Below, in pieces: positions 1 to 38,788 of a stretch of DNA of 38,788 nucleotides (its first letter is position 1; each line of letters begins with the position of its first letter). Made by a program: the position numbers and the translations under genes. The DNA is from Candidatus Rokubacteria bacterium RIFCSPLOWO2_02_FULL_73_56 (GTDB taxonomy: Bacteria > Methylomirabilota > Methylomirabilia > Rokubacteriales > CSP1-6): positions 1,258 through 40,045 of the forward strand of contig MGCF01000034.1 of NCBI GenBank assembly GCA_001788495.1. Reading direction: 5' to 3'. The notes beneath the pieces are model-generated. The model had not been told where the DNA came from. It was given only the letters and a program-made list of their open reading frames with translations, and ran no database searches.

Positions 1-1136
1 GCCGCCGCCGGCGCTTCGCGGAGGCGGCCGCGGCGTTCCGCGAGGCGATCCGCCTGGCCCCGGACGCCCCGCGGGCCTACCACCACCTCGGCGTCGCCCT
101 CGAGCACCAGGGCCGCTCCGAGGACGCGCAGGCGGCGTACCGCGAGGCGATCCGGCTCCGGCCGCGCCACGTGCCCTCGCTGATCCGCCTGGCGCTCACG
201 TTCCGCCGCCAGGGCGCCTGGGCGGAGGAGGCGGCCGCGTACGCCGCCGCGCTCGCGCACCGGCCCGCCGACCCCGAGCTGCACACCGCGCACGGGCTCG
301 CGCTCGGCGCGCTCGGCGACTACGCGGGCGCCGCCGCCGCGTTCCGGCGCGCGCTCGCGCTCGACCCGGACGACAGCGACCTCCACTACGAGCTCGGCGT
401 CGCGCTCGGCCGCCAGGGGCAGCACGCGCTCGCCGAGACGGCGCTGCGCGAGGCGATCCGGCTCGAGCCCTCGAGCCTCCGGGCGCGCGCCAACTTCGCC
501 CTCGGCCTGGGCCGCCAGGGCCGCCACCTCGAGGCGGAGGCCGCGTACCGCGAGGCGCTCGCGCTGCGCCCGGAGCACCCGGCGCTCCACCGCGGCCTCG
601 GCGTCTCGCTCTACTGGCAGCGCCGGCACGCGGAGGCGGAGACGGCCTTCCGCGAGGCGATCCGCCGCAAGCCCGAGTACGTGCGCGCGCACTGCGACCT
701 CGGCGAGCTGCTCGCCGAGCAGCGCCGCTTCGCGGAGGCCGAGGTCGCCTACCGCGAGGCGCTCCGCCTCAAGCCCGACACGCTCGTCGCGCACGCGGCG
801 CTCGGGCGCGTGCTGCTCGCCGAGCGGCGCTTCGCGGAGGCGGAAGCGGCGTGCCGCGCGGCGCTCGCGGTGAGCTTCGACGAGGCGCGGGTGCACGTGG
901 CGCTCTGGGACGCGCTCGAGGCGCAGGAACGCTACGCGGCGCTCGAGACGGCGGCCCGGAGCCTGCTCGAGCGCAAGCCCGACCACGCCGACGCCCACGC
1001 GCGCCTGGGCCGCGCGCTCTACGAGCAGGGGCGCTTCCGCGAGGCGTCGCGCGCCTGGGAGGCGGCGGTGCGGCTCAACCCGGCGATCCCGAGGTTCCGC
1101 GAGGGGCTCGCGCGGGTCCTAGCGAAGATCGAGTAG
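1..1136 (+). CDS. TPR-repeat protein, 5'-truncated by the window edge
   Basis: The reading frame is open from the first bases of the window to the TAG at 1134-1136, so the true start lies upstream. The visible 377 residues are almost entirely tetratricopeptide repeats of about 34 residues, roughly eleven copies. The pattern recurs as Gly/Leu-Gly-x-x-Leu followed by an A-E-A-x-x-x-(Y/F)-R-E-A-(I/L) helix and a Pro-containing turn. TPR arrays form superhelical protein-binding scaffolds, and nothing here suggests catalysis. No signal peptide or membrane segment is seen, but the N-terminus is missing. The DNA is internally repetitive at about 102-bp spacing, as expected for TPR genes. Its end overlaps the convergent gene on the minus strand by 18 bp. 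The family call is safe; the specific role is unknown. Confidence 0.9.
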   Translation, partial: RRRRFAEAAAAFREAIRLAPDAPRAYHHLGVALEHQGRSEDAQAAYREAIRLRPRHVPSLIRLALTFRRQGAWAEEAAAYAAALAHRPADPELHTAHGLALGALGDYAGAAAAFRRALALDPDDSDLHYELGVALGRQGQHALAETALREAIRLEPSSLRARANFALGLGRQGRHLEAEAAYREALALRPEHPALHRGLGVSLYWQRRHAEAETAFREAIRRKPEYVRAHCDLGELLAEQRRFAEAEVAYREALRLKPDTLVAHAALGRVLLAERRFAEAEAACRAALAVSFDEARVHVALWDALEAQERYAALETAARSLLERKPDHADAHARLGRALYEQGRFREASRAWEAAVRLNPAIPRFREGLARVLAKIE

Positions 1137-1844
1137 GCGGCGGAACGCCTCGAGGTCCCGGGGCGGGACGCCCTCGCGCTGGCGGACCCGGGCGTGGACC
1201 GCCGCGGGGTCCTCCTCGATCGCGCGGCTCACGCGCACGAAGACCTTGACGAGGCTCGCGGCCTCCTTCTCCGCCTTCGCCCGGGCGAGCGGCCCCGCGA
1301 GCTTGCCCACGAGCTCGAGGACGCGGCTGTCGAGCTTCAGGAAGCCGGTGACGCTCGTGGTGATGCGCGCGCGGCCCTCCGGCGCCGGCGTCGTCGCGTA
1401 CTCGAGGACGACCACCGCCTGCCCGTGGATGCTCGGCAGGATCCTGGGCTGGTACCGGCCGCGCGCGTACATCACGCGCGCGCCGTCGGCCGCGTGCACC
1501 ACCCGGAACCGCCCGACCGCCCCCCAGCCGTCGTCGAGCCAGAGCCCCTCGGCGTCGCGCCAGATCCGGTAGCGCGCGAGCCGGAGCGCGCGGGTGACGT
1601 GCGTCGCGAACTCCGGGTGGTCGAGCAGGAACTCGAACACCTCGCGGCGCGCCACGAACGGCTCGCTCTCGGCGCGCGCGGACACCGACGCGTCCCGGGC
1701 GAGCGCGAGGAGCTGGGTCCGCTCGGCCGGCGGGATGCCGGCGGGCAGCGCGAGCGCCGCGGCGCCCGCGCGCGCCGGGGCGGGGACCAGCGCGGCGGCG
1801 AGGAGCGCCGCGGCGAGGAGGGGGCGCGAACGGCACGAGGCCAC
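1119..1844 (-). CDS. Secreted protein of unknown function
   Basis: This 241-aa protein starts at GTG (complement of 1842-1844). The N-terminus is a clear signal peptide: positively charged residues, an Ala/Leu-rich stretch to about residue 24, then a P-A-R-A-G type cleavage site, so the mature protein should be periplasmic or exported. The rest is a single globular domain of mixed strand/helix character with no catalytic motif I recognise. The central part (a run of aromatic and Gly residues followed by an alternating Thr/Val strand and a long basic C-terminal helix) is loosely reminiscent of START/polyketide-cyclase-like lipid-binding folds, but that is a weak guess. A CATAAT hexamer lies 5 nt before the GTG, which would fit a leaderless message. 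The 3' end overlaps the convergent TPR gene by 18 bp. Confidence 0.75.
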   Translation of the reverse strand: MASCRSRPLLAAALLAAALVPAPARAGAAALALPAGIPPAERTQLLALARDASVSARAESEPFVARREVFEFLLDHPEFATHVTRALRLARYRIWRDAEGLWLDDGWGAVGRFRVVHAADGARVMYARGRYQPRILPSIHGQAVVVLEYATTPAPEGRARITTSVTGFLKLDSRVLELVGKLAGPLARAKAEKEAASLVKVFVRVSRAIEEDPAAVHARVRQREGVPPRDLEAFRRLLDLR

Positions 1845-1849
1845 GGGTG

Positions 1850-1855
1850 ATTATG
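1850..1855 (-). promoter_or_regulatory. Candidate -10 box for the secreted protein gene
   Basis: On the minus strand this reads CATAAT, matching TATAAT at five of six positions, in an otherwise GC-rich region. It lies only 5 nt before the GTG start at 1844, so transcription would begin at or next to the start codon (leaderless mRNA). No convincing -35 is visible at 16-18 nt. Confidence 0.35.
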
Positions 1856-1864
1856 TCATGGCCC

Positions 1865-1893
1865 TTGACGTGGGCGCCCGGCCTCCGTAGTCT
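1865..1893 (+). promoter_or_regulatory. Candidate sigma-70-type promoter upstream of gvpL/F
   Basis: TTGACG (1865-1870) and TAGTCT (1888-1893) are separated by 17 nt and lie about 65 nt upstream of the ATG at 1961. The -35 is a five-of-six match; the -10 keeps only the most conserved T, A and final T. This is plausible for a high-GC genome but not proven. Confidence 0.4.
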
Positions 1894-1960
1894 CGGGGCC
1901 ACTCTCGCGAGGTCGACGGCCCCGCACGGTTCCACGCCCCACCCGGGGCCCGGAGGGGAG

Positions 1961-2692
1961 ATGGACTCGCACCTCTACGCGATCGTCGAGGAGCTCCCGC
2001 CCGCGTGGCGTCCGCCGTCCGCCCCGTCCGGGCCCTCCGTCGCGCTCACGCGGGTCGCCGGGCTCACGGCGGTGACGAGCCCGGTGGAGCGGACGCCCGC
2101 GGCCAGCGCGCCGGCGCTCGCGCGCCACGACACGATCGTCGCCTCGCTGCTCCACGTGGGCGCCGTGCTCCCGTTCCGCTTCGGCCTCGTCGTCGCCACC
2201 GCGGATCTCCCCGGCTGGATCGCCGCGCACGCCCCGAGCCTCCGCGCGAGCCTGGGGCAGGTCCGCGGCTGCGTCGAGATGGACGTGCGGCTCCTGCGCC
2301 TGCACTGCGCGCACGCCGTCGGCCTCGCGTGCCCGGCGTGCGCGGGCGGGACGCCCGACGCCGACGGCCTGCGCGCCGTCGGCGACCGCCTGATCGAGCA
2401 GGCCGGCGTCGCGCGGTGGCGCTACCGGTCCGCCGCGGGGGCCCAGGGCAACGCCGCGGCCTCGGTGGCGTTCCTCGTCCCCCGGCGCGAGGTCGCCGCG
2501 TTCCTGTCGCGTATCGCGCCCGTCGCCTCGCGCGCGCAGGGCATCGCGGTGGTGCCGACCGGCCCCTGGCCGCCGTACTCGTTCGCGCCGCCCGTCGACC
2601 GGCTGCCGCTCGCGCCGGCCGCCGGCCTCGGCGGCGTCCGGACGGCGGGCGGGGGGGCGCCGGCGCCGCGACCGCGCGCCGCGGACGGCTGA
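1961..2692 (+). CDS. GvpL/GvpF-family gas vesicle protein homologue
   Basis: The 243-aa product has GvpL/GvpF hallmarks: an N-terminal LYAIVE strand (residues 5-10), a VLPFRFG motif (69-75) and, near the C-terminus, the signature GPWPPYSF (201-208). In gas-vesicle producers GvpF/GvpL are minor proteins needed for vesicle assembly. I chose ATG 1961 because a strong GGAGGGG site (1952-1958) sits just before it and the motif-bearing strand starts immediately. An in-frame upstream ATG at 1847 would add a Pro-rich tail unlike the family. No gvpA or other gas-vesicle gene is seen in the window, so this is an orphan here. A Pro/Ala/Gly tail of about 35 residues follows the last motif and includes a G7 run. 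Family assignment is strong; function without other gvp genes is unclear. Confidence 0.85.
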   Translation: MDSHLYAIVEELPPAWRPPSAPSGPSVALTRVAGLTAVTSPVERTPAASAPALARHDTIVASLLHVGAVLPFRFGLVVATADLPGWIAAHAPSLRASLGQVRGCVEMDVRLLRLHCAHAVGLACPACAGGTPDADGLRAVGDRLIEQAGVARWRYRSAAGAQGNAAASVAFLVPRREVAAFLSRIAPVASRAQGIAVVPTGPWPPYSFAPPVDRLPLAPAAGLGGVRTAGGGAPAPRPRAADG

Positions 2693-2716
2693 GGGCGGCG
2701 GCACGCCCCACGCGCG

Positions 2717-2738
2717 GGCCGCGTCGCGCGTCGCGGCC
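2717..2738 (+). terminator. GC-rich hairpin after gvpL/F
   Basis: GGCCGCG (2717-2723) and CGCGGCC (2732-2738) form a perfect 7-bp stem with an 8-nt loop, 25 bp after the gvpL/F stop. No T-tract follows, so it is not a classical intrinsic terminator. It may be a weak attenuator or chance in GC-rich DNA. Confidence 0.2.
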
Positions 2739-2743
2739 GCGCC

Positions 2744-2773
2744 TTGCCGCCCCGTGCGGTTTCGGGATAGGCT
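2744..2773 (+). promoter_or_regulatory. Candidate promoter for the small hypothetical and kinase-like genes
   Basis: TTGCCG (2744-2749) and TAGGCT (2768-2773) are spaced by 18 nt, ending 25 nt before the ATG at 2799. The layout resembles the candidate promoter before gvpL/F (TTGACG, then TAGTCT). The match to consensus is modest. Confidence 0.3.
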
Positions 2774-2798
2774 GGGCGCCGTTCCGAGGAGGACGCCC

Positions 2799-2996
2799 AT
2801 GAAGCGACTACCCTGCGCCGCCGTCGAGGCGCTGCTGGACGGACGGCCCGACACGACGCTCGAGGCAGCGCTCGAGGTGTTCGAGGTCTTCGCCAGCGGC
2901 TCGCTCACGGACGAGGTCTACGTCCTGGACGACGTCGGCGGCAAGCGGATCGCGATCGCGCCGACCGCTCTCAAAGAGAAGTACCGGCGGGGGTGA
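2799..2996 (+). CDS. Small hypothetical protein (65 aa)
   Basis: The start is ATG 2799, preceded by a near-perfect GAGGAGG ribosome-binding site; the frame stays open upstream to 2754 but lacks such a site there. The 65-residue acidic product has no signal peptide or membrane segment. A helical first half (ValGluAlaLeu... repeated Glu-Ala-Leu-Glu) precedes a short strand pair with V-Y-V-L-D-D-V and R-I-A-I-A-P, and a basic C-terminus. I do not recognise a family. It ends 3 bp before the kinase-like gene, so the two are surely co-transcribed and possibly functionally linked. The good ribosome-binding site and tight spacing argue it is a real gene. Confidence 0.65.
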   Translation: MKRLPCAAVEALLDGRPDTTLEAALEVFEVFASGSLTDEVYVLDDVGGKRIAIAPTALKEKYRRG

Positions 2997-2999
2997 GGC

Positions 3000-3827
3000 A
3001 TGGCCATCGTCGTGATCTCCCACCAGATGGGCGCGGGCGGGCCGGAGGTCGGCACGGCGCTGGCCGAGCGGCTCGGCTACCGCCACGTGAACCACGAGCT
3101 CCTGCTGGACGCGGCGCGCCGCTACGGGCTGGCCGAGGAGCGGCTCTCGCGCCTCGAGGAGGCGAAGCCCTCCCTGTTCGAGCGGTTCGACACCGAGACG
3201 CGCCACCACATCACCGTGCTCCAGACGACGCTGCTCGAGTTCGCCGAGCTCGACGACGCGGTGCTCATGCGCGGCGGCGGGCAGTGGCTCCTGCGGGGCG
3301 TCCCCCACGCGCTGCGCGTGCGGCTCGTCGCGCCGTTCGAGCAGCGCGTGCGCCACTGGATCAAGCGCACGGCGGAGATGACGGGGGAGACGCCCAACCA
3401 GCGCGCCGCCGCCGACTTCGTCCGCCGCGACGACGCCGAGAAGGCCGGCCGGATGCGCTACCTCTACGAGGTGGACGTCGCGGACCCGTCGCTCTACGAG
3501 CTGATCGTCAACACCGAGAAGCTCGCCCCGCCGGCGGTCGTCGAGGTGCTCGAGGGGCTCGTGCGGCGGCCCGAGCTGGCCACGACGGAGGCGGGCCGGC
3601 GGCTCGTCGCCGCCCGCGCGCTCGCCTCGCGCGTGCAGGTGGCGCTCGCGACGCACCCGGACACGCGGCGCTACCGCTTCACCGTGGACGCGCAGGACGG
3701 GGTCGTCACGCTCGAGGCCACGGCGGGCCTCGAGCGGGCGCTCGAGGTGGCGCGCACGGTGCCCGGCGTGCGCGAGGTGCGGGCGCAGCAGGTCGAGATC
3801 CCGCCGATCCCGCCCTTCGTCGCCTAG
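3000..3827 (+). CDS. Cytidylate kinase-like protein with C-terminal BON domain
   Basis: The 275-aa protein has two parts. Residues 1-200 resemble the cytidylate-kinase-like family (Cytidylate_kin2): a first strand ending in an unusual glycine-rich loop G-A-G-G-P-E-V where the family usually has GSGGREI, then A-L-A-E-R-L-G-Y and an N/D-x-E-L-L helix, with an Arg-rich lid-like region around residues 115-150. Residues 209-275 look like a BON domain (V-Q-V-A-L, then D-G-V-V-T-L-E, then V-P-G-V-R-E-V), usually linked to membrane or phospholipid association in osmotically induced or secreted proteins. True Cmk enzymes have a canonical P-loop lysine that is absent here, so a nucleotide monophosphate kinase role should not be assumed. 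No signal peptide is present. The gene follows the 65-aa gene by 3 bp and converges on htrA with a 6-bp gap. Confidence 0.8.
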   Translation: MAIVVISHQMGAGGPEVGTALAERLGYRHVNHELLLDAARRYGLAEERLSRLEEAKPSLFERFDTETRHHITVLQTTLLEFAELDDAVLMRGGGQWLLRGVPHALRVRLVAPFEQRVRHWIKRTAEMTGETPNQRAAADFVRRDDAEKAGRMRYLYEVDVADPSLYELIVNTEKLAPPAVVEVLEGLVRRPELATTEAGRRLVAARALASRVQVALATHPDTRRYRFTVDAQDGVVTLEATAGLERALEVARTVPGVREVRAQQVEIPPIPPFVA

Positions 3828-3833
3828 CTGTCG

Positions 3834-5024
3834 CTAGCGGGGGCGCCGGGCCGGCGGGCCCTCGGGGAGCCCGCGGTCGGGCGCCTCGGCGACGGTCACC
3901 GCGACGGTGCGCCGCTCGCGCTTGCGGACGATCTCGAGCGTCACGCGCTTGCCCACGTCCGCCTCGGCGGAGAGCCGCTGGAGGTGGCGGTAGTCACCGA
4001 CCGGCGTCCCGTCGAAGGTGACGACGACGTCGCTCGGCTGGAGCCCCGCCGCCGCGGCGGGGCCGCCCCGCTCCACGCGCGTGACCAGGGCCCCCCGCGC
4101 GTCGGCGAGCCCGAGCGACTGCACGAGCTCGGGCGTCAGCGGCTCCATCGCGATCCCGAGCCAGCCGCGCGTCACCTTGCCGCGGTCGATGAGCTGCGCC
4201 AGGACGCGCTTCACCATGTTGACGGGGATGGCGAAGCCGATGCCCTGCCCGGTCGCCACGATGGCCGTGTTGATCCCGATCACCTCGCCGCGCAGGTTGA
4301 CGAGCGGACCGCCGGAGTTGCCCGGGTTGATCGACGCGTCGGTCTGGATGAAGTTCTCGTAGGTCGCGATGCCGACGTCCGAGCGCCCGGTGGCGCTGAC
4401 GACGCCCACGGTGACCGTCTGGTCGAGCCCGAACGGGTTGCCGATCGCGATCGCCCACTCGCCGACCCGCAGGGCGTCGGAGTCGCCGAGCGTCGCCACC
4501 GTCGGCGCCGCCGTCGGCTCGAACCGGATCACGGCCAGGTCGGTCTTCGTGTCCGTGCCGACGATGCGCCCGCGGAACTCCTGCTTCGAGGACAGACGCA
4601 CGGTCACGCCGTCGGCGCCGCGCACGACGTGGTGGTTCGTCAGGACGTAGCCGCGCCGGTCGATGATCACGCCCGAGCCGAGCCCGGGCCGGTGGAACTC
4701 CTCCGGGCGCGCCCCCCGCCGGCCGAAGAACTGGTCGAAGAAGTCCTTGAACGCGGGATCGTCGGCGAACGGCCCCGGCACCGCCGGCGGGCGCCGCGGG
4801 CGGGCGACCTGGATCGTGCCGATGTGGACGACCGCCGGCCGCACGTGGTCGGCGACGGCGACGAAGGCCGACTGGAGCGCCTCGGCGCCGCCGGGCGCCC
4901 GAGCGCCCGGCGTGGGCGACCCGGCGCGCGGCGTCAGCAGCACGGCGTGGAGCCAGAAGCCGCCGCCGAACAAAGCGAAAGCTGCGCTGAGCAGCAGCAG
5001 GGCGCGGGCTGTCCTGGGCGGCAT
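3834..5024 (-). CDS. htrA: HtrA/DegS-type membrane-anchored serine protease with one PDZ domain
   Basis: The 396-aa protein begins with an N-terminal hydrophobic segment (about residues 8-30), probably a membrane anchor or uncleaved signal. A trypsin-like domain follows, with the catalytic triad visible as His132 (in T-N-H-H-V-V), Asp162 (in T-D-L-A-V-I-R) and Ser237 (in P-G-N-S-G-G-P). One PDZ domain (about 286-375) follows; it includes R-G-W-L-G-I and the G-L-Q-P-S-D-V-V motif. With a single PDZ, the layout resembles DegS more than DegP/DegQ, which have two. Such proteases degrade or sense misfolded envelope proteins in the periplasm. A Pro/Arg-rich tail ends the protein. Transcription is divergent from the export operon, under a strong promoter at 5075-5103. 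Catalytic residues are complete, so it should be active. Confidence 0.95.
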   Translation of the reverse strand: MPPRTARALLLLSAAFALFGGGFWLHAVLLTPRAGSPTPGARAPGGAEALQSAFVAVADHVRPAVVHIGTIQVARPRRPPAVPGPFADDPAFKDFFDQFFGRRGARPEEFHRPGLGSGVIIDRRGYVLTNHHVVRGADGVTVRLSSKQEFRGRIVGTDTKTDLAVIRFEPTAAPTVATLGDSDALRVGEWAIAIGNPFGLDQTVTVGVVSATGRSDVGIATYENFIQTDASINPGNSGGPLVNLRGEVIGINTAIVATGQGIGFAIPVNMVKRVLAQLIDRGKVTRGWLGIAMEPLTPELVQSLGLADARGALVTRVERGGPAAAAGLQPSDVVVTFDGTPVGDYRHLQRLSAEADVGKRVTLEIVRKRERRTVAVTVAEAPDRGLPEGPPARRPR

Positions 5025-5074
5025 CGGGATCCTGTGCCCCCGTCCCGGGTGGACCCGTCCGGGGAGCGAAACGG

Positions 5075-5103
5075 ATCGTACGTGCGAGAGCGGGGAGTGT
5101 CAA
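5075..5103 (-). promoter_or_regulatory. Strong sigma-70-type promoter for htrA
   Basis: On the minus strand, TTGACA (complement of 5098-5103) is a perfect -35 and TACGAT (complement of 5075-5080) a good -10, separated by exactly 17 nt. Transcription would start near 5068, giving a leader of about 44 nt before the ATG at 5024. This is the best consensus promoter in the window. Confidence 0.7.
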
Positions 5104-5110
5104 GGAAACT

Positions 5111-5118
5111 ATTGCAAT
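5111..5118. promoter_or_regulatory. Palindrome between divergent promoters
   Basis: ATTGCAAT is a perfect 8-bp palindrome in a locally AT-rich stretch, lying almost midway between the -35 boxes of the htrA promoter (5098-5103) and the export-operon promoter (5132-5137). Its position would suit a shared regulator, but it is short and could be chance. Confidence 0.25.
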
Positions 5119-5131
5119 CGTGGCTTTTTTC

Positions 5132-5161
5132 TTGACGCTGCCGTGAGCCAGAAGCGACAAT
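5132..5161 (+). promoter_or_regulatory. Candidate main promoter of the polysaccharide operon
   Basis: TTGACG (5132-5137), 18-nt spacer, GACAAT (5156-5161), with a T6 run just upstream of the -35. Transcription would start near 5168, about 27 nt before the ATG at 5195. The surrounding 60 bp is markedly AT-richer than the rest of the window, as expected for a regulatory region. Confidence 0.55.
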
Positions 5162-5194
5162 AGGTCAATTGTTGGCCAGGCTGCCGGGATCGCG

Positions 5195-6772
5195 ATGAAG
5201 TGGCATTCGCTGCGGCGGACTCTGTGCGCGGTCCTCGTGGTGTCGCTCTTGGCGCCCCACGGGGGATACGCCGCGCAGCCAGCCGCGCCGGAGGTGTCCG
5301 CGCCGGTTCGGGCGACGCCCGCTCGCCCCGGGGCCTCCCGGCCCACGATCGCGCCGGGCACGCGCACGATCCTCGCCTCCGACTACCGGCTCGGCCCCAG
5401 CGACGTCCTCGAGGTGCAGATCGTGGGCCGCATCGAGACGATCCAGCACCAGCCCGTCGTGGACCTGGAGGGCACGATCAGCGTCCCGCCGCTCGGCGCG
5501 ATCCCCGTCGGCGGCCTCACGCTCCTCGAGGCGCACCGGCGCGTCGCCGAGCGCGCCCGCACGATCTTCCGGTTCGCCGACGTGACCGTCACCGTGCTCG
5601 CGCCGCGCGCGTTCGAGCTCACCGTGTCCGGCGAGGTCGAGCACCCCGGGACGCAGCTCGTGACCGCGACCCGCCGCGTGCACGAGGTGGTCCAGGAGGC
5701 GGGCGGGATCACGGCGCGCGGCAGCCTGCGCCACGTGCAGCTCGTCACGGCGGCCGGCGCGCGCGAGCTCGACCTGCTCGCCTTCGAGCTCCTGGGCGAC
5801 GTCTCGCAGAATCCGTTCGTGCGCGAGGGCGTGCGGATCCACGTGCCGCCGCGGAGCGGCTCCGTCACGCTCACGGGCGCGGTGCGGCGCCCCGGGGAGT
5901 ACGAGCTCGGGCGCGACGGCTCGCTGCGCGAGCTGCTGGCGGTCGTGGGCGGGCTCAGCCAGGCGGCGGCGGGCAGCGACGCCCGGTTGACGCGCGTCGC
6001 CGCCGACGGCCGCAAGGAGACGTCCACGCTCGACCTCACGAGGGCGATCGCGCCGCCCGCGGACGTGACGCTCCGGCCGGGTGACGCGCTCTACGTGCCG
6101 CCGCTCTCCGTGCTGCAGGACGTGGTCGAGGTCCGCGGCGCGTTCAACGGCACGCCCGAGAGCAGCAAGACGTCGGTGGCCGGGAAGGCGACGATCGTCC
6201 AGCGGTTCGAGCTCGCGCAGGGCGAGCGCGTGCGCGACGTCGTGCTCAAGGCGGGCGGCGCGGCGGCGTACGCCGACCTCCGGCTGGCGATGATCGAGCG
6301 CGGCGATGCCACGGGCCCGCGGCAGCGGATCCCGATCGACCTGCAGCGGCTCCTCGTCGAGAAGGACGAGACGCACAACGTCCTGCTGCAGAACGGCGAC
6401 GTGCTCCTCCTGCCGATCGTCGAGGACAAGGTCTACGTCGTCGGCGAGGTGAAGCTGCCGGGGCCCATCGACTTCCGGCCGGACCTGACGCCGCGTGAGT
6501 ACGTCACGCTGGCCGGCGGCCCCAGCAACCGCGCCAAGCTCCTGAACACGCTCGTGACGTTCCGCAACGGCAAGACGTACCCGCTCGGCGAGGCCCCGCC
6601 GCTCGAGCCGGGCGCGGTCGTGACCGTCCCCGAGGTGGCCGTCAAGTGGTGGCAGGACTACGTCCTGATCGCCCAGGTCATCGCCAGCCTGATCACCGCC
6701 TACACGGGCATCTTCGTCCTGTTCGGCGGCCCGATCGGCTTCAACAGCAACAACACCAACAGCAACGACTGA
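5195..6772 (+). CDS. Wza-like outer-membrane polysaccharide export protein
   Basis: The 525-aa protein has a signal peptide (residues 1 to about 27, cleavage near G-Y-A-A-Q), a Poly_export domain (about 63-137, starting Y-R-L-G-P-S-D-V-L-E-V) and several SLBB-type modules (E-L-T-V-S-G-E-V near 141, V-T-L-T-G-A-V, V-V-E-V-R-G-A-F and V-Y-V-V-G-E-V). A hydrophobic C-terminal segment (about 490-513) ends in an Asn/Ser-rich tail. In Wza the C-terminal helices form the outer-membrane alpha-barrel, so this segment fits that role. There is no lipobox cysteine after the signal peptide, so it is not an obvious lipoprotein, unlike Wza. It is longer than E. coli Wza (about 380 aa) because of extra SLBB modules. 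It is the first gene of the operon; the next gene starts within its stop codon. Confidence 0.92.
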   Translation: MKWHSLRRTLCAVLVVSLLAPHGGYAAQPAAPEVSAPVRATPARPGASRPTIAPGTRTILASDYRLGPSDVLEVQIVGRIETIQHQPVVDLEGTISVPPLGAIPVGGLTLLEAHRRVAERARTIFRFADVTVTVLAPRAFELTVSGEVEHPGTQLVTATRRVHEVVQEAGGITARGSLRHVQLVTAAGARELDLLAFELLGDVSQNPFVREGVRIHVPPRSGSVTLTGAVRRPGEYELGRDGSLRELLAVVGGLSQAAAGSDARLTRVAADGRKETSTLDLTRAIAPPADVTLRPGDALYVPPLSVLQDVVEVRGAFNGTPESSKTSVAGKATIVQRFELAQGERVRDVVLKAGGAAAYADLRLAMIERGDATGPRQRIPIDLQRLLVEKDETHNVLLQNGDVLLLPIVEDKVYVVGEVKLPGPIDFRPDLTPREYVTLAGGPSNRAKLLNTLVTFRNGKTYPLGEAPPLEPGAVVTVPEVAVKWWQDYVLIAQVIASLITAYTGIFVLFGGPIGFNSNNTNSND

Positions 6773-7578
6773 TGTACGAAGCCTACTGGGAGCTCACCGA
6801 GGCGCCGTTCGACAACTCGCCGAACCCGAAGTTCTTCTACCTGTCGCCCGAGCACGAGGAGGCGCTCGTGCGCCTCGTCTACACCGTGCGCCACCGCAAA
6901 GGGTGCGGGATGCTGACGGGCGAGTACGGGTGCGGCAAGACGACGCTCTCGCGCGCGCTCATCCAGCGGCTCGAGGCCGAGCGCTACGAGATCGGGCTGC
7001 TCACCAACCCGAGCTGGACCGCGATCGACTTCCTGCGCGAGGTGCTCTACCAGCTCGGCCAGGAGACCGAGGAGAAGAACAAGCCCGAGCTGCTGCACCT
7101 GCTGAACGAGGTCTTCTTCCGCAACTACCAGGCGGGCCGTGACAGCGTGATCATCGTCGACGAGGCGCAGCTGATCGACGACGACGCGGTCTTCGAGGAG
7201 CTGCGCCTGCTCCTGAACTTCCAGACCGACGACCGCTTCCTCGTGACGCTCCTCCTGATCGGCTCGCCCGAGCTCGCCGTGAAGGTGCGCCGGCTCAAGC
7301 ACCTGGACCAGCGCATCACGCTCCGCTACCACCTCAACACGCTCGACTACACGCACACGGCGAACTACATCGCCCACCGGCTCAAGATGGCGGGCCAGAC
7401 GAAGCCGCTCTTCACCGAGGAGGCCGTCAAGCTGATCTTCGACTTCACGCGGGGCACGCCGCGCGAGATCAACAACCTCTGCGACGTCGCGCTGCTCGTC
7501 GGCTACTCCAAGCGCGTGCGGGAGATCGGCGAGAAGATCATCGCCGAGGTGATCAAGGACATGGTGGGGGTCTCCTGA
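6772..7578 (+). CDS. ExeA-like / PEP-CTERM-locus-type secretion ATPase
   Basis: The 268-aa AAA-type ATPase starts at ATG 6772, overlapping the previous stop (TGATG). The opening M-Y-E-A-Y-W-E-L-T-E-A-P-F and the P-N-P-K-F-F-Y-L-S motif are typical of the ExeA/MSHA-like ATPases seen in exosortase (PEP-CTERM) and exopolysaccharide loci. Walker A is G-E-Y-G-C-G-K-T-T (50-58) and Walker B is V-I-I-V-D-E (126-131), with a sensor-like S-P-E-L region and a C-terminal helical lid containing R-G-T-P-R-E-I-N-N-L. It lacks a peptidoglycan-binding extension and membrane segments, so it should be cytoplasmic. ExeA-type ATPases help place export machinery in the cell wall. Its position between wza and the wzc-like gene suggests a role in export assembly, though no exosortase is in this window. 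Confidence 0.88.
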   Translation: MYEAYWELTEAPFDNSPNPKFFYLSPEHEEALVRLVYTVRHRKGCGMLTGEYGCGKTTLSRALIQRLEAERYEIGLLTNPSWTAIDFLREVLYQLGQETEEKNKPELLHLLNEVFFRNYQAGRDSVIIVDEAQLIDDDAVFEELRLLLNFQTDDRFLVTLLLIGSPELAVKVRRLKHLDQRITLRYHLNTLDYTHTANYIAHRLKMAGQTKPLFTEEAVKLIFDFTRGTPREINNLCDVALLVGYSKRVREIGEKIIAEVIKDMVGVS

Positions 7579-8729
7579 TGGTGCGCATGAGCGACCTCGT
7601 GCGCGGCATCGTACGGGAGAAGAAGCCCGCGCCGCCCGCGCCCGAGCAGCCGGCCGCCGAGCCGGCGGCCGGCGAGGCGTCCGCCGCGGTGCCGCCGGCG
7701 CTGCCGCGCACGCGCCTCGCCGCGGGCCCGGCCCGGCGCACCGCCGCGCCGCCGCCTGCGCCGGCGGCCGAGCGCCCCGCCGAGCCCGTCGTCCCGCCCG
7801 AGGCGCCCGCCGTCGCGCCCGCGCCCGCGGAGGCTCCGGGCGAGAGCGGCGAGGCGCTCTTCGTCGAGCTCGTGCTGTTCCTCAACCGCGTGCGCGAGCT
7901 GATGCGCACGGGGGACCCGTTCCCGTGGGACGAGCTCGGGCGGCTGATGGAGCGCGTGCACGCCTCGCTCGAGCGGTCGGGCGAGCTGTTCTGGGTCGCG
8001 AACAGCCCCGTGGCGCCGGCCGGCGTGGACTACCTCGCCCTCCACCAGGCGCGCGTCGCCGTGCTGGCGATGCGCATCGGCGCCGACATCGGGTACGACC
8101 GGCCGCGCCTCGTCCGGCTCGGCATGGCGGGGATCCTGATGGACATCGGCCTCTGGCAGCTCCCCCCGGGGGTCCTCAAGCAGCTCGACGCGCTCTCGCC
8201 CGAGGAGCAGACCCAGTACCACTCGCATCCGCGCCTGTCGGCGGAGTGGATCCGGCGCTGGGCCCCGCCGGGCGAGGGCCTCGCCGAGGCCGTGCTGCAG
8301 CACCACGAGCGCGAGCAGGGGCAGGGGTTTCCGCAGGGGCTCGGCGGCGGCTCGATCAACCCCGACGCGAAGATCCTGGGGCTCGTGGACACGTACACGG
8401 GGCTCACGCTGCCGCCGGCGCCGCGGCCGCGCCTGCGCCCGCACGAGGCGATCCGGGACATCGTGCGGTCCAAGCACGAGGCCTTCGCCTCGACGCTGAT
8501 CAAGGCCCTGCTGTCGGAGATCTCGGTGTTCCCGCCCGGCACCCTCGTGCGCCTGAACACGGGCGAGGTCGGGCGCGTCACCGCCGTCAACCGCAGCCAC
8601 CCGCTGCGGCCGCGCGTCGAGATCATCGCCGACGGCAAGGGCCAGCGCCTGACGACGCCCAAGACGACGGACCTCGCGGAGGCGCCGTTCGTCTACATCA
8701 CGGGACCGGTGGCGGAGGCGACGCGGTGA
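7578..8729 (+). CDS. Degenerate HD-GYP-domain protein
   Basis: The 383-aa protein starts at ATG 7578 inside the previous stop (TGATG). Residues 1-90 are a disordered Pro/Ala/Glu linker. Residues 95-290 follow the HD-GYP phosphodiesterase pattern: an H-Q-A-R-V helix (His156), then M-D-I-G (188-191) where the family has H-D-I-G-K, then H-S-H-P (215-218), then H-H-E-R-E-Q-G-Q-G-F-P (242-252) where the family has HHERxDGxGYP, and finally L-V-D-T-Y (Asp271). The loss of the HD histidine, the GK lysine and the DG aspartate suggests lost or altered cyclic-di-GMP hydrolysis; it may only bind a nucleotide or partner. The C-terminal 90 residues form a small beta-rich domain (L-V-R-L-N-T-G-E-V-G-R-V) like that after some HD-GYP proteins. 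No membrane segments. Confidence 0.82.
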   Translation: MVRMSDLVRGIVREKKPAPPAPEQPAAEPAAGEASAAVPPALPRTRLAAGPARRTAAPPPAPAAERPAEPVVPPEAPAVAPAPAEAPGESGEALFVELVLFLNRVRELMRTGDPFPWDELGRLMERVHASLERSGELFWVANSPVAPAGVDYLALHQARVAVLAMRIGADIGYDRPRLVRLGMAGILMDIGLWQLPPGVLKQLDALSPEEQTQYHSHPRLSAEWIRRWAPPGEGLAEAVLQHHEREQGQGFPQGLGGGSINPDAKILGLVDTYTGLTLPPAPRPRLRPHEAIRDIVRSKHEAFASTLIKALLSEISVFPPGTLVRLNTGEVGRVTAVNRSHPLRPRVEIIADGKGQRLTTPKTTDLAEAPFVYITGPVAEATR

Positions 8730-9319
8730 GGGTGCTCGGGCGCCGCCCGGTCGCCGACCCGGCGGAGCTCGCGACCGTCGTCGCCGAGTGCCTGCCCCAC
8801 CTCGAGCCGGGCCTCACCCTGCTCGAGCGCGCGCCGAGCGCCGGCGAGATCCCGGTGGACCTCGCGTGCGCGGACGCCGGGCGCCGGCTCGTGCTCGTCC
8901 TCTGCGACACCGTCGCCGGGCCGGAGCTCGTCCTGCGCGCCGTCGAGGCGGCCGCGTGGTGGGGCGAGCACGCGGCCCTCCTCGCGCACGCGTTTCCCGG
9001 CGCCCGGCTCGAGGCCGTGGCGCCGCCGCGCACGCTCGTCGTCGCGTCCCGCGTGAGCGACCGCGCGCTGCGCCTCGTCCGCGCCCTGGGCCCGCTCGCG
9101 CCCGTGCCGGTCGAGTGCCGCGTGTTCACCGACCCCGAGGGCGCCGTCGTGAGCCTCGAGCGCCTCGACGTCCCGGCCTCCGCGGAGGCGCCGCGCGCGG
9201 CGCCCGCGCCCGCGGCGCCGGCGGCGGCCGAGCCGCCCCGGCGGGACCCCTCCGCCGAGCGCGCCGAGGCGCTGATCGGGCAGCTCGCGCGCCTCCGCTT
9301 CAGCGAGGTCTTCCGCTGA
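8726..9319 (+). CDS. Hypothetical protein between HD-GYP-like and kinase genes
   Basis: The 197-aa protein starts at GTG 8726, overlapping the previous TGA as GTGA; the frame is open further upstream, but only as an out-of-frame shadow of the HD-GYP-like gene. Residues 30-130 form a compact alpha/beta domain whose core (E-I-P-V-D-L-A-C-A-D, then R-R-L-V-L-V-L-C-D) resembles the strand pair of PD-(D/E)XK or NucS-like nucleases (DLxxxDxxxxxVxxExK) but lacks the Glu-x-Lys catalytic pair. A Pro/Ala-rich linker (about 140-170) leads to a short C-terminal helix (A-L-I-G-Q-L-A-R-L). No signal or membrane segment. Function unknown. Its fixed place next to the degenerate HD-GYP gene and stop-start overlaps on both sides suggest a partner role in export control. 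Confidence 0.72.
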   Translation: MRVLGRRPVADPAELATVVAECLPHLEPGLTLLERAPSAGEIPVDLACADAGRRLVLVLCDTVAGPELVLRAVEAAAWWGEHAALLAHAFPGARLEAVAPPRTLVVASRVSDRALRLVRALGPLAPVPVECRVFTDPEGAVVSLERLDVPASAEAPRAAPAPAAPAAAEPPRRDPSAERAEALIGQLARLRFSEVFR

Positions 9320-12300
9320 TGGCCCAGTACGAGATGAACCTGCGCGACTACTGGCTGATCGTGCGCCGCCGGCGCGTGATCATCGCGGTCTGCACCATCC
9401 TCGTCGCGCTGTTCAGCTTCTGGCTCGCGAAGCAGAAGATCCCGACCTTCCAGGCGACGGCCGCGGTCAAGTACGAGCAGTCCACGCAGCTCTCCGGGCT
9501 CCTCGTCGAGGTCCTGTCGTACTCGAGCGCCGACTCGATCGAGACGCAGGTGAGCCTCATCAAGAGCTACCCGATCCTCGAGGACGTGGCGAAGCGGCTC
9601 GGGCGGCTGCCGCAGACCGTGCCGGGCGAGGCGCTCCGCGAGTCGAAGAGCTACTGGGCGACGCTCGACGCGATCGCGTCGAAGGTCAAGGTCGCCCGCG
9701 TCCCCGCGACGAGCATCCTCGAGGTCACGGTCACGTCGATCAACCCGCGCGAGGCGCGCGACATCGCCAACGCGATCGTCGAGACCTACCGCGAGCACAG
9801 CCGCCGGCTGCGCAACGCCCGCGTCACCGAGGCGCGCAAGTTCATCGAGGCGCAGCTCAATGACGCCGAGGCCCGCGTCAAGCGCGCGGAGGCCGAGGTG
9901 TGGGCGTTCCGCGAGGCCAACCGGATCATCTCGCCCGGCGCGGAGTCCACGGTGCTCCTCTCGCTCGTCACGCAGGTGCGCGGCGACATCGAGAAGGTCC
10001 GCCAGCAGCGGACCGAGCTCGAGGTGGCCCAGCAGCGCCTGGCCCGCCCGAGCCCGGCGGGCGCGCGCGAGCGCATCTTCATCGACTCGACGAACCCGAC
10101 GCTGCTGCGCCTCCAGACCGTCTACGCCGAGCTGCTGCTGGAGCGGAACAACCTGGCGCTCGAGGTGACCGACCGCCACCCGCGGCTCCGCGCGCTCGAC
10201 GACCGCATGCGCGAGATCTGGGCGGAGATCCGCCGCGAGGTGGGCGCCCAGATCGCCATGCTGCGCGCGCGCGAGGAGATCCTGACCCGCCAGATGGGCG
10301 ACCTGCTGCAGAAGAACCGCGAGGTGCCGGCGATCGAGCTCTCGCTGCAGCGGCTCCAGCGGGAGGCCAGGAGCAACGACGACCTGCTGACCCTGCTCCG
10401 GACGCGCCACCAGGAGGCGCTGATCAAGGAGGCCGAGAAGATCGACGAGGTCAGCATCGTGCGCCCCGCCACCGAGCCCGACGCCCCCCTCGGCGGCGAG
10501 ACGCTCAACACCGTGCTCGTGGGCGCGCTGCTCGGCCTGACGCTCGGCCTCGTGCTGGCGTTCGTGCAGGAGACGCTCGACACCTCGATCGGCACGATCG
10601 AGGACGTGGAGGCCTACCTCGAGGTGCCGGTCCTCGGCGTCGTCCCGCACATCGACGCGCGCGAGACCGTGCAGCGCATCCTGGAGCGCCGCCCGGCGCT
10701 CGCGCAGATGGACCCGGAGGCGCTGCTCAGCCACGCGCTGCTGATCACGCACTTCGACCCGAAGTCGCCGGTCGCCGAGGCGTACCGCACCCTGCGGACC
10801 AACGTCCAGTTCGCCCGCATGGAGCGGTCGGGCAAGGTGCTCGTCGTGACGAGCCCGACGCTCCAGGAGGGCAAGACCACGACGATCGTGAACCTCGCGC
10901 TGACGATGGCGCAGAGCGGCCAGCGCACGCTCCTCGTCGGCGCGAACCTGCGCCGGCCGAGCATCCACCGCTTCTTCGGCATCGAGCGCGAGCCCGGGCT
11001 CGCCGACATCCTCGTGGGCTCGGTGGCCTGGCGCGACTGCATCCGCACCGTCGCCGACATCCTGATGGGCCGCTTCGAGATGGAAGACATCATGGCGGCG
11101 CCCGGCCTCGACAACCTGCACATCATCGAGGCGGGGCCGATCCCGGCCAACCCGTCGGAGCTGCTCTCGACCCCGGCGATGGCCGCGTTCCTGCGCGACG
11201 TGCGCGACGCGTACGACGTGGTGCTCATCGACACGCCGCCGATCCTGCCGGTGACCGACTCGGCGATCGTCGCCTCGCAGGCGGACGGCGTGATCCTGGT
11301 CTACCAGGCGGGCAAGGTCGGCCGCCTCGTGCTCAAGCGGGCCAAGATCCACGTCGAGAACGTCGGGGGCAAGGTCTGGGGCGTGGTGCTCAACGACGTC
11401 AAGACCGAGATCGCCGGCTACGCCTACACGCACTACTACACCCACTACTACGGCGAGGAGACGGTCGTCGACACCCACAAGGAGCGCCTGCAGCGCGCCT
11501 GGGGCGGCTTCCGCGGGCTGTTCCGGCGCGGCGCGCGGGCCGCGGCCCGGCCCGAGGGCGCGGGGGCGCCGGGCGCGGCGGCCGCCGGCGTCGGCCCCGG
11601 CGACGCCGGGGCGCGCGGCGCGCCGCCGCGGTCGACGAAGTACCGCAACGTGTGGCTCGGCATCCTCGTGCTCCTCGTCCTGCTCGCCGCGCTCGTCGGG
11701 GCGGCCGGCTGGCGCCTGGGCTGGTTCGACGTGCCGCTCTCGCCCCGGGACCTCCTGCGGCTCCGCCTCGGGGCGCTCGCGCCCCCCGCGCTCCAGACGG
11801 TCGTGCCGCCGGCGCCGGCCAGGCCGCCCGCGCTGCTGCCGCCCTCCGCGCCGGCGCCGCCGCGCGCCGCCGCGCCCTCGACCTCTGCGCCCGCGAAGCC
11901 TGCCGCGCCGCCGCGCGCCGCCGCGCCCCCCAAGCCTCCCGCGCCCGCGGCGGCCGTCGCGCCCGGCGCGCCGCCGACGCGCTTCGCGCTCGAGCTCGGG
12001 CCGTACGTCACCGCGGCGGAGGCGGACCGCGTGGAGCGGCAGCTCAGCCAGGCGGGCTACCAGACCGCGCGCTTCAGGCAGCAGACGGGCGCCGCGGTCT
12101 ACGCGGTCCTCATCGAGCGCGTCCCCACGGCCCGCGAGGCCCAGACGCTCGTCGGCACGCTCCGCGAGAAGGGGTTCGGCGACGCGCGCGTGCGCGGCGA
12201 GGGCCCGCCGCTCAGCGTGCAGGTCGGCGCGCCGCTGCCGCTGCGCGGCGCGGTCCAGGTCGCGGAGCGGCTCCGCGCCGAGGGTCACCAGGTCCGGGTG

Positions 12301-12432
12301 GCCGTGCAGCCGGGCGCGGCGACGATGTACGTGGTCCGCCACGGCAACTTCACCACGGCCGAGGCGGCGGAGGTGAAGGCGCGGGAGCTGGTCCGCCTGG
12401 GCCTCGCGAGCCAGGTCGTCCGCGCCCGCTGA
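9319..12432 (+). CDS. Wzz/BY-kinase co-polymerase with C-terminal membrane helix and tandem SPOR repeats
   Basis: This 1037-aa protein starts at ATG 9319 (TGATG with the previous stop). Order: Wzz N-terminal domain with TM1 (about 19-39), long coiled coil (160-390), TM2 (about 399-417), then a tyrosine-autokinase ATPase domain. Walker A is T-L-Q-E-G-K-T-T-T (Lys519) and Walker B V-V-L-I-D-T-P-P (Asp638). Walker A' reads L-L-V-G-A-N-L-R-R-P (538-547), where the family has D-x-D. A tyrosine cluster follows (Tyr701-Tyr711, six Tyr). Unusually the chain continues through a basic linker, a third membrane helix (778-799), a Pro/Ala linker (800-886) and two SPOR-like repeats (about 889-960 and 965-1037, F-A-L-E-L-G-P-Y and L-S-V-Q-V-G). 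Such proteins set polymer length and gate Wza. No Wzb-type phosphatase gene is visible nearby. Confidence 0.9.
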   Translation: MAQYEMNLRDYWLIVRRRRVIIAVCTILVALFSFWLAKQKIPTFQATAAVKYEQSTQLSGLLVEVLSYSSADSIETQVSLIKSYPILEDVAKRLGRLPQTVPGEALRESKSYWATLDAIASKVKVARVPATSILEVTVTSINPREARDIANAIVETYREHSRRLRNARVTEARKFIEAQLNDAEARVKRAEAEVWAFREANRIISPGAESTVLLSLVTQVRGDIEKVRQQRTELEVAQQRLARPSPAGARERIFIDSTNPTLLRLQTVYAELLLERNNLALEVTDRHPRLRALDDRMREIWAEIRREVGAQIAMLRAREEILTRQMGDLLQKNREVPAIELSLQRLQREARSNDDLLTLLRTRHQEALIKEAEKIDEVSIVRPATEPDAPLGGETLNTVLVGALLGLTLGLVLAFVQETLDTSIGTIEDVEAYLEVPVLGVVPHIDARETVQRILERRPALAQMDPEALLSHALLITHFDPKSPVAEAYRTLRTNVQFARMERSGKVLVVTSPTLQEGKTTTIVNLALTMAQSGQRTLLVGANLRRPSIHRFFGIEREPGLADILVGSVAWRDCIRTVADILMGRFEMEDIMAAPGLDNLHIIEAGPIPANPSELLSTPAMAAFLRDVRDAYDVVLIDTPPILPVTDSAIVASQADGVILVYQAGKVGRLVLKRAKIHVENVGGKVWGVVLNDVKTEIAGYAYTHYYTHYYGEETVVDTHKERLQRAWGGFRGLFRRGARAAARPEGAGAPGAAAAGVGPGDAGARGAPPRSTKYRNVWLGILVLLVLLAALVGAAGWRLGWFDVPLSPRDLLRLRLGALAPPALQTVVPPAPARPPALLPPSAPAPPRAAAPSTSAPAKPAAPPRAAAPPKPPAPAAAVAPGAPPTRFALELGPYVTAAEADRVERQLSQAGYQTARFRQQTGAAVYAVLIERVPTAREAQTLVGTLREKGFGDARVRGEGPPLSVQVGAPLPLRGAVQVAERLRAEGHQVRVAVQPGAATMYVVRHGNFTTAEAAEVKARELVRLGLASQVVRAR
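11428..11451 (+). repeat. Tandem 12-bp repeat encoding Thr-His-Tyr-Tyr twice
   Basis: Two copies of a 12-bp unit (ACG/ACC, CAC, TAC, TAC) encode THYYTHYY in the kinase tyrosine cluster, residues 704-711. The copies differ at one base. It is part of the predicted autophosphorylation site rather than a mobile repeat. Confidence 0.75.
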
Positions 12433-12434
12433 CG

Positions 12435-13019
12435 ATGCCCCGGCGAGCGCGAGGCGGGAGGCGGGCCCCGAGCGCCGCGGCGCGGGCCCGGCAGGTGCGG
12501 TGCCTCATCATGGACGTGGACGGCGTGCTCACCGACGGCCGCATGGTGCTCTCCGAGCGGGGCGACGAGCTGAAGCGCTTCAACACGCGCGACGGCGTGG
12601 CCGTCGCGCTCGCCCGGCGCGCCGGGTTCCGCACCGCGATCGTCACCGGCGAGACGACCACGATCGCGAAGGCGCGCGGCGAGAAGCTCGGCGTCGACAA
12701 GGTCGTGCTGGGCGCCCGGCGCAAGGGCGACGCGGTCGACGCGCTGCTCGCGGAGTTCGGGCTCGGCCCCGAGGCGGCGGTGTTCGTCGGCGACGACCTG
12801 CTGGACATCCCCGGCCTCGAGCGCGTCGGCCTCGCGGTCGCGGTCGCCGACGCGGCGCCCGAGGTGAAGTCGGTCGCGCACATGGTCACGCGGGCCCCCG
12901 GCGGCGGGGGGGCGATCCGCGAGGTCGTCGAGTTCGTGCTCCGCGCCCAGGGCGCGTGGCGGGCGACCGTGAGCGGCTACGTCCGCGAGCACGGAGGGCT
13001 CCCGGCGCGCTGGCGCTAG
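12435..13019 (+). CDS. kdsC: KdsC-type HAD phosphatase
   Basis: The 194-aa protein starts at ATG 12435, two bases after the kinase stop. A basic Ala/Arg tail of about 20 residues precedes the HAD core: motif I D-V-D-G-V-L-T-D-G (27-35, nucleophile Asp27), then F-N-T-R-D-G (49-54), a Thr in A-I-V-T-G-E as motif II, and motif IV G-D-D-L-L-D (119-124). The DGVLTDG and F-x-x-R-D-G patterns are typical of 3-deoxy-D-manno-octulosonate-8-phosphate phosphatase (KdsC), a cytoplasmic step in CMP-Kdo synthesis. No other Kdo gene is seen here, so it could instead act on another phosphosugar in this locus. It has a slightly longer C-terminus than the classical 188-aa KdsC. A G7 run (12905-12911) lies in frame in the coding sequence. 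Confidence 0.8.
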   Translation: MPRRARGGRRAPSAAARARQVRCLIMDVDGVLTDGRMVLSERGDELKRFNTRDGVAVALARRAGFRTAIVTGETTTIAKARGEKLGVDKVVLGARRKGDAVDALLAEFGLGPEAAVFVGDDLLDIPGLERVGLAVAVADAAPEVKSVAHMVTRAPGGGGAIREVVEFVLRAQGAWRATVSGYVREHGGLPARWR

Positions 13020-13124
13020 CGGGCGCCGGGAGACGACGCCATCCTCGACTACGGCCTGGCCCTCGTCCTCGCGCTGGCGATCTTCATCATCGTCTTCATC
13101 CGCACCGAGCTGGGCCTCTGCCTC

Positions 13125-14399
13125 GTGCTGCTCTCGATGCTGCTCTCGCCGGAGTTCGCGGTCGGCGGCGCCGCCCCGCTCGCGGAGAAGCGCCAGGTGG
13201 TGATCCGCAGCGAGGACATCCTGCTCCTCCTGATCGCGGTCAGCTGGCTCGCGAAGACCGCCGTCAACAAGGAGCTCGGCCTCGTCCTCCAGACGCCGCT
13301 CAACCGGCCGATCTTCGCCTACGCGGCGATCACGTTCCTCGCGACGCTGGTCGGCTACGCCACGGGCACCGTGCGGACGGCGGCCGGCTTCTTCTACGTG
13401 CTCAAGTACGTCGAGTACTTCGTCGTGTTCTTCATGGTCGTCAACAACGTGCGCGACCGCGAGCAGGCCTGGCGCCTGGCGCGGGTGGCCTTCGTCACCG
13501 CGATCATCGTGAGCTTCATCGGGATCGCGCAGATCCCCTCGGGCCAGCGCGTCTCCGCCCCGTTCGAGGGCGAGTCGGGGGAGCCGAACACCTTCGGCGG
13601 CTATCTCCTGCTCATGATGGCGCTCGCCGGCGGCATCGGGCTCGAGACCGCGCACCTCCGCGTGCGGGCGCTCTGCTTCGGGCTCGTCGCGCTCATGTCG
13701 GCGCCGTTCATCTTCACGCTCTCGCGCGCCTCCTACGTGGGCGCGCTCCCGCTCGTCGCCGTGCTCGCGGTCTTCTCGAGCCGGCGGCGGCTGCTCGTGC
13801 CCCTCGTGCTCGTGGCGCTCGCCGCCTCGCCGCTGCTCGTCGCGACGGCGCCTCCGGTCGTGCAGAAGCGGGTGCTCGAGACGTTCAAGCCCCAGGTGGA
13901 CCAGCCGCGGGTCCAGCTCGGCCGCGTCGGGTTCGACCCGTCCACGTCCGAGCGGCTGCTCGGGTACAAGGGCGCGATCGAGCTGTGGCTCACGCGGCCG
14001 ATCCTCGGCCGCGGCGTCACCGGCGGCTTCTTCCTCGACGCCCAGTACCCGCGGACGCTGATGGAGACGGGGATCCTGGGGCTCGGCTCGCTCTTCTGGC
14101 TCATCTGGACGCTGCTCCGGACCGGCCACTCGGCGTTCCAGTCGCTGACCCGCCCCGAGGACCGCGGGCTCGCGCTCGGCTTCCTGGCCGGCACCGCGGC
14201 GCTCCTGGGCCACGCGGTCGGGTCCAACACGTTCATCATCATCCGCGTGATGGAGCCGTTCTGGTTCTTCGCCGCCCTCGTCATCATGCTGCTCCGCCTC
14301 CAGGAGACCGGGACGAGCCCGACGGCCGGCGCCCCGACGCCGGCGGTCGGCCTGGCCCGCCGCATCGCGCCGGCGGGCAGGATGGTGAGGCTGCGCTGA
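13125..14399 (+). CDS. O-antigen ligase/polymerase-type (Wzy-like) membrane protein
   Basis: From GTG 13125, the first canonical start, the product is 424 aa with about ten hydrophobic segments and a large extracytoplasmic loop (about residues 240-330) before the last helices, as in the Wzy/WaaL O-antigen ligase superfamily. The loop includes R-V-G-F-D-P-S and G-R-G-V-T-G-G-F, consistent with the R-x(3)L / G-x-G-x-G-x type loop motifs. A plausible start is further upstream: from 13041 the frame encodes another hydrophobic helix (I-L-D-Y-G-L-A-L-V) with GGGAG 8 nt before, but the codon there is ATC. So the annotated start may be 28 residues short. It would polymerise or transfer the lipid-linked glycan at the periplasmic face. 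It shares the frame with the upstream kdsC, separated by its TAG. Confidence 0.82.
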   Translation: MLLSMLLSPEFAVGGAAPLAEKRQVVIRSEDILLLLIAVSWLAKTAVNKELGLVLQTPLNRPIFAYAAITFLATLVGYATGTVRTAAGFFYVLKYVEYFVVFFMVVNNVRDREQAWRLARVAFVTAIIVSFIGIAQIPSGQRVSAPFEGESGEPNTFGGYLLLMMALAGGIGLETAHLRVRALCFGLVALMSAPFIFTLSRASYVGALPLVAVLAVFSSRRRLLVPLVLVALAASPLLVATAPPVVQKRVLETFKPQVDQPRVQLGRVGFDPSTSERLLGYKGAIELWLTRPILGRGVTGGFFLDAQYPRTLMETGILGLGSLFWLIWTLLRTGHSAFQSLTRPEDRGLALGFLAGTAALLGHAVGSNTFIIIRVMEPFWFFAALVIMLLRLQETGTSPTAGAPTPAVGLARRIAPAGRMVRLR

Positions 14400-14409
14400 C
14401 GACGGCGCC

Positions 14410-15885
14410 GTGAGCGAGTCCCGGGCCCGACCGCTCGGCGGGCGGCTCTTCCACGGCAGCGCGCTGACGCTCGCCTCGAGCCTGCTGTCGCGCGGCATCG
14501 CCGTCGTCCAGTCGGTCGTGGTGGCGCGCGCGCTCGACGCCCGGCAGGTCGGCGTGTTCGCGATCGTGACCTACGTGCTCGGGCTCCTCGCCGCCTTCGC
14601 CGACCTCGGCCTCCCCACCGCGGCGGCCAAGCTCCTCGCCGAGGCCCGGGGCGCGCCCGGCGCCCTCCGCACGGTCGTGACGACGCTCGCGGTCGCCATG
14701 CTGGGCGTGGCCGGCCTGGCCGGCCTGCTGCTGCTGGTCCTCGCCGCGCCGCTCGCCGCGCTCTACGCCGAGCCGTCGCTCGGCGGGCTGTTCCGCCTCG
14801 GCGCGCTGCTCCTGTTCCTGTCGCTCCTGGGCGCGCTCGGCGCCGGCATGCTCCAGGGGCTCCAGCGGATCAGGCGGCTCGCGGTGGCCGGGGTCGTGAA
14901 GGGGCTCGTGACGCTCGCGGGCATCGTCCTCCTGGTGCGCCCCCTCGGCCTCGCCGGGATCCTCGTCGCGTCCATCGTCGCCGAGCTCCTCGTCTGGCCC
15001 CTCGTCGCGGGCGCCGTGGGCCGGAGCGTGGGCCCGCGGGCGGACGCGGCGGCGGGCGCCCGGGCGGGCGCCGTCGTCCGCCGCGGCGTCCACGTCGCGG
15101 TGCCGGTGTTCCTCGCGGGCCTGCTCGTCTGGGGCGGCGCGCTCTTCGTGCGGTCGTACCTCGCGGCGGCGCTCGGCTACGCCGACGTCGGCTACTTCCA
15201 GCTCGCGGACTCGCTCGCGCGCGTGCTCGTGATCGTGCCGACCGCGGTCGCCGTGCCCCTCGTGCCGCTCGTCTCCGAGAGCGCGGCGGCGGGCGCCGCC
15301 GGCACCGCCGACCTCACGCGCGCGTCCCTGCGCGTGACGCTGCTCACCGTCCTGCCCCTGGCGCTCTTGCTCCACGTCGCCGCCCGGCCCCTCGTCGTCC
15401 TCGTCTACGGCGGCGCGTACGCGAGCGCCGGGCCGATCGCCGCGCTCATGGTGCTCGCCGCCTTCTTCCAGGCCCTCGGCGTCATCGCGTGGTCCACGCT
15501 CGTGGGCACGGGCCGGGTCTGGGCGGGGTTCTGGATCCAGTCGGCGGGCTGGGCGCTCCTGGCCGTCCTGACGCTCGGGCTGGTCCCGGCGCTGGGGCTC
15601 GCCGGGCTCGGCGTGGCCCACGTCGCCGCGGCCGCCCTCACGCTCGCGCTGGGGCTCTGGTACCTCGCGCGGCACCTCGGCGTGCGGCTCGACGCGCTCG
15701 GCGCGCTCGTCCCCGTCTGCGCGCTCGGCTGGCTCGTCGCGGGGGGCCTCGGCCTCGCCGGCCAGGCGGGGCTCGTGGCGGCGGCCGTCCTCGCGGGCGG
15801 CGTCCTCGTCCTCGAGTGGCGCGCGCTGACGCCCGAGGAGGCCGGGTGGGTGCGGGCCGCCGCGCGGCGCGTGGGGCTCCGGTGA
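14410..15885 (+). CDS. Wzx-type polysaccharide flippase
   Basis: The 491-aa integral membrane protein starts at GTG 14410, 10 bp after the previous stop. Hydrophobic segments fill nearly the whole length, about 12-14 in number, interrupted by short charged loops. The N-terminus (G-S-A-L-T-L-A-S-S-L-L-S-R-G) and the pattern F-A-I-V-T-Y-V-L-G-L-L-A-A-F-A-D-L-G-L near 50-70 are typical of the polysaccharide_synt/MVF-like MATE superfamily (Wzx). It would move undecaprenyl-linked repeat units from the cytoplasmic to the periplasmic leaflet. Placement directly after the Wzy-like gene and before the glycosyltransferases is the classical Wzx/Wzy order. Its stop overlaps the next start (GTGA). Confidence 0.88.
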   Translation: MSESRARPLGGRLFHGSALTLASSLLSRGIAVVQSVVVARALDARQVGVFAIVTYVLGLLAAFADLGLPTAAAKLLAEARGAPGALRTVVTTLAVAMLGVAGLAGLLLLVLAAPLAALYAEPSLGGLFRLGALLLFLSLLGALGAGMLQGLQRIRRLAVAGVVKGLVTLAGIVLLVRPLGLAGILVASIVAELLVWPLVAGAVGRSVGPRADAAAGARAGAVVRRGVHVAVPVFLAGLLVWGGALFVRSYLAAALGYADVGYFQLADSLARVLVIVPTAVAVPLVPLVSESAAAGAAGTADLTRASLRVTLLTVLPLALLLHVAARPLVVLVYGGAYASAGPIAALMVLAAFFQALGVIAWSTLVGTGRVWAGFWIQSAGWALLAVLTLGLVPALGLAGLGVAHVAAAALTLALGLWYLARHLGVRLDALGALVPVCALGWLVAGGLGLAGQAGLVAAAVLAGGVLVLEWRALTPEEAGWVRAAARRVGLR

Positions 15886-17147
15886 GCGTCGAGCTGTCGG
15901 TCGTCGTCCCCGCGCTGAACGAGGGCGCGTCCATCGGCGAGCTGATCCGCCGGGTGGCGCGCCGGCTCGAGCGGCTCTCCGTCGCCGGCGAGATCCTCGT
16001 CGTGGACGGCGGCTCGACGGACGGCACGCCGCGCTGGGCGGCGGAGGCCGGCGCGCGCGTCCTCGCCCAGCCGGGCCACGGCTACGCCGACGCGCTCCTC
16101 GCGGGGCTCGCGGCCGCGGCCGGCCGCTTCGTCCTCACGATGGACGCCGACGACTCGCACGACCCCGACTTCGTGGACGCGCTCTGGGCGCGCCGCGACG
16201 CGGCCGAGCTGGTCGTGGCGTCGCGCTACGTGCCGGGCGGCCACGCCCAGATGCCGCTCGCGCGCAGGCTCCTGAGCCGCGTGCTCAACGCCGTCGGCCG
16301 GTGGGTGCTCTCGCTCCCGGTGCGCGACCTCTCGAGCGGCTACCGCCTCTACCGCCGCGCGGCCCTGCCGACGGCCGGCGTGCGCGCGGTGCACTTCGAC
16401 GTGCTCATCGAGCTGCTGACGCGCGTGCACGGCGAGGGCTGGCGGATCGCGGAGGTGCCGTTCCACTACCGGCCGCGGCACCGGGGCCGCTCGCACGTCG
16501 CGTTCCTCCCCTTCGCGCGCGCGTACGCGCGGACGCTCGCGCGGATGTGGGCGCTCCGGAACTCGCTCGAGTCGGCGGACTACGACGACCGCGCCTTCAA
16601 CTCGCGGATCCCCGTGCAGCGGTTCTGGCAGCGCCGCCGCTACGCGATCGTCCTCGGCTTCCTCGGGCACGCCGAGCGCGTGCTCGACCTCGGCTGCGGG
16701 TCCTCGAAGATCCTCGAGGCGCTGCCCCACGCCGTCGGGCTCGACCTGAACTTCAAGCCGCTCCGCTTCCGCGCCCGGACCAACCGCCTGCTCGTCAACG
16801 GCGACATCGGGGCGCTGCCGTTCCGCCCGGGCGCCTTCGGCGCCGTCGTCTGCTCCGAGGTGCTCGAGCACGTGCCGGCCCACCCGGCGCTGCTCGCCGA
16901 GATGCGGCGCGTGCTGGCGCCGGGCGGCACGCTGGTGGTCGGCACGCCCGACTACGGGCGCTGGCAATGGCGCTGGATCGAGTGGTGGTACAAGCGGCTC
17001 CTGCCGGGCGCCCACGGCCACCACCACGTCGAGCGGTACACGGAGGCGAGCCTCCGGGCGCGCCTGGGAGAGGCCGGCTTCCGCGTGCTCGCGGCGCGCT
17101 CGATCTGCCGCGCCGAGCTGATCCTCCGGTGCGTGAGGGACGCGTGA
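15882..17147 (+). CDS. Fused family-2 glycosyltransferase and SAM methyltransferase
   Basis: The start is GTG 15882, overlapping the flippase stop (GTGA). The 421-aa product has two domains. Residues 5-230 are a GT2 (DPM/dolichyl-phosphate mannose synthase-like) domain: V-V-V-P-A-L-N-E-G (7-15), V-D-G-G-S-T-D-G (41-48) and the metal-binding D-A-D (88-90), with S-S-G-Y-R-L-Y near 151. Residues 255-421 are a class I SAM methyltransferase: V-L-D-L-G-C-G (267-273), then a D-L-N acidic strand end, then S-E-V-L-E-H-V and a G-G-T-L-V-V-G-T-P-D strand. The linker keeps one frame with no internal stop. It likely transfers a sugar to a lipid carrier or glycan and methylates a related product; the two activities may act in sequence. 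Confidence 0.88.
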   Translation: MSVELSVVVPALNEGASIGELIRRVARRLERLSVAGEILVVDGGSTDGTPRWAAEAGARVLAQPGHGYADALLAGLAAAAGRFVLTMDADDSHDPDFVDALWARRDAAELVVASRYVPGGHAQMPLARRLLSRVLNAVGRWVLSLPVRDLSSGYRLYRRAALPTAGVRAVHFDVLIELLTRVHGEGWRIAEVPFHYRPRHRGRSHVAFLPFARAYARTLARMWALRNSLESADYDDRAFNSRIPVQRFWQRRRYAIVLGFLGHAERVLDLGCGSSKILEALPHAVGLDLNFKPLRFRARTNRLLVNGDIGALPFRPGAFGAVVCSEVLEHVPAHPALLAEMRRVLAPGGTLVVGTPDYGRWQWRWIEWWYKRLLPGAHGHHHVERYTEASLRARLGEAGFRVLAARSICRAELILRCVRDA

Positions 17148-18079
17148 GCCGGCCGCCGGCCCCGCGGCTCTCGGTCGTCGTGCCGACCTACCGCCGCGAG
17201 GCGCTCCTCTGCCGGACGCTGGCCGACCTCCTGCGGCAGGCGTGGCCCGACGTCGAGGTGATCGTCGTGGACCAGACGCCCGTGCACGAGCCGGCGACGC
17301 AGGCCTACCTCGACGCGCTCGCCTCGCGGATCGTCCTGCTCCGGCAGGCGCGGCCGAGCGTCGTCGCCGCCGCCAACGCGGGCACGCGCGCGGCGACGGG
17401 CGAGGTCGTCGTCTTCGTGGACGACGACATCCGGATCGACGACCCGGCGTTCCTCGCGGCGCACGCGGCGAACTACGGCGACCCCGCGGTGGCCGGCGTC
17501 GCGGGGCGCGTGCTCGACGCGCGCGACCCCCGGCCCGGCCGCTTCGACGCGCGCGCCGCCGACCCCGTCTGGGGCTTCTTCCACAGCGCGTGGGACCACG
17601 ACCAGCGCGGCGAGGTGACGAGCGCGCCGGGCGCGAACATGTCGTTCCGGCGGGCGCTCGTGCTCGCGGTGGGCGGCTTCGACGAGCGCGTCACGGGCAA
17701 CGCCTTCCGCTGGGAGAACGACTTCTGCCTCACGCTCCGCCGCGCCGGCCACCGGGTGGTCTACGATCCCGTGCCCACCGTCCACCATTTCTACGGCAGC
17801 CCGGGCGGCAACGAGAACCTCCACCTGCTCGGCCGGGCGCCGGCCTCGCACGGCTGGTATCGCGACTTCTTCCACAACCACACCTACGTCACGCTCAAGC
17901 ACCTGCCGCGGCGCGTCCTGCCGCGGCTCCTCTGGCGCCTCTACCGCGCCCACGTCCTGAACCGCCCCTACGCGCGCGAGGGCGTGGCGTTCCAGGTCGC
18001 GCGGCACCGCGCGTTCGTGGCCGGCGTCGCCGCGGCCTGGCGGAGCGATCGGCGCCGGCGCGCGGAGGCGCGGCGGTGA
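17144..18079 (+). CDS. Family-2 glycosyltransferase
   Basis: The 311-aa protein starts at GTG 17144 inside the previous stop (GTGA). It has a GT-A fold: L-S-V-V-V-P-T-Y-R-R (9-18), V-I-V-V-D-Q-T (39-45) and a metal-binding D-D-D (93-95) in V-F-V-D-D-D-I-R. Later come an F-D-E-R-V-T-G acceptor-site region and an E-N-D motif (W-E-N-D-F-C-L) typical of GT2 proteins with the acceptor-binding ED motif. The C-terminal basic helix (R-R-R-R-A-E-A-R-R) may contact the membrane. It would extend the lipid-linked repeat unit at the cytoplasmic face; donor and acceptor sugars cannot be told from sequence. Confidence 0.87.
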   Translation: MSRPPAPRLSVVVPTYRREALLCRTLADLLRQAWPDVEVIVVDQTPVHEPATQAYLDALASRIVLLRQARPSVVAAANAGTRAATGEVVVFVDDDIRIDDPAFLAAHAANYGDPAVAGVAGRVLDARDPRPGRFDARAADPVWGFFHSAWDHDQRGEVTSAPGANMSFRRALVLAVGGFDERVTGNAFRWENDFCLTLRRAGHRVVYDPVPTVHHFYGSPGGNENLHLLGRAPASHGWYRDFFHNHTYVTLKHLPRRVLPRLLWRLYRAHVLNRPYAREGVAFQVARHRAFVAGVAAAWRSDRRRRAEARR

Positions 18080-19581
18080 GGGCGCCGCTGCTGCTCCTCC
18101 TGGCCGGCGCGCTCGCGCTGCGCCTCGTGTTCTTCGGCGGCCTCCTCGGCTGGGACGACGTCGAGTACGCCGAGGCCGCGCGCCGGCTCCTCGGCGGCGA
18201 GCCGGCGCCGCGCTCGATGTTCGAGATGCGGTACGGCGTCACGCTCCCGCTCGCCGCCGTGCAGGCGCTCTTCGGCGCCGGCGAGCACGCCGCCGCGCTC
18301 GTGCCGCTCGCGTACTCGGCGCTCGAGATCGTCCTGGGCGGGGCGCTCGGCGCGCTGCTGGGGGGCCCGGCGGTCGGCCTGGTCGCCGCCGCCCTGCTCG
18401 GCGTCCTGCCGCTCGCGGTGGTCGCCGCGACCGACGTGCACGCGGACCTGCCGGCGTCCGTCTTCATGGCGCTCGCGATGTACGCCGTGCTGCGCGCGGA
18501 CGCCGGCGGCCGGCGGCGGGCGGCGTGGCTCGCCGGCGCGGGCCTGGCGCTCGGGCTCGCGTACGTCACGAAGGAGGTCGCGCTCGTGCTGGCGCTCGTG
18601 CTGGCCGCGCGGATCCTCCTCCTGCGGCGGCGGGCGGCCGGCTACGCGTGGCTCCTGGCGGGCTTCCTCGCCGTCGTCGCGCTCGACATGGCGGGCTCGC
18701 TCTGGCGGGCCGGCGACCCGCTCGTCCGCCACGCGCCCGCCTTCGCCCGCCTGCACGTCGAGCACATGCGGACCGCTCCGCCCGGGTACGGCTGGATGCT
18801 CGCGTACCCCGCGATGCTCCTCGCGCCCTGGTCCGGCTCCTTCGGCTACTTCGCCGGCGTGTTCTACCTCGCGCTCGCCGGCGCCGCCTGGGGCCTCCGG
18901 GCGGGCGAGCGCGCGGTCGGCGAGCTGGTCGTCTGGTGGCTGCCGGTCCTGCTGGTGTTCAACCTCGCGCCGCTCGACGGGACGCTCACGCGGCCGCTGT
19001 TCGTCCACTTCGCGCGCACGCTCCACCCGCTCCTGATCCCGCTGGCGGTGACGGCGGCCTTCGCGCTCGTGCGCGGGCTCGGCGGGCGGCCGGCGGCGCA
19101 GGCCGCCGTCGCCGCGGGCGTGCTCGCGCTGGCGGCCGCGGGGATCGTGCGGACCCACGCCGACCATCGCGCGTGGGCCGCCGTCGCCCGGCAGGCGGCC
19201 GAGGTGATCCGGCGCGAGCCGGCGGACACGCTGGTGGTGGCCGACCGGCTGAGCGTCGCCCGGCTCCGGGTGCTCCTCCCGGAGCGGCGCGCGCAGATCA
19301 CGTGGTGGCGCGACGGCGGGCTCGCGCGCGCCGGGCGGGCGCCGCTGCTCGTGCTGAGCGATCCGCGCCTGCTCCGGCGGGACGTCGAGGCCGGCGCGCC
19401 CGCGGCGATGCTCGCGCCGCCGGCCGCCTGGGAGCCCGTCGCCGAGCTGTTCCCGCCGCCGCGCGCGAGCCTGCGGGGACTGCTCCGGCGCCGGCTCGGC
19501 GCCGGCCGCGAGGCGCCCGCCGCCCGGCCCCCGGCGCCCGCCGTGCTCTGGCGCGTGCGGCCCGCGGCGGCGGGACGCTGA
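18076..19581 (+). CDS. ArnT/GT39-like membrane glycosyltransferase
   Basis: The 501-aa protein begins at GTG 18076 overlapping the previous stop. It has about eight to ten hydrophobic segments in the first 350 residues and a soluble C-terminal region. The first loop holds an acidic motif, G-W-D-D-V-E-Y (Asp27, Asp28, Glu30), characteristic of PMT/ArnT-type GT-C enzymes that use polyprenyl-phosphate sugars at the periplasmic side. The K-E-V loop after Y-V-T (about residue 160) also fits this family. The C-terminal domain (from about 360) is a periplasmic-looking alpha/beta domain rich in D-T-L-V-V-A-D strands. It could decorate the glycan after flipping. Substrate is unknown. Confidence 0.85.
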   Translation: MRAPLLLLLAGALALRLVFFGGLLGWDDVEYAEAARRLLGGEPAPRSMFEMRYGVTLPLAAVQALFGAGEHAAALVPLAYSALEIVLGGALGALLGGPAVGLVAAALLGVLPLAVVAATDVHADLPASVFMALAMYAVLRADAGGRRRAAWLAGAGLALGLAYVTKEVALVLALVLAARILLLRRRAAGYAWLLAGFLAVVALDMAGSLWRAGDPLVRHAPAFARLHVEHMRTAPPGYGWMLAYPAMLLAPWSGSFGYFAGVFYLALAGAAWGLRAGERAVGELVVWWLPVLLVFNLAPLDGTLTRPLFVHFARTLHPLLIPLAVTAAFALVRGLGGRPAAQAAVAAGVLALAAAGIVRTHADHRAWAAVARQAAEVIRREPADTLVVADRLSVARLRVLLPERRAQITWWRDGGLARAGRAPLLVLSDPRLLRRDVEAGAPAAMLAPPAAWEPVAELFPPPRASLRGLLRRRLGAGREAPAARPPAPAVLWRVRPAAAGR

Positions 19582-19585
19582 CGCC

Positions 19586-20656
19586 ATGCGCGTCTGCTTC
19601 GACGCGCGCGGGCTCGGCGGGAACCTCACGGGCGCGGGGAAGGCCTTCGTCTGCCTGCTGCGGCGGCTCCGCGAGGACTACCCGCGCCACGAGTACGTGC
19701 TGCTCGCGCCGCGCGCGAGCGGGCCGTGGCGGCTCCCGCGCCAGCTCCTGTGGGAGCAGGTGGAGCTGCCGTGGCGGGCGCGTCGGGCGCGGGCCGACGT
19801 GCTGCACGTCACGGCGGGGACCTCGGCGCCGGTCGTGCGGTGCGGGCCGCTCGTGATGACGGTGCACGACCTCGCCCCGACGCGCCACCCGGAGTTCCTG
19901 CCCGGGGCGCGCAGCCGCTGGTACTGGGGGCGCTTCGTGCCCCTGACGGCGCGCCTCGCCGACCGGGTCATCGTGCCATCGCTCGCGACCCAGCGCGACC
20001 TCGTCGAACTGGCGGGCGTGCGCGCGGAGCGGATCCGCGTGATCCCCTTCGCGCCGCCGCTCGACGTCGCCGGACCGCCCGCGGCCGGGGCGGTCGAGCG
20101 GGTGCGGCGGGCCCACGGGCTGCCCGCGCGCTATGTTCTCTACGTGGGCACCATCGATCGGCGCAAGGACTACGGGACGCTGCTCGAGGCGCTCGCGCGA
20201 CTCGACCCGGCGCTCCACCTCGTGGTGGCGGGCACGCTCATCGAGGGGCGGACCGACTTCCGCGCGCGGGTCGCGCGGCTCGGCCTCGGCGGGCGCGTGC
20301 GCACGCTCGGCTACGTGCCGGACGCGGACCTGCCGGCGCTCTACCGGGGCGCGGCGGCCTTCGTCTACCCCTCGCTCTACGAGGGCTTCGGCCTGCCCGT
20401 CCTGGAGGCCATGGCCTGCGGCACGCCGGTCGTCAGCTACAACACGACCTCGCTGCCGGAGGTGGCCGGGTCCGCGGCCATCCTCCTCGACCCGCCCGTC
20501 GGCGCCGGGGCGCTCGCCGATGCCCTGACGCGCGCCGCCGGCGACGCCGCCACGCGCGAGGCGCTGATCGCCCGCGGGCTGGCGCAGGCCGGACGCTTCG
20601 ACTGGCGGCGGACCGCGGCGCTCACGATGGAGGTCTATGAGTCCCTCGGCGCGTAG
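19586..20656 (+). CDS. Family-4 glycosyltransferase
   Basis: The 356-aa protein starts at ATG 19586, 4 bp after the previous stop. It has a GT-B fold: N-terminal F-D-A-R-G-L-G-G-N-L-T-G (5-16) typical of the donor/acceptor loop in mannosyltransferase-like GT4 enzymes, H-D-L-A-P near 95, Y-V-G-T-I-D-R-R-K-D as the start of the second domain, and the EX7E motif from Glu266 to Glu274 in Y-E-G-F-G-L-P-V-L-E. No signal peptide or membrane helix, so it is cytoplasmic. It would add a nucleotide-activated sugar (often GDP-mannose-type in this subfamily) to the growing repeat unit. The linkage cannot be read from sequence. Confidence 0.88.
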   Translation: MRVCFDARGLGGNLTGAGKAFVCLLRRLREDYPRHEYVLLAPRASGPWRLPRQLLWEQVELPWRARRARADVLHVTAGTSAPVVRCGPLVMTVHDLAPTRHPEFLPGARSRWYWGRFVPLTARLADRVIVPSLATQRDLVELAGVRAERIRVIPFAPPLDVAGPPAAGAVERVRRAHGLPARYVLYVGTIDRRKDYGTLLEALARLDPALHLVVAGTLIEGRTDFRARVARLGLGGRVRTLGYVPDADLPALYRGAAAFVYPSLYEGFGLPVLEAMACGTPVVSYNTTSLPEVAGSAAILLDPPVGAGALADALTRAAGDAATREALIARGLAQAGRFDWRRTAALTMEVYESLGA

Positions 20657-20686
20657 CCTCGCCCTGCCGGCCGTGCTCGGGTCGCG

Positions 20687-21889
20687 GTGAAGCTGCTCCT
20701 GCTCGCCCACAGCACCCTCGCGCACCTCACGGGCGGCGTCGAGACGCACGTGGACGCGCTCGGGCGCGCGGCGGCCGCGCTCGGCCACGACGTCGAGCTG
20801 CTCACGACCGCGCACCCGCGCGGCCTGGCCGAGGAGGTGCGGGACGGCGTCCGGATCGAGTACCTGGCGGGCACGCGCCCGGCGCTGCGCGGCCGCGACT
20901 GGCGCGCCGCGAGCGTCGCGGCCGTCGGCCGGCGCGCGGCCGGCGGCGCCGGCGACCTCCTGCTGAGCTTCAACGACGCCGGCGCGGCGGTCGCGCGCGC
21001 GCGGATCGGGCCGGCCCACTGGGTCGTCATGTACGGCCGCACGCTCGGCCACCTCGTGAGCGAGTGGCACGACCGCGCGGGCCTGGCGGGCCTCGTGACG
21101 TATCCCCGGCGCGCGCTGGCGCTCGTCTACCACGCCGTGGGCGAGGCGCGGCTGCTCGCGCGGGTGGACGGCGTCGTCGCCACGTGCGACAGGCTCCGCG
21201 CCGACCTGGCGCGCCGGCGCGGGCTCCGCGTCGTGCTCGCCTACAACGGGACGGACCCGCGGGTCTTCCGGCCGGACCCGGCGCGCCGCGCCACGGTCCG
21301 GCGCACGCTCGGCATCCCCGGGGCGGCGCCCGTGCTCCTGCTGGCCGCGACCGTGAACCGCCAGAAGGGCATCTGGGTCGGCGTCGAGGCGTTCGTGCGG
21401 CTCGCCGCGCGCCGGCCGGACCTGTACCTGCTCGTCGCCGGCGACGGCCCCGACCGCGCGCGCCTGGAGGCGCGCCTCCGGGGCCGGACCGAGGGCGACC
21501 GCGCGCGGTTCGTCGGCGCCGCCCCGCTCGGGGCGATGCCCGGGTACTTCGCCGCGGCGGACCTGCTGCTCTACCCGACGTTCCGCGCCGAGGGGCTGCC
21601 GACCGCGATCGTCGAGGCGCTCGCGTGCGGGGTGCCCGCCGTCGCCTCGGACCGCGGCGGCGTCGCCTCCGCCGTCCGCGACGGCGAGACGGGCGTGCTC
21701 CTGCCGTCGCCCTCGGTGGCCGCCGTCGCGGCGGCGACCGCCGCGCTCCTCGACGACCGCGCGCGCCGGGCGGCGCTGGGGCGCCGCGGCGTCGAGCTGG
21801 CGCGGGCGACGTTCGACACGCGGCGGATCGTGGCGCGGCTCCTCCCCGAGCTCACGGGCGCCGCGGGGGTGTCCCGTGCGGCTCACTGA
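20687..21889 (+). CDS. Family-4 glycosyltransferase
   Basis: The 400-aa GT-B enzyme is placed at GTG 20687, 30 bp after the previous gene. It has L-T-G-G-V-E-T-H-V (acceptor loop) at the N-terminus, the N-G-T-D linker sequence after the first domain, A-A-T-V-N-R-Q-K-G in the second domain and an EX7E motif Glu302 to Glu310 in R-A-E-G-L-P-T-A-I-V-E. The first ten residues form the usual beta strand, so the GTG start is credible. It is cytoplasmic and belongs to the repeat-unit assembly set. The 3' end overlaps the next gene by 14 bp. Confidence 0.87.
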   Translation: MKLLLLAHSTLAHLTGGVETHVDALGRAAAALGHDVELLTTAHPRGLAEEVRDGVRIEYLAGTRPALRGRDWRAASVAAVGRRAAGGAGDLLLSFNDAGAAVARARIGPAHWVVMYGRTLGHLVSEWHDRAGLAGLVTYPRRALALVYHAVGEARLLARVDGVVATCDRLRADLARRRGLRVVLAYNGTDPRVFRPDPARRATVRRTLGIPGAAPVLLLAATVNRQKGIWVGVEAFVRLAARRPDLYLLVAGDGPDRARLEARLRGRTEGDRARFVGAAPLGAMPGYFAAADLLLYPTFRAEGLPTAIVEALACGVPAVASDRGGVASAVRDGETGVLLPSPSVAAVAAATAALLDDRARRAALGRRGVELARATFDTRRIVARLLPELTGAAGVSRAAH

Positions 21890-22871
21890 GACGCTCCGCG
21901 CGCTCGCCTCGCTCGCGCCGCTCGCGCGCCTGGCGCCGCGTCCGGAGGCCCGCCCCGAGGGGATCAGCGCGGTCGTCCGCGTCCGCGGCGAGGAGGAGTG
22001 GGTCGAGCCCTGCCTGCGCTCGCTCGAGGGCTTCGCCGACGAGGTGCTCGTGCTCGACAACGGCGCCGCGCCGGCGACGCGCGCGGCGCTCGAGCGCCTC
22101 GCGCGGGAGCTCGGGCCGCGCGTCGTGCTCGAGGCGAGCCCCGGGCTCGACCTCTTCGCGCTGTCGAACCTCGGGCTCGCCCGCGCGCGCCACCGCTGGA
22201 TCGTCCGCTGGGACGCCGACTTCGTCGCCCACACGAGCGGCCCCGGCGACATCGGTGCGCTGCGCCGCCACCTGCTCGCGCTCGACCCGCGCCGCTACTG
22301 GCTCGTGTACGTGGCGGCCGCGGAGGTCGCGGGCGACCTCGCCCACCAGTTCCCGGACCGGCGCGTCCGCATGGATGGCCAGGTCCACACGGGGTCGGCG
22401 CGCGCGCGCTACGTGCGCGTGGAGCGCGCGCCGCGCGTGGCCGCGCTCGCCGCGCCCGACCGGGTGCTGCGCGACGGCCGGACGCTCCGGATCGCGCTCG
22501 AGTCGCTCAGCGTCCCGCGGTACTACCGGATCCTGCACTGGCGCACCCCGGCCTACCTCCACGTGCACGTGAAGAGCGGCGTCCACCTGCTCCGCCGCCA
22601 CTTCTGGCTCGAGTGGCTGGGGCAGGGCGACTTCGCCCGCTACCCGACGCTCGACGCCTACGCGGCGGCGCAGGTGCGCGAGCGCTGGGGCGCCGCGAGC
22701 CTCGAGGCCGCCGCGCCGGCCTTCGTGGCGCGCTGGTGCGAGGGGCTCGCCCCCTTCGACCCGGCGGTGAGCGGGCCGTACCCGGACCTCCTCGGCCCCC
22801 ACCTCGCGCGGCCTCGCTACCGGGTGGCCTACCGGGACGGCCGGATCGTCGGACGCTCGGAGGGCGACTGA
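21876..22871 (+). CDS. Family-2-like glycosyltransferase
   Basis: The 331-aa protein starts at GTG 21876, within the end of the preceding gene. After a 25-residue basic/Ala lead it shows I-S-A-V-V-R-V-R-G-E-E-E-W (about 29-41), V-L-V-L-D-N-G-A and W-D-A-D-F-V (Asp113-Ala-Asp115), the nucleotide-sugar/metal site of GT-A enzymes. The glycosyltransferase core ends near residue 200; the C-terminal 130 residues contain aromatic-rich helices (H-L-L-R-R-H-F-W-L-E-W) with no family I can name. It is related to glycosyltransferases of the kind that use R-x-K-N-E at the N-terminus (here R-V-R-G-E-E-E). Donor unknown. Confidence 0.8.
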   Translation: MRLTETLRALASLAPLARLAPRPEARPEGISAVVRVRGEEEWVEPCLRSLEGFADEVLVLDNGAAPATRAALERLARELGPRVVLEASPGLDLFALSNLGLARARHRWIVRWDADFVAHTSGPGDIGALRRHLLALDPRRYWLVYVAAAEVAGDLAHQFPDRRVRMDGQVHTGSARARYVRVERAPRVAALAAPDRVLRDGRTLRIALESLSVPRYYRILHWRTPAYLHVHVKSGVHLLRRHFWLEWLGQGDFARYPTLDAYAAAQVRERWGAASLEAAAPAFVARWCEGLAPFDPAVSGPYPDLLGPHLARPRYRVAYRDGRIVGRSEGD

Positions 22872-22872
22872 C

Positions 22873-23664
22873 GTGCTCAAGACGGGTCACCACCTGAGCG
22901 ACGCCGAGATCCGCGCCCGCTACGACGCGCTCCCCCACCGCGGCGGTCTCGGCCCGGAGTTCCTCGACCGCGTGCTCCGGCTCGCCGGCGACCTCGACGG
23001 GCTCACCGTGCTCGACCTCGGCTGCGGCCGGGGCGAGCTGCTGGCGGAGATCGCGCGCCGCCACCCGCGCGCGCGGCTCCGCGGCCTGGACGTCTCGGCC
23101 GTCCGGGCGCACGCGGCGCTCCGGGCCACGGGCGCGCGCGCGGCACTGGTCGGCGCGAGCGCCGAGGCGCCGCCGTTCCGCGCGGGGGCGTTCGACCGCG
23201 TCTTCTGCACCGAGACGCTCGAGCACCTCAAGGCGCCCGAGCGCTGCGTCGGCGAGATCGCGCGGCTGCTGGCGCCCGGCGGCCGCGCGATCCTGACCGT
23301 GCCCAACGCGACGGGGTTCGCGCCCTTCCACCGGCTCGGACGCCTCGTGCCGGGCCGGTGGCTCCGGTCGAAGCTCCTGCCCTACGAGCACCCCGCGAAC
23401 ACCGACCAGCCGATCGACACGTGCTTCACCTACGGCGAGATCCTCGCCCTCGTCCGCCGGGGCGGGCTCGCGATCGAGGCGGTCGCCGGGTGGCGCTACG
23501 TCCGCTGGCTCCAGATGCTGCCCGTCGCGCGGACCGCGTACGGCTGGTGCGCCCCGACGCTGGAGCGGCTCGCGCCCCGGCTCGGCGGCGTGCGCTTCGC
23601 CTACAACCTCCTCCTGCGCTGTCGCCGCGCCGCGGACGGCGCCACGCGGCCGCCCCGCCCCTGA
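22873..23664 (+). CDS. Class I SAM-dependent methyltransferase
   Basis: The 263-aa protein begins at GTG 22873, one base after the previous stop. The SAM-binding motif is T-V-L-D-L-G-C-G-R-G (45-54), the acidic strand end is G-L-D-V-S, and the post-motifs T-E-T-L-E-H-L and G-G-R-A-I-L-T-V-P-N are of the UbiE/Methyltransf_11 type. The C-terminal 100 residues form a lid-like region rich in aromatic residues that may hold a sugar or nucleotide-sugar substrate. It is cytoplasmic and most likely O-methylates a sugar in the repeat unit. Its stop overlaps the next start (TGATG). Confidence 0.87.
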   Translation: MLKTGHHLSDAEIRARYDALPHRGGLGPEFLDRVLRLAGDLDGLTVLDLGCGRGELLAEIARRHPRARLRGLDVSAVRAHAALRATGARAALVGASAEAPPFRAGAFDRVFCTETLEHLKAPERCVGEIARLLAPGGRAILTVPNATGFAPFHRLGRLVPGRWLRSKLLPYEHPANTDQPIDTCFTYGEILALVRRGGLAIEAVAGWRYVRWLQMLPVARTAYGWCAPTLERLAPRLGGVRFAYNLLLRCRRAADGATRPPRP

Positions 23665-24836
23665 TGCGCCTGTTCTTCCTCGGCTACGCGTACGAGCCCG
23701 GCCTGACGGCCGACGCCGGGGGCTTCCGGAAGCTCTGGGAGCTCGCCTGGGCGCTCCGCGCGCGCGGCCACGACGTGCTGGTCTTCTTCCCGCGCCTGCC
23801 GGGGCGGCGCCCGCTGCGCGCGGTGCCGGCGCGCGCCTACCCGAGCCTCGACCTGCCGCTGCTGCGACCGCTCACGGCCCACGCGAGCCTGCTCGCCGCG
23901 GCGTGGGCCGCGGGGCGCCGCGCGCGGCCCGACGTGATCTACTTCCGGAGCGGCGTCAACGTGCTGCCCCTCCTGCTGCGGCGCCTCCTCGGCGCCCGGA
24001 CCGTCCTGGAGGTGAACGCCGACGTCCAGGAGTTCCTCCGGGTCGAGGGCGCGGGGCGGCTCCGGCGCGCGCTGGCGCGCGCGGCCGAGGCGCTCGGCGC
24101 GCGCGGGAGCGACCTCGTGGTCGCGCTCACGCCCGGGCTCAAGGCGATGCTGGTCGAGCGCCACGGCGTGCCGGCCGCGAAGGTGCGGGTCGTGCCGAGC
24201 GGCACCGACCCCGCCCACTTCGCGCCGGCGCCGGCCGAGGCCGCGCGGCGGCGCGTCGGGCTCCCCGCGGACCGCCGGGTCGTCGGGTTCATCGGGCTCT
24301 TCTACCGGCACCAGGGCGTGCCGACGCTCCTCGAGGCGCTCGCGCGCCTGCGCGCGAGCGTGCCGGACCTCGCCGGCCTCGTCGTCGGCGACGGCGCGAT
24401 GCGCGCCGCGTGGGAGGCCCTGGCCCGCCGGCTCGACGTCGCCGACCTCGCGCGCTTCACCGGGCAGGTCCCGTACGCGGAGGCCCCCGCGTACCTCTGC
24501 GCGATGGACGTGGCCGTCGCGCCCTTCACGGCCGGGCGCGGCGAGACCTCGCCGTTCAAGGTCCTCGACGCGCTCGCGTGCGGCCGGCCGGTGGTCGCCT
24601 CCGACCTGCCCTCGGTGCGGGCGCTCGCCGACGCGAGCGGCGGCGCGGTCGTGCTGGTGCCGCCCGACGACCCCGCCGCGCTCGCGGACGCCCTCGGCGC
24701 GCTCCTCGCCGACCCGGCCCGGCGCGCCGCCCTCGGGCGCCGGGGGCGCGAGTTCGTCCTGGCCCACCACACGTGGGACCGGATCGCCGAGCGCCTCCTG
24801 CGCGAGCTCGGGGCCGGGCCGGGGCAGGGCGCATGA
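23664..24836 (+). CDS. Family-4 glycosyltransferase
   Basis: The 390-aa GT-B enzyme starts at ATG 23664 (TGATG). Its N-terminus has G-Y-A-Y-E-P-G-L-T-A-D-A-G-G-F in the acceptor loop, and the domain boundary carries V-P-S-G-T-D. The second domain has G-F-I-G-L-F-Y-R-H-Q-G. The usual EX7E motif is varied: Glu294 pairs with Asp302 (E-T-S-P-F-K-V-L-D), seen in some GT4 subfamilies. It is cytoplasmic and probably acts on the lipid-linked repeat unit. Its stop overlaps the next start (ATGA). Confidence 0.87.
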   Translation: MRLFFLGYAYEPGLTADAGGFRKLWELAWALRARGHDVLVFFPRLPGRRPLRAVPARAYPSLDLPLLRPLTAHASLLAAAWAAGRRARPDVIYFRSGVNVLPLLLRRLLGARTVLEVNADVQEFLRVEGAGRLRRALARAAEALGARGSDLVVALTPGLKAMLVERHGVPAAKVRVVPSGTDPAHFAPAPAEAARRRVGLPADRRVVGFIGLFYRHQGVPTLLEALARLRASVPDLAGLVVGDGAMRAAWEALARRLDVADLARFTGQVPYAEAPAYLCAMDVAVAPFTAGRGETSPFKVLDALACGRPVVASDLPSVRALADASGGAVVLVPPDDPAALADALGALLADPARRAALGRRGREFVLAHHTWDRIAERLLRELGAGPGQGA

Positions 24837-25720
24837 CGGCCGACGCCCGGCCGTGCCCCCTCTGCGCGGCGGCCTTCGCGCGCGTGCTGCTGACGGCCGG
24901 GCCCCGGCGGATGGTCCGCTGCGGCGCGTGCGGCCTCGTCTACCGCGATCCGCTGCCCGCGCCGGGCCCGCCGCCGGCCGCGCTCGAGCCGGACACCGAC
25001 CTCGTGCGGCGGGAGGAGCGCGTGGCCGACCGCCGCAGCCGCGAGTTCCGGCGGCTCCTCGCCGCGGCCGGGCCACCCGGCCGGCTCCTGGACGTCGGGA
25101 CCGGCTTCGGCTTCTTCCTGCGCCTGGCCGGCGCGGCCGGCTGGTCGGCCGTGGGCGTGGACCCGGACGCCCAGGCGGCGCACTACGCGCGGACCCGGCT
25201 CGGCGTGGACGCGCGCGCCGGGACGCTCGCGGCGCAGGGCTTCCCGGACGCGAGCGTCGATCTCGTGACCTTCTGGAACGTGCTCGAGTGCATCCCCGAG
25301 CCGCTCGCCGAGCTCCGCGAGGCCCGCCGGCTCGTGAGGCCGGGCGGGAGGATCTTCGTCCGCACCCAGAACCTCGCCTGGCAGGCGGCGAGCTTCCACA
25401 CGACCGAGGCGGTCAAGCGCCTCGGCCTGCGGCGCCGCCTGGAGCGCGAGCCGCACCTGACCTTCATCTTCAACGCGATCTCCTTCTCGCGGGCGACGCT
25501 CGCCGGGGCGCTCACGCGCGCCGGGTTCGAGGTGCTGAGCGTCCGGAACAGCCCGCCGATCCCCGGCGACCCGTACCTCGGCCTCGGCGCGCCGGGCGAG
25601 CGCGCGCTCTCGCTCGCCAAGCGCCTCGTGTTCGGCGTCGCGCAGGCGGTGGCGCGCGCCTCGCGCCACCGCGTGCTCGTCGCGCCCTCGCTCGAGGCGT
25701 GGGGGCAGGTCCGCCCATGA
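24833..25720 (+). CDS. SAM methyltransferase with N-terminal zinc-ribbon-like motif
   Basis: The 295-aa protein starts at ATG 24833 (ATGA overlap). It opens with a short zinc-ribbon-like pair: C-P-L-C (Cys8, Cys11) and C-G-A-C (Cys30, Cys33), the arrangement of many sugar-locus methyltransferases. The class I fold follows: L-L-D-V-G-T-G-F-G (85-93), V-G-V-D-P-D, N-V-L-E-C-I and G-G-R-I-F-V. It would methylate a sugar or a cap residue in the cytoplasm. It is separate from the methyltransferases at 15882-17147 and 22873-23664, so three methylation steps may occur in the pathway. Confidence 0.88.
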   Translation: MTADARPCPLCAAAFARVLLTAGPRRMVRCGACGLVYRDPLPAPGPPPAALEPDTDLVRREERVADRRSREFRRLLAAAGPPGRLLDVGTGFGFFLRLAGAAGWSAVGVDPDAQAAHYARTRLGVDARAGTLAAQGFPDASVDLVTFWNVLECIPEPLAELREARRLVRPGGRIFVRTQNLAWQAASFHTTEAVKRLGLRRRLEREPHLTFIFNAISFSRATLAGALTRAGFEVLSVRNSPPIPGDPYLGLGAPGERALSLAKRLVFGVAQAVARASRHRVLVAPSLEAWGQVRP

Positions 25721-26865
25721 GCGCCGCGCGCGTCCTGCACGTCGCGGAGTCGGCGGGCTGGGCGGGCGGCGAGGCGTACCTGCTGAAGCTCGCCGCGGCG
25801 CTCGACCCGGCGCGCTTCCGGCTCGAGGTCGTGGTGCCGGAGCCCGGGCCGCTCGTCGCGCGCCTCGGGGCGCTCGGGGTCGCCACCCACGAGGTCGCGC
25901 TCGCCGGCCGTCTCGTGAGCCCCGCCGCCCTCGGGGCGCTCGTGCGCGTCCTCCGCGCGCGCGCGCCCGCGATCGTCCAGTCGCACGGTGCGCGCTCGAA
26001 CGTCTACACGCGGCTCGCCGCGCGCCTGGCGCGGGTCCCGGTCGTCCTCTCGACGGTCCACAACTCGCTCTTCGACTACGAGGTGAGCCCGCTCCGGCGC
26101 CGCCTCTACGTGGCGGCCGAGCGCTGGACGAGCGGGCTGGCGGACCGCGTCGTCGCGGTGTCCGACGCCGTCGCGCGCGACCTCGTCCAGCGCTACGGCC
26201 TGCCCCCGGCGCGGGTCGTCACCGTGAAGAACGGGATCGACGCCGACGCCTTCGCCGCGGCGCGGCCGCCCGCCGCCGTGCGCGCGGAGCTCGGCCTCGG
26301 GCCCGGCGACCGCCCGATCGGCGTCGCGGCGCGGATGACGGAGCAGAAGGGGCACGCCCACCTCCTCGACGCGCTGCCCGCCGTCCTCGCGCGCGTGCCC
26401 GCCGTCGTGTGCGTGCTGATCGGCGACGGGCCGCTCCGCGCGCGGCTCGAGGCGCGGGCGCGCGCGCTCGGCGTCGCCGCCCGCTGCCGGTTCACGGGCG
26501 CGCGTGCCGACGTCGCCGACCTCGTCGCGGCGCTCGAGGTCGTCGTGCTCCCGTCGCGCTCGGAGGGCCTGCCGTTCGCGCTGCTCGAGGCGATGGCGCT
26601 CGGCAAGCCGGTCGTCGCGACGACGGTCGGCGGCTGCCCCGAGGTGGTCGAGGACGGCCGCACGGGCTGGCTCGTTCCCCCGGGCGACGCGCCGGCGCTG
26701 GCCGGCGCCGTCCTCCGGCTCCTCGAGGACGCGCCGGCGGCGCGCGCGATGGGCGCCCGCGGCGCCGCGCGCGTGCGCGCGGAGTTCTCGCTCGCGCGCA
26801 TGGTGGACGCGCTCCAGACCCTCTACGCGGCGCTGCTCGGCGCGCGCGCGCGTGGCGTACACTAG
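25717..26865 (+). CDS. Family-4 glycosyltransferase
   Basis: The 382-aa GT-B enzyme starts at ATG 25717 (ATGA overlap). It has A-G-W-A-G-G-E-A-Y in the N-terminal loop, S-H-G-A-R-S-N at about residue 90, V-K-N-G-I-D at the domain boundary, A-A-R-M-T-E-Q-K-G-H in the second domain, and EX7E from Glu283 to Glu291 (E-G-L-P-F-A-L-L-E). No signal or membrane segment. A candidate -10 and leader for the next gene lie at its 3' end (26858-26863), so the last codons may also carry control signals. Confidence 0.87.
   Translation: MSAARVLHVAESAGWAGGEAYLLKLAAALDPARFRLEVVVPEPGPLVARLGALGVATHEVALAGRLVSPAALGALVRVLRARAPAIVQSHGARSNVYTRLAARLARVPVVLSTVHNSLFDYEVSPLRRRLYVAAERWTSGLADRVVAVSDAVARDLVQRYGLPPARVVTVKNGIDADAFAAARPPAAVRAELGLGPGDRPIGVAARMTEQKGHAHLLDALPAVLARVPAVVCVLIGDGPLRARLEARARALGVAARCRFTGARADVADLVAALEVVVLPSRSEGLPFALLEAMALGKPVVATTVGGCPEVVEDGRTGWLVPPGDAPALAGAVLRLLEDAPAARAMGARGAARVRAEFSLARMVDALQTLYAALLGARARGVH
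26858..26863 (+). promoter_or_regulatory. Candidate -10 box before the amidotransferase gene
   Basis: TACACT matches TATAAT at four of six positions, and it lies at the 3' end of the preceding glycosyltransferase gene. It is 7 nt before an ATG at 26871, so a leaderless message is possible. No clear -35 is seen at 17 nt upstream. Confidence 0.25.
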
Positions 26866-26870
26866 CCGCG

Positions 26871-26887
26871 ATGGAGGCGGGCGCCTG

Positions 26888-26888
<1 letters not shown>
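26871..26888 (+). CDS. Possible five-codon leader overlapping the amidotransferase start
   Basis: ATG GAG GCG GGC GCC TGA encodes MEAGA and its TGA shares its last base with the ATG of the next gene (TGATG), giving possible translational coupling. The GGAGG inside it is also the ribosome-binding site for the downstream ATG, so the leader may be only coincidental. Confidence 0.25.
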
Positions 26889-28792
<1,904 letters not shown>

Positions 28793-28823
28793 GGCGCGCA
28801 TAGGCGCGGGGCTCCGCATCCTC

Positions 28824-30020
28824 GTGGTCTCCGACGTCTCGCCCCTCCGGGTCGCCGGGGGCGGCGAGCGCGTCCTCTGGGAGCAGGCCGCGCGGCTCGC
28901 GCGGCGCGGCCACCGCGTGTCGGTCGTGAGCCGCGCCGCCGACGGCGCGGCGGCGGCGACGAGCCGCGACGGCGTGCGGGTCGTCGAGTTCCCCGCCGAC
29001 CGGCGCTCGCTCGGCCGCTTCATGCTGAGCTCGATCCGCGGCGCGCGCGCCGCGGCGGGGCGGGAGCTCGCGGCGGCCGGCGCCGACGTCCTCCACCTGC
29101 ACCAGCCGCTCTCGGGCGTCGGCGTGCTCCGCTCGCCGGCGGGCCGCGGGCTGCCCTCGCTCTACACGTTCCACTCGCCGGCGCCGCTCGAGTACCGCCT
29201 CCGGCGGGGCACGAGCCGGCTGCACCGCGGCGGCGCGGCCGGGCGGCTCGGGATGGCGGTGCTCTGGGCGCTCGAGTGCCTGTGCGTGCGCCGGGCGACG
29301 CGCGTCCACGTGCTCAGCGCGTTCTCGGCGGACCTCCTGCGGCGGCTCTACGGCGTCCCCGCCGCGCGCATCGTGCGGATCCCGGGGGGGGTGGACACCG
29401 AGCGCTTCCGGCCGGCCGCCGACCGCGCGGAGGCGCGTCGCGCGCTCGGCCTGCCCGACGGGCGCCCGCTCGTGCTCACGCTCCGCAACCTGGAATCGCG
29501 CATGGGGCTCGACGCGCTGCTCGCCGCACTCGCCGAGGTGCGCCGGGCCGTGCCCGACGTGCTCCTGCTCCTCGGCGGGACGGGCTCGCTCCGCGGCGAG
29601 CTCGAGCGGCTCGTCGCGTCCCTCGACCTCGGCGCGCACGTGCGCTTCCTCGGCTTCGTCGCCGACGCGGAGCTCCCGCGCTGGTACCAGGCCGCCGACG
29701 TCTTCGTGCTGCCGACGCGCGCGCTCGAGGGGTTCGGCCTCGTCACCGTCGAGGCGCTCGCCTCGGGGACGCCCGTGCTCGGCACGCCGGTCGGCGCCAC
29801 GCCGGAGATCCTGGGCGCCCTCACGCCGTCGCCGCTCTTCGAGGACGCCTCCCCGGCGGCGATCGCGCGCGGCCTCACCGCGTTCCTCGAGCGGGCCGCG
29901 CGCGACCCCGAGGGCGCGCGCACGCTCCGCGCGGCGTGCCGCCGCCTCGCCGAGACCTCGTACTCGTGGGAGCGCGCGGTGGACGGCCTCGAGGCGACGC
30001 TCGCGGAGCTCGCGCGGTGA
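28824..30020 (+). CDS. Family-4 glycosyltransferase
   Basis: From GTG 28824 the product is 398 aa; the domain shows A-G-G-G-E-R (acceptor loop), H-L-H-Q-P-L, I-P-G-G-V-D at the boundary and EX7E from Glu302 to Glu310 (E-G-F-G-L-V-T-V-E). The usual first strand of GT-B enzymes (x-R-I-L-V-V-S-D) is only partly included: the frame runs on upstream as L-R-I-L-V, but the only nearby start-like codon is ATA at 28800. So the true start may be non-canonical. A G8 run (29384-29391) encodes the conserved P-G-G-V. The gap to the previous gene is 31 bp. Confidence 0.85.
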   Translation: MVSDVSPLRVAGGGERVLWEQAARLARRGHRVSVVSRAADGAAAATSRDGVRVVEFPADRRSLGRFMLSSIRGARAAAGRELAAAGADVLHLHQPLSGVGVLRSPAGRGLPSLYTFHSPAPLEYRLRRGTSRLHRGGAAGRLGMAVLWALECLCVRRATRVHVLSAFSADLLRRLYGVPAARIVRIPGGVDTERFRPAADRAEARRALGLPDGRPLVLTLRNLESRMGLDALLAALAEVRRAVPDVLLLLGGTGSLRGELERLVASLDLGAHVRFLGFVADAELPRWYQAADVFVLPTRALEGFGLVTVEALASGTPVLGTPVGATPEILGALTPSPLFEDASPAAIARGLTAFLERAARDPEGARTLRAACRRLAETSYSWERAVDGLEATLAELAR

Positions 30021-31174
30021 TCCGCGTGCTGCACGTGATCACGCGGCTCACGCTCGGCGGCTCCTCCGAGAACACGCTCGCCACCGTGGTCGGCCTCGCC
30101 TCCGCGGGGTACGCGGGCGCGCTCGCCGTCGGCCTCGCGGAGTCGGAGGCCGCGGTCGTGGACGACGCGCGCCGGCGCGGCTGCCGCGTCGTGGACGTGC
30201 CCGCGCTCGGCCGCGAGGTGCGGCCGCTCCGGGACCTGGCCGCGCTCCGCCAGCTCACGGCGCTGATGCGGCGCGAGCGGCCCCGGATCGTCCACACGCA
30301 CACCTCGAAGGCGGGCTTTCTCGGCCGGCTGGCGGCGCGCCTGGCGCGCGTGCCGGCGGTGATCCACCAGCCGCACGGCCACGTCTTCTACGGGTACTGG
30401 GGCGCCCCGCGCACGGCGCTCTACGTGGCGCTCGAGCGCCGGGCCGCGCGCTGGACGGACCGGATCGTCACGCTGACCGAGCGCGGCACCGCGGAGCACC
30501 TGGCGCGGGGCATCGGCCGCCCCGGGCAGTACGCGACGGTGCCGAGCGGGGTGCCGACGGCCGCGCTGCGCGCGGCGGCGCCCCCGCGCGCGGCGGCGCG
30601 CGCGCGGCTCGGGCTCGCGCCGGACGCCTACGTCGTCGCGGGGCTCGGGCGGCTCGTGCCCGTCAAGGGCTTCGACCTCCTCGTCGAGGCGCTCCCGCGG
30701 CTCGCGGCCGAGGTGCCGTCCGCACGCGTGCTGCTCGTCGGCGACGGGCCCGAGCGCGCGGCGCTCGAGGCGCGCGCGCGGGCGCTCGGCGTCGCCGCGC
30801 GCCTCCACGTGACCGGCGCGACGCCCGAGGTCGCCGCGCACCTGGCGGCGGCGGACGTGCTCGCCGCGCCCTCGCGCAACGAGGGGATGGGCCGCGCGCT
30901 CGTCGAGGCGATGGCGCTCGGGCTCCCGGTCGTCGCGACCGCCGTGGGCGGGATCCCGGCGGTCGTCGAGGACGGCGGGTGCGGACGCCTCGTGCCCCCG
31001 GGCGACGCGGACGCGCTCGCCGCGGCGCTGGCGGGGCTCGGCCGGGACGCGCGGCTGCGCGAGACGCTCGGGCGCGCGGCGGTCGTCCGCGCCGAGGCGT
31101 TCTCGAGCGAGGTCGCGCTCGCCCGCATGCGCGCGGTCTACGACGCGCTCGCGCGCGCGAAGGGGCTCGCGTGA
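30017..31174 (+). CDS. Family-4 glycosyltransferase
   Basis: The 385-aa GT-B enzyme starts at GTG 30017, overlapping the previous stop (GTGA). It has V-I-T-R-L-T-L-G-G-S-S-E-N-T as acceptor loop, V-H-T-H-T-S-K-A-G-F at about 95, V-P-S-G-V at the domain boundary, G-L-G-R-L-V-P-V-K-G-F in the second domain and EX7E from Glu289 to Glu297 (E-G-M-G-R-A-L-V-E). The T-H-T-S-K-A-G motif and H-G-H-V-F-Y resemble glycosyltransferases of undecaprenyl-linked repeat units. Its stop overlaps the PHP-like gene start. Confidence 0.87.
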   Translation: MIRVLHVITRLTLGGSSENTLATVVGLASAGYAGALAVGLAESEAAVVDDARRRGCRVVDVPALGREVRPLRDLAALRQLTALMRRERPRIVHTHTSKAGFLGRLAARLARVPAVIHQPHGHVFYGYWGAPRTALYVALERRAARWTDRIVTLTERGTAEHLARGIGRPGQYATVPSGVPTAALRAAAPPRAAARARLGLAPDAYVVAGLGRLVPVKGFDLLVEALPRLAAEVPSARVLLVGDGPERAALEARARALGVAARLHVTGATPEVAAHLAAADVLAAPSRNEGMGRALVEAMALGLPVVATAVGGIPAVVEDGGCGRLVPPGDADALAAALAGLGRDARLRETLGRAAVVRAEAFSSEVALARMRAVYDALARAKGLA

Positions 31175-32634
31175 GGCGGCGCGCGCTGCTCGCCCTGGTC
31201 CTCGCGTGCGCGCCCGCCGCGCCGGCCGGCGCGCTCGAGCGCCTGCCCGCCGTGGTCCACGTCCACTCCGACGTCTCGACCGGCGACCTCCCGCTCGAGG
31301 AGCTGGCCGCGGCGGCCGAGCGCCAGGGGATCGGCGCGCTGCTGCTCGCCGAGAACTTCCAGCTCCGCGTCGAGTACGGCCTGTTCCCCTTCCGCGCCCT
31401 CACGCGCGTCGTGCGCGAGGAGCGCTCGGTGCTCGACGCGGGCGCCGCGAGCTATCTCGCCCGCGTCCGCGCCGCGCAGGCGAAGAACCCGCGGGTCCTC
31501 CTCGTCCCGGGCGTCGAGGTGGCGCCGCACTATCACTGGGCCGGCTCGCCGCTCGCGCTCGAGCTCGCGCTCCACGACACCCAGAAGAACCTGCTCGTGT
31601 TCGGTCTCACCGACCCGGCGACGCTCGCGGCGCTGCCGGTCGTGCACAACCGGCGGCCGGGCGTCTACTCCGCGCAGTCCGTTCTGGACGCGCTGCCCGT
31701 GCTGCTGGTGCTCCCCGGGCTCGTCCTGCTCCTGCGGCGGCGCCGGCGCCTGCGGCGCCTCGGGCACGCGGTCGTGCTGGTCCGGCGGCGCCGCTGGCTC
31801 GCGGGCGGCGCCCTCTGCGCGCTCGGCGTCGCGGCGCTCGTGCGGGGGTGGCCGTTCACCGCCGACCCGTACCCGCCGTACGCGGCCCTCGGCCTGGCCC
31901 CGCACCAGGCGCTGATCACGTGGGTCGAGCGGCACCGCGGCGTCACGGTCTGGTCGCTGCCCGAGGCGCGCGACGAGGGCGAGCAGGGGGTCGGGCCCGT
32001 GCGCGTGACGTGGCGGACGGAGCCGTACGGCGACGACCTGCTGCGCACCGCGCGCTGGACCGCGTTCGGCGCGGTCTACGAGGACACGACGCGCTTCGAG
32101 CGCCCCGGCGAGCGCTGGGACCGCCTGCTCGGCGAGTACGCGGCCGGGGAGCGGAGCCGGCCCGCGTGGGCGCTCGGCGAGGCGGGGTTCCACGGGTTCT
32201 CGGCCGGCAAGCGCCTGGGCGCGATCCAGACGGTCTTCCTCGTGGCGGAGCGCTCGGCGCGCGGCCTCCTCGACGCGCTCGCGCACGGGCGCATGTACGC
32301 GCTCCAGCGCGTGCCCGCGGCGGGCCTCGTGCTCGGCGAGTTCGCCGTGCGCGGCGGCGGCGCCGCGGCGACGTCCGGCGAGACCCTGCGCGCCGCCGCC
32401 GGCACGCCGCTCGAGGTGCGCCTGGCCGTCGAGGCCGAGGGCGCGGGGTCGGCGCCGGTCCGCGCGACGCTCGTCCGGAACGGCACGGTCGTCGGCGCCT
32501 GGTCGGGCCCGCCGCCGCTCCGGGTGGTGCACCGCGAGGTGTTCGACGGGGCGCCCGCGTACTTCCGCTTCGACGCGCGCGGCCCGGTCCCGCACCGGCT
32601 GCTCACCAACCCCCTCTTCGTGCGGCAGCCGTGA
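31171..32634 (+). CDS. Membrane PHP-type (CehA-like) metalloprotein split by a TM hairpin
   Basis: The 487-aa protein starts at GTG 31171 (GTGA overlap) with a signal peptide (1 to about 23). The first PHP part has H-V-H-S-D (His30, His32), a lone acidic region E-N-F, and G-V-E-V-A-P-H-Y-H (Glu116, His120, His122). Two hydrophobic segments (about 172-188 and 209-226) with an Arg-rich loop between them then break the domain. After them the second PHP part seems to resume: L-I-T-W-V-E-R-H-R-G-V-T-V-W-S-L-P-E-A (about 248-266), where the family has a His before P-E, and then G-E-A-G-F-H-G (336-342), where the family has S-D-A-H. An Ig-like C-terminus ending N-P-L-F follows. CehA-type PHP proteins hydrolyse phosphate or carbamate esters. 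Some metal ligands look lost, so activity is uncertain. Confidence 0.75.
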   Translation: MRRRALLALVLACAPAAPAGALERLPAVVHVHSDVSTGDLPLEELAAAAERQGIGALLLAENFQLRVEYGLFPFRALTRVVREERSVLDAGAASYLARVRAAQAKNPRVLLVPGVEVAPHYHWAGSPLALELALHDTQKNLLVFGLTDPATLAALPVVHNRRPGVYSAQSVLDALPVLLVLPGLVLLLRRRRRLRRLGHAVVLVRRRRWLAGGALCALGVAALVRGWPFTADPYPPYAALGLAPHQALITWVERHRGVTVWSLPEARDEGEQGVGPVRVTWRTEPYGDDLLRTARWTAFGAVYEDTTRFERPGERWDRLLGEYAAGERSRPAWALGEAGFHGFSAGKRLGAIQTVFLVAERSARGLLDALAHGRMYALQRVPAAGLVLGEFAVRGGGAAATSGETLRAAAGTPLEVRLAVEAEGAGSAPVRATLVRNGTVVGAWSGPPPLRVVHREVFDGAPAYFRFDARGPVPHRLLTNPLFVRQP

Positions 32635-33335
32635 AGGTCGCGATCCACCAGCCGCACTACCTGCCGTGGCTCGGCTACCTCGCCAAGTGGGCCGCCGCGG
32701 ACCTCCTCGTCTTCCTCGACACGGTCCAGTACGAGAAGCACGGCTGGCAGAACCGCAACCGCATCAAGACCGCGCAGGGCCCCCGGTGGCTCACCGTGCC
32801 CGTGCACGCGCGCCTGGGGACCGCGATCCGCGACGTGACGATCGACACCGCGCAGCCGTGGCGCGCGCGCCACCTGCGCGCGGTCGAGGAGGCGTACGCG
32901 GCGGCGCCGTACCTCGGCCGCCACCGCGAGGCGCTCGGCGCGCTCTACGCCCCCGCGTGGGAGCGGCTGGCGCCGCTCGCCGTGGCGAGCGCCCGCCTGC
33001 TCGCGGACGCGTGCGGGATCCGGACGCCGACGCGGCTCGCGTCCGAGCTCGGCGCCGCGGCGACCGACCCGACGGACCGCCTCGTCGAGCTCTGCCGCGC
33101 CGTCGGCGCGGACACCTACCTCGCGGGGCGCGACGGCGCCGCCTACCTGGACCTCGAGCGCTTCCGGGCCGCGGGCATCGCCGTCCTCGCCCAGGCGTAC
33201 GCGCACCCGGTCTACGCGCAGGCGCACGGGGAATTCGTACCGTTTCTCTCGGCCCTTGACTTATTATTGACGCACGGCGATGACGCCCTCTCCATCCTCG
33301 GTGGAGGCAACTCGTGGGCGCGGCTCCTGTCCTGA
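32631..33335 (+). CDS. WbqC-family protein
   Basis: The 234-aa protein starts at GTG 32631 (GTGA overlap). Its N-terminus V-A-I-H-Q-P-H-Y-L-P-W-L-G-Y (3-16) is the signature of the WbqC family, found in O-antigen and capsule loci beside aminotransferases and acyl or methyl transferases. Other family marks are D-T-V-Q-Y-E-K, W-Q-N-R-N-R-I-K and W-L-T-V-P-V. The biochemical role of WbqC is not well established. No signal or membrane segment. The codon use near its end shifts sharply (GAA TTC GTA, then TTA TTA TTG at 33261-33269), against the GC-rich rule of the window. Genes for PIG-L deacetylase and DegT aminotransferase follow directly, so a role in amino-sugar acyl modification is likely. 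Confidence 0.9.
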   Translation: MKVAIHQPHYLPWLGYLAKWAAADLLVFLDTVQYEKHGWQNRNRIKTAQGPRWLTVPVHARLGTAIRDVTIDTAQPWRARHLRAVEEAYAAAPYLGRHREALGALYAPAWERLAPLAVASARLLADACGIRTPTRLASELGAAATDPTDRLVELCRAVGADTYLAGRDGAAYLDLERFRAAGIAVLAQAYAHPVYAQAHGEFVPFLSALDLLLTHGDDALSILGGGNSWARLLS

Positions 33336-33345
33336 GTCGACCTGA

Positions 33346-33960
33346 ATGAACATCCTCGCGATCGGCGCGCACCCCGACGACATCGAGTACGGCTGCGGCG
33401 GCATGCTCGCCAAGTACGCCCGCAAGGGGCACGACGTCTACATGTTCGTCGCCTCGGACGGCGCGCGCGGCGGCGACGGGGCGGTGCGCCGCCGCGAGCA
33501 GGACGAGGCGGCGCGCATCCTCGGCGTGCGCGAGGTGTTCTGGGGCGGCTACCTCGACACCGAGGTGCCGCTGAGCCGCGAGCTGATCGCGCGGCTCGAG
33601 ACGGCCATCCAGCAGGTCGCGCCGCGCATGATCTTCGTCAACTCGCCCGACGACACGCACCAGGACCACCGGCACCTCGCGCAGTGCGCGTCGTCGGCGA
33701 CGCGCTACGTCCCCAACTTCCTCTTCTACGAGGGGCCGTCGACGCAGAACTTCGCGCCGAACTGCTCCACGGACATCGCCGACGTGCTCGACCTCAAGCT
33801 CGCCTGCCTGGAGGCGCACCGCTCCCAGGTGACCAAGACCAACATCGAGGACCTGACGATCCTGGAGCTGGCGCGCTCGTGCGCGAACTTCCGCGGGATC
33901 CAGGCGCGGGTCAAGTACGCGGAAGCCTTCCAGTCGGTCCGGCTGCTGCTGAATCTTTGA
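33346..33960 (+). CDS. PIG-L-family deacetylase
   Basis: The 204-aa protein starts at ATG 33346, 10 bp after wbqC. It has the zinc-binding A-H-P-D-D-I-E (8-14, with His9, Asp11, Asp12) and the second site H-Q-D-H-R-H (105-110), both typical of LmbE/PIG-L N-acetylglucosamine deacetylases. No signal peptide, so it acts in the cytoplasm on a nucleotide-sugar or lipid-linked sugar. Together with the WbqC-type gene before it and the DegT aminotransferase after it, it points to making a free or re-acylated amino sugar. The stop overlaps the next start (TTGA). Confidence 0.92.
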   Translation: MNILAIGAHPDDIEYGCGGMLAKYARKGHDVYMFVASDGARGGDGAVRRREQDEAARILGVREVFWGGYLDTEVPLSRELIARLETAIQQVAPRMIFVNSPDDTHQDHRHLAQCASSATRYVPNFLFYEGPSTQNFAPNCSTDIADVLDLKLACLEAHRSQVTKTNIEDLTILELARSCANFRGIQARVKYAEAFQSVRLLLNL

Positions 33961-34997
33961 TCGCGCACTCCCGGCCCACGCTCGACGAGGACGACGCGCG
34001 CGAGGTGGCGCGCGTGGTGCGGAGCGGCCAGCTCGCGCAGGGGCCGGAGGTCGAGGCCTTCGAGCGCGAGCTGGCTCCGTGGTTCGGCGCGCCCGCCGCC
34101 GCGGCCGTGAGCTCGGGCAGCGCGGCGCTCGAGCTGGCGCTGCGCGCGCTCGACGTCGGGCCCGGGCAGGAGGTCATCGTGCCCACGTTCGCGTGCGACG
34201 CGCTCTGGCACGCGGTCACGCGGTGCGGGGCGACCCCCGTGCTCGCCGACGCCGACGCGGAGACGCTCTCGCTCGCGCCCGCCGACGCGGCGCGCCGGCG
34301 CACGCCGCGCACGCGCGCCGTCGTCGTCGTCCACGCCTTCGGCCTCGCCGCGGACGTCGACGCCTTCCTCGCGCTCGGCGTGCCCGTCGTGGAGGACTGC
34401 GCCCAGGCGCTGGGGGCGCGGGCGGGCGGCCGGCCGGTGGGCGCGCGCGGCGCGGCGGCGGTCGGCTCCTTCTACGCGACCAAGCTCCTCACGACCGGTG
34501 AGGGGGGCGCGGTCGCGGGCCCGGCGGCGCGTGTCGCCCGCGCGCGCGACGCGCGCGACTACGACGAGCGCGAGGACCTCCGGCCCCGCTTCAACTACAA
34601 GATGACCGACATGCAGGCGGCGCTCGGGCGCGCGCAGCTCCGGCGGCTCGACGCCTTCCTCGCGCGCCGGCGGGCGATCGCGGCCCGCTACCGCGCCGCG
34701 CTCGGCGGCCTGCCGGGGCTCGGGCTGCCGCCCGACGCGGGCGCGCGCCACGTCCACCACCGGTTCGTCGTGACCGTGGAGCGCCCGCTCACGCCCGTGC
34801 TCGAGCACCTCGCGCGGCGCGGCGTCGCCGCGCGCCGGCCGGTGTTCCGCCCGATCCACAGGGCCCTCGGTCTCGGCGGCTACCCCGAGGCCGAGCGGCT
34901 CTGGGCGCGGTGCCTGTCGCTGCCCTGCTACCCGCGCCTGAGCGACGCGGAGGTGGACGCGGTGGCGGCGGCGCTCGCCGAGGCGGTGGGCGCGTGA
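33957..34997 (+). CDS. DegT/DnrJ/EryC1-family sugar aminotransferase
   Basis: The 346-aa PLP-dependent protein begins at TTG 33957, overlapping the previous TGA (TTGA); this start gives the expected N-terminus I-A-H-S-R-P-T-L. It has G-S-A-A-L-E-L-A-L (about 58-66), V-E-D-C-A-Q-A-L-G (PLP-contact Asp) and the Schiff-base lysine Lys176 in Y-A-T-K-L-L-T-T-G-E-G-G. Later come the N-Y-K-M-T-D-M-Q-A-A-L-G motif and a C-terminal substrate region with H-V-H-H-R-F. Such enzymes make 3- or 4-amino sugars on nucleotide-sugar precursors. The gene is followed directly by the WecA-type gene (GTGA overlap). Confidence 0.92.
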   Translation: MIAHSRPTLDEDDAREVARVVRSGQLAQGPEVEAFERELAPWFGAPAAAAVSSGSAALELALRALDVGPGQEVIVPTFACDALWHAVTRCGATPVLADADAETLSLAPADAARRRTPRTRAVVVVHAFGLAADVDAFLALGVPVVEDCAQALGARAGGRPVGARGAAAVGSFYATKLLTTGEGGAVAGPAARVARARDARDYDEREDLRPRFNYKMTDMQAALGRAQLRRLDAFLARRRAIAARYRAALGGLPGLGLPPDAGARHVHHRFVVTVERPLTPVLEHLARRGVAARRPVFRPIHRALGLGGYPEAERLWARCLSLPCYPRLSDAEVDAVAAALAEAVGA

Positions 34998-36109
34998 CGG
35001 CGACGCTCCTGCGCCTCGCCCTCGTCGTCGCGCTCCTGCTCACGCCGGTCTGGCGCGCCTTCCGCGGGGCGCGCCTGGAGTGGCTCTACCTGGTGGCGCT
35101 CGCGTGCGCGCTCGCGCTCTTCGCGGTGCCGCTCGTCCGCGCCGTCGCGCTCCGCTGGGGCGTGCTCGACCTGCCGGCCGCGCGCAAGGTACACGAGGTC
35201 GCGACGCCGCTGCTCGGCGGCGCCGCCGTGTACGGCGCCTTCGCGGCCACGGTGCTGCTCAACTTCGACTTCTCGCGGAGCCTCAAGGGGGTGGCGGTCG
35301 GCGCGACGCTCGTGGTCGCGGTCGGCATCCTCGACGACGTCACGGACCTGCCCGCACGGCTCAAGCTGCTCGGGCAGATCGGCGCGGCCGCCGTCGCGAT
35401 CGCGTACGGGGTCGTGCTCAACATCGTGCCGCACTGGATCCCGGGGGCCGCCTGGCTCAACGTGGTCCTCACCGTCCTGTGGTTCCTCACGGTGACCAAC
35501 GCGATCCAGTTCCTCGACGGCATGGACGGGCTCGCCGCGGGCCTCGGGGTCGTCGCCGGGATCTTCTTCAGCGTCGCCGCGCTGCAGGCCGGGCAGCGCT
35601 ACCTCATGTTCCTGTCGGCGGCGCTCCTCGGCGCGTGCCTGGGGTTCCTGCCGTACAACTTCCGGCGGGGGCCCGCGCGGATCTTCCTCGGCGACGGGGG
35701 CGCCTCGTTCATCGGCTTCACGCTCGCGGGGCTCGCGGTGATGGGGGAGTGGGCCGCGAACGACCCGCTGATCGCGCTCTTCACGCCCATGCTCATCCTC
35801 GGCGTGCCGCTCTTCGACATCGCGTTCGTCGGCGTCGTCCGGGTCGCGACCGGGCGGGTGCACACCTTCTCCGAGTGGCTCGCGTACACGGGCAAGGACC
35901 ACATCCACCACCGGTTCGAGGCCCTCGGGCTCACCCGGAAGCAGAGCGTGCTCCTGATCTTCTTCATCGCGTCGACGCTCGGCCTGTCGGCGACCCTGCT
36001 GAAGGACGCCACGCCCCGCGAGGCCGTGATCGCGCTCGTGCAGGCGGCGTGCGTGCTCGCGATCGTCGCGGTGCTGGAGGGCGTCGGGCGCGCCCGGCCC
36101 CCGCGGTGA
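34994..36109 (+). CDS. wecA: WecA/MraY-family polyprenyl-phosphate sugar-1-phosphate transferase
   Basis: The 371-aa membrane protein starts at GTG 34994 (GTGA overlap). It has about ten or eleven hydrophobic segments and all marks of the polyprenyl-phosphate N-acetylhexosamine-1-phosphate transferase family: D-D-V-T-D (114-118), N-A-I-Q-F-L-D-G-M-D-G (169-179), F-L-G-D-G-G (231-236) and the H-I-H-H-R loop (303-307). It attaches the first sugar-1-phosphate to undecaprenyl phosphate on the cytoplasmic face, starting repeat-unit synthesis. WecA/TagO-type sequences differ from MraY by the HIHH-type loop, which fits here. The name wecA is by family, not proven by substrate. Confidence 0.9.
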   Translation: MTATLLRLALVVALLLTPVWRAFRGARLEWLYLVALACALALFAVPLVRAVALRWGVLDLPAARKVHEVATPLLGGAAVYGAFAATVLLNFDFSRSLKGVAVGATLVVAVGILDDVTDLPARLKLLGQIGAAAVAIAYGVVLNIVPHWIPGAAWLNVVLTVLWFLTVTNAIQFLDGMDGLAAGLGVVAGIFFSVAALQAGQRYLMFLSAALLGACLGFLPYNFRRGPARIFLGDGGASFIGFTLAGLAVMGEWAANDPLIALFTPMLILGVPLFDIAFVGVVRVATGRVHTFSEWLAYTGKDHIHHRFEALGLTRKQSVLLIFFIASTLGLSATLLKDATPREAVIALVQAACVLAIVAVLEGVGRARPPR

Positions 36110-36567
36110 GGCCGTCGCTGCGCGCGATCCTGCGGCTCGACGACGCGCCGTGGCGCGTCGCGCTCGCGCTGGCGACGGGCGTCTTCATCAGCTGCACGCC
36201 GTTCTGGGGGCTGCAGACCGTGCTCTCGCTCGCGGCGGCGACGCTGTTCCGGCTGAACCGCGCCGCGACCGTGGCCGGCTGCTGGCTCAACCTGCCGTGG
36301 TTCGCGCCGCTCGTGTACGGCGCGGCGCTGTGGGTCGGCGGCATGCTCGTGCCGGGCGACCAGGGCCGCGCGGCCGTCGAGGCGGCCGCCCGCCTCGCCG
36401 CGTCGGGCCGCGTCTCGTGGACGGAGACCCTCGCGCTGCTCCGCGGGGTGTCGCTCGCGCTCGTCGTCGGCACGACGGTCGTCGGCGTCCTCGCCGCGGC
36501 GACGACCTGGGTGGTCGCGTTCGGGCTGATCCGCTGGCGGCGTGCCCGGAGTATGATGGGCCCATGA
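36106..36567 (+). CDS. DUF2062 membrane protein
   Basis: The 153-aa protein starts at GTG 36106 (GTGA overlap). The N-terminal part has D-D-A-P-W-R-V-A-L-A-L-A-T-G-V-F-I (12-28) and then P-F-W-G-L-Q-T (32-38), the pattern of DUF2062 proteins, which are small proteins with about three membrane segments and no proven activity. The last helix ends with the basic R-W-R-R-A-R-S. DUF2062 domains are sometimes fused to glycosyltransferases, so a helper role in lipid-linked sugar work is possible. The galU start overlaps its stop (ATGA). Confidence 0.85.
   Translation: MRPSLRAILRLDDAPWRVALALATGVFISCTPFWGLQTVLSLAAATLFRLNRAATVAGCWLNLPWFAPLVYGAALWVGGMLVPGDQGRAAVEAAARLAASGRVSWTETLALLRGVSLALVVGTTVVGVLAAATTWVVAFGLIRWRRARSMMGP
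36552..36557 (+). promoter_or_regulatory. Candidate -10 box just before galU
   Basis: TATGAT matches TATAAT at five of six positions and ends 6 nt before the galU ATG at 36564, so transcription could begin at the start codon (leaderless). No good -35 at 16-18 nt was found. It may allow galU to be expressed apart from the operon. Confidence 0.35.
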
Positions 36568-37430
36568 TCGTGCGCAAGGCGGTGTTCCCCGCCGCGGGGC
36601 TCGGCACGCGCTTCCTGCCCGCGACGAAGGCGCAGCCGAAGGAGATGCTGCCGCTCGTCGACAAGCCGATGATCCAGTACGTCGTCGAGGAGGCGGTCGC
36701 GTCGGGGCTCAGCGAGATCATCATCGTCACCGGCCGCGGCAAGCGCGCGATCGAGGACCACTTCGACGGCTCCTTCGAGCTCGAGTACTACCTGAACGAC
36801 CGCGGCAAGGTGGACGAGCTCGCCCAGATCAAGACGATCTCCGAGCTCGCGTCGGTGTCCTACGTCCGGCAGAAGGAGCCGCTCGGCCTCGGCCACGCGA
36901 TCCTGTGCGCGCGCCCGCTCGTGGGCGACGAGCCGTTCGCCGTCTTCCTCGGCGACGACATCATCGGCGGCGCCGCGACGCCGTGCATGCGCCAGCTCCT
37001 CGACGTGTTCGCGCGCCACGGCGGGCCCGTGCTCGCCGTCGAGCGCATCCCGCGCGAGCGGCTCGGGCAGTACGGCGTGGTCGCGACCCGGCCGCTCGGG
37101 GGCGGCGTGCACGAGGTCCTCGACCTCGTCGAGAAGCCGCGGCCTCACGAGGCGCCGTCGGACCTCGCGATCATCGGCCGCTACGTGCTCACGCCCGACG
37201 TCTTCGAGCTGCTGGCGCAGACCGCGGCGGACACGCGGGGCGAGATCCAGCTCACGGACGCGCTCCGGAGCCTGCGCGCGCGGCGCCCGATGTACGCGCT
37301 CGAGTTCGAGGGGCGCCGCTACGACACGGGTGACAAGCTCGGGTTCCTGAAAGCCACCGTCGAGTTCGCGCTCGCGCGCCCCGACCTCGCCGACGCCTTC
37401 CGCGCCTACCTCAAGTCCCTGAAGCTCTAG
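36564..37430 (+). CDS. galU: UTP-glucose-1-phosphate uridylyltransferase
   Basis: The 288-aa protein starts at ATG 36564 (ATGA overlap) and has full GalU marks: F-P-A-A-G-L-G-T-R-F-L-P-A-T-K (8-22), P-K-E-M-L-P-L-V-D-K-P (25-35), Q-Y-V-V-E-E-A, and R-Q-K-E-P-L-G-L-G-H-A (101-111), then L-G-D-D (about 130-133), V-E-K-P and the C-terminal Y-D-T-G-D-K-L-G. The length equals the usual GalU. It makes UDP-glucose from UTP and glucose-1-phosphate in the cytoplasm, the likely sugar donor for this locus and for many other cell functions. Catalytic residues are intact. Confidence 0.97.
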   Translation: MIVRKAVFPAAGLGTRFLPATKAQPKEMLPLVDKPMIQYVVEEAVASGLSEIIIVTGRGKRAIEDHFDGSFELEYYLNDRGKVDELAQIKTISELASVSYVRQKEPLGLGHAILCARPLVGDEPFAVFLGDDIIGGAATPCMRQLLDVFARHGGPVLAVERIPRERLGQYGVVATRPLGGGVHEVLDLVEKPRPHEAPSDLAIIGRYVLTPDVFELLAQTAADTRGEIQLTDALRSLRARRPMYALEFEGRRYDTGDKLGFLKATVEFALARPDLADAFRAYLKSLKL

Positions 37431-37435
37431 GCGGC

Positions 37436-38788
37436 GTGAGCGGCGCGGCGCGGCTCCGGCGTCTCCGGCTCGCCTGCTGGCTCGTCGCGTGCGCGCTCGG
37501 CGTGCTCGCCGCGTACGCCTCCCGCCACGACATGAACCCCGACGGCGTGTCGTACCTCGACCTCGCCGACGCCTGGCGCCGCGGCGACGTCCCGCAGGCG
37601 GTGAGCCTCTACTGGTCGCCGCTCTACTCCTGGCTGCTCGCGGCGGTGCTGGCGCTCGTCGGGCCGTCGGCCCGCGCCGAGTTCCCGCTCGTCCACGCGC
37701 TGAACGTCCTGCTCTACCTCGGCGCGCTCGCGAGCCTCGAGTTCTTCCTGCGCAGCTCGGCGCCGCGTCCGGCGGCGGGCGGGGAGGCCGGGCCGTCCGA
37801 GACGGCGCGCACGGTGTGGGGGCACGCGCTGTTCCTGGTCGGCGCGCTCGGCTTCGTCACCCTTCGCCAGGTGACCCCCGACATGCTGGTCCTGGCCGTC
37901 GTGCTGCTGGCCGCGGGCCTGCTCTGCCGGCTCGCCGACGGCGCGGGCCCCGCCGCGGCCGCGGCGCTCGGGGCGCTGCTCGGCCTCGGCTACCTCGCGA
38001 AGGCCGTGATGCTGCCCGTGGCGGCGCTCGCGCTCGTGCTGACCGCCGTCGCGGCGGGCGGCGGCCGGCGCGCGTGGCCGCGCGTGGCGGCCGCGCTCGC
38101 GGCCTTCGCGCTCGTCGCGACGCCGTGGATCGCCGCGATGTCGTCGGTCGCCGGCCGGCCGACGCTCGGCGAGAACGCGCGGCTCAACTACCTCTGGCTC
38201 GTGGACCGCGAGTACCACGCGCCCTTCCTCTCGTACCCGGGCGCGCGCCCGGCCCCGTGGCCGCTCGCCCACCCGCCGCGGCGCCTGCTCGACGCGCCGG
38301 CGACGTTCGAGCTCGCGGGACCGGCCGGCGGGACGCTGACGATCTGGTACGACCCCGCCTACTGGCACCGCGGCGCCCCGGTGCGGCTCGACGCGGCCGA
38401 CCAGCTCCGCGCCGTCGCGCGCGGCGTGCGCGCCTACGCGCGGCTGGGCCTCCGGCTCCTGCCGCTCGCGGTCGGCCTGGTCGTCCTCTTCGCGCTGCTC
38501 GGCGGCCGGCGCGCGGGCGCCTGGCGCCGGCGCGAGGGCGTGCTGCTGGCGCTCGGCGCGGCGCCGCTCGCGGGCTACCTGCTGATCCACGTCGAGCCGC
38601 GCTACGTCGCGGGCCCGCTCGTCGTGCTGGGCGTGGCGCTGCTCGGGCTCGTGCGCGTGCCCGCGGGCGCCGAGAGCCGGCGCCTCGTCGGGGCGGTGGT
38701 CGCCTGCGTGGTCACGCTGCAGGTCGTGCCGCTCGCGGTGGACACGGTCTACCACTGGGCGTGGCTCCAGACGCGCGCGGCCGGCGCG
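37436..38788 (+). CDS. ArnT/GT39-like membrane protein, 3'-truncated by the window edge
   Basis: The frame starts at GTG 37436, 5 bp after the galU stop, and stays open to the last base (451 codons, no stop). The N-terminal hydrophobic helix is followed by an acidic first loop, M-N-P-D-G-V-S-Y-L-D (Asp and Asp/Glu-like positions) of the PMT/ArnT GT-C type, then L-Y-W-S-P-L-Y-S-W. Several further hydrophobic segments follow, with a soluble loop of about 90 residues near codons 250-330. It is related in design to the protein at 18076-19581 and would use a polyprenyl-phosphate sugar at the periplasmic face. The end of the protein, and any further genes, lie beyond the window. Confidence 0.8.
   Translation, partial: MSGAARLRRLRLACWLVACALGVLAAYASRHDMNPDGVSYLDLADAWRRGDVPQAVSLYWSPLYSWLLAAVLALVGPSARAEFPLVHALNVLLYLGALASLEFFLRSSAPRPAAGGEAGPSETARTVWGHALFLVGALGFVTLRQVTPDMLVLAVVLLAAGLLCRLADGAGPAAAAALGALLGLGYLAKAVMLPVAALALVLTAVAAGGGRRAWPRVAAALAAFALVATPWIAAMSSVAGRPTLGENARLNYLWLVDREYHAPFLSYPGARPAPWPLAHPPRRLLDAPATFELAGPAGGTLTIWYDPAYWHRGAPVRLDAADQLRAVARGVRAYARLGLRLLPLAVGLVVLFALLGGRRAGAWRRREGVLLALGAAPLAGYLLIHVEPRYVAGPLVVLGVALLGLVRVPAGAESRRLVGAVVACVVTLQVVPLAVDTVYHWAWLQTRAAGA

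Follow-up and report, generated by a model that had tools for sequence, protein, structure and literature searches.

A Rokubacterial polysaccharide co-polymerase with a BY-kinase-like domain, a third membrane helix and two SPOR domains

Domain layout and locus

The window analyzed here, a 38,788-nt stretch of a contig from Candidatus Rokubacteria bacterium RIFCSPLOWO2_02_FULL_73_56, contains at 9319-12432 on the forward strand a single uninterrupted open reading frame of 1037 aa. The encoded protein consists of a Wzz/PCP region, a BY-kinase domain, a tyrosine cluster, a third membrane helix, a Pro/Ala linker and two SPOR domains, in that order, and the same architecture was found in all 27 other complete Rokubacterial orthologues. 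Rokubacteria are soil bacteria; as a co-polymerase, the protein would control how a sugar polymer of their surface is produced and exported. At a probability of roughly 55%, we favor the reading that the protein is a three-helix PCP-2 co-polymerase that is tethered by its SPOR domains, in the periplasm, to the cell wall or to an envelope partner and has lost some or all of its phosphorylation cycling. A sequence-only reading had proposed that a Wzz region, a BY-kinase, a third helix and two SPOR-like repeats lie in one frame, and this layout was confirmed. The features are listed in Table 1.

Table 1. Features of the fused gene and its neighborhood (window coordinates)
Feature	Position	Strand	Basis or remark
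Fused PCP-2 co-polymerase / BY-(pseudo)kinase / TM3 / tandem SPOR protein	9319..12432	+	1037 aa
TM1	9376..9432	+	hydropathy peak, residue 20
Wzz chain-length determinant domain, res. 5-93	9331..9597	+	Pfam PF02706
GNVR domain, res. 343-418, with TM2	10345..10572	+	Pfam; hydropathy peak at 398
ExxRxxR oligomerisation motif region, res. 484-496, PVAEAYRTLRTNV	10768..10806	+	alignment; motif per PMC3795738
Walker A region, res. 514-520, TLQEGKT	10858..10878	+	Lys519 invariant
Degenerate Walker A′, Gly541-Ala542-Asn543 replacing D-x-D	10939..10947	+	Asn543 invariant 28/28; aligned to solved CapB, BceF
Walker B region, VVLIDTPPIL	11218..11247	+	Asp638 invariant
Tyrosine cluster YAYTHYYTHYYGEE, res. 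701-714	11419..11460	+	sequence, alignment
TM3, helix 775-799	11641..11715	+	hydropathy 28/28; AlphaFold helix
Pro/Ala-rich linker, res. 800-884	11716..11970	+	pLDDT mostly <50
SPOR1, res. 888-959	11980..12195	+	Pfam, six-frame search, AlphaFold
SPOR2, res. 965-1036	12211..12426	+	Pfam, six-frame search, AlphaFold
OPX polysaccharide export protein (Poly_export + SLBB)	5195..6772	+	conserved neighbor
AAA_22 ATPase, XrtA-associated-like	6772..7578	+	TIGR03015 235 bits, cut-off 324.5; conserved neighbor
HD-GYP-like protein	7578..8729	+	family lacks His of HD pair; conserved neighbor
HtrA-like trypsin/PDZ protease	3834..4973	-	conserved neighbor; adjoins stand-alone SPOR-pair gene in relatives
Cytidylate kinase-like + BON gene	3000..3827	+	homologue flanks stand-alone SPOR-pair gene in relatives
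Wzy_C polymerase/ligase	13125..14399	+	polymer-specific part
Wzx	14410-15885		polymer-specific part

The N-terminal part was assigned to PCP-2 since the Wzz and GNVR domains both exceed their Pfam cut-offs and are flanked by helices at hydropathy peaks 20 and 398. Pfam also placed an AAA_31 domain at residues 518-664, and the ExxRxxR oligomerisation motif described previously (PMC3795738) is present. A third hydrophobic peak lies at residue 778 (19-residue mean KD of 2.81), and exactly three such segments were found by hydropathy in 28/28 orthologues. AlphaFold also predicted a helix at TM3, supporting the earlier proposal that the C-terminus crosses the membrane again. The full-length model has a pTM of 0.35 and so does not settle the arrangement of the domains. 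A match to the NCBIfam model GltJ at residues 752-915 scored 18.1 bits against a cut-off of 450 and was ascribed to the Pro/Ala composition. PADLOC matched nothing.

OPX, PCP, Wzx, Wzy and glycosyltransferase genes occur together, which identifies a Wzx/Wzy-dependent exopolysaccharide locus. The order of the OPX, ATPase, HD protein and fused genes is conserved in Rokubacterial loci as far as the contigs reach, while the glycan genes 3′ of the fused gene vary; in the window, glycosyltransferase genes extend to ∼36 kb and form the polymer-specific part with Wzy_C and Wzx. As in the XrtA/PEP-CTERM exopolysaccharide loci (TIGR03015 ATPase, TIGR03027 export protein, EpsE), a TIGR03015-type ATPase and an OPX protein lie beside the co-polymerase. 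However, matches to the co-polymerase, kinase, export and ATPase equivalogs of that system all fell under the curated cut-offs and those models have no SPOR part, so the locus was not assigned to it.

A closely related known system is Wzc of Escherichia coli, a PCP-2 protein with a BY-kinase that forms an octamer by cryo-EM (PMC8285477, PMC11986026, PMC12881504). Both proteins have a Wzz domain, two helices flanking a periplasmic region and a P-loop kinase with ExxRxxR and a tyrosine cluster, and both are accompanied by an OPX partner gene in a Wzx/Wzy locus. In contrast to Wzc, which ends in a free cytoplasmic tyrosine tail and has a DxD Walker A′, the Rokubacterial protein continues with TM3, a linker and two SPOR domains, and its Walker A′ is GxN.

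Kinase domain and Walker A′ motif

The kinase domain is the best conserved part of the protein, with a mean identity of 86% and dN/dS of 0.02-0.16. Among the 28 sequences the Walker A Lys519 and the Walker B Asp638 are invariant and the tyrosine cluster is conserved. Walker A′, in place of hydrophobic-D-x-D-x-R, reads G-x-N in 27 orthologues and N-x-N in the remaining one. Both aspartates have thus been lost across the whole clade, although D-x-D is present in solved BY-kinases and in a second BY-kinase that this genome encodes. The sequence-only reading had overlooked this loss and assumed an active kinase. Since none of the 28 sequences has DxD, the Rokubacterial co-polymerase is probably a pseudokinase that has kept its tyrosine cluster. 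In Wzc the second Walker A′ aspartate (D564) forms a hydrogen bond with a tail tyrosine (PMC7485978); by analogy, asparagine at this site could preserve the tyrosine contact without acting as a base.

A scaffolding role has precedent. In the EcpK/EpsV system of Myxococcus xanthus and the HfsB/HfsA system of Caulobacter, a PCP-2 protein is served by a BY-kinase-like domain that lacks the catalytic residues (PMC12004946). Those pseudokinases are separate proteins, whereas this one is fused, and EcpK has neither a Walker motif nor a tyrosine tail (PMC12004946), while the Rokubacterial protein keeps the tyrosine cluster. From the sequence, the intact lysine, aspartate and tyrosine cluster would fit a scaffold and would fit an unusual active kinase too. 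A kinase that is active despite the altered Walker A′, with a SPOR tail that regulates the phosphorylation cycle, is unlikely but a serious alternative: Lys519, Asp638 and the tyrosine cluster show little or no variation and are under strong purifying selection, and SPOR-tailed relatives with E-x-D and one with D-A-D exist, but the motif credited with tyrosine recognition and the start of phosphorylation (PMC12004946) lacks both aspartates in 28/28. In line with the favored reading, this contig contains no low-molecular-weight tyrosine phosphatase gene; the genome has three, all of them located elsewhere.

The SPOR pair and its candidate ligands

Pfam matched SPOR in two stretches of the tail at 49.7 bits (cut-off of 21), and a match was obtained in 28/28 orthologues. 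When the genome was searched separately in six frames, SPOR matches were obtained at 11974-12192 (31.2 bits) and 12214-12423 (32.0 bits), each singly above the cut-off. AlphaFold modelled the pair at a pLDDT of 90.7 as two beta-alpha-beta-beta-alpha-beta repeats. A profile search with the tail reached the solved SPOR domains of CwlC (1x60, E 1.3e-4) and E. coli FtsN (1uta, E 2.6e-4), which were outranked by two helical-repeat proteins. The two repeats, described earlier as SPOR-like, thus belong to the SPOR family. Both domains are under purifying selection, with dN/dS of ∼0.06-0.32 in nearly all pairs compared with 0.4-1.05 for the linkers. In a Foldseek search, designed ferredoxin-like proteins came out on top, the CwlC SPOR ranked fifth and nothing fell below E 0.001, so Foldseek by itself did not single out SPOR. 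A PDB search with the tail as a single sequence gave nothing useful.

The contact residues were compared with those of RlpA that touch denuded glycan and their FtsN equivalents. In SPOR1 the glycan-contact Gln is replaced by Glu and the key Arg by Ala or Gly, both in 28/28. In SPOR2 the Gln position is occupied by Gln in 9 orthologues and Arg in 19, and the second Arg site has no Arg; the Arg311 equivalent is kept in 28/28. The pattern of a denuded-glycan SPOR (Gln270/Gln251 and Arg309/Arg285 equivalents) was therefore not found. With no Gln and Arg in SPOR1 and one Arg in SPOR2, wall binding is not assured, and the pair may either use another patch for the wall or have a different ligand. The earlier proposal that the tail recrosses the membrane and anchors export to the wall or to division sites thus holds for the recrossing and the SPOR family, while the replacements in SPOR1 make the anchoring less certain.

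The ligand of the SPOR pair might instead be the OPX protein, another envelope partner or the polymer that is exported, with no binding to peptidoglycan, which we consider possible but doubtful. The replacements in SPOR1 point in this direction, as do the Glu found at the contact Gln position in stand-alone SPOR relatives (G092, G094) and the newly invariant residues E892, G894, P895, R918, R920, R993 and R1007. However, one-SPOR relatives (G082, G089) and the ExD tandem forms retain Gln and Arg, making wall binding plausible for the wider set, and the basic patch may have shifted to R918/R920 or R993/R1007.

SPOR domains usually bind the cell wall, and FtsN, DamX and DedD carry a C-terminal periplasmic SPOR domain after a membrane helix and a linker. 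The Rokubacterial protein resembles these proteins and RlpA in the position of its SPOR domains. It differs in that they are not known to be linked to a polysaccharide export machine, whereas here an export co-polymerase has tandem SPORs with altered glycan contacts. A role of the tail in septal targeting of the export machine, of the kind that SPOR domains have in FtsN and DamX, is improbable. SPOR proteins usually localize to the septal ring, a site rich in denuded glycan (PMC6895207), but the residues that recognize denuded glycan are largely absent from this clade and the conserved locus contains no division gene.

Proposed mechanism and relatives of the tail

In the favored reading, a SPOR-tethered PCP-2 co-polymerase, the protein would have three membrane helices, not two, and would work in an exopolysaccharide system of the Wzx/Wzy type. 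If it forms an octamer, as Wzc does, TM3 would bring each C-terminus back into the periplasm, and the export channel would be ringed by as many as 16 flexibly linked SPOR domains that tether it to the wall or to a partner associated with the wall. With Gly and Asn in place of the Walker A′ aspartates, the kinase domain would carry out little or no phosphorylation; it could act as an assembly scaffold, since it would still contact nucleotide (Lys519, Asp638) and dock the neighbor's tyrosines. The tyrosine segment, fixed on one side by the kinase and on the other by TM3, would form a pinned loop and not a free end, and through it the cell interior could register SPOR engagement. Control of assembly would probably lie with the tail and with the conserved ATPase and HD-GYP-like neighbors. 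A bolder version is speculative, and we give it little weight: a phosphorylation-independent class of co-polymerase in which periplasmic wall engagement by SPOR, relayed via TM3 to the pinned tyrosine loop, stands in for the kinase cycle and governs how the trans-envelope channel is assembled, making it an outside-in wall-sensing exporter.

A literature search on SPOR domains with BY-kinases, co-polymerases or Wzc yielded no paper describing a SPOR-tailed co-polymerase, and peptidoglycan goes unmentioned in the text of a paper from 2026 on the complete Wza-Wzc complex. How machines of the Wza-Wzc type traverse and hold the peptidoglycan layer has hardly been addressed so far; a SPOR-tailed co-polymerase would let this question be tested directly. 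It would also extend the newly described BY pseudokinase systems by a fused kind that keeps its tyrosine cluster. Our results suggest that polysaccharide machines can be linked to the envelope in a previously undescribed manner.

SPOR tails on BY-kinase co-polymerases are not confined to the Rokubacterial orthologues but are found in other phyla as well. The SPOR pair most resembles stand-alone TM-SPOR-SPOR genes of relatives, which lie between HtrA and a homologue of the cytidylate kinase-like + BON gene; in the window no such gene is present beside HtrA and the pair is carried on Wzc instead. Homologues are thus not always two separate genes, even though stand-alone relatives of the tail exist. 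Despite these stand-alone genes, an assembly join or frameshift near 11470-11640 that merged two genes is virtually excluded by the identical frame and order in 27 complete orthologues, by the SPOR dN/dS and by a phylum search in which, of the 38 genomes that gave a strong tail match, 33 have it in an open frame of 862-1374 aa (the other five have shorter pieces).

In the tree, GxN tails group with the stand-alone HtrA-linked SPOR pairs (97/92), apart from ExD tails. SPOR tails were repeatedly gained or lost on related co-polymerases across several phyla, and the supported branches require five or more changes; a single common origin of all fused tails was not rejected (AU p = 0.228). This repeated occurrence suggests a selected link. 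Stepwise growth of the tail with stepwise decay of the kinase was considered and set aside, since gains or losses are scattered over the tree and a given tail does not always go with the same kinase state: the relative G231 combines D-A-D with two SPORs, and tail-less forms (G213/G226) have a GxN/SxN Walker A′.

The fused frame

The fused gene (see table) is a stop-free frame encoding 1037 amino acids, in which Pfam recognized Wzz, GNVR, AAA_31 and two stretches of SPOR. This is the order described in the sequence-only reading, a BY-kinase co-polymerase extended into two SPOR domains. In a SPOR family search of the whole genome (assembly size 4.05 Mb), SPOR1 (residues 888-959) and SPOR2 (965-1036) scored 31.2 and 32.0 bits, each above the Pfam cut-off of 21. 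The profile of the tail also matches the SPOR domains of CwlC and FtsN.

Searched genome contigs contained 36 loci, of which 27 gave a complete orthologue; one broken locus (L035) and those cut by contig ends were excluded. Judged by the fused protein, nearly all nearest relatives are Rokubacteria. The domain order was recovered in all 27 complete Rokubacterial orthologues (1017-1194 aa), each terminating in the matching SPOR pair, and Pfam SPOR was matched by 28/28 sequences, including the window protein. Mean identity to the latter is 86% for the kinase, 74% for the PCP part, 64% for each SPOR and 34-40% for the two linkers and the third membrane helix (TM3). For eight close pairs, the kinase has a dN/dS of 0.02-0.16 and the linkers 0.4-1.05; the SPOR values are 0.06-0.32 apart from a single outlier of 0.73 for SPOR2. 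Across the phylum, 38 genomes gave a strong tail match (E < 1e-57), 33 of them within an open frame of 862-1374 aa. The 27 tailed orthologues and the low SPOR dN/dS exclude a frameshift or assembly join as an artefact, and all 28 sequences have exactly three hydrophobic segments. In L035 the orthologue breaks off at residue 210 and the match picks up again downstream at 8560, which probably reflects an assembly frameshift or a pseudogene.

Structure prediction gave a SPOR pair with E-H-E-E-H-E order twice (pLDDT 90.7). The full-length model, of low global confidence (pTM 0.35), again shows both SPOR folds, together with a disordered linker and a helix at 775-799. Foldseek with the SPOR pair returned ferredoxin-like folds, with the CwlC SPOR at rank 5, but no match below E 0.001. 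The modelled helix and the three hydrophobic segments agree with the earlier proposal that the C-terminus recrosses the membrane; the kinase would lie on the cytoplasmic side, with TM3 crossing and the SPORs outside.

The kinase domain

BY-kinases carry D-x-D at Walker A', as CapB and BceF do (PDB sequences, alignment). The motif is G-[AGS]-N in 27 of the 28 sequences and N-A-N in the other. Asn543 lies 24 residues from the Walker A Lys, as D564 does from K540 in Wzc, and by this spacing corresponds to D564, which in Wzc is hydrogen-bonded by Y715 (PMC7485978). Lys519 and Asp638 remain, as does the Tyr cluster. The domain is likely a pseudokinase that still docks tyrosines. Scaffold function of a BY pseudokinase has a precedent in EcpK (PMC12004946); unlike EcpK, the kinase domain of the fused protein keeps most motifs.

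In the window genome's second BY-kinase (L045), Walker A' is the canonical D-S-D and the protein stops at its Tyr-rich end, with no tail. In one relative, G049 (C88, L092), a D-x-D BY-kinase frame runs on into an OPX/SLBB-like protein (1105 aa); this may reflect a fusion or neighbouring genes that share a frame. Kinases with G-x-N or S-x-N and no SPOR tail occur in other phyla (G213, L118; G226, L120; G162, L113), so putative fused BY pseudokinases are more widespread than the SPOR tail.

The SPOR tail and its history

RlpA contacts glycan through Gln270, Phe274 and Arg302/309/311; in an earlier-studied SPOR, importance attaches to the equivalent residues Gln251 and Arg285 (PMC6895207). Sites were mapped to RlpA by alignment through FtsN. 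In SPOR1 the Gln site is Glu in 28/28, Phe/Tyr is retained, and the Arg309 and Arg311 sites hold Ala/Gly and Leu/Phe/Ile. In SPOR2 the Gln site is occupied by Gln or Arg, Arg is missing from the 309 site, and the 311 site retains it in 28/28. In relatives with an E-x-D kinase, the only SPOR, or the first of two, still carries Gln and Arg309. Because of these differences, binding of denuded glycan is plausible for the wider set and not assured for the window's clade. The proposed wall anchoring thus finds partial support. Our best reading is a three-helix PCP-2 scaffold, presumably octameric, that would be SPOR-tethered in the periplasm, its phosphorylation cycle reduced or lost. Among open-access papers we found none linking SPOR with BY-kinases or co-polymerases; the single match for SPOR and Wzc was a genome paper on another subject.

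Co-polymerases in the phylum are D-x-D without a tail, E-x-D without a tail or with TM only, one SPOR or two, and G-x-N with two. Other phyla have SPOR tails in G100 (one, GCN), G231 (two, DAD) and G148 (two, EAD), each above the Pfam cut-off. The kinase tree requires eight changes of SPOR-tail state, and supported branches force at least five of these. A test of one shared origin for all fused tails did not reject it (p-AU 0.228). Homologues are not always two genes, being fused in 27/27 complete orthologues, but stand-alone TM-SPOR-SPOR proteins of G070, G092, G094 and G082 are the nearest relatives of the G-x-N tail (97/92). In the first three, the gene sits between the cytidylate-kinase/BON gene (in G092 assigned from position and length only) and HtrA. 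In the window these two genes adjoin, with no SPOR gene separating them, and the SPOR pair is carried by Wzc within that conserved block. This suggests that the pair was relocated and fused to Wzc; the usual reasoning from gene fusions then suggests that the two are functionally linked.

The locus

Where the contig reaches, the Rokubacterial loci examined share the order HtrA(-), OPX(+), AAA_22 ATPase, HD protein, fused gene. Downstream genes vary, as expected of a conserved export core with a variable polymer. The window locus scores below the cut-offs of the XrtA equivalog models.

Features of the window and of two further loci
Feature	Position	Strand	Remark
GvpL/GvpF gas-vesicle-like gene	window 1961-2692		upstream of the polysaccharide locus
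Cytidylate-kinase/BON gene	window 3000-3827		
HtrA gene	window 3834-4973		
AAA_22 ATPase	window 6772-7578		close to XrtA/PEP-CTERM-associated ATPase, 235 bits against a cut-off of 324.5
HD-GYP-like protein	window 7578-8729		always beside the putative pseudokinase gene
195-aa ORF	window 8732-9319		between HD gene and fused gene; no Pfam match
Fused gene	window 9319-12432	+	
Second BY-kinase locus (L045)	G000:C166, ~15.6-18 kb		PCP and kinase are separate genes
Broken orthologue	L035:8001-8630		

The HD-pair His is replaced in the HD-GYP-like protein (LMDIG in the window, LIDVG and similar in homologues) and absent from every homologue read, while HHExxxGxG[FY]P is mostly retained; the protein is perhaps a c-di-GMP binder without activity. 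Since the HD protein lacks this residue, two enzymes of the export core look degenerate. The 195-aa ORF varies among Rokubacterial loci: L010, L014 and L007 are examples that have it, and it is absent from others, in which the HD and fused genes lie close together.
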